Shown here in pieces: positions 1 through 64,000 of a stretch of 64,000 bases of DNA (position 1 is the stretch's first letter; every line of letters begins with the position of its first letter). A model generated the notes under the pieces. The model was not told the DNA's origin. It searched no databases and saw only the letters and a list, made by a program, of their open reading frames with translations. Source of the DNA: an uncultured Eubacteriales bacterium (GTDB taxonomy: Bacteria; Bacillota; Clostridia; Peptostreptococcales; Anaerovoracaceae). The translations under genes and the position numbers were made by a program. The stretch covers positions 25,634 through 89,633 of the forward strand of contig CADAEH010000009.1 in assembly GCA_902786855.1 (NCBI GenBank), read 5' to 3'.

Positions 1-1
1 A

Positions 2-694
2 GTCGTATGGACCCTGCTGCGCAGCATGCCTTCCTGCCTGGATCTTGAGCCGCTTGGAGCAGAAGAAGGGGGCACAGAGACCAAGTATGCTGCAAAGACT
101 GCTTCCAAAGGACTGTACCTGGCGATGGTCATTGGATTCCTCATCCTGGGTGCAGCGGCCAATAATCTGCACAGCAATCTGTCAGTACTGTATCAGTCTG
201 TTGGATTCGACAGCGCAAAGATCTCAGGTGTAATATCCATGTTCGGCATCAGCCTGGCAATAGGAAAATGTGCATGCGGCCAGCTGTCAGATAAGATAGG
301 CGTTTTCAAGGCGTGTATGATACTCTTCGTAATGTCTGTTATCGGATGCGGCATGTTCTGCCTTGCTCGCAACGGAAGCATGACAATGGCAACAATAGCG
401 GTACTTCTCGTAGGTGCGGGAATGTCAGTAGCCTCTGTTGCAACATCGACATATGCTGTTGATATAGCTACTGAGGAAGATTATCCGAGCGTGGTATCGA
501 GATTCCAGACCATGCAGACAGTCGGAGGTCTGGCCTTCGCGATAATGCCGGGAGTTCTGGCAGATATGACAGGGGACTACATCCTGGCATATGAGATCAT
601 GTTCGCATTCGTTCTCATCAGCGCAATAGTGATACAGGGCGCATACCTTAAGATAAGGAAAGAGCAGGCAGCAGAAACAGAAGCTGCAGCTTAA
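2..694 (+). CDS. MFS transporter, C-terminal part (cut by window edge)
   Basis: The reading frame is open to the left edge, so the N-terminal part lies outside the window; the first ATG at 26 is internal. What is visible is a soluble linker followed by about six hydrophobic segments, matching the C-terminal half of a 12-helix major facilitator. The stretch GQLSDKIG is the typical MFS inter-helix loop motif (G-x3-D-x2-G). It ends in a short charged, Ala/Glu-rich cytoplasmic tail. It should be a secondary transporter in the membrane; the substrate is not readable. The neighbouring reductase genes suggest uptake or export of the compound they act on. A strong terminator follows. Confidence 0.8.
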   Translation, partial: VVWTLLRSMPSCLDLEPLGAEEGGTETKYAAKTASKGLYLAMVIGFLILGAAANNLHSNLSVLYQSVGFDSAKISGVISMFGISLAIGKCACGQLSDKIGVFKACMILFVMSVIGCGMFCLARNGSMTMATIAVLLVGAGMSVASVATSTYAVDIATEEDYPSVVSRFQTMQTVGGLAFAIMPGVLADMTGDYILAYEIMFAFVLISAIVIQGAYLKIRKEQAAETEAAA

Positions 695-723
695 AACAGA
701 ATAGTTTTAAAGGGGATAAACTA

Positions 724-763
724 AAAACGAGATTCGGAATATTACTTCCGAGTCTCGTTTTTT
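724..763. terminator. Bidirectional intrinsic terminator
   Basis: A 15-bp stem (725-739 with 746-760, one G-U pair) has a 6-nt loop and a T-run on the + strand and A-run on its left side. It lies between the converging MFS and LysR genes and can serve both. Confidence 0.9.
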
Positions 764-811
764 AAATGGTTTATTTCAGAGATAACCTATACCTGACAAT
801 GATGCCGGGAA

Positions 812-1723
812 TCAGAACGCTTCTCCCATGGCGGTCATAGTTTCTGTTATCTCAAGTATCTTGTCACGGACATATACAGCTGCAGGTGTCAGCTTACGCC
901 CTGAAGCCCATGTAAGATACAGGGGCATCATTGCTTCGGGATGCTCGACTGAGACCATTCTGATTGAGCGTACATTGTGCGGTACACCGACGGACAGACC
1001 TACTCCTGCGCCAGAAGCTACAGCAAGATGCTGTGCAGTCCAGTCAGATACATAAGTGATCTCAGGCTTTACATCCTCTGCCTTGAACATGTTCTTGATA
1101 TGGTTATCCAGATTGGAATTGATATCGATCGCTATGATCTTTTCATCGCAGAACTCGCTGACCTTTACACTTTCGCGCTTTGCAAGAGGATGCCAGACGG
1201 GAACGATAAGGTAGATCCTGTGATTGCCTATGAATCTTGACTCACAGCCGTCAGTCATCTCGCTGGCGGAGATGATCATATCGCATTGCCCATGGATCAG
1301 ATGTTCCCTGAGATCAGTCCAGTTGTGATCCACCTCGAAGTTGAGCTCAATGTTGTTATCATCATCAGCGCAGGCGTCATGGAACCTGCTGATCAGGACC
1401 GGTGCGAATGTCATAGCAACACTAAAGAAAAACTCGAGTTTTACCTTGCCGTAGAGAGAACTCTTCATGCTTATGATCTCACTCTCGCCGTCTTCTATCA
1501 TCTTGAGACTGGCTTCTGCATATGGAAGTAGAGCTTTGCCGTAAGGAGTCAGGTCTATCTTGCGATTAGGTCTTCTGATGAAGAGAGAGACTCCGAGTTC
1601 GCTTTCCAGTTCACGGATCGAATAGCTGAGGCTTGACTGAGCAACATACAGATTGTTGGCTGCTGCAGTGAAGTGGCGCATTTTAGCTACTTCACAGAAG
1701 TATTTCAGCTGAGTAAGTGTCAT
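812..1723 (-). CDS. LysR-family transcriptional regulator
   Basis: 303 residues, the usual LysR length. The N-terminal winged helix-turn-helix (about residues 1-60) shows MTLTQLKYFCEVAK and the SLSYSIRELESELG recognition helix. A two-lobe effector domain follows. The start has a GGGGGA ribosome site a few bases upstream. It is transcribed away from the SDR/flavoprotein genes, with about 270 bp of shared upstream DNA. Classic LysR arrangement predicts that it controls that unit and itself from this gap. The effector is unknown. Confidence 0.88.
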   Translation of the reverse strand: MTLTQLKYFCEVAKMRHFTAAANNLYVAQSSLSYSIRELESELGVSLFIRRPNRKIDLTPYGKALLPYAEASLKMIEDGESEIISMKSSLYGKVKLEFFFSVAMTFAPVLISRFHDACADDDNNIELNFEVDHNWTDLREHLIHGQCDMIISASEMTDGCESRFIGNHRIYLIVPVWHPLAKRESVKVSEFCDEKIIAIDINSNLDNHIKNMFKAEDVKPEITYVSDWTAQHLAVASGAGVGLSVGVPHNVRSIRMVSVEHPEAMMPLYLTWASGRKLTPAAVYVRDKILEITETMTAMGEAF

Positions 1724-1993
1724 AATACCATCCCCCTATGAAGAACTCTTACTACGTAATTGTAAAGATTGTTAATTTTATGCTAATTGATAATATCATG
1801 CCTGATTTGACCCTTTCAAGGAGCGTGGCAGACCTCATCATACAAGTTTTCGATCATGGTTCCTAATCAGTTTTACTGCAGAGGAGCACGTGCCTGATCG
1901 AATTTTCTTATCGAATTCTTGTGTTAGACAGCAGATTTTCGATCGATATACTTTTAATTAGAAACAGGGCAGATGCAAAAAGGAGATAACCCA

Positions 1994-2827
1994 ATGTCAG
2001 GAAGAAAATGGCTGATCACAGGTATCAGCAGCGGATTCGGAAATGAAATCGCCAGGCAGGCACTTGCGGCAGGAGACATAGTTTTCGGTACTGCAAGGAA
2101 TATGAAAAAGCTTGAAGATCTGGAGTCACAATATCCTGAAACTCTTTTGACAGCATCTCTGGATGTTACGGATACAGAATCTGTATACAGAGTGACTGAC
2201 GAAGCATTCGACAAGCTCGGTACGGTGGACGTTGTTGTAAGTAACGCAGGATACGGACTGTATGGTGCAGCTGAAGAGATCTCAGATGATGAAGCGCTGC
2301 TCCAGATACAGACCAACCTGATAGGGTCGATCGCCTTCATCCGTTCGACACTGCCGTATCTTCGCAGACAGAGACACGGCCGCATCATACAGGTCGCTTC
2401 GGTGGCAGGACAGGTCGGATATGCCGGCAACTCACTCTACAATGCGACAAAATTCGGTATCACCGGTTACTGTGAAGCCCTGTCGATCGAGATGGAACCG
2501 TTCAATGTAGGCGTGACTGTCGTTGAACCGGGCGGTGCCAGGACAGACTTCAGATACGGCGGAGTCAAGGTAGCCGAGAACCTGATCCCTGAATACGCAC
2601 ACGCTCACGGTTTCCTGGACATGATCGATGCATCCAAGGGCCTTGCCCCGGGAGATCCTGAAGCAATGGCATCCAGGATAATCGAATCAGTAGATCAGGA
2701 TCCTGCACCAAAACACATCGCTCTCGGTTCTCAGGCATTGAGACAGATCCTCGAAGACCTTTCATCAAGGCTCGCCGGGTATTGCAGTCAGATAGAGCTT
2801 GCAGCATCAACAGATGTAAAAGAATAA
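1994..2827 (+). CDS. Short-chain dehydrogenase/reductase (SDR)
   Basis: Classical SDR of 277 residues, a cytosolic NAD(P)-dependent oxidoreductase acting on a hydroxyl/keto group. The nucleotide-binding motif TGISSGFG is at residues 10-16, NAG near 84, and the catalytic Ser136, Tyr149 and Lys153 (YNATK) are present. I chose the ATG at 1994 because AAAAGGAG (1978-1985) sits 8 nt before it; the upstream in-frame ATG at 1973 would overlap that site. It is followed after 42 bp by the Fe-S flavin reductase and probably cotranscribed. The substrate is unknown; family members include hydroxysteroid and short-chain alcohol dehydrogenases. Confidence 0.88.
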   Translation: MSGRKWLITGISSGFGNEIARQALAAGDIVFGTARNMKKLEDLESQYPETLLTASLDVTDTESVYRVTDEAFDKLGTVDVVVSNAGYGLYGAAEEISDDEALLQIQTNLIGSIAFIRSTLPYLRRQRHGRIIQVASVAGQVGYAGNSLYNATKFGITGYCEALSIEMEPFNVGVTVVEPGGARTDFRYGGVKVAENLIPEYAHAHGFLDMIDASKGLAPGDPEAMASRIIESVDQDPAPKHIALGSQALRQILEDLSSRLAGYCSQIELAASTDVKE

Positions 2828-2869
2828 ACAGATAATAATTCAGCAATCAAAGTGCGGAAGGAGAATATT

Positions 2870-4861
2870 ATGGCAACTAATTATCCACATTCACTCAGTC
2901 CACTGAATATCGGAAAAGTACAGATCCGTAACAGGTATGCGCTTGCCCCGATGGGAACAGGCAGCATGGGCGGTCCGAAAGGAGAGTACACAGACAACAC
3001 TATCGAGTACTATCTCGAAAGAGCACGCGGCGGTTTTGGCCTTATCGTCATGGGCAGTATCATCGTTGATATGGAAGCTCAGAAGCCTGACCTGATCAAC
3101 GGCCCTATTCCTCCTTCATACGCACCTATGGTATGGAGAGAATCCGCATGCCGTCTTGTAGAGAGGATCCATGCATACGGAACCAAGGTATTCATGCAGA
3201 TCGGTTTTGGCCACGGCAGACAGAAGCCTGGTCAGAAGGCACCGTCTCCGATCCCAAGATACGCTGATCCAAGCGAGATATGCGAGCAGATCACAGTTGA
3301 AGAGATCAAGACCAAGATCGCATATATGGTCAAGACAGCTAAGATGGCTAAGGACGCTGGCTTCGACGGAGTCGAAGTACACGCTATGCACTGGGGATAT
3401 CTTCTCGACCAGTTTGCACTTGCTATCTGCAACTTCCGTGATGACGAATACGGCGGGAGCCTTGAGAACAGACTGAGAGTACACAAAGAGATCGTCGAAG
3501 GCATCAAGGCTGAGTGCGGAGCTGATTTCCCTGTATCTATCCGTATGGGTATGAAGTCATGGATCAAAGGCTTCAACAAGCCATCTCTCTTCGGAGATGA
3601 AGAGGCAGGCCGTACCATCGAAGAAGCATGCGAGATCGCAAAGCTGCTCGAGTCTTATGGATATGACATGCTCGACTGCAACTCCGGAATATATGATTCT
3701 TTCTACTATGCGGTAGCACCTGCATATATGGAAAAAGGTTACAATATCAAACTCGCAAAAGAGATCAAGAAGAATGTAAGCATTCCTGTTTTCGTAGCAG
3801 GCAAAATGAACGATCCTGACATGTGCGAGCAGGCGATCGCCAACGGTGAGATCGATGGTGTCGCTCTCGGAAGATCGGGACTCGCTGAAGCAGCTTATCC
3901 GCAGTGGCTCGAAAGAGGCCGCCCGGACAAGATCCATCCTTGCATCGCTTGCGGAAACTGCATGGCATCATCTTTCTCGAAGGTTTCTGCTACATGCGCT
4001 GTAAACCCGGTAGGGATGAGACCTGGACAGTATCCGACTCTCAGAGCACTTCAGCCTAAGAATGTTGTCGTGGTAGGCGGCGGTGTAGGCGGCATGGAAG
4101 CTGCCAGGACAGCAGCTCTCCGCGGACACAAAGTCACACTGATCGAGCGCTCAGACAGACTCGGCGGCAGACTCTTTGATGCAGGCAGACATGCATTCAA
4201 GCAGGATATCCGTAATCTGGCAAAGTGGTATGAAAACGAGATCAGAGAACTGGGTGTAGAGATCAAAACTGAGACGGAAGCAACACCTGAACTCCTGAAA
4301 GAGCTTGGTGCTCAGACAGTGATCATGTCAGTTGGAGCTGACCCTGTAATGCCTAGACGTATTCCTGGCATCGATCATCCTAAGGCAGTATCCTGTGAGG
4401 ATGTTATCTCCGGAAAGAAGAAAGTAGGCGAAAAGGTTGCTATTATCGGTGCCGGTCTTGTAGGTGCTGAGATGGCGTATGACATGGCTAAGGAAGAAGG
4501 CAAGAAGGTCGTTCTCGTTGACGGTCTCGACGATATCCTTTCCAACGATCCTAACGGTGTGCCGTTCCAGACACGCTGGATGCTCAATGAGCTGCTTGCG
4601 CTCAACGGAGTAGAGAAATACATGGGTCACATGCTTGACTGCATAAATGATAAGGGCTGCGTTCTCAAGAGCAAAAATGGAGAACAGGTGCAGATCGAGT
4701 GTGATGACGTTATCATCGCTATCGGATTCAGAGCAAGGAAGTCGATGCGTGAGGATCTCTACGGTTCCGACATGGAAGTATACGAGATCGTAGCAGGAAA
4801 CGGGATCGGCAGCATTGCCAGCCAGGTCAATGATGCTTATGAGATCGCAAGACATCTGTAA
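2870..4861 (+). CDS. Fe-S flavin oxidoreductase, old yellow enzyme / 2,4-dienoyl-CoA reductase type
   Basis: A 663-residue, three-part enzyme. An OYE-type FMN barrel comes first (residues 1 to about 350, with GFDGVEVHAMHWGYLLDQF and the YGGSLENR motif). A 4Fe-4S site follows (Cys358, Cys361, Cys364, Cys376), then an FAD/NAD(P) module (GGGVGGMEAA near 403, IIGAGLVGAEMA near 524). Relatives reduce carbon-carbon double bonds of enoates, dienoyl-CoAs or bile-acid intermediates with NAD(P)H. The second cysteine gap is x2 rather than the x3 I know from dienoyl-CoA reductase. The start at 2870 follows GGAAGGAG; a GTG at 2852 is in frame but has no site. Substrate unknown. Confidence 0.9.
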   Translation: MATNYPHSLSPLNIGKVQIRNRYALAPMGTGSMGGPKGEYTDNTIEYYLERARGGFGLIVMGSIIVDMEAQKPDLINGPIPPSYAPMVWRESACRLVERIHAYGTKVFMQIGFGHGRQKPGQKAPSPIPRYADPSEICEQITVEEIKTKIAYMVKTAKMAKDAGFDGVEVHAMHWGYLLDQFALAICNFRDDEYGGSLENRLRVHKEIVEGIKAECGADFPVSIRMGMKSWIKGFNKPSLFGDEEAGRTIEEACEIAKLLESYGYDMLDCNSGIYDSFYYAVAPAYMEKGYNIKLAKEIKKNVSIPVFVAGKMNDPDMCEQAIANGEIDGVALGRSGLAEAAYPQWLERGRPDKIHPCIACGNCMASSFSKVSATCAVNPVGMRPGQYPTLRALQPKNVVVVGGGVGGMEAARTAALRGHKVTLIERSDRLGGRLFDAGRHAFKQDIRNLAKWYENEIRELGVEIKTETEATPELLKELGAQTVIMSVGADPVMPRRIPGIDHPKAVSCEDVISGKKKVGEKVAIIGAGLVGAEMAYDMAKEEGKKVVLVDGLDDILSNDPNGVPFQTRWMLNELLALNGVEKYMGHMLDCINDKGCVLKSKNGEQVQIECDDVIIAIGFRARKSMREDLYGSDMEVYEIVAGNGIGSIASQVNDAYEIARHL

Positions 4862-4974
4862 TAGAGAAAACCGTTTACGGCATTGAAATTGCTGTATTAG
4901 ACATCAGAAACACCGGATTATAAAATTTAATTGTAAGAACAAAGGAACACTTTTGATATATACAGGAGGCAGAT

Positions 4975-6180
4975 ATGTACGATTTTTACTTCCATCTGAA
5001 TACGAAGTTTTACTACGGAAAAGGCGTTGTAGCACAGATCGCAGACGAGATTCTTAACTACGGAAACAAGGCATTCTTCATCTATGATGAGATCCCGGCA
5101 AAGGCATCGGGAGCCCATGATCTGATCCACAAAGTCTGCGGTGAAAAAGGTATTGCCGTGACTGATTTCGCGATCACTGATCCACATCCTAAGCATACAA
5201 CTATTGATGAAGCCAGAGCTCTTCTGAAGCAGAACGGTGCAGATGTAGTAGTTGCACTCGGCGGAGGAGTTACGGTCGACTCAGCTAAAGCTATCTGCCT
5301 CACAATAACTCATGATGGCAGCTGCTGGGATGTATTCGAGGCTGCAGAGAAGATCGAATCTCTCTCAACACAGGGAAAGAAGGAGGAAGGTGTACTTCCG
5401 CTTATAACAATCCCTACGATAGCTGCCAGCGGCTCGGAGGTTTCGAATGTCGCAGTAATCGAAAACCACGAGAAACAGCTCAAGCTTGACTACCGCAGCG
5501 ATGCGTTGAGACCTGTAGCAGTATTCACCGATCCTACATACACATATACGGTTCCAAAATTTCCTACCGCATGCGGCATACTGGATATAATGTCACATTC
5601 ATATGAGGGATATTTCAGCCACAGCACAGGAAGCATGCAGGATGGTATCTCAGAGACGATCCAGAGGACATGTGTTGAACACGGAAGAAAGGTAATGCTT
5701 GTACCAAATGCTTACGAATCAAGAGCACAGCTTCTGTGGGCAGCTCAGCTGTCGATCGCACATCTGTCAGATCAGGGAAGAAAATTTGTTGGCAATATCC
5801 ATGCTACAGAGCGCGTGGTCAGCACATATTTCGGATTCCCGCACGGAGCAGGCGTAGCAATCATGTCACTTGCATGGTTCAAGTATGCACTCAATGACCA
5901 GACCGCTTATAGATTTGCAAGATGGGCCAAGAATGTATGGGGAGTAAATCCTGCACTCGATGATATGACAGCAGCAAGAGAAGGTCTCAAGCGCTATGAA
6001 GCATTCGTTGAGGAACTTGGTGTACCTACCAGACTCAGCCAGTCAAGACTCGAGGTCAGCAAAGAACTCGTAGCAAAATGTGCAGATGAAGTATGGGAAA
6101 GAGTCGATACCAGCACATGGTTCAAGCCGCTTAGCAGCAAACAGGAGCTTCTTGATTACATGATGCTTGCATGGGAATAG
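4975..6180 (+). CDS. Iron-containing alcohol dehydrogenase
   Basis: 401 residues, normal for group III Fe-dependent alcohol dehydrogenases of the butanol-dehydrogenase type. The nucleotide site GGGVTVDSAK is near residue 97. The metal-ligand region shows DIMSHSYEGYF and FGFPHGAGVAIM, with further histidines (HATERV). It should interconvert an aldehyde and alcohol with NAD(P)H in the cytosol. AGGAGG lies 7 nt upstream of the ATG. It lies 113 bp behind the flavin reductase and ends at a terminator, so it may close the SDR/OYE transcription unit. The exact substrate cannot be told. Confidence 0.9.
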   Translation: MYDFYFHLNTKFYYGKGVVAQIADEILNYGNKAFFIYDEIPAKASGAHDLIHKVCGEKGIAVTDFAITDPHPKHTTIDEARALLKQNGADVVVALGGGVTVDSAKAICLTITHDGSCWDVFEAAEKIESLSTQGKKEEGVLPLITIPTIAASGSEVSNVAVIENHEKQLKLDYRSDALRPVAVFTDPTYTYTVPKFPTACGILDIMSHSYEGYFSHSTGSMQDGISETIQRTCVEHGRKVMLVPNAYESRAQLLWAAQLSIAHLSDQGRKFVGNIHATERVVSTYFGFPHGAGVAIMSLAWFKYALNDQTAYRFARWAKNVWGVNPALDDMTAAREGLKRYEAFVEELGVPTRLSQSRLEVSKELVAKCADEVWERVDTSTWFKPLSSKQELLDYMMLAWE

Positions 6181-6227
6181 ATGATAATCATATAAATTCA
6201 ATATACCAACCTCCCTGAAACAGCAAG

Positions 6228-6263
6228 ATTGCTCACCGATAAAAAGGTGGGCAATTTTGTTTT
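6228..6263 (+). terminator. Intrinsic terminator after the alcohol dehydrogenase
   Basis: 10-bp stem (6228-6237 with 6246-6255, one G-U pair), 8-nt loop, then TTTGTTTT. Confidence 0.88.
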
Positions 6264-6414
6264 ACACAAATATCCTGCTTATCAATAATGAATTGCCGGT
6301 GCAGGCCGGTTTTATATGGTAGATAATGTACTTGACTTTGCTGTGGATCATGACAAAAATAGAGGATGAACATTCTCTAAAGCAGCATAATTCTTGGGCA
6401 GGAAATAATAAGTT

Positions 6415-7218
6415 ATGAAGAAGATAGAATTTGAACAGCTTAATAATACCCGTGATCTTGGCGGGATTGTTGTACAGGATGGGTCTACGATTGTTCCGGA
6501 CAGACTGATAAGAAGCGGCAGACTAGGCATAGGGTCTGAAAGCGATATAAAGAGGATGGGCGAACTGGTTTCTGTTGTAGTGGATTTTCGCAGCGACAAT
6601 GAGAGGTCTGAAACTCCGGACCCTGATATGCCCGGTGTTGAAAACATCCACATCCCTATTATCGATGACCTTGCCGCCGGCGTCAGCAGAGATCAGAAGT
6701 CAGATGAAGAAGCTTTTATGATGCTGGCTAACGATCCTGACGGAGCTCTTGAATATATGTGCAGAACATATGAGGGCTTCGTGGCATCTGAGTCTGCGCG
6801 AAAAGGGTACAGACAGTTCGTGGATCTGCTGCTGGATGACAGAGATAAGGCAGTGCTGTGGCATTGTACTGCAGGCAAGGACAGGGCAGGATTCGCGACT
6901 GTGATCGTTCTGGAGATACTCGGTGCTGACAGAGACACGATCACTCAGAACTATCTCAGGACTAATGAACTGATCGAAGATGATATACAAAGAATGATCG
7001 GAATGTTCTTCAGAATGACCGGAGCAGCTGATCCCAATACCGGCGTGGCTCTGAAGCATATGTTCAGTGCCAGAAAGGAATATCTTGAAGCTGCATATGA
7101 CATGGTCGAAAAACTGTATGGGGACTTCGGGATATTCCTGAATGAAGGACTCGGACTCAGAGATGAAGATATATCGAAGATGAGAGAAATGTATCTTGTA
7201 CCTTCTCGCATCATATGA
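6415..7218 (+). CDS. Tyrosine/serine protein phosphatase-like protein
   Basis: 267 residues resembling the Y_phosphatase3 (IphP/LipA-like) family. The N-terminal NTRDLGG motif and the P-loop HCTAGKDRAG are both present, giving Cys151 as nucleophile and Arg157 (C-x5-R). Family members dephosphorylate phosphotyrosine, phosphoserine or phosphoinositides; which applies here is not visible. There is no signal peptide, so it is probably cytosolic. The ribosome site (CAGGAAA) is weak. It sits alone between a terminator and two decayed genes. Confidence 0.85.
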   Translation: MKKIEFEQLNNTRDLGGIVVQDGSTIVPDRLIRSGRLGIGSESDIKRMGELVSVVVDFRSDNERSETPDPDMPGVENIHIPIIDDLAAGVSRDQKSDEEAFMMLANDPDGALEYMCRTYEGFVASESARKGYRQFVDLLLDDRDKAVLWHCTAGKDRAGFATVIVLEILGADRDTITQNYLRTNELIEDDIQRMIGMFFRMTGAADPNTGVALKHMFSARKEYLEAAYDMVEKLYGDFGIFLNEGLGLRDEDISKMREMYLVPSRII

Positions 7219-7266
7219 CACATGATCTCACTGCGACAGGGCTATTCTGAGCAAAAAGTGACCGCG

Positions 7267-7719
7267 TTATTCAGACAAGTATTCTTCTTCGAAAAATTCA
7301 TTAGTACACTCTATGAATGCTTTCATCGCTGGAGTCACCCATTTGCTCGAGTTGTATAGCAGCTGGCTCCATGCATCCGGGATCGTTTCCTGTGTGTCTA
7401 TCCTGATCAGTGATGCGCTGTCAAGCTCACGCTGAACAATGAACCTCGGTAAAAGTGATCTGCCGTACCCCTGAATTATCATGCGTACGATAGCGCCGGG
7501 AGAACTGAATTCTATACGCGAAGCAGCTCGTATATTTTTCTCAGCTGCTTTGACGCACCCCGGATATTCTCTGCGCATACCTATGTCGAATACAAATTCA
7601 TGCCTGTTCTGTTTCAGTCCGTCTATCATCGCTTCTCTTGAGTCAATTGTCTGTACCGTAATATTGATGCCCGGATAACGGAGCTTGAATTCCATAAGAA
7701 GTGATGGAAGCAGCCCTAA
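7267..7719 (-). pseudogene. LysR regulator fragment, C-terminal half only
   Basis: About 150 codons match the effector-binding half of a LysR protein (LGLLPSLL then MEFKLRYPGINITV). The whole DNA-binding N-terminus is missing. The frame stays open upstream of the ATG at 7695 to a stop near 7743, and recognisable similarity continues to about 7719, inside the 5' end of the opposite-strand B3/B4 fragment. It cannot bind DNA through the usual domain, so I call it a remnant. It most likely lost its start in the same deletion that truncated its neighbour. Confidence 0.75.
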
Positions 7720-8189
7720 GGTGTTCCCTGGAAGCTTTACTTAAAAGAGTAAAGAACGGAGGAGATATAAGATGCCTGATACCGCTTGTCGACATCTACG
7801 ACGGAATCTCGCTGAGGCACGAACTTCCGATCGGCGGCGAGGACATAGACAGATTTGATGGAGACAACAGATTAACAATTGCAGACGGAGATGAGGAGTT
7901 CATCACATATGGCAGCGATAAGAGCGAACCGCCGTATCCCGGCGAGGTAGTTTATAAAGATGACGCAGGTGCTATCTGCAGATGCTTCAATTGGAGAGAG
8001 TCTGTCAGAACGATGTTGACAGAGGATACTAAGAATGCATTTATGTGCGTTGAAATGACCAGCGCAGACAGGCTGGATGATCTTAATGCAGGATAAGACC
8101 ACCTGGCTGAGATGATAAAGTCAGAGCTTGGCGGCACTGTCGAAAAGCACATATTGAACAGAGATAACAGAGAGATGGATCTGGTATAA
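7701..8189 (+). pseudogene. B3/B4 tRNA-editing-domain protein, truncated and interrupted
   Basis: The product resembles the B3/B4 domain shared with the phenylalanyl-tRNA synthetase beta chain (LVDIYDGISLRHELPIGG, YPGEVVYKDDAG, RCFNWRESVRTMLTEDT). Roughly the first third of the usual domain is missing. An in-frame TAA at 8094-8096 interrupts it, yet the same frame continues for 30 family-like codons (DHLAEMIKSELGG) to a TAA at 8187. A leucine codon TTA changed to TAA would explain the break. Intact relatives may edit mischarged tRNA or bind nucleic acid, but this copy is probably dead. Confidence 0.78.
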
Positions 8190-8528
8190 ACAGACCAAAT
8201 CCCTCAAGAGGCTAAAGTGATCTTATTCCAGGCAACAGAGAGTCGTTCAATTGAGCGGCTCTTTTCTTTCTGCGTATTGCAGCTAACTGCATGATCTGTA
8301 TATCTATAGCTGTGCAGATGCTCGGAGATCTGTATATATTAAGGTGCCCGGAAACAGTCCGATGCTGCTGCATCAAAGTTGACAAGAAGATAATAAATAT
8401 AAGATAATTAAATGTCATGAACAACAGGATCATCCGCGTTCCTGGCAATTCCGGGTACTGGGGCAGAAGGGGTTATTCTTGATATATGATAGTTATATTA
8501 CTACAGTTTACAGGTGACGGTTTTACGA
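8190..8528. other. Non-coding gap with one terminator
   Basis: No credible gene. It holds the terminator at 8238-8266, then AT-rich DNA before the symporter. I could not place a convincing promoter for the symporter. Confidence 0.6.
8238..8266 (+). terminator. Intrinsic terminator
   Basis: 9-bp stem (8240-8248 with 8253-8261, two G-U pairs), AATT loop, then TTTTCTTT. It belongs to the decayed B3/B4 gene and is still intact. Confidence 0.85.
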
Positions 8529-10118
8529 ATGGAACTGACAAACAGTAACATAGGAATAATAATCGAAGATTGCCGTACGACTCTGAACAAGTGCAAACTG
8601 TCTGCTGAAGACGCAGAGACTTTCATTGATACCGCATCAGAGATCCTGAATCTTTACAGAGATTCTCTGGGCGAAGAAAGTACCATAAGATATCATGTCA
8701 GAAAGCGTTCAGGCCGGACTGAACTCAGATTCGGTGTCAAAGGCAAAAAACACGATATATTCGAAGAAGGTGACGGAGCTGAAGAACGCAGAAAGCTTAA
8801 GACTGTAGACAGAGTCCTGTTCGATCAGAAATCTGCACTTACTTACCGATATACATCAGGTTATAACATCGTTACTGTCCGTTCCGGAAAGAAGAGAACC
8901 AGCAGCAACATGCTGAAGCAGCCGATGATACAGGCTGTGATAGGCGGGCTTGTTGCGGGACTGATATGCCTGCAGCTGCCTGAAGCGGCAAATGCTTTTA
9001 TTGTAAATGAAGTCACAGAACCGGTACTCACGGTAGCTTTGGCTGTCTTATCCGGTCTTCTCGGACCGATCGTTTTCCTTTCCATCGTCAGAGCGGTCAG
9101 CGCACTTGACAGTTTAGATGAGTTCACAGGCCTTGGGAGCAAAGTGCTGAAAAGGTTTCTGATAACTACGCTATGCATAGCGGTTTTCTCAGATATTCTC
9201 GGAGTAATATTCTTTCCATTCTTCGGAAGGCGCGATATCGCTTTTGATCCCGGTAAACTGATAGAGATCTCCCTGGATGTTATCCCCACCAGCTTTGTGA
9301 CTCCTTTTGTAGAAAACAATATACCTCAGATCGTGATACTGGGTATCGGGATGGGTGCAGTATTGCTGCGGCTCGGAGACAGGGCGAAAGGGCTTTCAGA
9401 TATGCTTTCGCAGATCTTCGAGTGGCTGGCGGGGTTGATGGAAACCATTAAGGTGATCCTGCCGATCGTGCCATTCCTCAGTGTTTTCAATATTGTAGCC
9501 AGAGGGGAGACCACGATCTTCCTGAGGGGATGGAAATACATTGTAGCTACATACATCTGTATGGCACTATGTGTGCTTTTCAAGATCTTCAAAGTGCATA
9601 AAAAATGCAGTATAGATATTCCGGTGATATGGAGCAAGATCAAGCCTGTTGTGAGAAGCTGTCTGCTGGCTGGCTCGTCCAGATCCGAAAGCAGTTACAT
9701 TACTGAAATATCAGAAAAGGAACTTGGCATCGATCGGGATTACACATCATTCTGGGTCCCGATGAGCGATGGTATGCTTGATCCGGCACTGACAATTTCT
9801 TTCGTGCTGGCTCCATTTCTTGTTGCAGATATAACAGGAACACCGGTATCTTTTTCATTCCTGCTTATTCTTATGCTTCTCGCAGTCGAACTCTCCATGG
9901 CATCACCGGGACTTACAGCAGGATATACACTTATTTTCCAGTCCCTCGGAATGTCTGCTGATTATGTTGGAATGTTCTCTGTTTTTAGCATTGTTATAAA
10001 AAACTGCGCAGCTGCATGCGGTGCTGCTTACAAGATACTGGAGCATATCGAGTCTGCATATGTTACTGAGCATATAGATATGTCTGTTTTCAATAAACCG
10101 ATCAGGCAGACAACCTGA
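8529..10118 (+). CDS. Dicarboxylate/amino acid:cation symporter with extra N-terminal domain
   Basis: Residues from about 135 on are a hydrophobic sodium:dicarboxylate symporter (SDF/DAACS) body. The first 130 residues are soluble and charged, which ordinary family members lack. The pattern there (ETFIDTASEILNLYRDSLG followed by beta-rich segments) looks to me faintly like a histidine-kinase-type ATPase fold, but this is weak. Membrane protein, probable Na+/H+-coupled uptake of dicarboxylates or amino acids. I prefer ATG 8529 with AGGTGA at 8512-8517 over the GTG at 8514, which has no ribosome site. Confidence 0.82.
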   Translation: MELTNSNIGIIIEDCRTTLNKCKLSAEDAETFIDTASEILNLYRDSLGEESTIRYHVRKRSGRTELRFGVKGKKHDIFEEGDGAEERRKLKTVDRVLFDQKSALTYRYTSGYNIVTVRSGKKRTSSNMLKQPMIQAVIGGLVAGLICLQLPEAANAFIVNEVTEPVLTVALAVLSGLLGPIVFLSIVRAVSALDSLDEFTGLGSKVLKRFLITTLCIAVFSDILGVIFFPFFGRRDIAFDPGKLIEISLDVIPTSFVTPFVENNIPQIVILGIGMGAVLLRLGDRAKGLSDMLSQIFEWLAGLMETIKVILPIVPFLSVFNIVARGETTIFLRGWKYIVATYICMALCVLFKIFKVHKKCSIDIPVIWSKIKPVVRSCLLAGSSRSESSYITEISEKELGIDRDYTSFWVPMSDGMLDPALTISFVLAPFLVADITGTPVSFSFLLILMLLAVELSMASPGLTAGYTLIFQSLGMSADYVGMFSVFSIVIKNCAAACGAAYKILEHIESAYVTEHIDMSVFNKPIRQTT

Positions 10119-10195
10119 CAGGTCATTTCTAAGTCAAAATACAGAACCATTCGCAATATCAGTTGATTGAACTGAATACAAGGACGCAAAGGATC

Positions 10196-11959
10196 ATGAA
10201 GACTACAGAAAAGAAAAAGATCAATATAAGACCGTATTTTCAGGCCCTCCCTGCACTTTTCAACTATCAGATCGTTACCAAAATACTGATCGGGATCTGG
10301 ATCTTCCTGCTCGGCAGGATCTTTCAGGCCCTGCTTAAAAGCAGCGGGAGAGTCGCTATGACTTCAGGTGACTGGAAATTCCTGTTCACGACATGGCAGG
10401 GCTTATGCATCATGCTTCTCGGTTTTATTTCATTGTTCATTTATGTAGCTCTCGACCTCAATTCCAAGATCGTGCTCACCGGCGAGATATTGAGAGGCGA
10501 GAAGGTTTCTGTAAAAAACAGCATAAGAGGCGGATATGAGTCTACCAAAAGGCTCATTAATCTCAGAGGGGTCATAGTATTGATCTATATCGCTCTGGTT
10601 GCTCCGATTCTCGGGATAGGTCTTTCTATAACAATGACAGAGGGTTTGTACATTCCTACTTTCATCTCTTCTGTCATACAAGGCTCGGTGCTGTATTCAC
10701 TGCTGTCAGGTTTTGCAGTTCTTCTGTTTTTGTCCGTAGGAATAGCAAATCTGTTCATTCTTCATGGCGTTATATTGGACAAACTTCCGATAAAGGAGGC
10801 GGGAGCGCAATCCAAAAGGCTCATAAGATCGAACTGGAAGGATTACCTGAAGCAGAATGTTATCTATATTCTGACGATCGCATTTACGATCGCTTTAGCG
10901 GCTATAATATGTCTTTTTCTTCCGCTTAAGCTTATAACTGTGCTTTCTATTCCCGCCAGTGTGAGCAGACCATTGACGATATTCTTCGTTATTGCAGGCG
11001 TGATCCTTTCTACTCTGGTCGATCTGCTCGGGACTCCGCTGTATCTGCTTAAGATGACACAGCTGTTTTACTCTTACAAACAGGGAAGTGAATTTGAATT
11101 TAATGAGAAAGAAAAAGAAAGCTATAGTGTTTACAAGATAGCTGCGGTGATTATGCTGATAGCTGTGATCTCATTGACATTCCTTGTAAATGTTCATTTT
11201 GATCAGATGTTCCCGATGGAGACCAAAGTCAAGGTCATAGCACACCGCGGGGGAGGTAATGAAGGCAGGGAGAATACACTTTCCGGACTTGAGAAGGCTT
11301 GGAATGCAGGCGCTTACGGAAGCGAGATAGACATACAGAGAACTAAAGATGGCAACTATGTAGTTAACCACGACAGTACTTTTAAGCGTGTGGCCGGAGT
11401 TGACAAAAAACCTGAAGAAATGACCCTGAGAGAGGTAAAAAAGCTGTCAGTAGACGGCGAGCCTGTTCCTACTTTTGAAGAGATGCTGATCGCCAGTAAG
11501 GGGAGGATAGTGCTGTTTACAGAACTCAAGGGCAATACCGCTGACAAGAAAATGGCTGATGACGCTGTGAGCCTGATCAAGCTGTATAAAATGGAAGATG
11601 AATGCGTCCTGATCTCTCTTAAGTATGACGTAATAGATTATATAGAGACACAATACCCTGAGATGCAGACAGGATTCCTTACATTTGCATCGTTCGGCAA
11701 TACAGCAGGGCTTAATTGTGATTATTTAGCCCTTGAGGAAGAATCTGCAACTACAGATGCTATAAAATCCATTCATGAAGAGGGCAAGCAGGTTATTATA
11801 TGGACTGCAAATGAAAAAGAATCGCAGCGACACTTCCTGTGTTCCGATGCAGACGGGATCATCACGGATAATGTCGTTCAGGCGATGGAACTTATAACAG
11901 AACTTGAAAACAGATCGGATCTCGACAGAATGGTAGACAAGATCAAAACAATAATGTAA
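10196..11959 (+). CDS. Membrane glycerophosphodiester phosphodiesterase
   Basis: 587 residues in two parts. The first 340 carry several membrane helices like the GPDPase membrane domain. The rest is a GDPD catalytic domain beginning VIAHRGGGNEGRENTL near residue 350. The general acid/base histidines (HRG, and NHD in VVNHDSTF) and metal ligands (SEIDI) are present. It should cleave glycerophosphodiesters or lipoteichoic-acid-like material at the membrane. The ATG at 10196 has AAGGA 11 nt upstream; a TTG at 10163 is a weaker option. The hydrogenase gene starts within 50 bp downstream, so the two may share a transcript. Confidence 0.88.
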   Translation: MKTTEKKKINIRPYFQALPALFNYQIVTKILIGIWIFLLGRIFQALLKSSGRVAMTSGDWKFLFTTWQGLCIMLLGFISLFIYVALDLNSKIVLTGEILRGEKVSVKNSIRGGYESTKRLINLRGVIVLIYIALVAPILGIGLSITMTEGLYIPTFISSVIQGSVLYSLLSGFAVLLFLSVGIANLFILHGVILDKLPIKEAGAQSKRLIRSNWKDYLKQNVIYILTIAFTIALAAIICLFLPLKLITVLSIPASVSRPLTIFFVIAGVILSTLVDLLGTPLYLLKMTQLFYSYKQGSEFEFNEKEKESYSVYKIAAVIMLIAVISLTFLVNVHFDQMFPMETKVKVIAHRGGGNEGRENTLSGLEKAWNAGAYGSEIDIQRTKDGNYVVNHDSTFKRVAGVDKKPEEMTLREVKKLSVDGEPVPTFEEMLIASKGRIVLFTELKGNTADKKMADDAVSLIKLYKMEDECVLISLKYDVIDYIETQYPEMQTGFLTFASFGNTAGLNCDYLALEEESATTDAIKSIHEEGKQVIIWTANEKESQRHFLCSDADGIITDNVVQAMELITELENRSDLDRMVDKIKTIM

Positions 11960-12004
11960 CGGAGATTGCTTTTGAGCGGAAATGACAAGGAGGTCAAGTC
12001 ATTT

Positions 12005-13594
12005 ATGAAAGGAATAGCTACAGAAAAAAACCTTCTGCGCCACAAGGTGTTTACAGAAGTGGCAAGATTTGCTTATGAAGGCGGCGGTCCGGAGGTTCTT
12101 GACGAACTTCCTTACAAGATGGTCAATGTTGATGATGATCCTTACAGACCTTCTGTTTTCCTCGAAAGGGCTATCGTAGGAGAGCGTATAAGGGTCGCGA
12201 TGGGTATGGCTATCAGGCCGGTCAACGAACACACGCCGACTTCCAAGGGGGTCGATGAGAGCATGATAGAGGAGAAGTACTATGAGCCGCCTCTGATAGA
12301 TATCATACGTTTTGCATGCCATCGCTGCCCTGATAAAAGGGTGTATATCACCGATGGATGCCAGAGCTGCCTCGAACACCCATGCAGAGAAGTATGCCCT
12401 AAGAAATGCATATCTTATGACAGAAAACTCGGCCGCGCCGTTATAGATGCAGAAAAATGCATCAAGTGTGGCAGGTGTATGGACAACTGCCAGTATAATG
12501 CAATAATCAAGCAGGAAAGACCATGCGTCAAGGCGTGCGGTCTTGGTGCTATCGGAGAGGATGAGCACGGTCATGCGATGATAGATCAGGATAAGTGTGT
12601 ATCCTGCGGTATGTGCCTCAACAGCTGTCCGTTTGCAGCGATCGTAGACAAAGGACAGATATACCAGACGATCAAAGCGATACAGTCCGGTACCCCGGTA
12701 TACGCGATAGTTGCTCCTGCTATAGCCGGTCAGTTCGGCAAAGGTCTTACAGATACCAAGATGAAACCGGCATTCAGGCTGCTGGGCTTTGAAGATGTAT
12801 TTGAGGTCGCTATCGGCGCCGATCTCTGCACCATTGAAGAGGCAGAGCACTTCCTTAGGGAAGTTCCGTCAGAGCTTCCTTTCATGTGTACAAGCTGCTG
12901 CCCTGCATGGTCAATAATGGCAAAGACCAATTTCCCGGAATATGCTGACACCATATCCATGGCACTCACTCCGATGGTGCTGACCGCAAGGCTGGTCAAG
13001 AAAATGCATCCTGAGTGCAAGATCGCATTCATCGGCCCGTGCCTGTCAAAAAAGCATGAAGCCAGCAGACATACTGTCAAGAGTTATGTGGACTTTGTCC
13101 TGACATTTGAGGAGCTTGCCGGCATGTTCGATGCAATGGAGGTCGATTTTGCAGAGCTTGAAGAGGACGAGCCGCTGAGAAAAGCCAGCAGTGACGGTTT
13201 CGGATTTGCTATAAGCGGAGGTGTCGCGCAGGCAGTCGTCAATCACATAAAGCGGGTAGATCCGGAACGTGAGGTCAAGGTGGTCCGGGCTGAGGGACTT
13301 GACGAATGCATGAAGATGATGAGGAAGGCTGCCAAGGGAGAATATAACGGATATCTGCTTGAGGGTATGGCATGTCCGGGCGGCTGCGTTGCCGGTGCCG
13401 GAACCATGCAGCCGCTCAACAAAGCGGTATATTCAGTAGGTGTCGCCCAGAAAGAAGCGCCGGTGGCTAATGCTATTGACAGCAAGTATGCCGATCTGCT
13501 TCCTGCGCTTGAGCATATACAGGAAGAACTTAACAAACAGGAAGTACCGGAACCGATAAACAGAGTGAAATTTAACCTGCTTACATACAAATAG
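12005..13594 (+). CDS. Monomeric [FeFe]-hydrogenase, group B type
   Basis: Ferredoxin-like Fe-S domains come first (CxxC-rich region with CIKCGRCMDNCQYN and CVSCGMCLNSCPF), then the H-cluster domain. Its three signatures are TSCCPAW, IGPCLSKKHEA and EGMACPGGC. Alanine in TSCCPAW and GPC instead of MPC mark the group B form rather than the well-studied group A. It should exchange electrons between ferredoxin and protons/H2 in the cytosol, though the physiological role of group B enzymes is poorly known. ATG 12005 follows AAGGAGG (11987-11993); TTG 11972 after GGAG is the alternative and adds 11 residues. Maturases HydEFG are not in the window. Confidence 0.92.
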   Translation: MKGIATEKNLLRHKVFTEVARFAYEGGGPEVLDELPYKMVNVDDDPYRPSVFLERAIVGERIRVAMGMAIRPVNEHTPTSKGVDESMIEEKYYEPPLIDIIRFACHRCPDKRVYITDGCQSCLEHPCREVCPKKCISYDRKLGRAVIDAEKCIKCGRCMDNCQYNAIIKQERPCVKACGLGAIGEDEHGHAMIDQDKCVSCGMCLNSCPFAAIVDKGQIYQTIKAIQSGTPVYAIVAPAIAGQFGKGLTDTKMKPAFRLLGFEDVFEVAIGADLCTIEEAEHFLREVPSELPFMCTSCCPAWSIMAKTNFPEYADTISMALTPMVLTARLVKKMHPECKIAFIGPCLSKKHEASRHTVKSYVDFVLTFEELAGMFDAMEVDFAELEEDEPLRKASSDGFGFAISGGVAQAVVNHIKRVDPEREVKVVRAEGLDECMKMMRKAAKGEYNGYLLEGMACPGGCVAGAGTMQPLNKAVYSVGVAQKEAPVANAIDSKYADLLPALEHIQEELNKQEVPEPINRVKFNLLTYK

Positions 13595-13746
13595 AAAGTC
13601 TGTCCGGGTAATTCTCGGGAAGGCAGTATTTGTCGGGATGAAAGCTTAACTGAGTTAACGTTCAATTCTTGTATAATCCCGGGATGAGTGGTATAAAATA
13701 GTTTAAGAATAATTTTTATGTATATCTGAATAAAGGAGACTGAATA

Positions 13747-13932
13747 ATGAAGAAGCTTGCAGTTTGCACCGCTATCGTCGGCGGAGTTGCCGGAACAGTA
13801 GCATACCTCAACAAATATGGACTTCCTATCCTCGGAAATCTGACCATGCACATTCCTGTCAAGTTCAAATATGACTTCTGGGATGCTTTCACTAAGGGTA
13901 TCGAAATTGCAGAGGGCAAGATCAATCTGTAG
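13747..13932 (+). CDS. Small 61-residue protein of unknown function
   Basis: A short frame with a clear AAAGGAG site 8 nt before the ATG and its own terminator. The product has one N-terminal hydrophobic segment (AVCTAIVGGVAGTVAYL), then a polar part with FKYDFWDAF. It could be a single-pass membrane protein or carry a signal-anchor. I do not recognise the family. A TATAAT at 13672-13677 suggests its own promoter, though no good -35 box is visible. Being flanked by a terminator and having a strong ribosome site argues it is real. Confidence 0.65.
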   Translation: MKKLAVCTAIVGGVAGTVAYLNKYGLPILGNLTMHIPVKFKYDFWDAFTKGIEIAEGKINL

Positions 13933-13959
13933 TTAAAATAAGTTTAACGGAATGACACA

Positions 13960-13988
13960 AATACTCTGCTTCGGCAGAGTATTTCTCT
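13960..13988 (+). terminator. Intrinsic terminator with UUCG tetraloop
   Basis: Perfect 10-bp stem (13960-13969 with 13974-13983) closed by TTCG, then TTCTCTTT. Confidence 0.88.
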
Positions 13989-14071
13989 TTACAGAATCAT
14001 TTTGGATATACGGACCGATCAATATATGACAGGGCCATGCAGCAAGTGGATAGAAAAGGGTAAGCAAAGTT

Positions 14072-15661
14072 ATGGAACAGAGTAATCTTAACGACATAGA
14101 AGAAAGTATAGTCAGTCTGGCAAAGCCAATGAGGAAAGGAATTCTGCGTTTGCTGTTCAGCAGATTCTTTGTGATCGCAATATTACTTGTACTTCAGGTC
14201 GCATTGATAGTCATGGTATATTTCCAGTTCGCAGAGAAACTGCCGATCCTTCTGCAGGTACAGTGGGTATTTGCCTTTCTGATGATCATATATCTGTTTA
14301 ACAGCAGCATGGATTCATCTGCGAAACTCACGTGGATGCTGATAATATCCCTTTTACCGTTGGCAGGTGCAGCAATGCTCCTGTGGACACAGTCAAATAT
14401 CGGTCACCAGATGGAAACGAAATACGTTAAACAGCAGATCACCGATACATTTACAATGATTCCGCAGCCGGAGAACGTGGTCAGAGAGATCGAACATGAC
14501 GGTTCAGGCACAGACGATCTGAGCAAATATCTTAACCTGACAGGCTGTTTCCCGGTTTTTGATAAAACTCTGGTCACATATTTTCCGCTGGGGGAGAAGA
14601 AGTTCAGGGCTATGCTGAAAGAGCTCGAAAAAGCAGAGAAATACATCTTTATGGAGTATTTTATTATTGAAGAAGGCTATATGTGGGGACGCATACTTGA
14701 TGTGCTGATCCGCAAGGCCAGTGAAGGGGTCGAAGTTCGGGTGCTGTACGACGGTATGTGCGAGATGTCCACTCTTCCTGCCAACTATTGGAAGCTTCTT
14801 GAGGCTAAGGGGATACATGCCAGAGCTTTCTCGCCGATAAAACCTGTAGTGTCTTCTCATTACAATTACCGCGATCACCGTAAGATCCTGGTGATCGACG
14901 GAAAGGTAGCGTTTAACGGAGGAGTAAATCTTGCCGATGAGTACATAAATCATATCGTGAGATTCGGTCACTGGAAGGACACCGCAGTCATGGTCAAAGG
15001 ACCGGCGGTAAGAAGTTTTGCCCTGATGTTCCTTCAGATGTGGAATATCAGGGGAACCTCAGAGGATTATGAGAAATGGCTTTCTCTGCCGTGCGATGAG
15101 GCGGAAGATGCAAGCGGCTATGTCATGCCTTACTGCGACAGCCCTCTCGATAAGTATAAGGCGGGAGAATCAGTATATATGGATATACTTAACCGCGCAA
15201 CGGAGTACGTACACATGATGTCACCGTATCTTATTCTCGACGGAGAACTCGAGACAGCGCTTTGCTTCGCGGCACAGCGCGGAGTCGATGTCAAGCTTAT
15301 ACTGCCGGGTATACCTGACAAGAAGGTGGCATATTCGCTCGCAAAAACTCATTACAAGGAGCTGCATGAAGCGGGTGTAAAGATCTATGAATACACACCT
15401 GGGTTCGTTCATGCAAAGGTGTTTGTCAGCGATGACATCAAGGCCGTGGTCGGGACGATCAATCTCGACTACAGAAGTCTGTATCATCACTTTGAATGCG
15501 CGACATATCTGTACAAAACTGACTGCATAGCGGAAATAGAGCAGGATTTTCAGGATACTCTTGCAAAGTGCAGGGAAGTATCCACAGAGAGCATAAAGAA
15601 TGAGAAATTATCATACAAGCTAATAGGCGGCCTGGCGAAGCTGATCTCTCCGCTTATGTAA
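14072..15661 (+). CDS. cls: Cardiolipin synthase
   Basis: 529 residues, the normal bacterial Cls length. Two or three N-terminal membrane helices (about residues 25-110) are followed by two phospholipase-D HKD motifs: His269-x-Lys271 in DHRKILVIDGK and His447-x-Lys449 in VHAKVFVSDD, both with the downstream N/D residues (FNGGVN, GTINLDYRS). It should join two phosphatidylglycerol molecules into cardiolipin at the membrane. Its ribosome site is weak (AAAAGGG about 14 nt upstream). It stands alone, upstream of the cysK promoter. Confidence 0.93.
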   Translation: MEQSNLNDIEESIVSLAKPMRKGILRLLFSRFFVIAILLVLQVALIVMVYFQFAEKLPILLQVQWVFAFLMIIYLFNSSMDSSAKLTWMLIISLLPLAGAAMLLWTQSNIGHQMETKYVKQQITDTFTMIPQPENVVREIEHDGSGTDDLSKYLNLTGCFPVFDKTLVTYFPLGEKKFRAMLKELEKAEKYIFMEYFIIEEGYMWGRILDVLIRKASEGVEVRVLYDGMCEMSTLPANYWKLLEAKGIHARAFSPIKPVVSSHYNYRDHRKILVIDGKVAFNGGVNLADEYINHIVRFGHWKDTAVMVKGPAVRSFALMFLQMWNIRGTSEDYEKWLSLPCDEAEDASGYVMPYCDSPLDKYKAGESVYMDILNRATEYVHMMSPYLILDGELETALCFAAQRGVDVKLILPGIPDKKVAYSLAKTHYKELHEAGVKIYEYTPGFVHAKVFVSDDIKAVVGTINLDYRSLYHHFECATYLYKTDCIAEIEQDFQDTLAKCREVSTESIKNEKLSYKLIGGLAKLISPLM

Positions 15662-16050
15662 CAAGAACAGACTGATTTTGGACGAAAAAAAGAACTGCTA
15701 AAAAACCTATTGACTTGGTAGGTTTTAAGGTCTACTATAGTGGTGTCAATCAATTAGAAAGTGACTTGAGGACCGATGAAGAGAAATTACAGGATGAACG
15801 TTCTGAATATGGACAATATGATGTGTTGTTGTCTGTGCTGCAGCTCCCGGGCACGATCTACGGCCGGGGTCTTGTCATGAGATGGCAGACACCGCAGAGT
15901 ATTTCGGACTTGAATCCCTGATTTCAGTCAATCTGCCCGGGAGCACATAAAGCTTACGGGCTGTTTTTATGGACGAAAGATCAGGGACCATCTGAATGCT
16001 GACAAATGTCAGAAAAAACACAGCACAGAACAGAAAGAGAGGAACTGAAA
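15662..16050 (+). promoter_or_regulatory. cysK upstream region: promoter, operator and long leader
   Basis: No gene is supported here. TTGACT (15710-15715) and TACTAT (15733-15738), 17 nt apart, form a good promoter. An inverted repeat, AAAACCTA (15702-15709) and TAGGTTTT (15719-15726), brackets the -35 box. The transcript would have about 300 nt of leader. In it an 11-nt sequence at 15843-15853 is the exact reverse complement of 15934-15944, able to close an 80-nt loop. No T-box or SAM riboswitch core is visible. Confidence 0.7.
15702..15738 (+). promoter_or_regulatory. cysK promoter overlapped by a palindromic operator
   Basis: The 25-bp palindrome is 8+9+8 and contains the -35 box in its centre, as expected for a repressor site. 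The best candidate for the bound protein is the Rrf2-family regulator encoded just past cysK. Pairing of protein and site is inference. Confidence 0.72.
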
Positions 16051-16983
16051 ATGGCTAATATTTATAAAGGAACACTGGGACTTATCGGAAACACACCACT
16101 GGTCGAGGTAACTAACATAGAGAAAGATCTCGGACTTGAAGCAACCGTACTGGTAAAGCTTGAATACTTCAATCCCGCAGGAAGCGTTAAAGACAGGATC
16201 GCAAAAGCTATGATCGAAGATGCTGAAGAAAAGGGACTTCTGAAAGAGGGGTCTGTGATCATAGAGCCTACATCCGGCAATACGGGTATCGGACTTGCAG
16301 CGATCGCAGCTGCCAAAGGATACAGAGCGATACTGACAATGCCTGAAACAATGAGTGTTGAAAGAAGGAACATACTCAAGGCATACGGGGCCGAGATAGT
16401 TCTGACAGAGGGCTCAAAGGGAATGAAGGGCGCTATAGAAAAAGCAGAGGAACTTGCAAAGGTAATACCTGGCGGATTCATTCCGGGACAGTTCGTTAAC
16501 CCGGCGAATCCAGCGATACATAAAGCAACGACCGGTCCGGAGATCTGGAATGATACAGACGGGAACGTAGATATATTCATAGCAGGAGTAGGTACAGGCG
16601 GTACACTGACAGGAACAGGGGAATACCTTAAATCGCAGAAGCCTGACGTAAAGATCGTCGCACTCGAGCCGGCAGATTCTCCTGTCCTTTCAGAAGGTAA
16701 GTCCGGTCCGCACAAGATCCAGGGCATCGGAGCGGGATTTGTCCCTGATGTGCTCAATACTGCAGTTTATGATGAGGTCTACAAAGCAAGCGGAGATGAT
16801 GCATTTGCTGCTGCAAAGTACCTGGCTAAGAAGGAAGGTATCTCCGTGGGCATTTCATCCGGAGCAGCGCTGCATGCAGCTATAGAGTATGCAAAAAAGC
16901 CTGAAAATAAGGGCAAGGTCATAGTAGCTCTTCTGCCGGACAGCGGTGACAGATACTACTCAACAGCACTTTTTGTCGAATAG
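16051..16983 (+). CDS. cysK: Cysteine synthase A (O-acetylserine sulfhydrylase)
   Basis: 310 residues, the usual CysK length. The PLP lysine lies in [11 protein letters not shown] near residue 43. The substrate loop [10 protein letters not shown] and the PLP phosphate loop [12 protein letters not shown] are intact. It makes cysteine from O-acetylserine and sulfide in the cytosol; the serine acetyltransferase that supplies O-acetylserine is encoded at 47.4 kb. I chose ATG 16051 ([11 protein letters not shown], preceded by GAGAGGAA) over the longer frame from 16006, because homologues begin here. The promoter suggests repression by a cysteine/sulfur or Fe-S responsive Rrf2 protein. Confidence 0.95.
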
Positions 16984-17099
16984 TACACAGTTTATACTAT
17001 TGACAATGTCGCTCGCCCCCCCGTTTGCGGGCATCGTGTGCCTCCCGCATCTGAGCATAACGTAAGACAGCGGGTAACATAAATAACACTTTTCATAAC

Positions 17100-17135
17100 A
17101 AAACCACCGGTCGGTGCCGGTGGTTTTGCAGTTTT
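17100..17135. terminator. Terminator between cysK and the Rrf2 gene
   Basis: Perfect 11-bp stem (17100-17110 with 17117-17127) containing A/T ends usable in both directions; the U-tracts beyond it are imperfect. Confidence 0.75.
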
Positions 17136-17150
17136 GCCAAAGATAAAAAG

Positions 17151-17546
17151 TTATAGGAGATCACTCAGTTTTTTGCTGTAAAAGAAATCTTTTGTGATTT
17201 TATAATATTCCTTCCACATAGGAAGTGTATGACATTCATGCGCCAGCGGGCATTCAAATGCTTTCTCTTCAAGACAAGCAACGGGTGCAAATTCACCTTC
17301 CATTATCTCAAGTATCTCACCTACAGTATAGTCTTCAGGTTTCCGGCATAGACTGTAGCCACCGCCTTTACCGCTAATACCACAGATCATGTCACTTTTA
17401 ACAAGTCCCTTGACGATGATCTCGAGATATTTCTTGGAGATCTTCTGTCTCTCGGAGATTTCTTTGAGTGGGATATTTCCTTCATCAATATGCTGAGCAA
17501 GATCTATCATAATACGCAGAGCATATCTTCCTTTTGTAGAAATCAA
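17151..17546 (-). CDS. Rrf2-family transcriptional regulator (CymR/IscR type)
   Basis: 131 residues. The N-terminus ISTKGRYALRIMIDLA and the winged helix with ISERQKISKKYLEII are typical of Rrf2. Three cysteines occur in the right region (CLEEKAFECPLAHEC), as in Fe-S binding IscR-like members. The start is TTG at 17546 with GGAGG 10 nt upstream; homologues begin at the same residue. It faces cysK across a shared terminator. The palindrome on the cysK promoter is its likely operator, making it a cysteine or Fe-S homeostasis repressor. The ligand cannot be told from sequence. Confidence 0.88.
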   Translation of the reverse strand: MISTKGRYALRIMIDLAQHIDEGNIPLKEISERQKISKKYLEIIVKGLVKSDMICGISGKGGGYSLCRKPEDYTVGEILEIMEGEFAPVACLEEKAFECPLAHECHTLPMWKEYYKITKDFFYSKKLSDLL

Positions 17547-17791
17547 GACCTTTTATCCTCCCTCATATAACGTTGATTACATGTATGATTTTACTACTGA
17601 CAATTGATGTGTTCAAGATGTCTCTGTCCCTTCGAAACAATCGCCAGAAAGGGCACTGGTAGTTGTATTGATCGGATTATGCTATTATACAGTATAGATA
17701 ACAAATCAACGAAGACAGGGAGCAGGAGCCGGAGCTTAAGGTATGAGAAATCGTGGTATATATCCTTTCTCCGGATCACTGAACTGATAAT

Positions 17792-18346
17792 ATGAAGAAT
17801 CTCGAATGGCTCAGATATACATACAGGCACAGGCGCGCTTTTGATTATTGCGTCAGAAAACTTGTCAGGCAGCCGGAACTCCGCGAGGAGATGATCAGAA
17901 GGGCTCGCACCCATGACATGGACAAAATGATAATGTATCTGTTCATGGATCAGGAGCAGGCACAGACACTGCATGCAATGACAAAAGCTCATCATCTGGA
18001 GAATGATCTTCCGAGAACCTATGAGGATCTCGTCGAGACTGTCATAGACTATGAATGTGCGCCGTATACGAAACCGGACAAGCCGCTCAATGCATTTGAT
18101 TTTACAAAGTTACTGGTACAGTACGGTGTTCTTTCAGAAGAAAGGGCCGAGAGATTGTTCGATATCATGAGATCTCTTGGCATAGACCATTCTGCTGATC
18201 TTACTGAGGATGCAGAAGGAATGGCTTATGTAAACAGTATCGGAAATGTAACAGAAGAGATGTTGTTTGAGGAGATCCTTTCTTATATCAATGAGAATCC
18301 TGATAACGAACTTGAAATGATACTGGGCAGAAGGGAATCAGAGTAA
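17792..18346 (+). CDS. Uncharacterised HD-like protein
   Basis: 184 residues, soluble. The pattern RRARTHDMDKM, then KAHHLENDLP with a downstream aspartate (VIDYECAPYTKPD), resembles the metal-binding HD-type arrangement of small DUF5662-like proteins. That assignment is tentative. No good ribosome site precedes the ATG, so the start is uncertain. The next gene begins 104 bp downstream and may be cotranscribed. Function unknown; a phosphohydrolase is possible. Confidence 0.6.
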   Translation: MKNLEWLRYTYRHRRAFDYCVRKLVRQPELREEMIRRARTHDMDKMIMYLFMDQEQAQTLHAMTKAHHLENDLPRTYEDLVETVIDYECAPYTKPDKPLNAFDFTKLLVQYGVLSEERAERLFDIMRSLGIDHSADLTEDAEGMAYVNSIGNVTEEMLFEEILSYINENPDNELEMILGRRESE

Positions 18347-18450
18347 GCAGTCCGGCCTGTGATTTGATCATGAAACGTCCGCATTCCGGAAGTCACGAGA
18401 CAGAGATAATACTTTAAAAAGTTTTATATGACACAAAAGGGTGGAACAAG

Positions 18451-19728
18451 ATGATAAAAAACATAGTATTTGACATTGGGCGCGTTTTGATAGGCTTTGA
18501 GTGGAATGATTATATTCTCTCACTTTTTGATGAAGAGACGGCAGACAAGGTGACTGGCGCAATGTGGGGCACAGGTTACTGGAAACAGCTTGACATAGCT
18601 CTTCTGACTGACGAGGAGATACTGGAACTGTTTTACAGCGCAGCACCGGAGTATAAGGATCAGATACTTGAAGCATTCGAGCGTGTGGGCGAATGTGTGA
18701 AGAGAAGAGACTGGGCTATTCCACTGATAAAAGATCTGAAAGAAAAGGGCTACAGAGTGCTGTATCTGTCGAATTTTTCAGAGCATGTGATGGGATCCAA
18801 TCGTGACGCTCTGGACTTTGTCCCGCATATGGACGGCGGTGTATTCTCCTGTGATATCAATGTGATAAAGCCGGCAGCAGGAATTTATACTGCACTCCTC
18901 GAGAAGTACAGTCTGCTGCCCGAAGAGTGCCTTTTTATCGACGATCACAGGGACAATGTGTCTGCTGCTAAGAAGTGCGGGATGAAAGGCATCGTGTTTG
19001 AAAACAGGCAGCAGCTTGAGATCGATCTGGACAAGGCACTGACGAAGGACCGCGGTCATGACAGGATCACAGTGCTTTGCTATGGAGATTCCAACACCTA
19101 TGGATACGATCCCTATACATACAGCAGATATCCATATAAGGATCGGTGGACCACGATACTGGCAGAAATGCTGGGGGAAAGATACGAAGTTATTCCGGAG
19201 GGGCTTAACGGCAGGACTACTGCCTATGACCGTCCCGGCGCTGACTGGAAAAACGGTGCAGGCAGTTTTGTCGCCTCCCTCGGCACCCATAAACCGGTCG
19301 ATTATCTTGTGATCATGCTCGGTACTAATGACTGCAACGACGAGCTCGGTCTGACCGCTGAGCAGATATCAGCCGGCATGGAAAAACTTGTAAAACTTAC
19401 AGAGCAGGAGACACCGGGACTGCAGGGTTATATACCGGAAGTCATAGTCGTGGCGCCGGCAGCGATACAGGAAGACTTTGAGAACTCTCCGTTTGCAGAT
19501 AAGCTTACAGAAGAATCAGTTCAGAAATCCCGTGATCTGGGTCCTTTATATAGGAAAATAGCTGCAAAGCACCTGTGTAAATTCATTGATGCGACTGCAG
19601 GACCGGAAGTATCGGAGGACTGTGAGCACCTGACAATAAAAGGGCACAGGCAGCTTGCAGAGCTTATATATGACGAGATAAACAGGGATCCTTCATCATA
19701 TGATGTCGAGCAGAAGCTTGTTCCATAA
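18451..19728 (+). CDS. HAD hydrolase fused to an SGNH/GDSL hydrolase
   Basis: One 425-residue frame holds two complete domains. Residues 1-200 are a HAD-like phosphatase: FDIGRVL in place of DxDxT/V, the LSNFS motif II, KPAAGIY with the lysine, and FIDDHRDN. Residues 205-425 are an SGNH esterase/lipase: block I CYGDSNTYG (Ser nucleophile), NGRT, LGTNDCND and the late DCEHLTIKGH histidine block. The first HAD motif has Gly where the acid/base Asp normally is (DIG), which is common in the YihX-like branch but weakens phosphatase activity. Start has AAGGGTGG upstream. Cytosolic; the joint substrate is unknown. Confidence 0.85.
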   Translation: MIKNIVFDIGRVLIGFEWNDYILSLFDEETADKVTGAMWGTGYWKQLDIALLTDEEILELFYSAAPEYKDQILEAFERVGECVKRRDWAIPLIKDLKEKGYRVLYLSNFSEHVMGSNRDALDFVPHMDGGVFSCDINVIKPAAGIYTALLEKYSLLPEECLFIDDHRDNVSAAKKCGMKGIVFENRQQLEIDLDKALTKDRGHDRITVLCYGDSNTYGYDPYTYSRYPYKDRWTTILAEMLGERYEVIPEGLNGRTTAYDRPGADWKNGAGSFVASLGTHKPVDYLVIMLGTNDCNDELGLTAEQISAGMEKLVKLTEQETPGLQGYIPEVIVVAPAAIQEDFENSPFADKLTEESVQKSRDLGPLYRKIAAKHLCKFIDATAGPEVSEDCEHLTIKGHRQLAELIYDEINRDPSSYDVEQKLVP

Positions 19729-19746
19729 GATCATCATTTCCAAAGA

Positions 19747-19786
19747 AAACACCTCATCCCGCAGCTTCTGCGGATGAGGTGCTTTT
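19747..19786. terminator. Bidirectional terminator
   Basis: 14-bp stem with one bulged C (19750-19764 with 19768-19781), CTT loop, flanked by AAAA on the left and TTTT on the right; between converging genes. Confidence 0.85.
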
Positions 19787-19812
19787 AGTTCATAGATAAT
19801 AATACGACGCGC

Positions 19813-20622
19813 TTACAGCTTGCACTTTGCAACGTATGTAACATCCGGAGGCAGGCAGAGATCTCTGTCGGTAACCGGTTCGAAGCTCCACTTCGGTGTT
19901 TCCGGTCTGATTGCCCACATGACAGCGTAGAAGTTGAACATTACGATACCGTAATTAAGGAGTCTGTCTGCTTCTGTGGTAAGGTCATCCGGAAGACCTA
20001 CAAGGACGATCTGATCATAATCAACGATGATCCTATAAGGCTGCCTGTTCTGGAATGACTGTGCATGAGCAATCGCTCTGAGACCGTCTTCCAGTTCATT
20101 ATAGAATAGAGCTGTATCGATGTCCTGACCATACTTTATACCGTCCGTCATTTCATCAAGAGACTTCTTAGGAGCCTTCTTTTCATCATTGTCAGGATCG
20201 CGATAGCCGAATGCAACTACACAGGCAACTGCTTTATCTGTTTCTGCACCGAGAGCCCTTTTGGTCTCATCTGCATCGTTGATGGTCTGCCAGCAGGCAG
20301 CGAGTCCGAGTTCAGTCATCTTGAGAGTGAGCCCCTGGGCGATATAGCCGGCATTCTCGAGATAATGATCGGCAACATCTGAAAAAATAACCATGTATGC
20401 AGGTGCTTTTATACAGAATCCATTATATCCTACGCAATCCTTGAGTCCTTCCCAGACTGTTCCGACATAGAACTTGAGCTCAGTTTTGATCTCATCAACA
20501 AGATCACTCTCGTCATCTTCATAATATGTAAGAAGGGCGTTGAGAACATCGTCACCGACCTTCTTGTCAGCAAAAGCTCTGCAGGAGTTTCTGTTTTTAA
20601 CTATTTGCTCATAATATTCCAT
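19813..20622 (-). CDS. Nitroreductase-family flavoprotein
   Basis: 269 residues. The FMN-binding N-terminus RNSCRAF and the segment ENAGYIAQGLTLKMTELGLAA with CVVAFGY are nitroreductase hallmarks. The protein is longer than single-domain members (about 200), as in a clostridial branch with a second, degenerate copy of the fold in the C-terminal half. It should be a cytosolic FMN enzyme using NAD(P)H on nitro compounds, quinones or halogenated substrates; the natural substrate is unknown. AAAGGATAAGG precedes the ATG. Confidence 0.83.
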   Translation of the reverse strand: MEYYEQIVKNRNSCRAFADKKVGDDVLNALLTYYEDDESDLVDEIKTELKFYVGTVWEGLKDCVGYNGFCIKAPAYMVIFSDVADHYLENAGYIAQGLTLKMTELGLAACWQTINDADETKRALGAETDKAVACVVAFGYRDPDNDEKKAPKKSLDEMTDGIKYGQDIDTALFYNELEDGLRAIAHAQSFQNRQPYRIIVDYDQIVLVGLPDDLTTEADRLLNYGIVMFNFYAVMWAIRPETPKWSFEPVTDRDLCLPPDVTYVAKCKL

Positions 20623-20710
20623 TTGTGTACCTTATCCTTTACCCCTATGATTGTTTTTTTACCACTCAAAATAATACCATGCAGGGCAATGATTTTCAAT
20701 GATTAAGCGA

Positions 20711-20739
20711 TTGACAATCAAATAACGCAAGTCTATTAT
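20711..20739 (+). promoter_or_regulatory. Promoter for the YitT-family gene
   Basis: TTGACA (20711-20716), 17-nt spacer, TATTAT (20734-20739); the gene starts 40 bp downstream. Confidence 0.85.
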
Positions 20740-20778
20740 TGAAAAAGTATCAACACCGATGGAGAGGTCTCAAGTAAT

Positions 20779-21681
20779 ATGCTTTTCAAGGAACCTAAGA
20801 CAAAAGCAGGCAAGCTGTTACGCAGCACTCTGATAGTTATAGTGTCTGCATTCTGCGGCTCATCAGTACAGATTTTTGTAATGATCCCCAATGGCATGAC
20901 CTCAGGCGGACTGCCGGGAATTGCCAGGATCATCACACATTTTTTTCCGATCAATTACGCTCTGGTCTATTATGCAATGTCGATGATTGTAATAATAGTT
21001 GCCTTTTTTACAATGGGTATGGCAGAGGTCAGAAGGATAATTGCCCTGTGCCTCACATATCCTGTAATGCTGTTCTTCTTTGAAAAACTTGACTACAGTC
21101 TGCTTGATTCTCCGGATCCGTTACTTGCATCAATACTTATAGGTGTATTTTACGGATTAGCTACCGGTATAGGCTATATGGGCGGTTTTTCATCAGGCGG
21201 TACAGATACGATCGCAAGAGTGCTCAAGTACAAAGTGTTCAACTATATGCGTGCCGGAGACATCCAGATGGTTATAGACATCAGTATCATCATTGTTTCG
21301 GCGTTTATTTTCAATACTAATGTAGCGCTGTATGCAGTTGTCAATGCATATGTTGCAGCAAAAGTCATCTCTGCTGTAATGCTCGGACTCTCAAGACGCT
21401 TCATACAGTTTGACATAATAGCAAGCAGTGAGGAGAAGAGTAACATTATCACAGAGTATATTCTCAAAGATGTAGACAGGGCAGTCACTTCTCATATCTC
21501 GAAAGGTGAGTATTCTCAGCAGACGAGAAAGACATTAACCACGATATGTACACCTGGCGAAAGTATCAAGATCAAGAAATTCGTAGCAGACACAGATCCG
21601 GATGCATTCGCGACTATAATGCCTGTCACGAATGTCTGGGGCAAAAGATTCTCAGATATCCGCGAGGTGGATAATATATAG
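20779..21681 (+). CDS. YitT-family membrane protein
   Basis: 300 residues, standard for the family. Five to six membrane helices (residues 15-210) include the glycine-rich GFSSGGTDTIAR signature. A soluble C-terminal DUF2179 domain follows (residues 215-300, with ILKDVDRAVTSHISKGEYS). The role is not established; members are integral membrane proteins of Bacillota. GGAGAGG lies 11 nt before the ATG. It has its own promoter and terminator and so is monocistronic. Confidence 0.9.
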   Translation: MLFKEPKTKAGKLLRSTLIVIVSAFCGSSVQIFVMIPNGMTSGGLPGIARIITHFFPINYALVYYAMSMIVIIVAFFTMGMAEVRRIIALCLTYPVMLFFFEKLDYSLLDSPDPLLASILIGVFYGLATGIGYMGGFSSGGTDTIARVLKYKVFNYMRAGDIQMVIDISIIIVSAFIFNTNVALYAVVNAYVAAKVISAVMLGLSRRFIQFDIIASSEEKSNIITEYILKDVDRAVTSHISKGEYSQQTRKTLTTICTPGESIKIKKFVADTDPDAFATIMPVTNVWGKRFSDIREVDNI

Positions 21682-21723
21682 CCGGATCATATCGATTCGT
21701 AAATAAAGGACTGACATCATTTA

Positions 21724-21750
21724 CCGGGACTGTTCTGCAGTCCCTTTTTC
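21724..21750 (+). terminator. Intrinsic terminator
   Basis: 6-bp GC-rich stem (21726-21731 with 21739-21744), 7-nt loop, TTTTT. Confidence 0.85.
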
Positions 21751-21824
21751 ATTGACAAATTTTAGCTCTATATAAAAATACGGACTTAATTCATAGTTCC
21801 CATTTTGGAAAATACGAAAGGGGG

Positions 21825-21877
21825 TTGACAGAACAGGCGATATGTATTATTGTACTAAGTAGTTAATACAATAATAC
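21825..21877 (+). promoter_or_regulatory. GntR-ABC operon promoter with long palindromic operator
   Basis: TTGACA (21825-21830) and TATTGT (21848-21853) at 17 nt. Overlapping the -10 box is a 34-bp near-palindrome: 11-nt arms 21844-21854 and 21867-21877 match perfectly, with partial symmetry in the 12-nt centre. It has the look of a YtrA-type GntR operator and most likely binds the product of the next gene. Confidence 0.82.
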
Positions 21878-22004
21878 AGAAATGTTTGCAACACTTTGTA
21901 CTCGCTGATCAACTTATAGATGTACAGAACTATCAGACTGTACCGCAAAGCGAATAGTAACATAAACTGAATGTAAAAGCGGCATATATATGAAAGGGGA
22001 TCAA

Positions 22005-22373
22005 ATGGAATGGAATTTTAAGAACGGGATTCCTATCTACACCCAGATCATTGATGAGATGACGATGAGGATCGCCAGCGGACAATATCCGCCGGGAGGG
22101 AAACTTCCTTCAGTAAGAGATCTGGCACTTGAAGCGGGAGTCAATCCCAATACAATGCAGAGAGCTTTGGCTGAATTGGAGCGCAGAGAACTTGTCCATT
22201 CGGAGCGTACAAGCGGAAGATTTGTGACAGAAGAGGAAGAGATTCTGAATACTCTGCATGAAGTTCTGGCAAAAAGATATTTCGAGGAGTTTGCTGACAA
22301 ACTCCATAAGATAGGAATGTCCGGCGAAGATATCGCGGAAGCCGTAAAAAGATGGCTTGAGGACATCAGGTAA
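22005..22373 (+). CDS. GntR-family regulator, YtrA type
   Basis: 122 residues: a winged helix-turn-helix (GIPIYTQIIDEMTMRIASG, then LPSVRDLALEAGVNPNTMQRALAELE) with only a short C-terminal helix pair, the mark of the YtrA subfamily. Members repress ABC-transporter operons that they head, exactly the arrangement here. The ATG at 22005 is preceded by AAAGGGG; the upstream ATG at 21990 overlaps that site. Its stop overlaps the ribosome site of the ABC ATPase gene, so translation is coupled. The inducer is unknown; cell-wall active compounds are a family precedent. Confidence 0.92.
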   Translation: MEWNFKNGIPIYTQIIDEMTMRIASGQYPPGGKLPSVRDLALEAGVNPNTMQRALAELERRELVHSERTSGRFVTEEEEILNTLHEVLAKRYFEEFADKLHKIGMSGEDIAEAVKRWLEDIR

Positions 22374-22385
22374 GGAGTGTGTGAA

Positions 22386-23081
22386 ATGGCAAGAATAGAA
22401 ATAGAGAATCTTACTAAAGAATTCGGCACATTGACCGCACTTGACAATGTGGTGCTTGAGTTGGAAAAGGGGCAGATAGTCGGGCTCCTCGGACCGAATG
22501 GCAGCGGAAAGACTACACTGATCAAGATAATGAACGGTCTTCTTACGCCGACAGCAGGGACGGTTTCGATCAATGGGATAAATCCGGGGATCGAGACAAA
22601 AAAGATAGTGGCTTATCTTCCGGACAGGAATTCCCTGCCGGAATACATGACAACCGGGCAGCTCATAGAACTGTATCAGGATTTTTTCGATGATTTTAAT
22701 ATTGTCAAAGCAGAGACCATGATCTCTGAGCTGGGCATAGACATGACACAGCAGATGAAGCGTATGTCCAAGGGAACCAAGGAAAAGCTGCAGCTATGCC
22801 TGGTCATGGCAAGGGAAGCTGAAGTATATCTTCTGGATGAACCGATCGGAGGAGTGGACCCGGCGACAAGGGATTACATCCTCAGAACGATCATATCCAA
22901 CTATAACGAGGATGCTGTAGTGATCATTTCCACGCATCTGATCTCAGATATTGAATCTGTATTGGATGATGTCATATTCCTTAAGGAAGGCAAGGTCGTT
23001 CTGCATAAGAAAGCAGAAGATATAAGAGAGGAAACAGGAGAGAGCGTAGATCAGCTCTTCCGGGAGGTGTTCAGATGTTAG
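22386..23081 (+). CDS. ABC transporter ATP-binding protein
   Basis: 231 residues. Walker A is GPNGSGKTT near residue 37, Walker B VYLLDEP and the H-loop STHL. The signature motif is MSKGTKEKL instead of LSGGQ, a change common in the YtrB/BcrA-like exporter ATPases. The ATG at 22386 has AAGGAG 8 nt upstream. It overlaps the permease gene by 7 bp. It probably powers the adjacent membrane protein, exporting or sensing an unknown compound under GntR control. Confidence 0.92.
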   Translation: MARIEIENLTKEFGTLTALDNVVLELEKGQIVGLLGPNGSGKTTLIKIMNGLLTPTAGTVSINGINPGIETKKIVAYLPDRNSLPEYMTTGQLIELYQDFFDDFNIVKAETMISELGIDMTQQMKRMSKGTKEKLQLCLVMAREAEVYLLDEPIGGVDPATRDYILRTIISNYNEDAVVIISTHLISDIESVLDDVIFLKEGKVVLHKKAEDIREETGESVDQLFREVFRC

Positions 23082-23845
23082 GTAAACTGTTAAAATACGA
23101 GATCCCGGCACTCGGGCGCAAGCTTATGCCATTATATGTCGGCTGGTGCGCTACTGCAGTATTACTTGGACTTGCAGTCGGTCCGGTATCATCCAAGTCA
23201 GAATTCATGGTCGTTGTCGCCGGGCTGATGTATACAGCCGCAGCGACAGCGGTACTGGTTATGGCGGTCGTCATGATCATCCAGAGATACAGCCACAGTC
23301 TGCTTGGCGATGAAGCATATTTCTATCAGGTGCTGCCTGTAACGGCGTCAGAGCATATTGCAAGCAAGGGCATCACCGCACTTGTATGGGTGCTGCTCTC
23401 GGGAGTTGCAATGCTTATTACAGGACTGATCATCGCGATATTCAGCGGGGTACTGTTCGGAGCTGACATTCAGTGGGCAGAGATATTCCGTGCATTAGCA
23501 GCGTTTAGAGCCAAAGAATGGCTTTCGGTGATCGAATTCATTATTCTCTCAGCGTTAAGCATAACCAAGAGCGTGCTCGGTATATATGCTGCGATCACGA
23601 TAGGGCATCAGGTGGAGAAACATACGACATTGGCGTCGATCGGTGCATACATAGGAGTTCTTGTGTTTGAGTCGATCGTTGGCAGGATAATTATCGGGAT
23701 CTTCCCTGATATGTTCAGAAACATCGACTCAATGTGGGAGCTCAATGGAGTATTCTTCTGCGCAATGATCGTAACCGTTCTTATCGGAGCGGTATACTTC
23801 TTCACCTGCAGATATTTCATGGAGAACAGACTCAATCTGAACTGA
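23075..23845 (+). CDS. ABC transporter permease-like membrane protein
   Basis: 256 residues with about six hydrophobic segments (near 20-40, 45-70, 105-130, 150-175, 185-205 and 225-245). There is little family signature, as is usual for ABC-2-like permeases of YtrA-controlled operons. GGGAGG lies upstream of the ATG inside the ATPase gene. It is the membrane partner of the preceding ATPase, last gene of the three-gene operon. Confidence 0.85.
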   Translation: MLGKLLKYEIPALGRKLMPLYVGWCATAVLLGLAVGPVSSKSEFMVVVAGLMYTAAATAVLVMAVVMIIQRYSHSLLGDEAYFYQVLPVTASEHIASKGITALVWVLLSGVAMLITGLIIAIFSGVLFGADIQWAEIFRALAAFRAKEWLSVIEFIILSALSITKSVLGIYAAITIGHQVEKHTTLASIGAYIGVLVFESIVGRIIIGIFPDMFRNIDSMWELNGVFFCAMIVTVLIGAVYFFTCRYFMENRLNLN

Positions 23846-23912
23846 TGCAATATGATACGTTATACATTCGCTATCGATAGTTTTCAATAAAATGCAGTTT
23901 CTTAAGAACAGC

Positions 23913-23948
23913 AAAAGCAGCGGACAGAACATCCGCTGCTTTTCATCT
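23913..23948 (+). terminator. Intrinsic terminator of the GntR-ABC operon
   Basis: Perfect 12-bp stem (23913-23924 with 23932-23943), 7-nt loop, U-rich end. Confidence 0.88.
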
Positions 23949-24009
23949 TGGATCAACGAAAAAGCCGATAAAGTAATCGGAAATATATCATGAGGAAATT
24001 ATTCACCGA

Positions 24010-24093
24010 TTGACACGTAGTGCATATACAATATATAGTTATAGAGAATTCGTTGCAACACCATGTATATTGTCAGCAGATATCTGCTGACAA
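24010..24093 (+). promoter_or_regulatory. nhaC promoter and perfect 24-bp palindrome in its leader
   Basis: TTGACA (24010-24015) and TATATA (24032-24037) at 16 nt suggest a start near 24044. About 25 nt further on lies a perfect 24-bp palindrome (24070-24093, core half-site TTGTCAGCAGAT), ending 20 nt before the ATG. It can be an operator for a dimeric repressor or an RNA hairpin hiding the translation start. No regulator gene lies next to it. Confidence 0.72.
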
Positions 24094-24113
24094 CATAGTT
24101 AGGACAAGTAGAG

Positions 24114-25598
24114 ATGAAAAACATATTTATAGAAGACAGAGAAATAAAAGCGCCGAAACTGTATCAGGCTTTACTATCTTTTGCAGGGCTGGTACTTGTG
24201 ATGGCTGTCGGCATTATAGTGTTCGAGGTAGATCCGCATATCCCTATGTTCATCGGGGTCATCATTGCTGCAATTATGGCAATGGTGCTCGGATACAAAT
24301 GGTCTCAGATAGAGAAAATGATGGTGGATGGAATATCCAAAGCTATGCAGTCGATTCTTATTCTTGCGATCGTAGGTATGATGATCGGCGCATGGCTTAT
24401 ATCGGGTACCATACCGACTATGATCTACTATGGACTCAAGCTCCTCAGCCCTAAGATCTTCCTGGTAGCGACAGTACTGATCTGTTCGATCACATCACTT
24501 GCTACAGGTACTTCATGGGGAACCATGGGAACGATGGGCCTGGCTCTGATCGGTATCGGTCAGGGGCTGGGCATGCCTATAGGACCGACTGCCGGTGCTG
24601 TGCTTGCCGGAGCTTATTTCGGTGATAAGCTTTCACCTCTTTCAGACACGACCAACCTCGCACCTGCCATGGCAGGCACTGACGTATTTACACACGTCAA
24701 ATATATGCTCAAATCAACGCTGACTGCATACGTTATATCTCTTATATTCTTCGGAGTTTACGGGTTTATACATGCAACAAGCGGAGCAGTTGATGCGTCA
24801 CAGGCAACGATAATAATGGATGGGATCAGAAATACATTCCATATCAGTCCGTTACTGCTGCTGCCTCCGGTTGTCGTAATACTCGCGATCGCACTCAAGG
24901 TACCTGCGATCCCGGGTATCACACTGGGATTCCTTGTTGCATCCATAATGGCACCGATAGCTCAGCCTGATCTTGCTATTTTTGATGACAGCCTTGAACT
25001 CCTTCATAATGGAGTCAATCTCGGGGACCTGCTTTCGGTAGCGTTGAACGGGTTCTACTGCAATACTGAGGTGGAAGCGATCAACGATCTGCTGACGACA
25101 GGCGGTCTTATGAATATGGCAAGCTCAATACTCATGACGATCATCGCTATGATGTTCGGCGGCATCATGGAAGGCTCCGGACAGCTTGCCGTGATCATCA
25201 ATACCATATCCGGCAAGATCAAGAGTGATGCCGGCATGATCGCAGCTACAGAGGTCACATGCGTTCTTTCCAACACTGTGATGCCTGAACAGTACATCTC
25301 GATCCTTGTTCCGGGCAGAATGTACGCTCCTGCTTATAGAGAGAGGGGAATACATCCTAAGAGCCTCTCGAATGCACTTGAATCCGCCGGTACTGTTACA
25401 TCATGTCTTATCCCATGGAATACCTGCGGGCTGTTTATCGCCAAAACGCTTGGCGTGACTGCTGCAGTCTATGCACCATGGGCGGTATTCAATTACACCA
25501 TGCCTGTCATTTGCCTGATCATGGCGTTTATGGGCATCACCGTAACCAAGATGACTCCGGAAGAGCAGGCAAGGGCAGATGCAGGAGAACTGGTATAA
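24114..25598 (+). CDS. nhaC: Na+/H+ antiporter, NhaC family
   Basis: 494 residues with about 11-12 membrane helices, the usual NhaC size. The motif TSLATGTSWGTMGTMG and GAYFGDKLSPLSDTTNLAP are diagnostic of the NhaC family, with the charged D/T cluster in the ion path. It exchanges cytosolic Na+ for H+, or in relatives swaps substrate pairs such as malate/lactate. The ribosome site is poor (AGGACAAG), in keeping with control through the palindrome just upstream. It is monocistronic. Confidence 0.9.
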   Translation: MKNIFIEDREIKAPKLYQALLSFAGLVLVMAVGIIVFEVDPHIPMFIGVIIAAIMAMVLGYKWSQIEKMMVDGISKAMQSILILAIVGMMIGAWLISGTIPTMIYYGLKLLSPKIFLVATVLICSITSLATGTSWGTMGTMGLALIGIGQGLGMPIGPTAGAVLAGAYFGDKLSPLSDTTNLAPAMAGTDVFTHVKYMLKSTLTAYVISLIFFGVYGFIHATSGAVDASQATIIMDGIRNTFHISPLLLLPPVVVILAIALKVPAIPGITLGFLVASIMAPIAQPDLAIFDDSLELLHNGVNLGDLLSVALNGFYCNTEVEAINDLLTTGGLMNMASSILMTIIAMMFGGIMEGSGQLAVIINTISGKIKSDAGMIAATEVTCVLSNTVMPEQYISILVPGRMYAPAYRERGIHPKSLSNALESAGTVTSCLIPWNTCGLFIAKTLGVTAAVYAPWAVFNYTMPVICLIMAFMGITVTKMTPEEQARADAGELV

Positions 25599-25683
25599 CA
25601 GTCACAGGACAGGGGAACTGATAGAACGAAACCGGAGACCTTGTTAAAGGGACGAATAAAAATCAGAATATGTTATATAAACC

Positions 25684-25714
25684 AAAACAGGGTGAAATGA
25701 CACCCTGTTTTTTG
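25684..25714 (+). terminator. Intrinsic terminator of nhaC
   Basis: Perfect 11-bp stem (25684-25694 with 25701-25711), 6-nt loop, TTTTTT. Confidence 0.9.
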
Positions 25715-26195
25715 TCGAATTATTATTCATATTCAAGAATTTTTATTGCAAGAAAATACTTGAAAATCGGTGAGTCAAACGAATTTGAGGAAGAAAAAGG
25801 ACAGAAAACGTTAATTAATTAACAAAATTTGAGTTGTTTTGGTTTTAACAAAGTCCCCTGAAAGCCTTGAAAAATCAATATCTTCACCTAATTTTCACAA
25901 AAGGGGCAATTAAAAAATGCCGGTTTAATGTTAACTAAATATCACTTTAAGATTGACTTAAAGCGGAAAAAAGCCGATAATTAATGCATGAGATATATTG
26001 TCACCGGATTCTCATCTTATTGCGACAATTCGAATCAGTATATAACCCGACAACATTCCGGACTCGAAAATGCCGTAAAAAGTAACCAAAGAAACGGACC
26101 GGACAGGTCACATGATCCAGGCCGGCCGGCTGGTAAAATTTACCACAATATCAAGATAAGCGCTGTAGAGGGTGGCAATAGAAAAGGAGTATTGT
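25715..26195 (+). promoter_or_regulatory. Long AT-rich upstream region of putP
   Basis: No gene is supported; the frame at 25988-26206 has no ribosome site and no family look. A promoter TTGACT (25953-25958), 17 nt, GATAAT (25976-25981) would give a leader of about 205 nt. A 14-bp perfect palindrome built of TTAA steps lies at 25810-25823, upstream of the promoter, and might be an activator or repressor site. Confidence 0.6.
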
Positions 26196-27710
26196 ATGAA
26201 TTCTGAAATGTTAACTTTTATTCTGTACTTTGTGGCCTTGATGGGCGTAGTAATCTACTTCTATATCAAGGATAAGCAGAGAAGCCAGGAGGACTACTTC
26301 CTCGGCGGACGTGCCATGGGACCTTGGGTAGCAGCTCTTTCAGCACAGGCATCCGATATGTCAGCCTGGCTGCTTATGGGACTTCCGGGATCCATCCTGG
26401 CGTTTGGATTCGGGCAGATGTGGATCGGTATCGGACTTGCTCTCGGTACTGCACTCAACTGGATCATATGTGCAAGAAGATTGAGAGTATTCTCAGAAGA
26501 GGCGAATGATTCTATCACGATCCCGCAGTTCCTTGCTAACAGATTTGATGCTGACAGCAAGACCCTGCAGGTCATCTGCGCTCTTATCTTCCTGTTCGCA
26601 TATACCATCTACGTTGCATCCGCATTCGTAGCAGGTACAACCGTATTCGGAACACTGTTCCCTGGAATCTCAACTTCACTGGCTATGGTAATATTCGCAC
26701 TGCTGATCGTATTCTATACGATCTTCGGCGGATTCACCGCTGTATGCTGGACAGACTTCTTTCAGGGCATGCTGATGATGATCGCTCTGATGGCAGTTCC
26801 TATCACAGTAATCGCTACGCACCAGCAGCTCGACACATCGCTTCTCAGCCAGGTATATGAGTACACAGATGCAAATGGTGCTGTAGTCACATGCGACTTC
26901 GGAGGCGGTCTCTTCAGTGCAAGCTGGCAGGATATCGCAACCGGTATGGCGTGGGGTCTCGGATACTTCGGTATGCCGCACATTATCGTAAGATTCATGT
27001 CTGTTGAGAAGCCTTCTCAGATCAAGAAATCATCGATCATCGCTATTATATGGGTCCTGATCTCACTCGGAAGTGCATGTCTCATCGCTTATATGGGCAG
27101 AATGCTCGTTGCTGATGAACTTCTTCCTATGGGATTGCAGAAGCTCGTATTCATCACGATGGCAAGGAAATACTTCCCGGCTGCTGTCTCAGGACTGCTG
27201 CTCGCTGCTATCATAGCTGCATCTGTATCGACGGCAGACTCACAGCTTCTCGTAGCTTCCAGCTCATTCACTGCTGACCTCTATACACAGTTCAAGAAGA
27301 ATGTCAGTGAGAAGGAAGCTGTCCTGGTAGGACGTATCGTAGTAGTAGTCATCGCGATCATCGCTTACCTGATCGCTTCATCCAAGGGAGCCGGAGCACA
27401 GGCCATCATGAATCTGGTAGAAAATGCGTGGGGCGCATTCGGCGCATCGTTCGGACCTGTCATCATCCTGTCACTCTTCTGGAGAGAGTTCAACTATAAG
27501 GGTGCTATCGCAGGTATCCTCGCAGGCTTCATCGTGGACCTCGGATGGCTGTTCGGCGGTCTCTCCGCAAGCACAGGCGTATACGAACTTCTGCCTGGAT
27601 TCATTGCAGGCGGACTTGTTGCATTCATCGTTGCCAAGGTTACACCTACTCTTGATAAGGAAAGAGCAGTATACGACAAGGCAAGAGAAAGAGATGCCAT
27701 TGCAGACTGA
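26196..27710 (+). CDS. putP: Sodium/proline symporter
   Basis: 504 residues with about 13 membrane helices, matching PutP of the sodium:solute symporter family. Conserved stretches are DYFLGGRAMGPWVAALSAQA, SDMSAWLLMGLPG (Na+/proline region of helix II) and FGGFTAVCWTDFFQG. It imports proline with Na+, which in anaerobes can feed proline fermentation or osmoprotection. ATG 26196 follows AAAGGAG (26183-26189); the GTG at 26172 is not needed. Together with NhaC it points to a sodium economy. Confidence 0.93.
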   Translation: MNSEMLTFILYFVALMGVVIYFYIKDKQRSQEDYFLGGRAMGPWVAALSAQASDMSAWLLMGLPGSILAFGFGQMWIGIGLALGTALNWIICARRLRVFSEEANDSITIPQFLANRFDADSKTLQVICALIFLFAYTIYVASAFVAGTTVFGTLFPGISTSLAMVIFALLIVFYTIFGGFTAVCWTDFFQGMLMMIALMAVPITVIATHQQLDTSLLSQVYEYTDANGAVVTCDFGGGLFSASWQDIATGMAWGLGYFGMPHIIVRFMSVEKPSQIKKSSIIAIIWVLISLGSACLIAYMGRMLVADELLPMGLQKLVFITMARKYFPAAVSGLLLAAIIAASVSTADSQLLVASSSFTADLYTQFKKNVSEKEAVLVGRIVVVVIAIIAYLIASSKGAGAQAIMNLVENAWGAFGASFGPVIILSLFWREFNYKGAIAGILAGFIVDLGWLFGGLSASTGVYELLPGFIAGGLVAFIVAKVTPTLDKERAVYDKARERDAIAD

Positions 27711-27741
27711 TCTATAAAATGATCGGTTCGGGTTATAGAGG

Positions 27742-27775
27742 CGCAGACCTTCGGGTCTGCGTTTCATTTTTTTGT
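27742..27775 (+). terminator. Intrinsic terminator of putP, UUCG loop
   Basis: Perfect 8-bp stem (27742-27749 with 27754-27761), TTCG loop, TTTCATTTTTTT. Confidence 0.9.
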
Positions 27776-28022
27776 TTTATCCTCCCAAATGTAAAAAACG
27801 CTTTACATATTGAAATTTCAACGGTTTGACCATCATAAAATCCGTTTAGAAATGTTCAAAAATATCCTCTTTAAAGGGTAGTATTCAGGCAGGCACCTGA
27901 TCAGATGCCTGCATTTGTATTGCAGGAAGAAAGCCGCTGCCGGATCACATGATCAGCACACAGGCTGTTTTCGGGTACGATAAGAATCATTAGGGAAAGA
28001 GATGCATAAAAGGAGAATGATC
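27776..28022. other. Intergenic DNA with one hairpin
   Basis: No gene seen. A hairpin at 27889-27912 (7-bp arms around an imperfect palindrome) is followed by ATTTGTATT and may be a weak terminator or processing site. Confidence 0.45.
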
Positions 28023-28733
28023 ATGAACAGGTCGAAAATAACGGTTCTGCTGTCACTGCTGCTTGTGACCGGTCTTGGAGTGCCTGCATCATACGCAGCA
28101 GACAGTCTGCCCAGCCTCGATGATAAATCTGTGTACTATACTGATGATTACATAAGCGGTGACTGCATACTGTCATCTGCAAAATCAATGATCAGAAGAG
28201 CTGCCGTAGCCAGAGGCTCTTGTGACTGGGACAGCATCACGAATACATCGCTGAGGGGGTATGCTACTCTGTACGGTACATCTTTCAGAAATTCATTTTC
28301 ATATTCAAATGACGGCATCTCATATGAGGTTGTCAATCTTGAGATATGCGGGGATGCAGCTGAGAAACTGAGTGCTGTGACCGGTCTTATCGCAAGTCAT
28401 CCCGAAGGAGTCATAATCTGGGGTCCCGATGCAGCAGAAAACGGTCCGCACGCCGTACTGGTCACGGGATATTCCGGCGGAGAACTGTATGCAGTAGATT
28501 CGGTATATAATACCAATGATTTAAACGAGGGGATCCAGAGCTGGGAAGATACGACCATGAAAACGATAGATTTCTGCAATAATGTCTGGTATCTGAGCGA
28601 CATAGAAGGCGGTATAGAGCCCGGGATATTGCCTAATATAGCAGATATCAGTGAATCCGTTGCTGCGGATACCAAAGACACCATAACAGATTCTGTTCAG
28701 AAGATCACTTCTCTGAACCAGCAGAATGAGTAG
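28023..28733 (+). CDS. Secreted C39-like (papain-fold) cysteine peptidase family protein
   Basis: 236 residues. An N-terminal signal peptide ends at ASYA near residue 26. The mature part has Cys in SGDCILSSAKSM, followed by the SCDWDSITNTSLRGYAT segment and the His motif GPHAVLVTGY with a downstream Asp (AVDSVYN). This order fits the peptidase C39-like fold found in small secreted clostridial proteins. Whether it is an active protease is unknown. ATG 28023 is 7 nt behind AAAAGGAG; in-frame ATGs at 28002 and 28017 are less well placed. Confidence 0.72.
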   Translation: MNRSKITVLLSLLLVTGLGVPASYAADSLPSLDDKSVYYTDDYISGDCILSSAKSMIRRAAVARGSCDWDSITNTSLRGYATLYGTSFRNSFSYSNDGISYEVVNLEICGDAAEKLSAVTGLIASHPEGVIIWGPDAAENGPHAVLVTGYSGGELYAVDSVYNTNDLNEGIQSWEDTTMKTIDFCNNVWYLSDIEGGIEPGILPNIADISESVAADTKDTITDSVQKITSLNQQNE

Positions 28734-28737
28734 CGGG

Positions 28738-28770
28738 AGCCGGGCTGTAAAATGAGCCCGGCTTTTAGGT
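28738..28770 (+). terminator. Intrinsic terminator
   Basis: Perfect 9-bp GC-rich stem (28738-28746 with 28755-28763), 8-nt loop, TTTT. Confidence 0.85.
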
Positions 28771-28846
28771 TTATTTAAGAAAAAGGGTCTATTATCTTGG
28801 CTGTAAGGCAGCAGAAAGCTGTAAAAATACAGAACAGGAGAGAAAG

Positions 28847-30325
28847 ATGTCAGGAATAAAAATCAAAAGGATATTGGTATCGTTGACAGCAGCGATCCTG
28901 ATAATATCGATGGCTGCATGTTCAGATGCCGGCAGCACAGAAAAAGATACTGCTGCGGAATATCTGACCAGGGAAGACATAACAGTCAATCAGACTTATG
29001 AAAATGATTCGGATGGAGAACATGCTATAGAAGTCAGCGGGGAAACAGCAGAATACTCAAATATCGGTGTCGTCAAGACCGGTGAAGCAGAAGGCGACGA
29101 AGCGGATTTTTACGGTGAAAATGCGGCTGTTTTCGCAACTGAGAAAGGGACTCTGTCCATCAGGGATTCTATGATAGAGACAAAAGGGACTCATGCCAAC
29201 GCCGTATTCTCATACGGTGAGGGAACCGTTGTGAATATTGCTGACTCTGTTATAGAGACCTCCGGGAACTGCTCAGGCGGTCTGATGACGACCGGCGGAG
29301 GTACGATGAATGCTGATAATCTCACCATCAATACTTCCGGCAATTCATCTGCCGCAATAAGATCTGACAGAGGCGGCGGTACAGTCAATGTCACAAAGGG
29401 ATACTACAAGACCAGCGGCAAAGGGTCACCTGTCATTTATTCGACAGCAGATATAGCAGTGAGTGACGCATATATGGAGTCGACTTCCTCACAGGGAGTT
29501 GTAGTAGAGGGAAAGAACTCTGTTACTCTTAATAATGACACTCTTGTTGCAGACAATACCAGCAAAAACTCAGATAAATCAGATGTATATCAGGCAGTCA
29601 TGATATATCAGTCGATGTCGGGAGATGCCGCTGAGGGCACATCATCTTTCACGGCAAATGGCGGAAGCATAACCAACAAAAATGGTGATATATTCTTCGT
29701 AAACAATACTGCTACAGAAATATCTCTGACAGGAGTAGTGATCAAAAATGAAGATGCCGAAGGGAACTTCCTGAGAGCTGAAGCTGCAGGATGGGGCAAA
29801 GAAGGTTCAAACGGCGGAAAAGTAAATCTTAACGCAAGCAGCCAGATGATCGATGGGAATATCATTGTGGATGATATTTCCACACTCAATCTGTATCTCA
29901 AAGATGCGTCAGAATTCACCGGAACTATCAACTCTGATGCTCAGCATGGAGATGTATATGTTGAGATAGAGGACGGGAGCAAATGGATCCTGACAGCCGA
30001 CTCATATGTAAGCGGACTTACTGTTAGCGCGGGCGGAGGTGTTGACCTGAACGGACATAAGCTTTATGTAGATGGTAAAGAATACGCTGAAGGAACTGCA
30101 TCTGAGGGAACTGCTTTTGATATCACAGCCGGCAGCGGCGACAGTACCGGAGCCCCTGAGGGGATGCCGGGAGACGGACAGGCTCCTCCTGACGGAGGAA
30201 AAGGCGGCCCTGGAGGAAATCCTCCGGATGGAAAAAAACCTGCAGGAGAGCCACCTGAAAAGCCGGCAGGGGACAATGGCGGAAAGCCACCTGAAAAACC
30301 TGATGAAAAACCGGACAGCGTATAA
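28847..30325 (+). CDS. Surface lipoprotein with beta-helix-like repeats and Pro-rich tail
   Basis: 492 residues. A signal peptide ends in the lipobox ISMAAC, so Cys25 should be lipidated and anchor the protein outside the membrane. Residues about 60-400 are built of short repeating beta-rich turns (RSDRGGGTVNV, GNCSGGLMTTGGG, IYQSMSGDAAEGT) as in right-handed beta-helix adhesin-like proteins. The last 70 residues are a Pro/Gly/Lys-rich low-complexity tail (GGPGGNPPDGKK, EKPAGDNGGKPPEKP). It is likely a cell-surface structural or binding protein; the ligand is unknown. CAGGAGAG precedes the ATG. Confidence 0.78.
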   Translation: MSGIKIKRILVSLTAAILIISMAACSDAGSTEKDTAAEYLTREDITVNQTYENDSDGEHAIEVSGETAEYSNIGVVKTGEAEGDEADFYGENAAVFATEKGTLSIRDSMIETKGTHANAVFSYGEGTVVNIADSVIETSGNCSGGLMTTGGGTMNADNLTINTSGNSSAAIRSDRGGGTVNVTKGYYKTSGKGSPVIYSTADIAVSDAYMESTSSQGVVVEGKNSVTLNNDTLVADNTSKNSDKSDVYQAVMIYQSMSGDAAEGTSSFTANGGSITNKNGDIFFVNNTATEISLTGVVIKNEDAEGNFLRAEAAGWGKEGSNGGKVNLNASSQMIDGNIIVDDISTLNLYLKDASEFTGTINSDAQHGDVYVEIEDGSKWILTADSYVSGLTVSAGGGVDLNGHKLYVDGKEYAEGTASEGTAFDITAGSGDSTGAPEGMPGDGQAPPDGGKGGPGGNPPDGKKPAGEPPEKPAGDNGGKPPEKPDEKPDSV

Positions 30326-30356
30326 AAAGCGCATAAATTACAAAAAGTACATGCAA

Positions 30357-30398
30357 AAGCGGAGATCAGTACAGAAACTGATCTCCGCTGCATTTTTA
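30357..30398. terminator. Bidirectional terminator
   Basis: Perfect 12-bp stem (30359-30370 with 30377-30388), 6-nt loop, T-rich right flank and A-rich left flank, between converging genes. Confidence 0.88.
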
Positions 30399-30441
30399 TT
30401 TTACGACGATATGTACCGTCTTAGCCTGGGTTCTGATCCGA

Positions 30442-31752
30442 CTACTTAGCGATGTATCTTGCCTCGATGTAGTATCTCTTCTCGTTAGCTTCGCCCATCG
30501 AGAAGGTCTTACGAGGAAGTGCACCATCTGCTGCTACTGCAGGGAAGAGCAGGAACTTATCCATTGCAGGGAGCATGAAGCCGGCGTTACCGTCTCTTGA
30601 ACCGATCCTGTTGACAGCTTCTGTTCCGTGGATATAGTCGATATCGCAGTCCTTGTTTTCTTTGACCATTATGTCGAGTACATGCTGGAGAGCACCTACC
30701 TCGAGCTTGTTCTCAGGATCCTCGATGATGATCTTACCGCAGCCTGCGCCGGTGATGTAAGGGATTTCGAATGCTCCTTCAGGTACTGCTGCATCAGCAT
30801 CAGCAAGATAAGCCTTGCCATTGAACTTGCCGAGAAGGTCAACGACCTGATTTACGAGATCCATGCCGCTCTGGCCTTTCTTTGCGAAGATGACTCTGTG
30901 GATAGCTTCGAATACGATGCCGTCATCATGGATATTCTCGATCTCACAAAGTGCATATCTTGCAGGATGTCCCTCGATCTCCTCAGGGGAAAGTGTCTTC
31001 TTGATGTTTTCCCATGCGGTCTTAGCTGTAGCGAGCGAGTGGTTGCCGTCTCCCATAGCCTGGAAGATAACGTGACCTGCGCCGTATTTTGCCTCGGCCT
31101 TATCATAGAGTGCGGAGAGAGCTTCCTTAGCTCCTTCCAGATCCTTCTCCTTGATGAAACATCCGGTGATGTGTCCGCCGTCCATCATGAGATCAGTGTC
31201 ATAGATGACTTCTTTTGGCTGGTTAACGAGTGGTTCGATAACAGTCTTGTCAGGATCATCGATCAGAATGAGTATATGAGGCATCTCGATAGGGGCGTCG
31301 CCTCTGATCCTGAGGCGAGGCGGGATACGCTCAACTACTGTACCCTCAGTTGCTCTTGTAAGTGACTGTGAGCCTTTATTGAAATCATATGCCTCAAGGT
31401 CTGTAGCGATTACGAGACCGAGACGTGTGCGGCCTTCTGCAGTTCTCTTTACGAGCATGCAGCCAGGCTCCATTTTGCGGAGTGTACCGTCAGCAAGATA
31501 CTTGTCCATTGTAGCACGTACTGACTTGATTCTCTCTGCTTCATCAGGTCCATCAAGGTAGAGCTCAGGAAGCATCAGTCTGAGTGTTGAAGGTGCATCA
31601 CCGACGATCTCCTCGACCTTGTCCCAGTACTCAGGCTCTGAAGTGAACTGATCGCATGCTACTACTGCCCATTTGTAATAGTCAGTTCCCTCTGCAGGGA
31701 GCATCATTTCAGGAACGTGCAGACCGAACTTGCTCCAATCATAAGTTGCCAT
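30442..31752 (-). CDS. DUF1015 family protein
   Basis: 436 residues from the ATG at 31752, which follows GGAGGAG; the 51 codons upstream in frame lie in the promoter gap and are excluded. It has DUF1015 features such as FDWSKF-like N-terminus (YDWSKFGLHVPEMMLP), RTRLGLVIATDLEAYDF and the GDGNHSLATAK motif. It is soluble. Members often lie beside serine-biosynthesis genes in clostridia, and a kinase role has been proposed for the family. I cannot confirm that here. It is divergent from an aminotransferase, a compatible setting. Confidence 0.82.
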   Translation of the reverse strand: MATYDWSKFGLHVPEMMLPAEGTDYYKWAVVACDQFTSEPEYWDKVEEIVGDAPSTLRLMLPELYLDGPDEAERIKSVRATMDKYLADGTLRKMEPGCMLVKRTAEGRTRLGLVIATDLEAYDFNKGSQSLTRATEGTVVERIPPRLRIRGDAPIEMPHILILIDDPDKTVIEPLVNQPKEVIYDTDLMMDGGHITGCFIKEKDLEGAKEALSALYDKAEAKYGAGHVIFQAMGDGNHSLATAKTAWENIKKTLSPEEIEGHPARYALCEIENIHDDGIVFEAIHRVIFAKKGQSGMDLVNQVVDLLGKFNGKAYLADADAAVPEGAFEIPYITGAGCGKIIIEDPENKLEVGALQHVLDIMVKENKDCDIDYIHGTEAVNRIGSRDGNAGFMLPAMDKFLLFPAVAADGALPRKTFSMGEANEKRYYIEARYIAK

Positions 31753-31997
31753 AATTTTTCTCCTCCGGTTATTTATTGTGTAAAGCAAAAGTAATGTAGG
31801 TTTAATCCCAATCATCTTTATTATCGAATAAATACGGGGATAATGCAAGCAGCTTAGCGATGAAAAGCCACAATAATGCAATTCATTTGAGACAAGAAAG
31901 AACAAAGATGCGTTATATTATTGTGCGCTTATTGTGGTACAATTAATAAAACTAAAATGATGTTATGACATCGCGATCTAACGGAGGTATTTCTATC

Positions 31998-33191
31998 ATG
32001 ATTTCTAAAGCAATGGAACCGTTCATGGCCGGCAGTTCTCAGATCCGAGCCATGTTTGAAGAAGGAAAGAAGATGGCAAAAGTATACGGCAAGGAAAATG
32101 TCTATGACTTCAGCATAGGCAATCCTGGCCTGAAGCCGCCTCAGGAAGTATTCGACGCGATTGATGAGATCAATCACAAACTGGATCCTCTGTATGTACA
32201 CGGATATCCATCCAATGCAGGATATGAGTCGACCAGAAAAGCAATAGCTGATGACCTCAATGAGAGGGCCAAAGGCGATTATTTCGATGTTGACCACATT
32301 ATTATGTCATGTGGAGCAGCTTATTCCATCAACATGATCAATAAGTGCATTTTTGACCCGGGCGATAAGCTGGTCGTATTTGCACCATACTTCGTTGAAT
32401 ACGGCAACTGGGCGCGCAACTGGGGAGCAGATACCATCGTAGTTCCGGCGAATGAAGCGCTTGACTTCGATCCTGATGCAGAAGCCCTCAGGAAACTTCT
32501 TGTTCCGGAAGTCAAGGGTGTAATGCTGAACAACCCGAATAACCCTACCGGTAAGATCTACTCCAGAGAAGCTCTCGATGCTGTCGCGGATGTTCTCAGA
32601 GAGGCTGAAGAAAAATTCGGACACACGATCTATCTGATCTGTGATGAGCCATACAGGGAACTGGTGTATACAAACCAGGACGTTCCTTTCCCGGGAGACT
32701 ACTATGCAGACTCACTCATTGCATATTCGTGGTCAAAATCCCTGTCGATGCCTGGAGACCGTATAGGATATGTAGCGGTTCCGAAATGTGCTGAAGGACA
32801 CGATGAACTTGCTGCTGCACTGGTGGTGGCAGGCAGAGTTCTTGGCGGGACGAATGCTCCTACTATACAGGAACTCATAGTCGAGAGATGCCTTAAGTGC
32901 AGATCTGACCTGGATTACTACAAGCAAAATGCCAAGGATCTGTATGAGATCGTGACTGCTGCCGGTCTTGAATGCATCTACCCTCAGGGAGCATTCTATA
33001 TGTGGATCAAGTCACCTGTACCGAATGAATATGAATTCGTCAATGCAGCTAAGGAAGAGCGGATCCTCATCACACCGGGAAGTGCATTTGCCGGTCCGGG
33101 ATGGGTCAGAGCTTCATTCTGCGGATCCAATGAAATGATACACAGATCCCGTGAGTCGTGGATGAATCTCGGCAAGAAGTTCATCGGATAG
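31998..33191 (+). CDS. Pyridoxal-phosphate aminotransferase, class I/II
   Basis: 397 residues, cytosolic fold-type I aminotransferase. The substrate/cofactor residues appear in NNPNNPTGKIY and the PLP lysine in SWSKSLSMPGDRIGY; the final arginine is in WVRASFCG. Likely substrates are aspartate, alanine or another amino acid with 2-oxoglutarate; specificity is not readable. Start ATG 31998 lies 9 nt behind GGAGGT. Divergent from the DUF1015 gene with about 245 bp between them, and ending at a terminator. Confidence 0.9.
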   Translation: MISKAMEPFMAGSSQIRAMFEEGKKMAKVYGKENVYDFSIGNPGLKPPQEVFDAIDEINHKLDPLYVHGYPSNAGYESTRKAIADDLNERAKGDYFDVDHIIMSCGAAYSINMINKCIFDPGDKLVVFAPYFVEYGNWARNWGADTIVVPANEALDFDPDAEALRKLLVPEVKGVMLNNPNNPTGKIYSREALDAVADVLREAEEKFGHTIYLICDEPYRELVYTNQDVPFPGDYYADSLIAYSWSKSLSMPGDRIGYVAVPKCAEGHDELAAALVVAGRVLGGTNAPTIQELIVERCLKCRSDLDYYKQNAKDLYEIVTAAGLECIYPQGAFYMWIKSPVPNEYEFVNAAKEERILITPGSAFAGPGWVRASFCGSNEMIHRSRESWMNLGKKFIG

Positions 33192-33240
33192 AATTATGAA
33201 TCAGGATAGAACAGTCATCCTGCAACATAAAACTTCAATA

Positions 33241-33276
33241 AAAAACTCTGCCTGAGGTATGAGGCAGAGTTTTTAC
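33241..33276. terminator. Bidirectional terminator
   Basis: Perfect 13-bp stem (33241-33253 with 33262-33274) with A5 and T5 ends built in; serves the aminotransferase and the butyrate kinase genes. Confidence 0.92.
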
Positions 33277-33300
33277 TTATGAACAGAATACCTTAGTCAT

Positions 33301-34446
33301 CTATCTCTGTGGAACTGTGCCCGGCTTTACGCCCGGAACGATGCTGATCCTGTCTTCAGCTGTTCTGGCTATCTCGCCGAAGTCCTGCAGCTTTTCTTCG
33401 CCGCGAAGGACTCTCAGACAGCCTGCAGCCAGAGCTTCCATTTCGAATTCACCAGGCATGATCTCAACAGGACAGATGAACTCGACGTGATCTTTGATAT
33501 ATCCGGATATGTATTTAGAATAAGCAATGCCGCCGGTGAGGATGATGCGGTCTACCTTGCCACAGACAACTGCAGACAGCTTTGCGATATCTTTGGCCAC
33601 ATTGAAGGCCATTGCTTCATAAACGATTTTAGCGTATTCGTCTCCGTCAGCTATTCTGGCTTCGACATCTCTGGCATCTACCGTACCGAGGTGTGCTGAG
33701 AGACCGCCCTTGCCGTGGAACAGCTTCATTGCTTCTTTATATGTATACTTGCCGCTGTAGCAGAGATCAACAAGACGCTTTGCGCTGACGCCGCCGCCTC
33801 TTTCCGGTGTGAAGTTGCCCTCATCATCGTTGACCGAATCGATATTTACACCGTCCTTGTACAGTCTGATAGAGCTGCCGCCTCCGAGATGCGCAACGAT
33901 GAAAGTGCATTCATCAAACTTTTTGCCGAGCCTTTCTTCCGCACATTTGATGGCCATTGCTCTTGTGTTGAGTGTATGACCGACTGTGAAGTGAGGCAGC
34001 TCAGGTACTCCGCTTACTCTCGCTATAGGCATCTTTTCATCTGTGCCGATAGCATCATAGATGCAGACCGGGATACCGCGTTCTTTATGAAGGTCATAAG
34101 CTATCATGCTCCCGATGAGAGAAGGATGCTTAGCCAGGTCTTCAGGTCTTGTAAGAAAATCGATCATTGCCTGGTCAATGCCGATAGCTCCATGAGGACA
34201 AGGAATAATATTGCCGCCCCTCGATACAGCTGCCGTCAGAGAATCAAGACTGACACCGTTTTTTTCCAGAGACTCTTTGATTTTGTCATATCTGAACTGA
34301 TACTGCTCTGTGACATCACCGAACGGAGCGAGCTCCTCAGTCGAATGACGGATGGTATCGTTGAATACTTCCTTGTCATCATCGTAAACTGCGATCTTGC
34401 TGGATGTCGATCCGAGGTTCATGACGAGAATTCTTTCTTTGCCCAT
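33301..34446 (-). CDS. buk: Butyrate kinase
   Basis: 381 residues of the acetokinase/butyrate kinase family. The N-terminal phosphate loop MNLGSTSSKIAVYDD, the central HLGGGSSIRLY and the adenosine-binding ILTGGIAYSKYI are intact. It converts butyryl-phosphate and ADP to butyrate and ATP, the last step of butyrate fermentation; branched-chain acyl phosphates are alternative substrates. The partner phosphotransbutyrylase is not adjacent. GGGGGAG precedes the ATG. It stands alone on the minus strand. Confidence 0.94.
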   Translation of the reverse strand: MGKERILVMNLGSTSSKIAVYDDDKEVFNDTIRHSTEELAPFGDVTEQYQFRYDKIKESLEKNGVSLDSLTAAVSRGGNIIPCPHGAIGIDQAMIDFLTRPEDLAKHPSLIGSMIAYDLHKERGIPVCIYDAIGTDEKMPIARVSGVPELPHFTVGHTLNTRAMAIKCAEERLGKKFDECTFIVAHLGGGSSIRLYKDGVNIDSVNDDEGNFTPERGGGVSAKRLVDLCYSGKYTYKEAMKLFHGKGGLSAHLGTVDARDVEARIADGDEYAKIVYEAMAFNVAKDIAKLSAVVCGKVDRIILTGGIAYSKYISGYIKDHVEFICPVEIMPGEFEMEALAAGCLRVLRGEEKLQDFGEIARTAEDRISIVPGVKPGTVPQR

Positions 34447-34628
34447 AGTTTTTCTCCCCCTTTAATAACTGATCAATATTAAATTCCAAAATTAAGTATA
34501 GCTAAAAAACTCAGAAAAAAGTGAGCGTTGTGAGAAATATTCTCTTCCCGCTCACTGTATTCCATATTAGTATTTTGCTGTCCGCAGATATATTACATGT
34601 CCGGGACACTTAATGTCAATAACATATA

Positions 34629-35963
34629 TTACAGATCTGCTGCATCACTTTCTGCAGCAATGGATCCTTCTTCATCGCTGTCATTATATTCATTGGTGAG
34701 ATGGAACTTGTCAAGCAGATACATAACGAGTCCAAGCAGCATTCCGACTACAGCAGCAAGGCTCATTCCTGTGAGCTGTACTTTTCCGAGGTTGATTGCG
34801 ATGCCGGAAAGACCGACAACGAATACAACAGAAGTCATTGCAAGGTTGCTTGCTTTTGAATAGTCTATCTTGGAGTCGACCATAAGCCTGATACCCGAAG
34901 CTCCGATCATACCGTAAAGCAGGAAGCTAACACCGCCCATTACAGGACCCGGAATGGTCTGGATCAGAGCCGAAGCTTTACCGATAAAGGAAAGCAGGAT
35001 GGAGAATGCAGCAGCTCCGCCGATCACCCACACACTGTAGACCTTGGTAATTGCCATGACGCCGATATTCTCGCCGTATGTCGTGGTAGGGCATGATCCG
35101 CAGAAACCTGAAAGTGCAGTAGAGAATCCGTCAGCAAACATCGATCTGTGAAGTCCCGGATCTCTCAGGAGGTCTTTACCAACGACCTCGGAGGTTACTA
35201 CCTGATGTCCGATATGCTCAGATACAACTACAAGGGTAGCCGGTATTATAACTGCTATCGCCTGTGCGCTCCATTGAGGTGTCTGGAATGCAGGAAGTTC
35301 AAATAAGCTGGCGCTTCCGACAGAACTGAAGTCTACAAGCCCGAACAGAAGAGCAAGCACATAACCTGCAACGATGGAGATCAGGATAGCGATCGCACTT
35401 GCAAATCCTCTGTAGAGCACGCCCCCGAATACCGCGAGAAGCAATGTTACGAGGAAAACAGCAAGGACGCGAGGGTCAATGTTTTCGACCATATTCTTGT
35501 CACCATCAAGTATACCTGCGGTCTGAGCTGCACTGCCCGCCAGTTCAAGACCGATAAGGGCTACTATCGGACCCATAGCAGCAGGAGGTAAAATAGCGTC
35601 TATCCATCTTGTTCCTACAAATCTGATGATGATCGCTACAGTACACATCAGAAGTCCGGTGACAACGAAGCCGCCGAGCGCATATCTGTATCCGAGTCCC
35701 GGCTGCGAGATAACGATAAGAGCAGGCGAGATGAATGCGAATGATGAACCGAGGTATGCCGGTGCGCCGCCCTTGGTGACAAAAATAAAGATAAGCGTTC
35801 CGATGCCGTTCATGAGCAGGGCGATGGAAGGGCTTATCCCGAGGATGTAAGGGACCAGCACCGATGCACTGAACATCGCGAATGTGTGCTGGATGGAGAG
35901 AGGAATACCTTTACTGAGAGGCACTTTCTCCTGGATCTGAATGATCTTTCTTTGCTTTGCCAT
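34629..35963 (-). CDS. Uracil/xanthine permease, NCS2 family
   Basis: 444 residues with about 12-14 membrane helices. Family marks are FSASVLVPYILG near the start, GLELAGSAAQTAG, the SEHIGHQVVTSEVVG motif and TTYGENIGVMAITKVYSVWV. It carries uracil (UraA/PyrP-like) or xanthine with protons. I chose ATG 35963 (MAKQRKIIQIQEKV) because the family begins there; the upstream in-frame ATGs have no better ribosome site (only GAGAGAAAG). It lies about 180 bp behind butyrate kinase's start and is a separate unit. Confidence 0.9.
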   Translation of the reverse strand: MAKQRKIIQIQEKVPLSKGIPLSIQHTFAMFSASVLVPYILGISPSIALLMNGIGTLIFIFVTKGGAPAYLGSSFAFISPALIVISQPGLGYRYALGGFVVTGLLMCTVAIIIRFVGTRWIDAILPPAAMGPIVALIGLELAGSAAQTAGILDGDKNMVENIDPRVLAVFLVTLLLAVFGGVLYRGFASAIAILISIVAGYVLALLFGLVDFSSVGSASLFELPAFQTPQWSAQAIAVIIPATLVVVSEHIGHQVVTSEVVGKDLLRDPGLHRSMFADGFSTALSGFCGSCPTTTYGENIGVMAITKVYSVWVIGGAAAFSILLSFIGKASALIQTIPGPVMGGVSFLLYGMIGASGIRLMVDSKIDYSKASNLAMTSVVFVVGLSGIAINLGKVQLTGMSLAAVVGMLLGLVMYLLDKFHLTNEYNDSDEEGSIAAESDAADL

Positions 35964-36254
35964 TTCTTTCTCTCTTTCATACATAGAGTGAATTTTTATC
36001 TGCATTATTATACCGATTGCATTGTGGCATGACAACAAGAAAACCATTGCATCTTGTTTAAAAAAAAGAAATTGTCCAGCATATGAGACATAGATGCAAA
36101 AGCAGATCGTGAAGATGCTTTCCGCTGGATGAGATGGGACGAATACTTTCTTTCAAGGCGAATACTTTATTTTAATAGGTGCATAATGATAATATCTATA
36201 TAGACGTAATTGTTTGATTGAAAATGTAAAGTGCAATTATTGGATAGTATAATT

Positions 36255-37484
36255 ATGGGTAAAAAAATAGATGAGAAAACATTAGCTGCGGCGAAGGAAA
36301 AACTCGCCTGCAAGATCGAGCCGACAACGTATGGCAATGGTGCTGTTACCGGCGGCTTTTCGCATGCGTCAGCTACCGAAGATATGAAACGGCAGAATCC
36401 GACTGAAGGGTTTATCGGTCCTAATGGAGAGGTGCTGCTTACTCATATGACAACGGCAGGTGGTTGAGGCGCAAAAATAGGACCGGGGGTCCTTTCAAAT
36501 ATTCTCTCAGGTCTGCCTAAGATAAGTGATCCGAGAATCCTGGTAGGCTTTGAGAGCAGCGACGATGCCTGCGTTTACAAGGTGTCAGATGATATCGCAA
36601 TCATCAATACAGTGGATTTCTTCCCGCCAATAGTTGATGACCCTTATATGTTCGGTCAGATAGCAGCTGCCAATTCTCTCAGCGATGTGTACGCGATGGG
36701 GGGAGAGCCAAAACTGGCCATGAATCTGCTGACTTTCCCTAACGGAAAGCTGCCTCTCGATGCGGTCAAAGCGATCCTGGAGGGCGGAAACGATAAGGTG
36801 ACTGAGTGCGGTGCAACAATAGTCGGCGGTCACAGTATAGATGATAAGGAGCCGAAATACGGCCTGTCTGTCACAGGGTTTGCCCACCCTGACGATATAC
36901 TCAGTAACAGTGCCAATGAGGGCAATCTGCTGGTCATAACCAAAAAGATAGGCACGGGCATATTGACCACAGCTGCCAAAGTCGATCTTCTGACCGATGA
37001 GGAAAACCGGGAGGTCGAAGAGACCATGGCACGCCTCAATAAATATGCCTGGGAGGCAATGAAAGGCGTTAAAGTAGACGGCTGCACTGATATCACAGGC
37101 TTCGGACTTATCGGTCATGCTGCTGAAATGGCGAGGGCGGGTAATGTGACGCTCGAACTTTACAGCCATAAGGTGCCGATCCTGTCAAGAGCGATAGAGA
37201 TGGCGGAGATGGGCATCATTCCTGCCGGAGCTTACAGGAACAGAGACTATAACGAAAAGGAAGTCATGGAATTCCTTTCAAGAGACCCGATGCGTGACCC
37301 TGCTCTGAGGGCGAGGATAGACTGTCTGTATGATCCGCAGTCATCCGGAGGACTCATGATAGCGGTCAATGAAAAAGAACTGCCGAGGCTCATAGAGCAG
37401 CTTGGGGAAAAGGGCTGTGAGACAGCAGTGATAGGATGTTTTAAGCAGAAGAAGGGTAACTACTCTGTAGAGATCCATGACTAG
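36255..37484 (+). CDS. selD: Selenide, water dikinase containing selenocysteine (UGA at 36465-36467)
   Basis: SelD makes selenophosphate from selenide and ATP for Sec synthesis. The frame runs through an in-frame TGA at codon 71, in MTTAGG-U-GAKIGPG, exactly where Cys17 of E. coli SelD lies; the essential lysine follows (GAK). Downstream similarity is continuous (GFESSDDACVY, NTVDFFPPIVDDPYMFG, ATIVGGHSID, DITGFGLIGHA). The second cysteine of the usual GCGCK motif is Ala. Translated as two stops it would be useless, so Sec reading is well supported; a SECIS-like hairpin follows. The ATG at 36255 gives an unusual N-terminal extension of about 55 residues and has no clear ribosome site, so the start is uncertain. 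Confidence 0.92.
36465..36493 (+). promoter_or_regulatory. Sec codon and bacterial SECIS-like hairpin
   Basis: The UGA at 36465-36467 is followed after 11 nt by a perfect 6-bp stem (36479-36484 with 36488-36493) with a GGG loop. Distance and guanine-rich apical loop fit elements bound by SelB. Confidence 0.8.
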
Positions 37485-37500
37485 TACGCAATAACACATA

Positions 37501-37547
37501 AAAAGGTACCTCATTTCCATTGAATAACGGGATGAGGTACCTTTTAT
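37501..37547. terminator. Bidirectional terminator between selD and the LysR gene
   Basis: Perfect 14-bp stem (37501-37514 with 37532-37545) with AAAA and TTTT ends, 17-nt loop. Confidence 0.88.
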
Positions 37548-37577
37548 AGTCTTTTCAAGTCTGAAGATAACTTTCAA

Positions 37578-38456
37578 TCAGATTCTGCTTTTTACATAGT
37601 CCGAGAAAGCTTCTGCAGCAGGCGAAAGAGATATGCTGCGAAGATTGATCATGTAGAATGAGCGGTCTTCATTGTAATCTTCGATCTCGACTATCTTGAA
37701 TTGTCCGCCGGCGGACTGAGCAACTCTTTCTGAAATGATCGCTACGCCAAGTCCGGCTTCAACGGCACGGATGATAGAATCCATGTCATTGAAAAGTGCA
37801 GCGACATCAAAAACCTCTTTGTCATATCCGCGAGCAACGGCAGCCGCTTCAAATGACTTGCGTGTTGCTGAACCTGTCTCGCGCCATATGAAAGGATAAG
37901 TGACAGCTTCCGACATCGATATTTTGTCAGGTATATCAAAAGAAAGCGGAGCTATCATAACCACCTTGTCTGTGGCAACCTTAACGATTTCGATTGCGTT
38001 GCTGACTATCTCTTCTCCTACAAAACCTATCTCTCCGCGGCGTTCGATGATGTTGTCAACGACCGTCTGCGTATCCGAAGAGGAAACATAGTACTGGATG
38101 CCACTGTGCTCGCGGCGGAATCCGGCAAGAAGCTCAGGCAGAAAAGTAACGCTTGGAATAGAAGAAGACTGTATCTCCAGGATCCCTTTTACATTGTCAC
38201 TGTCACTGTCGAGTGCATCGATCGCCTGCGCCCTTGCATTTATCATCTCTACAGCATACTTGTAAAACTTTGCACCCTGAGGGGTCATCTCGACTATACG
38301 GCTCTTACGGTCAAGAAGCTTGACACCGAGCTCCTTCTCGAGATTTCGGATGTGTGTACTTATGGTAGGCTGCGTGAAAAAGGTCGCATCGGCGGCTTTG
38401 CTGAAGCTCTTGTACCTTACTACATTGACAAAAGCCTCGATCTGTTTAAAATCCAT
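37578..38456 (-). CDS. LysR-family regulator of the selenium-associated type
   Basis: 292 residues. The N-terminus MDFKQIEAFVNVVRYKSFSK with FFTQPTISTHIRNLEKELG is the LysR helix-turn-helix, very like the clostridial LysR group annotated as selenium-metabolism associated. The location, facing selD across a shared terminator, supports that label. Targets could be selD itself or Sec-protein genes elsewhere. Its gene starts 13 bp after the ACT-domain gene and has a strong AGGAGG site, so the two are probably cotranscribed. Effector unknown. Confidence 0.88.
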   Translation of the reverse strand: MDFKQIEAFVNVVRYKSFSKAADATFFTQPTISTHIRNLEKELGVKLLDRKSRIVEMTPQGAKFYKYAVEMINARAQAIDALDSDSDNVKGILEIQSSSIPSVTFLPELLAGFRREHSGIQYYVSSSDTQTVVDNIIERRGEIGFVGEEIVSNAIEIVKVATDKVVMIAPLSFDIPDKISMSEAVTYPFIWRETGSATRKSFEAAAVARGYDKEVFDVAALFNDMDSIIRAVEAGLGVAIISERVAQSAGGQFKIVEIEDYNEDRSFYMINLRSISLSPAAEAFSDYVKSRI

Positions 38457-38469
38457 TAAAAAACTCCTC

Positions 38470-38907
38470 CTAATCCATACCCAGGAGCTGTACCTTTGAC
38501 AGCCCCGGAATATTGCTGATCTCTCTGAGCATTTCGTTCAGAGCGCCTGCATCCTCACCAAGTTCAAGGGTAATTACCACATTGGCCTTAGCGTCTACGG
38601 GAGGATTCTGGGTGATGGTCCAGACACTGTAATCATATCTGGAAATGATCCCGATAACGGTCGATAGTATCCCTACGCGATGGCTCATCATCATACTGAT
38701 GATTGCATGGCGACCCATAGAGACTGTGCTTATATCTCTTACTCGGTCACGATATTTATAATAAGTGCTTCGGGATATCCCGACCATGCGGACAGCTTCA
38801 CTGACATCTCCTGCACGGCCCTCGTCCAGCAGTTCTTTGGCCTGGGCCACCTTTTCAAAGTAAGACGGCAATAAATCTTTGTCCACGATCAAGTATTTGC
38901 CTTGCAT
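38470..38907 (-). CDS. ACT-domain protein, UPF0735/PheB type
   Basis: 145 residues: an N-terminal helix-turn-helix-like part (DVSEAVRMVGISRSTYYKYRDRV) and a C-terminal ACT domain (SHRVGILSTVIGIISRYDYSVWTI) that may bind an amino acid. This is the PheB/UPF0735 layout, usually next to threonine or aromatic amino-acid genes. Here it lies 90 bp after threonine synthase. A regulatory role is inferred; no enzyme motif is present. Confidence 0.86.
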   Translation of the reverse strand: MQGKYLIVDKDLLPSYFEKVAQAKELLDEGRAGDVSEAVRMVGISRSTYYKYRDRVRDISTVSMGRHAIISMMMSHRVGILSTVIGIISRYDYSVWTITQNPPVDAKANVVITLELGEDAGALNEMLREISNIPGLSKVQLLGMD

Positions 38908-38997
38908 AGTAAATAATACCTTTTAATATCGTTTTTTTCAATGGGTTGGAATTTTAATGTTATTTATCGAATTATTAAGAGGTCCTTAAAGGATTTA

Positions 38998-40455
38998 TTA
39001 CTCTGACTTTTTTATTACATAAGACTTCATGTCTGAAATGTCTATTACATCCTTGGATCTTACTTCTCGTTCAAAGATACCTGCCAGACCTTCAGGGATG
39101 GCTGCTCCTGTCACCTCATAGACCTTTTTCATATTTGCCTCATCGCTGTCAGACAGTTCCTCACCAAGCGCTTCGAGAACTGCGCGTGAGAATTTGTAAG
39201 GAGATGCAGTCGAAAGGACTACTGAAGCAGCGGAAGATGAAGCGCCGAGTTTTTCCTTGCAGGCCCAGGCGATCGATGTATGAGTATCCATAAGGTAGCT
39301 CTCTGACTCGAACACATCCCGGATAGCTGCAGAACCTTCTTTATCACTTGCACATACTCCGGTGAATATGCTCTGCATTTCTGCAAGTTCTGCGCCTGTG
39401 ACAGTGTATTCTCCGGTCTCGTTCAGAGCTTTCATATATTCAACTGTGTGCTCTGCACCGCAGACGTAGTAAAGGAGTCTCTCCAGGTTGCTGGAGACCA
39501 GAATGTCCATCGAAGGGGATGTGGTCTTATGGAACTCTCTCTTTCTGTTATAATGCCCTGTTTCCAGGAACTCAGTCAGCACATCGTTGCGGTTGGAAGC
39601 GCATATCAGCCTTCCGACAGGAAGTCCCATCTTATATGCAAAGTATCCTGCCATGATATCTCCGAAATTGCCGGTCGGAACGATAAACTCGACCTTGTCA
39701 CCGTCTTTTATTGCTCCCGCTGAGAGAAGCTGGCTGTATGCAGAGAAATAGTAAACAATCTGAGGAACGAGTCTGCCTATGTTGATCGAATTAGCGCTCG
39801 AAAGAGATACTCCGCTGACAGGGTGAGGTATCTCGCGGAACAGCTTTTTAACACCCGTCTGAGCATCATCAAAATTGCCGCGTATAGCACATGCACATGC
39901 ATTGTCTCCCGGCGCTGTGACCATCTGCAGGCGCTGCGTCTCTGAAACTCCGCCATATGGATAGAACACTACGATCCTTGTTCCCGGTACTCCGCCGAAA
40001 CCGCAAAGTGCCGCACTGCCGGTATCTCCTGAAGTCGCGGTCAGGATCATGATCTCATCAGTGAAGTCATTCATGGATCTGGCTGCTGTCAGCAGATTAG
40101 GAAGAGCAGAAAGGGCAACATCCTTGAATGCCGATGTCGGACCGTGATAGAGTTCGAGCACAAAGCTGTCACCGACCTTTACAAGAGGGGTTATTTCAGG
40201 AGCCGAGAATTTGCCCTCGTAGCTTTTTTCCACTAATGCATCGACCTTTTCAGGACCATAGTCAGGGAAAAAGATATTCCACACGGCTTTTGCCATGCTG
40301 CGGAAATCACCGCTGAGGATATCGTGATAATCACATTTAATATCTTCGAGATGTTCCGGTATGTACAGTCCGCCATCAGGAGCCTGACCTGAAAGTATAG
40401 CCTTGCTTGAAGTAACCTTGTGCTGCGGATCTCTGGTGCTTATATAATTAATCAT
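38998..40455 (-). CDS. thrC: Threonine synthase
   Basis: 485 residues of the long ThrC class. The N-terminal TRDPQHKVTSSKAILSG and APDGGLYIPEHL, the PLP lysine in HGPTSAFKDVALS, and the phosphate loop ATSGDTGSAAL are intact. It turns O-phosphohomoserine into threonine. Its start has GAGGAA 9 nt upstream. It is first of the minus-strand run thrC, ACT protein, LysR, and divergent from aspartokinase, so both directions of this locus serve the aspartate family. Confidence 0.95.
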   Translation of the reverse strand: MINYISTRDPQHKVTSSKAILSGQAPDGGLYIPEHLEDIKCDYHDILSGDFRSMAKAVWNIFFPDYGPEKVDALVEKSYEGKFSAPEITPLVKVGDSFVLELYHGPTSAFKDVALSALPNLLTAARSMNDFTDEIMILTATSGDTGSAALCGFGGVPGTRIVVFYPYGGVSETQRLQMVTAPGDNACACAIRGNFDDAQTGVKKLFREIPHPVSGVSLSSANSINIGRLVPQIVYYFSAYSQLLSAGAIKDGDKVEFIVPTGNFGDIMAGYFAYKMGLPVGRLICASNRNDVLTEFLETGHYNRKREFHKTTSPSMDILVSSNLERLLYYVCGAEHTVEYMKALNETGEYTVTGAELAEMQSIFTGVCASDKEGSAAIRDVFESESYLMDTHTSIAWACKEKLGASSSAASVVLSTASPYKFSRAVLEALGEELSDSDEANMKKVYEVTGAAIPEGLAGIFEREVRSKDVIDISDMKSYVIKKSE

Positions 40456-40778
40456 TGTTCATTCCTCACTGTTCTGCTGCGGTCTCGGATCCTGACCGCA
40501 CTATATGATCGAAGTTGTTGAAATTAATCCTCGATTATGTTACATTATTTCCAATGCAAAGACAAGTGTTTTCGATTCGCGGACACATGCTCTGAGATTG
40601 TCCGTCCTTAACGGAAAAACTTCATTTTTACTCTTGAAATTTGTGCTATTTAACAAACAATAATGTGATAACCTGAGCAAAACACACCCAAAACTCGTGT
40701 TGCTCTTATAAAAATACAAGATGGGAACTGAAACATACGGTCATTCCCATAGTGAAGGAGACGACGAAAGGAATTCTA
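40456..40778. promoter_or_regulatory. Divergent thrC/aspartokinase control region
   Basis: No gene seen. In the direction of aspartokinase there is a bulged 8-bp hairpin (40676-40685 with 40697-40704), and next a 7-bp hairpin (40721-40727 with 40744-40750) just upstream of the ribosome site. They might attenuate expression, but I see no lysine riboswitch or T-box core. Confidence 0.5.
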
Positions 40779-42101
40779 ATGAAGGTATTGAAATTCGGCG
40801 GCTCGAGCGTGGCAGACAGCTCACAGTTCGCCAAGGTAAAGGGGATAGTGGAAAGTGATCCTTCCCGTGAGGTCGTAGTAGTATCAGCTCCGGGCAAGAG
40901 GTTTTCCGGAGACAATAAGATAACAGATCTGCTCTATCTGATACATGCACATATCAAATACGGCGTTGCATATGACAACATACTTTCCATGATCAAGGAA
41001 AGATTTGAAGAGATCAGAGAGAGTTTTGGCCTTGAGACAGATATAGGACAAATAATTGATGACGCTTTTGCAGGCGTAGACAAGAAAACATCTGCAGACT
41101 TCATAGCATCCAGAGGAGAATACTTCTGTGCCAGGTTGATGGCAGAATATCTGGGATTTTCATTCGTGGATTCGACGGAATGGCTCGTTTTCGACTATAA
41201 CGGCAAGGTCGACAACAAGAAGTCCGAAAAAAAGCTGCGCGAGCTGAAAGAGATTTACGAGAAAATAGTTACACCTGGTTTCTACGGAGCATATCCAAGC
41301 GGAGAGATCAAGGTGTTCCCAAGAGGAGGATCTGATATTACCGGTTCACTGGTAGCTGCATATCTCAGTGCAGAGATATATGAGAACTGGACCGATGTCT
41401 CAGGCATCCTGATGGTAGACCCTAGGATAGTCAGTGACCCTAAGACGATAGCCCGCGTTACATATGATGAACTGCGCGAGCTAAGCTATATGGGAGCGTC
41501 AGTTCTGCATGAAGATACAGTATTCCCTGTCAGGATCAAGGATATACCGGTCAATATAAGGAATACCAATGCGCCTGATGATCCGGGCACGATAATCTGT
41601 GAGAGTTTTGATGATGAGCTTGCAGAAGAGCATGAAAGATTCATCACAGGCATCACCGGTAAGAGAAACTTCTCTATCATCAATATATATAAGAACAAAA
41701 TAGGGGAGAATAAGATCAGACTCCTCAGACAGGTACTGGAAGTATTCGACCGTTATGATATCCCTGTTGAGCAGGTACCGAGCGGCATAGATAGTTTTTC
41801 AGTCGTATTCCCGACAAGCAGTCTCACAAGCAGAAAGTACGATCTGATGCATGAGCTGACTGAAAACGAGAACATAGATAACTGTGAGCTTACAGAGGGC
41901 ATAAGTCTTATCGCGATAGTTGGCCGTCAGATGGCATACCGCACCGGAGTCAGCGGTAAGATTTTCAAAGCCCTGGGTGACAACAAGATCAACATCAGGA
42001 CCATCGAGCAGGGCGCTGATGAGATCAATATTATGGTAGGAGTCTATGATAAGGACTTCGAAAAAGCAGTAAGAGTGCTGTATGACAGCTTCGCCAGATA
42101 A
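40779..42101 (+). CDS. Aspartate kinase
   Basis: 440 residues, monofunctional aspartokinase. The catalytic KFGGSSVADSSQF opens the protein; GGSDITGSLVAAYL is the aspartate/ATP site. Two ACT domains close it (residues about 300-440, LIAIVGRQMAYRTGVSGK and NKINIRTIEQGADE), so allosteric inhibition by lysine or threonine is likely. It phosphorylates aspartate as first step to lysine, threonine and methionine. ATG 40779 sits 6 nt behind AAAGGA; the GTG at 40752 is not needed. The asd gene follows after 18 bp. Confidence 0.94.
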   Translation: MKVLKFGGSSVADSSQFAKVKGIVESDPSREVVVVSAPGKRFSGDNKITDLLYLIHAHIKYGVAYDNILSMIKERFEEIRESFGLETDIGQIIDDAFAGVDKKTSADFIASRGEYFCARLMAEYLGFSFVDSTEWLVFDYNGKVDNKKSEKKLRELKEIYEKIVTPGFYGAYPSGEIKVFPRGGSDITGSLVAAYLSAEIYENWTDVSGILMVDPRIVSDPKTIARVTYDELRELSYMGASVLHEDTVFPVRIKDIPVNIRNTNAPDDPGTIICESFDDELAEEHERFITGITGKRNFSIINIYKNKIGENKIRLLRQVLEVFDRYDIPVEQVPSGIDSFSVVFPTSSLTSRKYDLMHELTENENIDNCELTEGISLIAIVGRQMAYRTGVSGKIFKALGDNKINIRTIEQGADEINIMVGVYDKDFEKAVRVLYDSFAR

Positions 42102-42119
42102 ATAAAGGAGGATCCAGAG

Positions 42120-43157
42120 ATGAAAAAGTACAATGTAGGTGTAATGGGAGCAACAGGTGCAGTAGGTCAGCAGATGATCAAGGTGCTTGCAGAGAGGAAC
42201 TTTCCTGTAGGAGAGCTCAGATGCCTGGCAAGTGAGAGATCAGAAGGAAAGACTCTGAGCACGCCGTTTGGTGACGTAGTCATACAGAGAACTTGTGAGA
42301 CTGCATTCGATGGACTGGATATCGTTCTCGGAGCAAGCGAAAATGATATTGCTGAAGCAATGGCTCCTCATATCAAAGCTGCAGGTGCAGTGTTCGTTGA
42401 CAATTCGTCAGCATTCAGACTGTATGATGATGTTCCGCTGGTAGTGCCTGAGATCAACCCTGAAGATGTTGCATGGCATAATGGAATCATCAGCAATCCT
42501 AACTGCACGACGATCATTTCACTCGTTGCCATCAATGCTATCAATAAACTGTCGAAGATCAAAGCGATCTATGCTTCTTCATATCAGGCAACAAGCGGTG
42601 CAGGAGCAGGCGGACCTATCGAGATGTATGAGCAGTCTGAGAAAGTCCTTGCAGCCAGAGCAGCAGGCGGAGAGGGCAATTCATACGGTGCGGACATCCA
42701 GCCTAAGGTATTCCAGTATCAGATAGCTTATAACGTAATCCCGCAGATCGGCGGATTCGGTGAGAATCTGTACTCATCTGAGGAGATGAAGCTCCAGAAC
42801 GAAGGTCGCAAGATCATGCATCTGCCTGAGCTCAAAGTTTCATGCACATGCGTCAGAGTTCCGGTAGAAAGATCGCATGCTGTATCCATCGATGTGATCA
42901 CAGAAGATAAGCTTGATCTTGATGCTGTAAGAGCAGCTATCGCTGAAGCTCCGGGCTGCAGACTGTATGATGAACCATCAGAAAAGATCTATCCGATGCC
43001 GCTCCTCACATCCAACCAGGATACAGTTTATGTCGGCAGGATCAGAGAAGACCTTGTCAATGATCACGGAATCAATCTGTGGTGCTGCGGCGATCAGGTA
43101 AGAAAGGGTGCTGCTACCAATACAGTGCAGATCGCAGAGCTGCTTCTGGAGAAGTAA
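42120..43157 (+). CDS. asd: Aspartate-semialdehyde dehydrogenase
   Basis: 345 residues. NADP loop MGATGAVGQQM, the catalytic Cys in SNPNCTTI and the later TSGAGAGGPIE match Asd. It reduces aspartyl-phosphate to the semialdehyde, the step after aspartokinase. AAAGGAGG precedes the ATG; two-gene operon with aspartokinase, ended by a strong hairpin. Confidence 0.95.
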   Translation: MKKYNVGVMGATGAVGQQMIKVLAERNFPVGELRCLASERSEGKTLSTPFGDVVIQRTCETAFDGLDIVLGASENDIAEAMAPHIKAAGAVFVDNSSAFRLYDDVPLVVPEINPEDVAWHNGIISNPNCTTIISLVAINAINKLSKIKAIYASSYQATSGAGAGGPIEMYEQSEKVLAARAAGGEGNSYGADIQPKVFQYQIAYNVIPQIGGFGENLYSSEEMKLQNEGRKIMHLPELKVSCTCVRVPVERSHAVSIDVITEDKLDLDAVRAAIAEAPGCRLYDEPSEKIYPMPLLTSNQDTVYVGRIREDLVNDHGINLWCCGDQVRKGAATNTVQIAELLLEK

Positions 43158-43187
43158 TTCCCCGCAACAACTGAAAACGCTTACCAT

Positions 43188-43225
43188 GTACCGCCTTGTT
43201 TTCAAAATACAAGGCGGTACTTAAT
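43188..43225 (+). terminator. Hairpin terminator after asd
   Basis: Perfect 12-bp stem (43188-43199 with 43209-43220), 9-nt loop; the U-tract is short (TTAATT). Confidence 0.72.
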
Positions 43226-43273
43226 TGTGACCGCCTGTTAAGCGTTATGTATTCTTTTAAAACAAAAAAATTC

Positions 43274-43302
43274 TTGATTTTTTGTGCGGATTGCACTAAA
43301 AT
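43274..43302 (+). promoter_or_regulatory. Promoter of the large non-coding RNA
   Basis: TTGATT (43274-43279), exactly 17 nt, TAAAAT (43297-43302); start expected near 43309. Confidence 0.8.
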
Positions 43303-43308
43303 ACAAAC

Positions 43309-43975
43309 AACAACAGAGAACTGATAATAACAAGCCGACAGTACATAAAGATCGAAGGATGCCAGCGCCAGAAAAATCTACAATCAGATAACTCTACGAA
43401 CAGGGCATCAGGAAAGCCGTAAAGATCGTATAATCGCATTACGACAGACAGATCAGAAAGTACACCACAGTGCATATCACTCGGAGAGAGAGTAGTTAGT
43501 GGAAGATAAGACTGGTGAAGAAGTACTCAGTGGAAGAAGTACCGGGGATACGGTGAGGCAAGGCAGGGATGCAGAGCTTACACAGGACGTCAAACCGGGA
43601 AGCAGTACATAGAGGAAAAAAGTAATCGGTCAGGTGAGTACACAGGACGAAGGAAAGACTGAGATGAGAGCGTGGCAGTAGCAAGTAAGATCAGAAGGTT
43701 TTCAGAAGAGGAAAAATAGTCGGCGTCCAGAAAGCGCAGAGCGCGGAAAAGGAGGAACGGACCAATGGGATATTCAAATAGAGAGGTTGATCCGGCATAG
43801 ACTCGCTGCAAAGGAAGCCTGCTTACAGGCATCAGATATGTGAAAAGAGAAAAAGATCAAAACTGACAGACCGGTTGCCGAGTATCAACAGAATAAAAAC
43901 TGAAATTGACACTCACAACTTAATAATATGACTTAAATAGAATGCAACACCCCGCACAGGATGCGGGGTTTTCTA
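43309..43975 (+). ncRNA. Candidate large structured non-coding RNA, about 665 nt
   Basis: Between a good promoter and a strong terminator lie 665 nt with no plus-strand frame of any size. Base use is purine-rich (runs of GA and GGA) unlike both coding DNA and ordinary spacers. Local helices include 43358-43363/43404-43409, 43418-43422/43439-43443, a multi-part stem 43459-43471/43511-43527, 43541-43544/43551-43554, 43734-43737/43741-43744, 43817-43821/43826-43830 and 43787-43792/43855-43860. A perfect 6-bp long-range match joins 43334-43339 to 43719-43724. Direct repeats: AAAGATCG (43347, 43421) and TACACAGGACG (43579, 43639). Size and host fit the giant bacterial RNA classes such as ROOL, but I cannot verify membership. 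It is not RNase P RNA, tmRNA, SRP or 6S RNA by their core sequences. Confidence 0.72.
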
Positions 43976-43976
43976 T
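43947..43976 (+). terminator. Terminator of the large non-coding RNA
   Basis: 7-bp GC stem (43950-43956 with 43962-43968) extended by A-T pairs, 5-nt loop, TTTTCT. Confidence 0.88.
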
Positions 43977-43999
43977 TGTCAGCCGGATAAACACGAATA

Positions 44000-44008
44000 T
44001 GTTATAAT
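44000..44008 (+). promoter_or_regulatory. Extended -10 promoter of the nucleoside phosphorylase gene
   Basis: TGTTATAAT, a consensus -10 box with the TGn extension, about 50 bp before the ATG. No clear -35 box, as is usual for this class. Confidence 0.65.
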
Positions 44009-44056
44009 CAGTATGTAACTGTCAGATCCTTATCCTGAAGAATGTGAGGAAATATT

Positions 44057-44878
44057 ATGGCTGGAGACTTGAGAAAAAAGATAAAAGAAGCGGCGGATTA
44101 TCTGAGAAACGCGGGCGTTAAGGATCCGGAAGCAGGGATCATCCTCGGAACCGGACTGAATAACTATGCTGACCGTATCGAAGATTCGATTATCATCCCG
44201 TATAACGACATTCCCAATATGCATTCCGGCAATGTTGACAGTCACCGCGGGCAGATCATCTACGGCCGCTGCAGAGGCAAAATGGTTATCATACTTGCCG
44301 GCAGATATCACTATTACGAATCCGGGGATATACAGGCTGCAGCTTTTCCGGCGAGAGTGCTTGTCGAGCTGGGCATAAGACGCCTTATCATCACCAATGC
44401 TGCAGGCTGCGTGAACAGAAACTGGAGACCGGGTACTCTGATGCTTATAAAAGATCATATCAATCTTTCCGGCGCCAATCCTTTGATTGGATCTAATCTG
44501 GATGAATACGGACCAAGATTTCCTGATATGACTTATACTTACGATCCAGACCTCAGGGAAAAGATGAAAAAGCGTGCAGCAGAGGAAGGCATAGAGCTTA
44601 ACGAAGGTGTATATACTATGATGAGCGGTCCGACGTTTGAGACTCCGGCGGAAATAAACATGGTCAGGTGCATAGGCGGCGATGCTGTCGGCATGTCAAG
44701 CGTGCCGGAAGCTATCATCGCGAACCATGCGGGAAAAGAGATCATCGGGATCACATTCCTTTCTAATATGGCAGCCGGAGTACTGGATCAGCCGCTTTCA
44801 GGCGAGGAAGTCACCGAGGCGAGCAAGGGTATAGAGCGCATTTTTGCAAAAGCGGTGGATATAGCTGTAGAAATATAG
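44057..44878 (+). CDS. punA: Purine-nucleoside phosphorylase
   Basis: 273 residues of the trimeric PNP class. The phosphate site GIILGTGLNNYA, HRGQIIYG, AGRYHYYE, ITNAAGCVN, and the GPTFETPAE plus DAVGMSSVPE purine-binding segments are all present. It splits inosine, guanosine or their deoxy forms with phosphate in purine salvage. GTGAGGAAA lies before the ATG. It is monocistronic and converges on the helicase-like gene. Confidence 0.95.
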   Translation: MAGDLRKKIKEAADYLRNAGVKDPEAGIILGTGLNNYADRIEDSIIIPYNDIPNMHSGNVDSHRGQIIYGRCRGKMVIILAGRYHYYESGDIQAAAFPARVLVELGIRRLIITNAAGCVNRNWRPGTLMLIKDHINLSGANPLIGSNLDEYGPRFPDMTYTYDPDLREKMKKRAAEEGIELNEGVYTMMSGPTFETPAEINMVRCIGGDAVGMSSVPEAIIANHAGKEIIGITFLSNMAAGVLDQPLSGEEVTEASKGIERIFAKAVDIAVEI

Positions 44879-44903
44879 AGTGTGCAGATGGCTGGTCCAT
44901 TGA

Positions 44904-46388
44904 TCAGTCTATGATTGTAAGAATGCTGCGAAGAAGTTCAGGCGCATCAAGTATGACGAGTGAAAGCCGTTCGCGTACACGTGAAATGCCCTGATAAAAA
45001 ATGTTCGGATATATAGAATCTGAGTCAGGCTTGATTATCCCCTTAAGGAAACCGTCTTCATCATAATGGAAATAGCTGTCCATCAGCATGACCACTTTGT
45101 CATATTCCCGTCCGATGATATGCTCAGAGCCGAAATGCTCCTCGCATTCTTCGAATTCATCTCTGCGCCCGTGACAGGCGTTGATGAATATAAAACCCTT
45201 GCGGCGGAAATATTGTATAAGATCATGGGCCTCGCTGACATTGTTGGCATAGTTTACTGTTATATCGTCATAATCATAGGTCCTGTCTGTCTGAAAGTTC
45301 AGGTGCTTGAGCTTCATGATGAAGGTGTATATCTCCATGTTCATCCTGAGCTTTTCTGACAGCTCAAACTCCCCTGAAAGACCCAGGACGCGTATCCTGC
45401 CGGCGATATTTCTCTCTTTTTCATCATTAGTAAGAACAGCGTCCGGATCTGTTGAGAAAATGCAGATCTGGCCGTTTTTTTCTGCTGAATCACATAATGC
45501 CTCGAAAGCCGCATTGCTGAGACGATGGGACTCATCTACCAGGATGAAATCGTAGCTGTTAAGCTCTGAAGAAGTGCAGACAGAATCAGCTGACATGAAA
45601 TCAAGATTGTCTATTGCCCTGCTTATGATTTCCAGACCCTCTGAGGGCTCGCCTCTGCATACGATAAGAGTGCGGCCGGATGCTGCCAGCTGTTTGGCAA
45701 GATCATAGATCAGGAGCGTTTTGCCTGTGCATGGCCTTCCTGTGATGTGGAAAAATGCGCAGTAGTGCTCACTGCTTATTCCCTTGAACAACTCGGATTT
45801 TACATAGTCCTGAGCGGGTGTCAGAAAATACTGACCCAGCAGGAATTTGTCAGGAGCCTTATCAGGTGAGATCAGATATTCAGATGCACGGAAGAGTCTG
45901 TCAATACGGCCTTCATAAGTTGAATCACACTCTCTGACAGCCTCAACGATCTCGCTTAGTTCGGTTCGGACCAGGTTACCCTTGCGGGAAAGCCTGTAGC
46001 AGGTAAGTGTATCTGTGACGACAGTAAAAAGCATCAGCTTTTTGCCCAGGAGTGTAAGATAGTGATGGTTCTTACGAAGCTGGGCAAGGATGTTTTCCTC
46101 TGTAACATCCTGCGATTTCAGCTCAATATTGAGACAGTTCCTGCCTGTGACCTTCAGAAGATCAAATTCTTTTCCTATCTGAGGAATAATGAACCCGAGA
46201 TAAAACCCGTCCAGCTCACTGATGCTGACACCGGAATCCGTAAGCGCATCAACGAGGATCCTCAGAGAATCGATCTCATGGATCTTGATGCGATGATTGT
46301 CGTGGTCTTCGGCTTCATGCTTAACAGAGATGTTGAAAAGCCCTTCATCGTGTATTCTGGAAACTCTGAAGATATTGACGGGCCTCAT
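44904..46388 (-). CDS. Nuclease-helicase-like protein (DUF2075-type P-loop NTPase)
   Basis: 494 residues. The N-terminal part shows a PD-(D/E)xK-like pattern (GKEFDLL at 72-78, then NIELK at 87-91), as in restriction-type nucleases. From about 210 a superfamily 1 helicase-like P-loop domain follows: Walker A GRPCTGKT at 217-224, Walker B FILVDESH at 281-288, and late helicase motifs (GREYDKVVML, QGISRVRERLSLVIL). It should act on DNA or RNA in the cytosol. AAAGGAG precedes the ATG. It stands alone; a defence or repair role is possible but unproven. Confidence 0.75.
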   Translation of the reverse strand: MRPVNIFRVSRIHDEGLFNISVKHEAEDHDNHRIKIHEIDSLRILVDALTDSGVSISELDGFYLGFIIPQIGKEFDLLKVTGRNCLNIELKSQDVTEENILAQLRKNHHYLTLLGKKLMLFTVVTDTLTCYRLSRKGNLVRTELSEIVEAVRECDSTYEGRIDRLFRASEYLISPDKAPDKFLLGQYFLTPAQDYVKSELFKGISSEHYCAFFHITGRPCTGKTLLIYDLAKQLAASGRTLIVCRGEPSEGLEIISRAIDNLDFMSADSVCTSSELNSYDFILVDESHRLSNAAFEALCDSAEKNGQICIFSTDPDAVLTNDEKERNIAGRIRVLGLSGEFELSEKLRMNMEIYTFIMKLKHLNFQTDRTYDYDDITVNYANNVSEAHDLIQYFRRKGFIFINACHGRRDEFEECEEHFGSEHIIGREYDKVVMLMDSYFHYDEDGFLKGIIKPDSDSIYPNIFYQGISRVRERLSLVILDAPELLRSILTIID

Positions 46389-46413
46389 GAATACTCCTTT
46401 CGTTTACAGACAG

Positions 46414-46442
46414 TTTACCGCAAAAAGGTTTTGTAGTACAAT
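46414..46442 (+). promoter_or_regulatory. Promoter of the HD-domain gene
   Basis: TTTACC (46414-46419), 17-nt spacer, TACAAT (46437-46442). Confidence 0.7.
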
Positions 46443-46514
46443 AGCTATGTCTGTCCCGGTATAACAAAATGATCCGGGAAAATTTAAGCACTATTTCAAA
46501 AAACGGAGAATAAA

Positions 46515-47090
46515 ATGGAAGCAAAACTGACACGTGAGCAGGCCAATGATCTGCTCCACAAATACGTAAAAGGCGAACACTATATTGTACACTGCTATGC
46601 AGTAGAAGCGATCATGCGCGGACTGGCAAAGCGTCTTGCGCCGGATGATGTTGAATACTGGGGTATCTGCGGACTGCTCCACGACCTCGATGAGGAAACA
46701 TGCCCATGGCGTGAGGATATGGCAACACACGGGCCTACAAGCGCCAGGATCCTGAGAGACGAAGGCTTTGGCGATCCGGTAATGGAGAACGCTATCATGG
46801 CACACAATCCTGTATGTGGCAAGAACCCTGAGACCACGCTTGAGTACGCTCTTATAGCAGCAGATCCTATGTCAGGATTCATTAAAGCTGTCGCTCAGAT
46901 CTATCCGGACAAAAAGGTCGCAAGCGTAAAGCATAAATCAGTCAACAAGAGATTCAAGGAGACCAGATTTGCTGCAGGAGCCAACAGGCAGTATATGATG
47001 GAGATAGAGAAAACTGGCATCTCCTGGGATGATTTCATAGATATCTCACTGGAAGCTATGAGAGAGGTTGCTGACGAGATCGGGCTGTAA
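46515..47090 (+). CDS. HD-domain hydrolase
   Basis: 191 residues with the metal-binding HD pattern: His in VHCYAVEAIM, the HD pair in GLLHDLDEE, further His in THGPTSARIL and HNPVCG, and Asp in AADPMSG. Members hydrolyse phosphate esters of nucleotides or signalling molecules; the substrate is unknown. AACGGAG lies 9 nt before the ATG. A TSCPD protein and serine acetyltransferase follow closely and are probably cotranscribed. Confidence 0.87.
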   Translation: MEAKLTREQANDLLHKYVKGEHYIVHCYAVEAIMRGLAKRLAPDDVEYWGICGLLHDLDEETCPWREDMATHGPTSARILRDEGFGDPVMENAIMAHNPVCGKNPETTLEYALIAADPMSGFIKAVAQIYPDKKVASVKHKSVNKRFKETRFAAGANRQYMMEIEKTGISWDDFIDISLEAMREVADEIGL

Positions 47091-47130
47091 TCATCTCTGA
47101 TGCGCGGTAACAAAAGGAAAAAATTAGTAG

Positions 47131-47388
47131 ATGAAGAAATATTTCACATTTTATCCTGAGGGCACATGCTCTCAGATGATCGAGATAGAGCTCGACGGCG
47201 ATACCGTTAAAGAGGTCATCTTCACCGGAGGCTGTAATGGCAACCTGAACGGGATATCCAAGCTTATCGAAGGAATGAAGGCAGAAGACGTCATCAGCAA
47301 ACTCGAGGGCACCAGATGCGGTTTTAAGGACACATCCTGTCCTGACCAGCTCAGCAAGGCACTCAGAGCAGCATTAGCTGAACAGTAA
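47131..47388 (+). CDS. TSCPD-domain protein
   Basis: 85 residues, the whole of a small TIGR03905/TSCPD-type protein. Cysteines lie in GTCSQM, GGCNGN, GTRCGF and DTSCPDQLSKAL; the last is the motif that names the domain. The same domain occurs at the C-terminus of class II ribonucleotide reductases, where it may bind metal. The function of the free form is not known. Start has AAAGGAAAA upstream. It sits between the HD protein and cysE. Confidence 0.88.
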   Translation: MKKYFTFYPEGTCSQMIEIELDGDTVKEVIFTGGCNGNLNGISKLIEGMKAEDVISKLEGTRCGFKDTSCPDQLSKALRAALAEQ

Positions 47389-47417
47389 ATGACGATAACT
47401 GAGGACGGAGATTTCAG

Positions 47418-48344
47418 ATGACTACACAGAGCAAGTGGGCCGGCGCAGCCCATCTGGAAGAAATAGCGGCAGAGATGACCGCTATCAATACGAAGCCTGA
47501 TGAAGGCAGCTATCTTGGCATAGAAGCTATCGTAGAGGAAGCAATAGAGCATCTTCTGACTTCGATGTTCCCTTATCACTTTGGAAAGTGGCACGGCCGT
47601 TTTGTCGAGACTGAGAAGAGAACATGGGAACTGATGCGTGCCTATGATTCCCTCAATCAGGCACTGGGGCTCGTTTATGATACAACTGAAGAGACCGCAG
47701 AAAAAGTTGAGGAACTGCTGGATACGCTTCCGCAGATACTTGAGGTACTCAAAACGGATATACAGGCCGGCTATGAAGGTGACCCGGCCGCAAAGAGCCT
47801 GGATGAGGTCGTGATCACGTATCCGGCTTTCAAAGCTATCGCCATATTCCGCATAGCTCATAAGCTGTATGAGATGAGGGTACCGCTTATCCCTCGTATC
47901 ATGACCGAGATCGCCCACAGGGTGACCGGTATTGATATACATCCGGGAGCAACTATAGGCAGATATTTCTTCATCGACCATGGCACCGGTGTCGTTATAG
48001 GTGAGACTACAGTCATAGGCGAGCATGTCAAGCTTTACCAGCATGTGACTCTCGGAGCCAAGAGCTTTGACCTCGCAGAAGACGGGACACCTGTCAAGGG
48101 AGTAAAACGTCATCCTAACATAGGAAACAATGTTGTTATCTATTCAGGAGCGACTATACTCGGTGGCGATACCAATATCGGTGATGACTGCGTCATAGGC
48201 GGTAACGTGTGGCTGACTCATTCACTCGAAGCAGGCAAGACTATAACCAACAAGTCATCCGGTCAGCAGCTGTGGCAGGGCAGGCACGAAATAGAAAGCG
48301 GAAATATAACTCTTGACGAGAATAATTCCGCACTGTTCATATAG
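47418..48344 (+). CDS. cysE: Serine O-acetyltransferase
   Basis: 308 residues, the longer EpsC-like form. An alpha-helical N-terminal domain of about 170 residues precedes the left-handed beta-helix (HPGATIGRYFFIDHGTGVVI, GEHVKLYQHVTLGA, GATILGGDTNIGDDCVIGG). The catalytic His of DIHPG/DHG is intact. It makes O-acetylserine for the CysK encoded at 16 kb. GAGGACGGAG lies upstream of the ATG. Last gene of the HD-TSCPD-cysE run. Confidence 0.92.
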   Translation: MTTQSKWAGAAHLEEIAAEMTAINTKPDEGSYLGIEAIVEEAIEHLLTSMFPYHFGKWHGRFVETEKRTWELMRAYDSLNQALGLVYDTTEETAEKVEELLDTLPQILEVLKTDIQAGYEGDPAAKSLDEVVITYPAFKAIAIFRIAHKLYEMRVPLIPRIMTEIAHRVTGIDIHPGATIGRYFFIDHGTGVVIGETTVIGEHVKLYQHVTLGAKSFDLAEDGTPVKGVKRHPNIGNNVVIYSGATILGGDTNIGDDCVIGGNVWLTHSLEAGKTITNKSSGQQLWQGRHEIESGNITLDENNSALFI

Positions 48345-48379
48345 GACGGCCAATATTGTCATTTTCAATAATAGGAGCA

Positions 48380-48417
48380 AAGAGCATCGGTAATGTTGAT
48401 GCTCTTTTGTTTTTTTG
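48380..48417 (+). terminator. Intrinsic terminator of cysE
   Basis: Perfect 9-bp stem (48380-48388 with 48398-48406), 9-nt loop, TTGTTTTTTT. Its right arm overlaps the -35 box of the tRNA-Sec promoter. Confidence 0.87.
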
Positions 48418-48424
48418 GTAGAAT
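48396..48424 (+). promoter_or_regulatory. Promoter for tRNA-Sec and selAB
   Basis: TTGATG (48396-48401), exactly 17 nt, TAGAAT (48419-48424); start near 48430. It lies inside the preceding terminator. Confidence 0.7.
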
Positions 48425-48435
48425 CACTAATGTAT

Positions 48436-48483
48436 GGGTTTACGCCCGATCACATCATGATCAGGGCTGATCATAGGCGACCT
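48436..48483 (+). other. Strong composite hairpin upstream of tRNA-Sec
   Basis: Nested helices GGGT/ACCT (48436-48439 with 48480-48483), CGCC/GGCG (48443-48446 with 48476-48479) and an 8-bp perfect stem (48457-48464 with 48467-48474). It ends one base before the expected 5' end of tRNA-Sec. Confidence 0.65.
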
Positions 48484-48577
48484 GGGGGTAGATAGGTGCT
48501 GGTGTGCCTCGCGGTCTTCAAAACCGTTTGCAGGGGGTTAGTAGCCTCCCGGGTGGGTTCGATTCCCACATACGCTG
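48484..48577 (+). tRNA. selC: tRNA-Sec, anticodon UCA
   Basis: The body is unmistakable: 6-bp D-stem (48494-48499 with 48504-48509), anticodon stem 48511-48515/48523-48527 with loop CTTCAAA (UCA at 48518-48520), a long extra arm, and a T-arm 48553-48557/48565-48569 with loop TTCGATT. The length, 94-95 nt, is normal for tRNA-Sec. The acceptor stem is odd: GGGGGTAG (48484-48491) pairs only 5 of 8 positions with ATACGCTG (48570-48577). CCA is not encoded. It lies directly before selA and selB, as in many clostridia. Confidence 0.85.
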
Positions 48578-48623
48578 TCAGACATGAGGCAGTAGGGTTG
48601 CATTTAACCCGGAGGTCGGAGAT

Positions 48624-50126
48624 ATGAAAAAAAATGAATTACTGAGGAGACTTCCCAAGATCGATGAGATAATGAAAGAGGAGTCTCTTATTGTTTTGTC
48701 TGAAAAGAAAGGAGCTTTGCTGGTAACTGAGGCGGTACGCTCTGTCATATCCAATATGAGGCAGAATATTCTTGCCCTCGATGAAGAAGATATGGCACAG
48801 CTCAGTGCAGCTGCTGAAGACGGTGAAGCAGGAAAAGCTGCTCTTGAGAAGTTCTTCAGGCAGTTTGAAACATCGGCTGTTGCAGAGGCAGCGGCAGTAA
48901 GATTGCTTCAGGATGAAGAGCTCAATCTGTATCCGCTCATCAACGCTACCGGCACGATACTGCACACTAATCTGGGCAGGGCACCAATATGCGCTGATGC
49001 GGTTAAGAACGTTGCAAGAGTATCACGCAGCTATTCCGATCTTGAGTATAACGTTATAAAAGGCACACGCGGATCGCGTCATGATCTTGTCGGCAACCTT
49101 ATCGCTGAACTCACCGGAGCTGAGGACGCGATGGTAGTCAATAATAATGCGAGCGCCACTATGATAGTTCTTGCAGCTATGGGTGCAGGTAAGGAAATCA
49201 TAGTCAGCAGAGGTGAGCTCGTCGAGATAGGCGGAGCCTTCAGGATACCGGATATCATGGCTCAGTCCGGAGCTTTTCTGACAGAGGTCGGGACCAGCAA
49301 CAAGACCAAAGTCTCAGATTATGAAAAAGCTATAATGACAAAAGAGATGGTCGCTTCCGAACCATGGAAGAATGATCCTCGCGGGATCAGAAGATTCGAA
49401 ACCGGGGCACTCATGAAGGTGCATAAGTCCAACTATGACATTGTCGGATTCACTGAAGAAGCCAGCCTTGAGGAACTGGTTGAACTGGGTAAGAAACACG
49501 ATCTGCCTGTGATATTCGATATGGGAAACGGACTGATGCTCGACATGTCAGAATACGGTCTCAATGAGCCTAATATACCCGCTTCTCTCTCGACCGGTAT
49601 AGATGTAATGCTCTTCAGCGGAGACAAACTTCTCGGCGGACCGCAGGCAGGTATCATAGTAGGCAAGAAGAAATATATCAGCAGGATGAAAAAGCATCCA
49701 CTGGCCAGAGCGATGAGAGTGGACAAGATGACATTTGCAGCTCTCGAAGCAACACTTGTAAAGTATAAAGATCCTGCTATTGCATTGAGGGATATTCCGG
49801 TGCTCAATATGATAGCAGGGAGCAGTGATGATATGAAGGCTAAAGCAGGCCGTCTTGCTGAAATAATTAAAGCGGCCAATCCAGGGCTCACTGCCGAACT
49901 GATAGAAGTAAAAGACCAGATAGGCGGAGGGTCAGCACCTTCAGTGCGACTCGACGGGTGGGCCGTAGCAGTAGGGGATGGCGGCAGATCTGCTGCCAGC
50001 ATTGAGAGGCGCCTGCGTAAAGCAGATGTACCTGTAATCGGCCGTATCCATGATGACAGGCTGCTTCTCTGCGTACGTACAATATTTGAGAATGAATTCG
50101 ATCTGGTTGCTGAGGCTCTGAAATGA
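48624..50126 (+). CDS. selA: L-seryl-tRNA(Sec) selenium transferase
   Basis: 500 residues, PLP enzyme. The conserved NATGTILHTNLGRAP, NNNASATMIVL and the PLP lysine in FSGDKLLGGPQAG (Lys335) are present. It converts Ser-tRNA-Sec to Sec-tRNA-Sec with selenophosphate from SelD. GGAGGTCGGAG precedes the ATG. Its stop overlaps the selB start (ATGA), so the two are translationally coupled. Confidence 0.97.
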   Translation: MKKNELLRRLPKIDEIMKEESLIVLSEKKGALLVTEAVRSVISNMRQNILALDEEDMAQLSAAAEDGEAGKAALEKFFRQFETSAVAEAAAVRLLQDEELNLYPLINATGTILHTNLGRAPICADAVKNVARVSRSYSDLEYNVIKGTRGSRHDLVGNLIAELTGAEDAMVVNNNASATMIVLAAMGAGKEIIVSRGELVEIGGAFRIPDIMAQSGAFLTEVGTSNKTKVSDYEKAIMTKEMVASEPWKNDPRGIRRFETGALMKVHKSNYDIVGFTEEASLEELVELGKKHDLPVIFDMGNGLMLDMSEYGLNEPNIPASLSTGIDVMLFSGDKLLGGPQAGIIVGKKKYISRMKKHPLARAMRVDKMTFAALEATLVKYKDPAIALRDIPVLNMIAGSSDDMKAKAGRLAEIIKAANPGLTAELIEVKDQIGGGSAPSVRLDGWAVAVGDGGRSAASIERRLRKADVPVIGRIHDDRLLLCVRTIFENEFDLVAEALK

Positions 50127-52051
50127 AGAACATAATAATTGGGACTGCCGGGCATGTCGATCACGGCAAAACAAGGCTGATCAAGGCGCTTTCAGGTATC
50201 GATACAGACCGCCTGGAAGAGGAGAAAAAACGCGGTATCACTATCGAACTGGGATTTGCTCACATACCTAATGATGCCGGCTACAATATAGGGGTCATAG
50301 ATGTTCCCGGCCATGAAAAGTTCATCAAAAACATGCTCGCCGGCATAGGCGGTATAGATTTCGTACTGTTTGTCGTGGCTGCAGACGAGGGCATTATGCC
50401 TCAGACCAGAGAGCACTTTGAGATACTTAATGCACTTGGGATAGATGACGGCATCATAGCTGTGACCAAGATCGATATGGTCGATGAGGAGTGGATGGAA
50501 CTTCTCCTTGATGAAGTAAAGGAATATTTCAACGGCACATTCCTTGAAGGAAAGCCGATCATACCGGTAAGCTCGGCAACAGGCGAGAATATCGAGCTGC
50601 TTCGCGATGAGATCATCGCAAAATGTGATCGTGAAAACAAGCGCCGTGAAGAGCCTGAACTCTTTCGCCTGCCTGTCGACAGGGTATTTACCATGTCGGG
50701 CTTCGGCACAGTAGTGACAGGGACCCTTGTTGACGGGACTGTAAAAGTGGGTGACGATGTCATGATATACCCACATCAGGGAGAAGGAAGCGGCGGATCC
50801 GACGGACGAAAAGCCAAGATCCGCGGGATCGAGACATACGGACATGAGACAAGTCAGGCAGTCGCCGGACAGAGGACCGCGATCAACCTTGCAGCTATAG
50901 GAAAGGATGATATCAGCAGAGGGGATGTACTTGCTGCAAAGAATGCCGTGACCGTCACAAGTATGATAGATGTAAGCCTCAAAATGTTCAGCTCTACAGA
51001 CCGTATCGTGCTTAACAACAGCCGTGTGCATCTGTATTCCGGAGCAGCTGAGGTGCTCGCAAAAGTAGTGCTGCTTGATCGTGACGCTCTCGCTGCAGGA
51101 GAGGAGTGCTACGCTCAGCTAAGGCTTGAAGAGCCGATGGCATTGAGACGCGGAGACAGGTTCATAGTCAGGTTCTATTCTCCTATCATAACTGTCGGGG
51201 GAGGTATAGTGCTCGACACACTTCCTCTCAAACACAAGCGCTTACGTGAGGATGTGCTTGCAGATATAGATGTGCTTGCCAACGGCAGTATATCTGACAT
51301 CATAGTCATGAAATCAGGCGAGCGCGGGTTCATCAGACAGGACGAGCTTGCAAGCGAACTGGGACTGCTTCCGCATGAGATGCAGGCAATAGTATCTGAA
51401 CTGACAGAAGGCAGCAATGCGAGACTGATCAAACTCAGTGACGGTACACTTCTGAGTGCGGACAGGTTCGCATGTATGAGAGGAGAACTTGAGACTATAA
51501 TCAACGATTATCATTCTGCAAATCCTCTTGCGGACGGCATACCGAGGCAGGAACTTCTCTCCAGGCTGAGACAGACCTGGTACACTGAAGACGATAAGCT
51601 GCTGCAGGCAGCTGTAAGGTACCTTATGGATCAGGGAGTACTCGAGGATCGCGGCAGATCCATAGCGCTGAGCGGGTTCAGGATAGAATATACAAAAGAG
51701 CAGCTTGCGCTTAAATCAAAGATCGCTGACATGTACAGAAAAGCCGGAGTCGAGATGCTGCGTACGGATGATATCATGGCACTTGGTCAAAAGGGCATAA
51801 TTTCTGCTATACTCGGAGATCTTGTTTCCGAAAGTGTCATAATCAAGGTCAATCCTTCGTATTATATATCAGTTCCTGCATGGGAAGAATCCGTTGCAGT
51901 AGCACGATCATTTGACGGACAATTTACTCTGGGTGAGTACCGTGATAAACTGGGTACATCACGTAAATTCGCCGCAGAACTGCTCCCTGCTATGGACAGA
52001 GCAGGATTGACGGTATTCGACGGTACTGCCCGTACAATGATCAAAAAGTAA
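50123..52051 (+). CDS. selB: Selenocysteine-specific elongation factor
   Basis: 642 residues. G-domain motifs are [13 protein letters not shown] (G1), the [10 protein letters not shown] switch, DVPGHEKF (G3) and TKID (G4). Domains II and III follow, then several winged-helix domains (residues about 390-640) that bind the SECIS hairpin. It carries Sec-tRNA to ribosomes stalled at UGA. In this window selD is a direct client. Overlaps selA by 4 bp. Confidence 0.97.
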
Positions 52052-52054
52052 AAA

Positions 52055-52684
52055 ATGACAAGGAATAACAACGTTTCGAATAGAATAGCAGTATTTCTGC
52101 TGATGCTTCTGACAGCATCATTTATTCTGTTGCCCGGATGCAGCGGATCGAAAGGTGATGCTTCGGCTGTGAGAGAGGACCTTGAGTCAATGCGCTACGT
52201 GGAACTCGACTCTGCGACAGAAGCAGAGATCGAAAGTATACTGAGCGATCAGGGGAAGGAATACTTTGAGATGTTCCTTGCAAAAGCCGGCGAGTTTGAA
52301 TATGAGCTCACTGACAGCCGTGAAGCAGAATCAGGCGATGGAACTATAATAACTGTTCAGATCAAAACTTACGATTTTGCCAGCGAGTATTTAAGATCGT
52401 GGAGCGAATTTCTGGAAAAAAACGGCTCCGAAGCAGCTGAGAACAGAACGGAATCCGGCGATGAGCCGGAGCCCGAATATGATCAGGCCGAACTCTACGA
52501 AACACTGTTTAAGAACCTGAGCAGTGCAAAAGATAAAAGTTATATTACAGAAACAGAGATCCACTGCGCTGAATCTGAGGACGGAAGCTGGCATACGGAT
52601 GCAAAGACCAATACCGCAGTCAAAAACGCGATCCTCGGGGGAATGCTCAACGAGATAGCAAGCCTTGCAGGAGTCAGCTACTGA
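52055..52684 (+). CDS. Putative lipoprotein of unknown function
   Basis: 209 residues. A signal sequence ends in the lipobox ILLPGC (Cys29), so the protein should be anchored outside the membrane. The mature part is acidic and soluble with no family I recognise; it contains a Glu-rich central segment. It begins 4 nt after the selB stop without a visible ribosome site, suggesting translation by reinitiation. Its place behind selAB may be accidental, or it could serve selenium uptake; nothing in the sequence decides. Confidence 0.72.
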   Translation: MTRNNNVSNRIAVFLLMLLTASFILLPGCSGSKGDASAVREDLESMRYVELDSATEAEIESILSDQGKEYFEMFLAKAGEFEYELTDSREAESGDGTIITVQIKTYDFASEYLRSWSEFLEKNGSEAAENRTESGDEPEPEYDQAELYETLFKNLSSAKDKSYITETEIHCAESEDGSWHTDAKTNTAVKNAILGGMLNEIASLAGVSY

Positions 52685-52759
52685 TGGACCGGTTTTGCTC
52701 ATTTCAGCTGCCGGCATGACCGGACACAATCAATTCGCAATATGAAATCGCACTTATCC

Positions 52760-52785
52760 TGCATCCCGGGATGGTGCATTTTTAT
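52760..52785 (+). terminator. Terminator of the selA-selB-lipoprotein unit
   Basis: 6-bp stem (52760-52765 with 52773-52778, one G-U pair), 7-nt loop, TTTTT. Confidence 0.75.
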
Positions 52786-52816
52786 TGTATTTTTGTTAAC
52801 CAGGTGTAAAGGTATA

Positions 52817-52825
52817 TGATACAAT
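52817..52825 (+). promoter_or_regulatory. Extended -10 promoter
   Basis: TGATACAAT, a -10 box with the TGn extension, about 110 bp before the Fe-S flavoprotein gene. Confidence 0.62.
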
Positions 52826-52933
52826 GTAGGCAAATTGTGGGTTTCTGAGGAGAGATACTCATTTAAAGCTGGATGTGTCAGAACGGAATCATCTCCGGAT
52901 GACATTTCCGATTGACTCAGAGGGAGAGAAAGA

Positions 52934-55603
52934 ATGAAATCAAGACATGAAATGCTGATGAAGGTCGCTGTCGAAATGTGTTCGGGCGATCTGAAGATCA
53001 ATAAGGATGCGCCTGAATACCAGGTGCTCGATTACCTTATGACCGACGAAGAACTCGCTATTCTGAGCGAGATGAAACTCGTCACACCTTACACTGCAGG
53101 AGCTCTGGCCAAAAAGACAGGCTTCACAGTTGAAAGGACTAAGAGAGTGCTCGAAGAAATGGCAGACAAGGCTTATTTCCTTGATGTCAAGATCCCTAAG
53201 ACCACTGCAAAGGTCTATCTGCTGGTACCTTTTGCTCCGGGACTTTTCGAGTTCCAGATGACCAGGACCGGCGGATTCCCTGACAAGAATCCGGAGATTT
53301 CAAGGCTGTTTGCAAGACACGGATTTGATTCACATTTTGAGGTCGGACCTACCAATCCTATGGGAGTCGGTATCATGAGAGTCATCCCGGTGGAAAGTGC
53401 TCTTCCTGCAGATACCAAAAAGCTGACCATGGAGAGGCTCAGCACACTGATTGAGACTACGATCGGTCAGGCATTCTGCCTTGTCCCATGCCAGTGCCGT
53501 GCTGTACGCCGTATCATGGGTGAAGGAACAGGAGATCTCGAGGATGGAATGTGCCTGTACATGGGACTTCTGGCTGAGTCCATGATCCGCCATGGCCGCG
53601 GTAAAAAGGTCACAAAAGAAGAAGCATACGCTCACCTCAAGAGATGCGAAGATCTCGGATGTGTGCATCAGATAACAACACTCGAAAGCGGCATCACTTT
53701 TGCCGTATGCAACTGTCAGCCTCAGAGCTGCATGGCCATAGGCGGGGCTACATATATCGGTGCTCCTAACATGGTGCGCAGCAACTTTGTTTCTGAGATC
53801 GATACCGAAAAGTGTGTAGCATGCGGACAGTGTGTGGAGGTCTGCGCTAACAATGCGCTCCGTCTCGGACAGAAGATCTGCTCCAAGACACCAATCGTTC
53901 ATGTTCCGACTGAGCTCCCTGACGATATCGAATGGGGTCCGGAAAGATTTGATCCGGATTACCGCGACCATAGAAAGAATGTCGTAGAGACAGGAACTTC
54001 ACCTTGCAAGACCACATGTCCTGCACACATTGCTATCCAGGGCTATATCAAGCTCGCTGCACAGGGTAAGTACATGGATGCTCTTGAACTGATCAAAAAG
54101 GAAAATCCTTTCCCTGCAGTCTGCGGCCGCATCTGCCCGCACAACTGTGAGAATGAGTGCACAAGGGGCGAGATCGATCAGCCTATCGCTATCGATGAGA
54201 TCAAGAGATTCATCGCGGACAGAGAACTTGATGCAGCACAGAGATTCGTTCCTAAGAAACTATGGGATCACGATAAGAAGATCGCTGTGATCGGTTCCGG
54301 TCCTGCAGGACTCTCCTGCGCATATTTCCTTGCAGCAGGAGGCTACAAAGTAACTGTATTTGAAAAAGAAATGAGACCGGGCGGGATGCTGACCAACGGG
54401 ATCCCGGCGTTCAGACTTGAAAAGGATGTAGTGGAAGCCGAGATCGATGTGCTGAGGACACTCGGTGTCAAGTTCAGATGCGGCGTTGAAGTCGGGAAAG
54501 ATATGACCATACCACAGCTGCGTGAGCAAGGGTATGAAGCCTTCTATCTGGGCATCGGACTTCAGAACTGCGGTAAGCTCGGTATCCCGGGAGATGATGC
54601 AGACGGTGTCATCCCTGGCGTTGAATTCCTCAAGAGCATCAACCGCGGAAACGATGTCGCGCTCAAGGGCAAAGTTGTTGTCATCGGCGGCGGCAGCATA
54701 GGTGCCGACGTAGCCCGTACTGCTCTGAGGTACGGTGCTGACAGCGTTGACCTTTACTGCCTTGAAGAATATGACGATATGCCGATGGGCGAAGAGGACC
54801 AGGCTTATTGTAAAGAGGACGGTGTCAACATCCATGCCGGATGGGGACAGACAGAAATCGTCAAGAAAGCCGGCAAATGCAAGGGTATCAAGTTCCGTAA
54901 GTGCGTTTCTGTTAAAAATGAAGAAGGCAGATTCGATCCAAAGTTCGATGACAGCGTTACAGAGGAAGCAAAGTGCGATACAGTTCTCTATTGTATCGGC
55001 CAGAGACCTGACTGGGGAACACTGCTTGAGGGCACCAAAGTCGAAGTGGACAGGAGAGGACTGGTCGTAGCTGATCCGCTGACATATCAGACCGCAGAGT
55101 ATGATATCTTCGCAGGCGGAGACATATACACCGGCCAGAAGTTCTGCATCGATGCCATTGCAGCAGGAAAGCAGGGCGCTATCTCGATCAACCGCGCTGT
55201 ATGGGAAGGTCACAGCGTATCCCTCGCAAGGGACCGCCGCGAATATACTGCTCTTGACAAGAGCAACATCGACTTTGACAATGTCAGCTATGACAATATA
55301 TCAAGGCAGGTACCTGGCAGGAATATATCCAAGTCACACAGCAAGCATGATGACAGCCTGACATTCACAGAAGAACAGCTCAGGAAGGAGACATCGCGCT
55401 GCCTTGGATGCGGTGCTACCATCGTTGATCAGAACAGGTGTATCGGATGCGGAGTCTGTACTACAAGGTGCAAATTCGATGCCATACACCTTATCAGGAA
55501 ATTCAATGAACCTATCCACTCAGTCCGCTTCCGCAAGAAGTTCGTTGAGAACTACCGCATGGAGCGTGAGCAGAGGATAGCACTTAAGAAGGTCAAGAAG
55601 TAA
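52934..55603 (+). CDS. Multi-cluster Fe-S flavoprotein, GltD-like
   Basis: 889 residues. Order: a winged-helix-like start (about 1-130), a Cys-rich region (CLVPCQCRAVRR, CNCQPQSC), a 4Fe-4S site (CVACGQCVEVC near 294), the GltD-type Fe-S N-domain (SPCKTTCPAHIAIQGYIKLA near 357), the FAD/NAD(P) module (AVIGSGPAGLSCAYF near 451, VVIGGGSIGADVARTA), and a C-terminal ferredoxin part (CLGCGA, CIGCGVCTTRC near 835). It should pass electrons between NAD(P)H and a ferredoxin or an unknown partner in the cytosol. HypA follows after 1 bp, so the two are coupled. The reaction is unknown. Confidence 0.85.
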   Translation: MKSRHEMLMKVAVEMCSGDLKINKDAPEYQVLDYLMTDEELAILSEMKLVTPYTAGALAKKTGFTVERTKRVLEEMADKAYFLDVKIPKTTAKVYLLVPFAPGLFEFQMTRTGGFPDKNPEISRLFARHGFDSHFEVGPTNPMGVGIMRVIPVESALPADTKKLTMERLSTLIETTIGQAFCLVPCQCRAVRRIMGEGTGDLEDGMCLYMGLLAESMIRHGRGKKVTKEEAYAHLKRCEDLGCVHQITTLESGITFAVCNCQPQSCMAIGGATYIGAPNMVRSNFVSEIDTEKCVACGQCVEVCANNALRLGQKICSKTPIVHVPTELPDDIEWGPERFDPDYRDHRKNVVETGTSPCKTTCPAHIAIQGYIKLAAQGKYMDALELIKKENPFPAVCGRICPHNCENECTRGEIDQPIAIDEIKRFIADRELDAAQRFVPKKLWDHDKKIAVIGSGPAGLSCAYFLAAGGYKVTVFEKEMRPGGMLTNGIPAFRLEKDVVEAEIDVLRTLGVKFRCGVEVGKDMTIPQLREQGYEAFYLGIGLQNCGKLGIPGDDADGVIPGVEFLKSINRGNDVALKGKVVVIGGGSIGADVARTALRYGADSVDLYCLEEYDDMPMGEEDQAYCKEDGVNIHAGWGQTEIVKKAGKCKGIKFRKCVSVKNEEGRFDPKFDDSVTEEAKCDTVLYCIGQRPDWGTLLEGTKVEVDRRGLVVADPLTYQTAEYDIFAGGDIYTGQKFCIDAIAAGKQGAISINRAVWEGHSVSLARDRREYTALDKSNIDFDNVSYDNISRQVPGRNISKSHSKHDDSLTFTEEQLRKETSRCLGCGATIVDQNRCIGCGVCTTRCKFDAIHLIRKFNEPIHSVRFRKKFVENYRMEREQRIALKKVKK

Positions 55604-55604
55604 C

Positions 55605-55952
55605 ATGCACGAGCTGACACTTTTGATCGGAGTCACACAGCAGGTCGGAGAAGTCGTACGTGAAAACGACATAGACCATGTTGAAGCCGTAGTGCTCGAA
55701 GTCGGTGAGGTCACTACCGTCGTACCGGAATTCCTGCTCGACGGCTGGTCGGTACTTTCGGATGAATACGACTTTTTGCGCGGGACGGAACTCATAATAG
55801 ACCGAATACCTGCGATCGGTCACTGTAACGAATGCGGCACCGAATTCGCTCTCGATGAGAACGAAGGCAGATGCCCTATATGTGACAGCAGTGACCGGTA
55901 TCTGGTGTCCGGCAATGAATTCATAATCAAAGAAATCCGAATATTGGAGTGA
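55605..55952 (+). CDS. hypA: HypA-like nickel metallochaperone
   Basis: 115 residues, full HypA length. The nickel-binding N-terminus MHEL and the zinc site CNECGTEF plus CPICDSS are present. HypA delivers Ni to [NiFe]-hydrogenase or urease. Neither enzyme nor hypBCDEF is in the window. It is cotranscribed with the Fe-S flavoprotein (1-bp gap), so a role with that protein or in zinc/nickel handling is possible. Confidence 0.88.
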   Translation: MHELTLLIGVTQQVGEVVRENDIDHVEAVVLEVGEVTTVVPEFLLDGWSVLSDEYDFLRGTELIIDRIPAIGHCNECGTEFALDENEGRCPICDSSDRYLVSGNEFIIKEIRILE

Positions 55953-55961
55953 TTTAACCTG

Positions 55962-55998
55962 AAAAAGGCCTGATATGCTTTATATATCAGGCTCTTTT
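55962..55998 (+). terminator. Intrinsic terminator after hypA
   Basis: 9-bp stem (55968-55976 with 55984-55992), 7-nt loop, TCTTTT. Confidence 0.8.
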
Positions 55999-56141
55999 AA
56001 TGGTATAGATGTATTATTTACTGTAAATCATAGATTTATCCGGCAGAACATTATATAATCTATCTTTGACGGTGGCAGAGCCTCTTTTGTCATACATGAT
56101 GCAGAGGCCGACCGAAAAATCTTTAAAAGTGAGGAATAGAA

Positions 56142-57041
56142 ATGCTTAAGAATAAAGAAATCATGCCTATGATGCACCAGGCTGACGATCAGGGCAGTGC
56201 CCCTGATGAAAACTGTACACATGATTGCAGCACCTGCGGAGCTGACTGCGCGTCCAGAGCAGGAGGTATCCAGAAGGCTCAGCTCAACGAGCACAGCTCA
56301 GTAAAAAAAGTCATCGGTATCGTTAGCGGCAAAGGCGGCGTAGGAAAATCGATGGTCACAGCACTCAGCGCACTGGCTGCAACCAGGAATGGTTTCAAGA
56401 CAGGTATCATGGATGCAGACATTACCGGTCCATCCATACCTAAAATGTTCGGTGTTCACGAGAAAGCATTTGGCTCGGAATTTGGTATCATGCCTGCAGT
56501 AACTCCTACTGAGATCAGCCTCATGTCCATCAACCTGCTTGTTGAGAACGAGACAGACCCTGTCGTATGGAGAGGACCTGTTATCGGCGGAGTAGTAGAG
56601 CAGTTCTGGACAGATGTATGCTGGGGAGATCTGGATGTACTCTTCATAGATATGCCTCCTGGAACAGGTGACGTGCCTCTGACAGTATTCCAGTCGATCC
56701 CGATCGACGGAATTATTGTCGTGACTTCACCGCAGGATCTGGTAAGCATGATCGTTACCAAGGCCGTCAAAATGGCCGGACTCATGAACATACCTGTCCT
56801 CGGACTCGTAGAAAACATGAGTTATATTACTTGTCCTGACTGTGGCCGCAAGATAGAGATGTTCGGACCTAGCCAGGCTGAGGCTGTCTGCGCAGCCAAT
56901 GGCATCAGGCTTCTCGAGACACTGCCGATTGACCCGGTCCTCTCACAGGAAGCAGATGCAGGCAAGATAGAATTCAACGAAGGAACACAGATGGAATCCA
57001 TCCTCAGCGTTCTTGATGATCTCGGACTTAAGGCCGAGTAA
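56142..57041 (+). CDS. Mrp/NBP35-family Fe-S carrier ATPase
   Basis: 299 residues. The deviant P-loop GIVSGKGGVGKSMVTAL is near residue 65, with DADITGPS and IDMPPGTGDVPL. The Fe-S site C-x2-C is in ITCPDCGRK. An N-terminal extension has four cysteines (CTHDCSTCGADC), as in NBP35-type members. It should carry and hand over Fe-S clusters, apt for a genome full of Fe-S enzymes. GTGAGGAATAG lies before the ATG. The pot genes start 35 bp downstream and may be on the same transcript. Confidence 0.92.
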   Translation: MLKNKEIMPMMHQADDQGSAPDENCTHDCSTCGADCASRAGGIQKAQLNEHSSVKKVIGIVSGKGGVGKSMVTALSALAATRNGFKTGIMDADITGPSIPKMFGVHEKAFGSEFGIMPAVTPTEISLMSINLLVENETDPVVWRGPVIGGVVEQFWTDVCWGDLDVLFIDMPPGTGDVPLTVFQSIPIDGIIVVTSPQDLVSMIVTKAVKMAGLMNIPVLGLVENMSYITCPDCGRKIEMFGPSQAEAVCAANGIRLLETLPIDPVLSQEADAGKIEFNEGTQMESILSVLDDLGLKAE

Positions 57042-57076
57042 TACCATATAATAGGGGCAATCAGGAGGATACTTTA

Positions 57077-58162
57077 TTGAGCGAACTGATCAGACTTGAG
57101 CATATCGTCAAGAGTTTTGATGATACGATGGTGCTTAACGGCATCGATCTTAGTATTGCTGAAAATGAGTTCGTGACGCTGCTTGGACCTTCAGGCTGCG
57201 GCAAGACTACGACACTCAGGATCATCGGCGGTTTTGAGAAGCCGGATGAGGGCAGAGTATGGTTTGACGGAAAGGATATTACTGATCTTCCTGCCAACCA
57301 GAGACACCTCAACACGGTTTTCCAGAATTATGCTCTCTTCCCGCACATGACAGTCGGGGAGAATATTGCTTTTGGCATGAGGGTAAAACACAAGTCTGAG
57401 CAGTATATCAAGGACAAGATAAAATACGCTCTTAAGCTCGTCAACCTGGACGGCTTTCAGAACCGGCGCATAGATCAGATGTCAGGCGGGCAGCAGCAGA
57501 GAATAGCGATGGCAAGAGCTATCGTTAATGAACCGAGAGTGCTGCTTCTCGACGAGCCGCTTGGAGCACTTGACCTCAAACTGAGACAGGAGATGCAGTA
57601 CGAACTGGTCAGGCTCAAAAAAGAACTCGGCATCACATTCCTCTATATCACACACGATCAGGAGGAAGCTCTGACGATGTCAGATAAAGTCGTGGTCATG
57701 AACAATGGATATATCCAGCAGCAGGGTACACCGGAAGAGATCTATGATGAGCCGGTAAACGCCTTTGTTGCAGACTTTATCGGTGACAGCAATATTCTGG
57801 ACGGCCAGATGACAGCTGAAAAGGTCGTAAGGATCGACGGTGTGGATTATCCGTGTATCGATGGTACCGAGCAGGGATTCCCGCCTAGACTTATGGTAGA
57901 CGTGGTCATAAGACCTGAGGATATCGACATAGTACCTTACGGTCAGGGTCAGTGGAACGGAACTATCATCTCAAAGCTGTTCATAGGCGTCCATTACGAG
58001 ATGCTCGTACAGAGTGAGGATGGTAAGATCGAGTGGCTGCTGCAGAACTACGACCAGCATGATGTCGGTGAAAAGATCGGTATGAAAGTCGATCCGGAAA
58101 ACATCCAGATCATGCATAAGCCTAAGAGCGAGGCAGAGTCAGCTATAGAACTCGATATTTAG
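57077..58162 (+). CDS. potA: Spermidine/putrescine ABC transporter ATPase
   Basis: 361 residues. Walker A GPSGCGKTT near residue 37, signature MSGGQQQRIAMARA, Walker B LLLDEP, and a C-terminal TOBE-like domain. The ATPase domain and length match PotA. The start is TTG at 57077, 8 nt behind AGGAGG. First of the potABC run. Confidence 0.92.
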   Translation: MSELIRLEHIVKSFDDTMVLNGIDLSIAENEFVTLLGPSGCGKTTTLRIIGGFEKPDEGRVWFDGKDITDLPANQRHLNTVFQNYALFPHMTVGENIAFGMRVKHKSEQYIKDKIKYALKLVNLDGFQNRRIDQMSGGQQQRIAMARAIVNEPRVLLLDEPLGALDLKLRQEMQYELVRLKKELGITFLYITHDQEEALTMSDKVVVMNNGYIQQQGTPEEIYDEPVNAFVADFIGDSNILDGQMTAEKVVRIDGVDYPCIDGTEQGFPPRLMVDVVIRPEDIDIVPYGQGQWNGTIISKLFIGVHYEMLVQSEDGKIEWLLQNYDQHDVGEKIGMKVDPENIQIMHKPKSEAESAIELDI

Positions 58163-58223
58163 AATATGCACGCCTCACATTTTATTCGATATTCCTGAAC
58201 TGTTACTGTGAAAGGTATTTTTA

Positions 58224-59039
58224 ATGGTTGCGAAGAAACGTTTTGCGACACCATTTATCATATGGATCATAGCCGGGACCATAATCCCGCTCGCTTCGAT
58301 TGCTTATTACGGCTTCACGACTCGTGAGGGCGGCTTTACGTTCAGCAATATCATGGCGATGTTCCAGCATGAGCATATGCAGGCTCTTGGCCTGTCTCTG
58401 CTGCTGGCTCTGATCAGTACGTTTATATGCCTTCTGCTCGCTTTCCCTATGGCGATGATACTCAGGGAGAGCAAATGGGGCAAGCAAGGATTCCTGATAT
58501 TCGTCATAATACTCCCGATGTGGATGAACTTCCTGCTAAGGACGATGGCCTGGCAGGTTCTGCTCGAAAGGCAGGGTGTTATAAATGGCCTTCTTGCTGC
58601 GGTGGGACTTCCGAGGCAGGAACTGATGAATACTCCCGGAGCTATAGTGCTGGGCATGGTTTATGACTTTCTGCCGTTTATGATACTCCCGATCTACAAT
58701 ACTGTATCAAAGATAGACAACCATCTGATAGAAGCCGCGTATGATCTTGGCGCCAGTAAGTCGATGACCTATACCAAGGTAATAATCCCTCTGACAGTGC
58801 CGGGCATAGTCAGCGGGATCACGATGGTATTCATACCTGCTCTGACGACATTCGTTATCTCAAACATGCTCGGCGGAGGCAAGATCAATCTTATAGGAAA
58901 CATCATCGAACAGGAATTCACGGTCAATTCCAACTGGTATCTGGGATCAGGACTCTCTCTGGTAATGATGGTATTCATAATAGCAAGTATGCTGCTGCTG
59001 CAGAAATTCGATAAGACAGGCGGGCAAAATCTGATCTGA
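58224..59039 (+). CDS. potB: Spermidine/putrescine ABC transporter permease
   Basis: 271 residues, about six membrane helices. The inner-membrane EAA loop is EAAYDLGASKSMTYTKVIIPL. PotB-like. Overlaps potC by 1 bp (TGATG). Confidence 0.9.
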   Translation: MVAKKRFATPFIIWIIAGTIIPLASIAYYGFTTREGGFTFSNIMAMFQHEHMQALGLSLLLALISTFICLLLAFPMAMILRESKWGKQGFLIFVIILPMWMNFLLRTMAWQVLLERQGVINGLLAAVGLPRQELMNTPGAIVLGMVYDFLPFMILPIYNTVSKIDNHLIEAAYDLGASKSMTYTKVIIPLTVPGIVSGITMVFIPALTTFVISNMLGGGKINLIGNIIEQEFTVNSNWYLGSGLSLVMMVFIIASMLLLQKFDKTGGQNLI

Positions 59040-59827
59040 TGAAGAAAACAATAGGACGAATCTACATATTAATCATCATGCTGTTCCTGTATCTTCCGAT
59101 ACTGACTCTTATCGTGCTTTCTTTCAATGACGCCAAGTCAATGTCGGTGTGGACGGGATTCAGCCTTCACTGGTATGAGGAGCTCTTCCAGAGCAGACTC
59201 ATGATGGGAGCGATAGTCAATACATTTTCTATAGCTATACTTGCTGCGCTTATTGCTACAGTTGTAGGGACTCTGGCAGTGCTCGGCATGGCAGCTATGA
59301 AGCCTAGACAAGAGAACGTGCTGATGGCATTCAACAATATACCGATGCTCAATGCGGATATCGTTACGGGTATCGCATTGATGCTGTTCTTCCTTATGGT
59401 CAGCTGGCCGAGGGGATATATGTCCATCCTTTTTGCTCATACGACTTTCTGCATCCCATATGTGATACTCTCGGTAAGACCTAGGCTAAACAAGAACACC
59501 GACAGGCTTTTTGAAGCTGCGCTTGATCTCGGAGCTTCAGAAAAATACGCTTTCCGCAAGATAGTTTTACCTGAGCTCAAGCCGGGAATCATGTCCGGAT
59601 TCCTTCTGAGCTTTACGATGTCTGTAGATGATTTTATTATCACGTACTTCACAAGAGGAGCCGGCATCAATACAATATCGACTCTAATATACAGCGAGGT
59701 CAAGATAGGCATAAGGCCGAGCCTGTTTGCACTTTCTACTATAATATTCGTAACAGCGCTGGTGGTACTCATAATAGTCAATGTCAGACAGAACAGACTG
59801 GATAAGGAAATGGCACGATCTGCCTGA
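59039..59827 (+). CDS. potC: Spermidine/putrescine ABC transporter permease
   Basis: 262 residues, about six helices, EAA loop EAALDLGASEKYAFRKIVLPE. PotC-like second permease. In most genomes potD, the binding protein, comes next; here an Ldh2-type dehydrogenase gene follows after 21 bp. So the substrate of this transporter is not certain to be a polyamine. Confidence 0.9.
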   Translation: MKKTIGRIYILIIMLFLYLPILTLIVLSFNDAKSMSVWTGFSLHWYEELFQSRLMMGAIVNTFSIAILAALIATVVGTLAVLGMAAMKPRQENVLMAFNNIPMLNADIVTGIALMLFFLMVSWPRGYMSILFAHTTFCIPYVILSVRPRLNKNTDRLFEAALDLGASEKYAFRKIVLPELKPGIMSGFLLSFTMSVDDFIITYFTRGAGINTISTLIYSEVKIGIRPSLFALSTIIFVTALVVLIIVNVRQNRLDKEMARSA

Positions 59828-59848
59828 TAGTATGAAAGGAAAGAGAAA

Positions 59849-60964
59849 ATGCAGGACAATGACAAGATAGTATATATCGATTGGGAAACACTTACTTCTT
59901 TCATGACAGATGCATTCGTTGGCTACGGCGTTCCCCGCGAGGAAGCAGAGATCTGCGCCGATGTTCTGGTCGAAGCTGACCGCAGAGGTATAGACAGCCA
60001 TGGCTGTAACCGATTCAAGCCTATTTATATCGACAGATTCGAGAACGGTACACTGCTGCCGGTCACGAATATAGAGATCCTTAAAGAAACACCTACGACT
60101 CTCGTCATGGATGCTCACGATGGCATGGGAATGGTCGCGAGCTACCGCATGATGGAGAAACTCATAGACAAAGCAAAAAAATACGGCATGGCCGGAGGCG
60201 CCATCCGCAATTCCACTCATTACGGTATAGCGGGATACTGGACAGGCATGGCCAACAAACACGGGCTGATCGGAGTGACAGGTACCAATGCGAGGCCGTC
60301 GATCGCTCCGACATTCGGTGTTGATAACATGCTGGGAACGAATCCTCTTGTCTTCGGGCTCCCTACAGATGAGGAGTTCCCCTTCTGCATAGACTGTGCG
60401 ACATCCGTTGTACAGAGAGGCAAGATAGAATTTTATGCGCGTCAGGGCAAGGACACTCCGGCCGGACAGGTCATATCTCAGGATGGAACTGCAATGACAG
60501 ACAGTGAAGCGATCCTCAAGGCTCTGGTCAACGGGACTGCCGCACTTGCACCGCTCGGAGGTATTGGCGATGAGATGGCGGGATACAAGGGATACGGTTA
60601 TGCAACAGTTGTAGAGATCCTTTCGGCAGCTCTTGCAGGCGGTCAGTACATGAAAGCTCTTACAGGCAGAGATGCCAATGGCAACCCTGAGATGTACCAC
60701 CTTGGACACTTCTTCTTCGTTATAGATCCGGAAGCTTTTATGGGACTCGATGAATTCAGAAAGATTGCGGGAGATATCTGCCGCGCTCTCAGAGCTTCAA
60801 AGAAAGCACCGGGACATGACTGTATCTATACAGCAGGTGAGAAGGAATATCTTGCATGGCTTGACAGAAAAGACAAGGGTGTTCCTATCAATGCTTCAGA
60901 AAGAAAAGATCTCGTGGCCGTACGCGACAAGCTCGGCCTTCCATATACATTCAGCTGGGAATAA
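59849..60964 (+). CDS. Ldh2/malate-L-lactate dehydrogenase family oxidoreductase
   Basis: 371 residues of the NAD(P)-dependent Ldh2/AllD/YiaK family, unrelated to classic lactate dehydrogenase. Marks are RGIDSHGCNR with the catalytic His, NSTHYGIAGYW, GTNPLVFGLP and the GYKGYG loop. Substrates in the family are malate, lactate, ureidoglycolate or diketogulonate; which applies is not clear. GAAAGGAAAGAG precedes the ATG. It is embedded in the pot to esterase run. Confidence 0.88.
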   Translation: MQDNDKIVYIDWETLTSFMTDAFVGYGVPREEAEICADVLVEADRRGIDSHGCNRFKPIYIDRFENGTLLPVTNIEILKETPTTLVMDAHDGMGMVASYRMMEKLIDKAKKYGMAGGAIRNSTHYGIAGYWTGMANKHGLIGVTGTNARPSIAPTFGVDNMLGTNPLVFGLPTDEEFPFCIDCATSVVQRGKIEFYARQGKDTPAGQVISQDGTAMTDSEAILKALVNGTAALAPLGGIGDEMAGYKGYGYATVVEILSAALAGGQYMKALTGRDANGNPEMYHLGHFFFVIDPEAFMGLDEFRKIAGDICRALRASKKAPGHDCIYTAGEKEYLAWLDRKDKGVPINASERKDLVAVRDKLGLPYTFSWE

Positions 60965-60988
60965 CACTAAAACCAGGGGGTGATCACT

Positions 60989-61891
60989 ATGAAAGGTATT
61001 ATACTTGCAGGCGGTGCAGGAACCAGATTGTATCCGCTGACCATTGTCACATCCAAGCAGCTTCTGCCTGTATATGACAAACCGATGATCTATTATCCGT
61101 TGTCAACACTTATGCTGGCGAGGATACGTGAGGTGTTGATCATCAGCACACCTGAGGACACACCGAGGATCCGTCAGCTGCTCGGCGACGGATCACAGTT
61201 CGGCATGGAACTTACCTATGCTGTACAGGAGAAGCCGGAAGGACTGGCACAGGCTTTCACGATCGGCCGTGATTTCATCGGCGATGAAGCGTGTGCAATG
61301 GTGCTCGGCGACAATATCTTCTACGGAAACGGACTCAATCACAAGCTCATGGATGCCACAAGAGATGCAGAAGCGGGGAAAGCCACTATTTTCGGCTACT
61401 ATGTTGAAGATCCTCAGCGTTTCGGCATAATGGAGTTCGAAAAGGAAGATGGAGATAAACATGGGGTCAAGGTGATCTCTGTTGAGGAAAAACCGGCGGA
61501 TCCGAAGAGCAACTATGCGATCGTGGGTCTGTATTTCTATCCTGAGGGTGTAAGCGACATGGCAGACAAGGTCAAGCCGAGTGCACGCGGAGAACTGGAG
61601 ATAACTACACTCAACGATATGTATCTGCAGGAGGGCAGGCTGCATGCTCAGCTCCTGGGCAGAGGATATACATGGATGGATGCAGGTACATTCGACAGTC
61701 TGCAGAGAGCTACTGATTTTGTCAGCATGATCGAGCAGTATCAGGGCATGACCATCTCAGCTCCGGAGGAGATAGCATATCACTTCGGATGGATAGACGG
61801 AGACAAACTCCGTGAAAGTGCTGCGCGCTACGGTAAGAGCCCGTACGGTGACCGTCTCCTGGCGGTACTCGAGGGCAAAGTCGTAATATAG
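60989..61891 (+). CDS. rfbA: Glucose-1-phosphate thymidylyltransferase
   Basis: 300 residues. Nucleotide-binding GGAGTRLYPLT with the following KQLLPVYDKPMIYYPL, VLGDNIFYG and GYTWMDAGTFDSL match RfbA. It makes dTDP-glucose from dTTP and glucose-1-phosphate for surface sugars. The other dTDP-rhamnose genes are not here. ATG 60989 follows AGGGGGTGAT; the GTG at 60980 lies within the ribosome site. Confidence 0.94.
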   Translation: MKGIILAGGAGTRLYPLTIVTSKQLLPVYDKPMIYYPLSTLMLARIREVLIISTPEDTPRIRQLLGDGSQFGMELTYAVQEKPEGLAQAFTIGRDFIGDEACAMVLGDNIFYGNGLNHKLMDATRDAEAGKATIFGYYVEDPQRFGIMEFEKEDGDKHGVKVISVEEKPADPKSNYAIVGLYFYPEGVSDMADKVKPSARGELEITTLNDMYLQEGRLHAQLLGRGYTWMDAGTFDSLQRATDFVSMIEQYQGMTISAPEEIAYHFGWIDGDKLRESAARYGKSPYGDRLLAVLEGKVVI

Positions 61892-61908
61892 AGAAAGGGA
61901 GGGACTAT

Positions 61909-63105
61909 ATGAATTTTGTCTTTATTTCACCGAATTTTCCGCACACATACTGGAATTTCTGCGATCGTCTCAAGAGGAACGGTGTCAACGTGCTCGGAAT
62001 AGGCGACTGTCCTTATGATGACCTTGAGCCTGCACTGAAGGATGCTCTCACTGAGTACTATAAAGTCGGCAACATGGAGAACTACGATGAGATGTACCGC
62101 GCTGTGGCATTTCTTGCGTTCAAACATGGTAAGATCGACTGGCTCGAGTCCAACACAGAGTACTGGCTCGAGCAGGATGCACGTCTGCGCAAGGATTTCA
62201 ACATTGCGACCGGAGTACAGCCGGAAGAACTGGCAATGTGGAAAAGCAAATCAGCAATGAAGCCTTTCTACAAAGAAGCCGGTATACCTACAGCCCGCAA
62301 CCACAAGGTCACAGATATCGAAGCTGCTCGTGTTTTCCTTGACGAGATCGGCGGATTCCCGGTCATAGTCAAGCCTGATATCGGTGTAGGCGCTGCCGAC
62401 ACATGGAAGCTTGAGAATGAGCAGGATCTGGAGTGGTTCTACAACAATCTGCCGCAGCATCCATATGTAATGGAAGAGTTCGTATACGGAAATATCTATT
62501 CATATGATGCGATCTGCAATGCTGAGGGCGAGGTGCTCTTCGAATCATCAAACTGGTTCCCTCCATCGATCGCTGACATGGTCAACAAGGGATATGATCT
62601 TGCGTACTATACGACAGATTATGTACCTGAGCAGCTCCGCGAATACGGGCGCGCAGCTCTTAAGGCATTCAAGGTAAGAAGCAGATTCGTTCATTTTGAG
62701 TTCTTCCGCCTGACTCAGGCCAGGAAGAACCTCGGAGAGGTCGGAGATTTTGTCGGCCTTGAGGTCAATATGAGACCTGCCGGCGGTTATACACCTGATA
62801 TGATGGATTTTGCCCACAATACTGATGTCTATGAGATCTGGGCAGAAATGGTGGCATACAATGAGCGCCGTCTCCCGGACATCGGAGGAGACAGATTCTG
62901 CGCATATGCATCCAGAAGGGATCAGCACAGATATGTACACAGTCACGAAGAGATCCTTGAGAAATACGGAAGCTGCATGAAGATGTGCGAGCGTATGCCG
63001 GACGTTCTTTCAGGAGCAATGGGTAATCAGATGTATACCGCAGTACTGGATACACTGGATGAAGTCATGGAATATAACGAATTTATACACGCGAGAGCAG
63101 AGTAA
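61909..63105 (+). CDS. ATP-grasp domain protein
   Basis: 398 residues. An N-terminal pre-ATP-grasp part (MNFVFISPNFPHTYWNFC) precedes the ATP-grasp domain: KSAMKPFYKEAGIPTARN, VIVKPDIGVGAADTW and YVMEEFVYGNIYSYDAICN, with EVNMRPAGGYTPDM as the late metal-binding motif. Such enzymes join a carboxylate to an amine or thiol with ATP. The substrate is unknown. GGGAGGG lies 7 nt before the ATG. An esterase gene follows 11 bp later and is clearly paired with it. Confidence 0.85.
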   Translation: MNFVFISPNFPHTYWNFCDRLKRNGVNVLGIGDCPYDDLEPALKDALTEYYKVGNMENYDEMYRAVAFLAFKHGKIDWLESNTEYWLEQDARLRKDFNIATGVQPEELAMWKSKSAMKPFYKEAGIPTARNHKVTDIEAARVFLDEIGGFPVIVKPDIGVGAADTWKLENEQDLEWFYNNLPQHPYVMEEFVYGNIYSYDAICNAEGEVLFESSNWFPPSIADMVNKGYDLAYYTTDYVPEQLREYGRAALKAFKVRSRFVHFEFFRLTQARKNLGEVGDFVGLEVNMRPAGGYTPDMMDFAHNTDVYEIWAEMVAYNERRLPDIGGDRFCAYASRRDQHRYVHSHEEILEKYGSCMKMCERMPDVLSGAMGNQMYTAVLDTLDEVMEYNEFIHARAE

Positions 63106-63116
63106 GGGGAAAAGAA

Positions 63117-63854
63117 ATGAGAGAAACATATAATAAGGAATACAGTTGGATCTTAGACCGCGACATGGAATATGCGGTCTTCGGAGAGAGCGGAAAGGTC
63201 ATGTTCGCTTTCGCACCTCAGAACGGACACACTTATGATTTTGCCAGCTTCGGCATGGTCGAAACAGTCCGTCCATGGATAGAAGCAGGAAAACTCATGG
63301 TAGTCTGTGTTGACAGTATTGATGCTGAGACATGGTCTGATCAGTTCGGCAATCCGAGATACAGGATAGAACTCCAGGAAAAGTGGTTCCATTATGTTAC
63401 TGATGAGCTTGCTCCAAAATTCGTAAACAGCGAAAACAGGGGCATCGTTACCGGATGCAGCATGGGAGGAACACACGCGGGAGTCTTCTTCTTCCGCCGT
63501 CCGGATCTCTTCGATACTCTTATCTCGCTCAGCGGAACATTTGATGCAAGGATGTTCTTCCATGATTATATGGATGACCTTGTATATGCAAATTCTCCTG
63601 TCGACTTCCTTCGCAATATGCCTGAAGATCATCCGTGGATGGATTGGTATGATCAGAGCAATATCATCATCTGCTCAGGTCAGGGGGCCTGGGAAGATGA
63701 GATGCGCCGCGATGCAGGTCTTATGAAAGAAGTCATGTCTGAGAAGGGTATACCTCACTGGGTAGACTTCTGGGGTTACGATGTAAACCACGACTGGCCT
63801 TGGTGGAAAAAACAGCTGCCGTATTTTGTCGGCACAGTTCTGGGAGAAGCATAG
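63117..63854 (+). CDS. Alpha/beta-hydrolase, esterase family
   Basis: 245 residues, soluble. The nucleophile elbow is GCSMGGTHAG and the C-terminal histidine lies in DVNHDWPWWKKQLP; the family resembles small esterase-D-like proteins. It probably cleaves or transfers an acyl group on the product of the ATP-grasp enzyme. AGGGGAAAAG precedes the ATG. Last gene of the run, closed by a hairpin. Confidence 0.83.
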   Translation: MRETYNKEYSWILDRDMEYAVFGESGKVMFAFAPQNGHTYDFASFGMVETVRPWIEAGKLMVVCVDSIDAETWSDQFGNPRYRIELQEKWFHYVTDELAPKFVNSENRGIVTGCSMGGTHAGVFFFRRPDLFDTLISLSGTFDARMFFHDYMDDLVYANSPVDFLRNMPEDHPWMDWYDQSNIIICSGQGAWEDEMRRDAGLMKEVMSEKGIPHWVDFWGYDVNHDWPWWKKQLPYFVGTVLGEA

Positions 63855-63872
63855 AACAAAAGCATAGGATAG

Positions 63873-63908
63873 AAAGCACCTGCGGACTCAAAAGCCGGGG
63901 TGCTTTTT
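63873..63908 (+). terminator. Intrinsic terminator after the esterase
   Basis: 8-bp stem (63873-63880 with 63899-63906) with inner CGG/CCG, then TTTTT. Confidence 0.75.
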
Positions 63909-64000
63909 AGTACCATAAAAGTGTAGTTGACAGAGAGTAATCTCTGCAGCTGCACTTGTTTTATATAATAAGGGAATCAGTTGGTCTGGCGAGGCGTTTT
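63909..64000 (+). other. Start of the next upstream region
   Basis: A TTGACA (63927-63932) and a separate TATAAT (63964-63969) appear but are not at promoter spacing from each other. An inverted repeat AGAGA/TCTCT lies between. The gene they serve is beyond the window. Confidence 0.35.

Follow-up and report, generated by a model that had tools for sequence, protein, structure and literature searches.

The gap between asd and punA in the window (the whole 64,000-nt stretch of DNA that was analysed, from an uncultured Eubacteriales bacterium) almost certainly contains a free-standing structured RNA gene. The RNA represents a family without a match at gathering score in Rfam 15, and probably a new class, whose conserved part is a 3′ domain of approximately 145 nt with covariation; the most conserved stretch of all is GGAGGA-n-GACCAAUGGGA plus an open reading frame (ORF) downstream of it. 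The best overall explanation—albeit a tentative one, drawn from sequence comparison—is that the RNA acts in trans and that translating the short ORF it carries serves as its switch.

The asd stop codon ends at position 43157 and the punA ATG is at 44057, with the intervening gap measuring 899 nt, and not approximately 830 bp as given in an earlier note on this DNA. The features assigned to the gene, all on the forward strand, are as follows, with conservation given for the homologous copies described below:

43274–43302 (+): promoter TTGATT-17-TAAAAT, with nine of 12 consensus matches and a counterpart in 37/37 copies
43307–43316 (+): predicted transcript start, near ACAACAACAG
43334–43339 (+): 5′ strand of helix P0, GCCGAC; 30/30 tested copies keep five or six of the six pairs
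43340–43718 (+): variable domain enclosed by P0; AGUAC elements recur within it in the long forms
43719–43724 (+): 3′ strand of helix P0, GTCGGC, with compensating changes at three pairs
43734–43744 (+): hairpin Pa, GCGC-AGA-GCGC, from the window sequence and relatives
43751–43763 (+): Shine–Dalgarno-like element GGAGGAACGGACC; GGAGG in 34/37 copies, and in tandem in the divergent relatives L104 and L106
43765–43800 (+): 11-codon ORF MGYSNREVDPA with a TAG stop; an ORF of 10–11 codons is intact in 37/37 copies
43786–43796 (+): 5′ strand of helix P1, within codons 8–11 of the ORF; seven of 11 P1 pairs changed on both sides
43806–43809 (+): 5′ strand of helix P2, CTGC, with its partner at 43866–43869; two of four pairs changed on both sides
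43817–43830 (+): hairpin P3, GCCTG-CTTA-CAGGC, from the alignment and the window sequence
43866–43869 (+): 3′ strand of helix P2, ACAG; three of the four pairs form in the window copy
43877–43889 (+): 3′ strand of helix P1, GCCG-AGT-ATCAAC, from the alignment
43915–43927 (+): ACAACTTAATAAT element, with similar sequences in relatives (ACAACTGAATA or alike), from inspection of downstream sequences
43949–43976 (+): terminator, consisting of a stem-loop (43949–43969) and a T-rich tail, from a sequence scan and, in relatives, a loose script

The near-consensus promoter with 17-nt spacing described in the earlier note is present. Consensus alone lends such a site weak support, with six promoter-like sites occurring in the region versus 2.5 expected; among relatives, however, a promoter was found at the matching place in every copy studied (a count made without a shuffle control), by searching up to 900 nt upstream for TTGnnn-16..18-TAnnAT and, in three copies with two candidates, using the nearer one. 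Its distance upstream from the 3′ domain ranges from 55 to 481 nt. The −10 boxes of the 37 copies read TACAAT (29), TAAAAT (6), or TATAAT (2). The terminator noted earlier was likewise recovered, by a scan that found two stem-loops versus 1.4 expected by chance, and a terminator-like stem lies 3′ of the RNA in 35 of the 37 copies as counted by the loose script, several of whose best stems are a second one farther downstream. From the promoter and terminator positions, the RNA varies from approximately 240 to 700 nt across species. A description as a giant RNA fits the long forms alone, given the range of promoter distances among species and the variability of the large 5′ part. The reported purine bias amounts to 66% purines over 43308–43948. 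Direct repeats—the 11-nt TACACAGGACG at a spacing of 60 nt, and 8-nt repeats—do exist, but the 11-nt repeat is incidental, because neither copy is intact in the three closest relatives.

The RNA gene does not keep a fixed position. It is oriented as asd is in six copies and opposite to it in 22, with asd falling outside the fetched flank (of variable size) in nine, and in L005 and L007, which adjoin the window clade on the tree of cores, asd and punA again flank it but its direction is reversed. Given this variation, it is not a leader belonging to a single gene, and the variable orientation to asd favors action in trans. Copies located away from asd (L058, L060, and L062) showed, on inspection, no obvious common theme among their neighbors.

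Searching the whole window with Rfam 15 covariance models, a check proposed earlier for 43300–43980, yielded at gathering score only the tRNA-Sec at 48484, and nothing in the asd–punA gap. Relaxing the threshold to E ≤ 10 over 43150–44070 gave 13 matches, none of which came close to its gathering score and which were judged to be chance; ROOL, OLE, and GOLLD, all of which we take to be included in the Rfam 15 library, were not among them. Since there is no match at gathering score, and only sub-threshold ones at E ≤ 10, the RNA is not assigned to ROOL, OLE, or GOLLD. The suggestion that it may be ROOL therefore finds no support, ROOL being unlisted at E ≤ 10 and the RNA being undetected in viral contigs by two specific patterns and in phage and plasmid records by blastn. 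Nor, judging by its neighbors, is the setting that of ROOL- or GOLLD-type phage RNAs: these are metabolic genes, and the nearest tRNA in the window—indeed, the sole one—is that for selenocysteine (48484–48577, forward strand). ARAGORN detected neither tRNA nor tmRNA in the gap, tmRNA (RF00023) had no match in the window, and the tmRNA of this genome was found elsewhere (G000:C21, E 5.3e-70). 6S RNA (RF00013) had no match at the asd–punA RNA; a near-threshold 6S candidate lies at G000:C5 (46.1 bits, cut-off 46.4). The portions of the literature covered by our search contained no report of the asd–punA RNA. Overall, the homologues within the genus, the kept promoters, the covarying helices, and the lack of an Rfam match above gathering score bear out the reading of this gap as a structured RNA gene, probably of a new class.

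Homologues were found chiefly in the host genus. An initial DNA search of 100 genomes matched 24, namely the window genome, 22 others of the genus, and one of another family; two short matches, L021 of 31 nt in the other family and L024 of 29 nt, were taken to be chance and excluded from all counts. Three genomes (G007, G010, and G036) match over the full length at 78–79% identity, and the remaining genus matches lie within query positions 445–703. A covariance model built from 13 sequences, with the window clade and L005 excluded and the structure drawn up by eye, detected 38 copies in 36 of the 48 genus genomes at E ≤ 1e-12; a 37th genome, G035, carries a tandem form (L104). Two genomes each harbor two copies of different subtypes (G008, contigs 5 and 63; G038, contigs 3 and 76). 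The 37-copy set used throughout leaves out L115 (G038:C76), which is cut by a contig end. No confident copy was detected in 11 members of the genus (G001, G005, G011, G013, G020, G021, G028, G032, G037, G046, and G047), and in the nine of these with asd located, the fetched stretch around asd contained no match at E ≤ 1; the absence may reflect loss, divergence, or incomplete assembly.

Beyond the genus, a search of 350 family genomes, including the 48 from the genus, gave a best match of E 1.4e-5, and 394 genomes of the order, taken from a larger group and searched with a second model, a best match of 4.3e-7 (L139), which is coding sequence; searches of more than 40 genomes used stricter filters, which weak members can escape. 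L139 and L108 are, presumably, phosphoglycerate kinase coding sequence, judging from the codons for N-G-P-M-G-V-F-E, and the resemblance of the core GGAACGGACCAATGGGA to these putative coding sequences of other genera is probably due to chance. Four weak matches in other genera (L107, L109, L110, and L111) and one in the host genus (L105) fall, on inspection, within or next to ordinary coding sequence and were discarded; L112 and L113 are further weak matches. When 84,980 species, each represented by a single genome, were scanned with a degenerate core pattern, 28 contigs matched, and by their lengths all are contigs already found in the host genus. Their titles read uncultured Clostridiales bacterium, Clostridiales bacterium, or Mogibacterium sp.; 11 titles name goat or sheep gut, and RUG labels denote rumen. 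Two specific patterns matched no viral contig, and blastn matched neither phage nor plasmid records. Four viral-contig matches to a tandem pattern were set aside, having no R2 match at E ≤ 0.1 and a number at approximately chance level by the author's estimate. The RNA family was found in one gut-bacterial genus and, as a divergent tandem form, in a single species from a second genus of that bacterial family.

Covariation was examined on these homologues, as had been recommended. As expected of a free-standing structured RNA gene, its helices—P1 to P4 and P0—covary above shuffle and slide controls. In the 37-copy alignment, 87.0% of P1–P4 cells are paired (79.5% in shuffles, at most 48.4% when slid), 15 pairs are changed on both sides (8.7 in shuffles), and the covariation score is 0.262 (0.148 in shuffles), these pair counts leaning towards the model structure because that structure, drawn up by eye, guided the alignment. 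A weaker measure, further pair types, gave 30 versus 27.0 in shuffles, 39 of 500 of which attained the observed count. Support for a pseudoknot next to P4 is partial, with 74.5% of cells paired and a double change in one of four pairs. A plain consensus fold of the first alignment had shown almost no structure (eight pairs), owing to an incorrect MAFFT placement of the 3′ arm for L005 and the window clade; all copies were accordingly realigned to the 13-sequence model. The window strand folds somewhat better than its shuffles (z −2.7, one of 20 as good), which is weak evidence alone.

The strands of P0 are exactly the 6-bp long-range match (43334–43339/43719–43724) pointed out in the earlier note. 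In the 30 copies whose start lies 75 nt or more from the core, all six pairs form in 26 and five in four, whereas at least five form in 2.9% and six in 0.3% of shuffles; the seven shorter copies lack P0 or are too short for scoring. Scoring used the anchors [AG]CCG and CGG[CAT] with the best pair taken, and the control applied nearly the same rule to single-base shuffles. P0 encloses a variable 5′ domain of up to approximately 400 nt, in which AGUAC occurs three to eight times in 11 long forms versus 0.5–1.2 times in shuffles. Upstream of position 4073 in L068, this domain consists of repeated hairpins (identified by eye) around GAACGUAnU...AGnAUACGGgAAGC, which sets it apart from the remaining long forms with their AGUAC repeats. 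Between P0 and the conserved element, a perfect stem of at least four pairs is found near the position of Pa in 30 of 37 copies, with differing sequences.

The plus strand had been described as devoid of reading frames. This is correct for long frames but overlooks the 11-codon ORF behind a Shine–Dalgarno-like element, and the related statement that the gene encodes no protein is doubtful, given that a putatively translated ORF of 10–11 codons is kept in all copies. The 11-codon ORF is present in 32 copies as 20 distinct sequences, 10 ending in TAA and 10 in TAG. Five copies (L056, L064, L070, L071, and L072) carry a 10-codon ORF; each of them is a base shorter ahead of P1, and its shifted frame is closed by TAA or TAG, and the contig-cut sixth copy, L115, reads MGSFKRGLFR and then stops. 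On the tree of cores, four of the five group together (support 0.83) and L064 lies elsewhere (0.74), these supports being modest; since the 10-codon copies fall in two separate places, at least two frame-shift events are likely. Among the 20 distinct in-frame ORFs, pN/pS is 0.95 for codons 2–6 and 1.51 for codons 7–11, noisy values for so few codons, suggesting that the ORF rather than its residues is kept; the second residue is Gly in 36 of 37 copies. The 3′ half of the ORF is also one strand of P1, the 5′ strand, which across copies begins at codon 7 or 8 and ends at codon 11. In sum, the kept short ORF and ribosome-binding site resemble those of a dual-function small RNA, but pN/pS shows no purifying selection on the peptide. 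Translation of the ORF is judged to be probable.

The GGAGGACRGACC module is tandemly repeated in two divergent relatives: L104, in the host genus on a contig ending within the RNA, and L106, in another genus of the family (G262). GGAGGAnRGACC occurs six times in L104 (1150–1611) and five times in L106 (927–1347), with the last of L106 reading AGAGG. An AUG follows only the first and last modules of each, the ORFs being METFRS and MQNRFIREGILR in L104 and MGKFEG and MGNVKEGIRK in L106. Several modules are followed, on inspection, by a small H-type pseudoknot (for example, CAGAU-A-GGCUA-AUCUG-AAACA-UAGCC). A pattern of two adjacent modules was found in two of the 350 family genomes; a second species of the G262 genus (80% complete) matched in flanking sequence only.

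In the favored explanation, a ribosome would initiate at the AUG and run to the stop codon just past P1, holding P1 open; without translation, P1 would close and the 3′ domain would fold fully; and the RNA, folded or open, would then act in trans on a partner. The peptide itself would not need to matter. That translation serves as the switch is an appreciable possibility, put forward with caution: for the window copy, P1 receives a low pairing prediction (0.14; mean of 0.66 over the 37 copies), and the AUG is often predicted to be partly paired (mean unpaired 0.44), both of which count against it. Close behind the translation-switch explanation ranks that of a purely noncoding RNA, a real though lesser possibility in which GGAGGACRGACCAAUGGGA would bind a protein or the anti-Shine–Dalgarno end of 16S rRNA, with the AUG and stop as by-products. 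The tandem elements of L104 and L106, only two of which in each have an AUG, and pN/pS near or above 1 are consistent with it. Because several tandem modules keep GGAGGAnRGACC but have no AUG, this element could equally serve for binding or for initiation, and it could be a motif that contains an AUG by chance, because conservation is seen at the RNA level too. On the other hand, the stop codon tracks the frame shift in 5/5 copies as well as in L115, and the last modules of L104 and L106 also have an AUG and an ORF, of 12 or 10 codons.

A dual-function RNA with a functional micropeptide of 10–11 residues plus a long structured 5′ region is unlikely, since the constancy of the Shine–Dalgarno-like element with its ORF (37/37) and of the second Gly is set against the pN/pS values and against a C-terminal half entirely altered by frame in five copies. 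A CsrA sponge, as purine richness and GGA motifs might suggest, is hardly tenable: the RNA is purine-rich and has tandem elements, but GGA is not enriched versus shuffles in most long forms and CsrA (PF02599) was found in none of the 48 genus genomes searched, the control being positive in three of 14 known genomes; this candidate was rejected on the latter ground. Neutral spacer or a minus-strand gene is very improbable. There are minus-strand ORFs of 59, 62, and 80 codons, the last of which meets no stop codon across 76 residues of L004, gaps allowed; despite this, the minus-strand gene was rejected, the 80-codon frame having lost its start codon in L002, being frameshifted in L003, and hardly matching in L005, and the promoters and covariation favor the plus strand. 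A further reading, rather speculative and itself doubtful, is a modular RNA of repeated ribosome-binding units (GGAGGACRGACC plus the small pseudoknot), chiefly the last of them translated, that would read or buffer translation-start capacity and refold accordingly. If true, such a modular RNA sensing translation capacity would be a kind of regulator not described in the portions of the literature covered by our search. To our knowledge, no RNA regulator of this modular kind has been described.

These results add a structured RNA family, with no Rfam 15 match at gathering score, to a genus represented here solely by metagenome-assembled genomes, and provide a consensus anatomy of the family that is directly testable. 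If the ORF is translated, this would be an RNA gene, outside any leader, that conserves translation itself rather than the peptide produced. Furthermore, the series of lengths around a constant 3′ domain offers a natural test of how large bacterial RNAs grow.

Among known systems, leader-peptide attenuators use translation of a short ORF to open or close a helix, as translation would here; unlike them, the asd–punA RNA has a terminator and no regulated downstream gene, and varies in position and orientation between species. tmRNA, whose tag ORF has approximately ten codons, is similar in being a structured RNA with pseudoknots and an ORF of about that size, but the tmRNA of this genome is a separate gene. 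CsrB/RsmZ-type sponges share tandem purine-rich elements with the RNA, which differs in that its genus has no detectable CsrA. Like the dual-function small RNAs SgrS and VcdRP, as described in the consulted parts of the literature, the asd–punA RNA is free-standing with a short ORF; unlike in those RNAs, its ORF lies inside a conserved helix and encodes a peptide without purifying selection, and is shorter than that of VcdP, the VcdRP peptide of 29 residues. With ROOL, GOLLD, and OLE it shares a large structured form, a Clostridia-type host, and the lack of a long ORF, but no sequence or structure match, and its core is small and carries an ORF. Formation of homo-oligomeric RNA particles is another trait associated with those three. 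According to the available part of one study, ROOL and GOLLD are phage or prophage RNAs, often near tRNAs, and ROOL env-120, from cow rumen, is 659 nt long (PMC12286853); compared with that description, the asd–punA RNA is chromosomal, has metabolic genes as its neighbors, and went undetected in the viral, phage, and plasmid sets. The same part of that study describes a conserved 3′ region and a less conserved 5′ region in GOLLD (PMC12286853), an arrangement paralleled by the conserved 3′ and variable 5′ regions of the asd–punA RNA.
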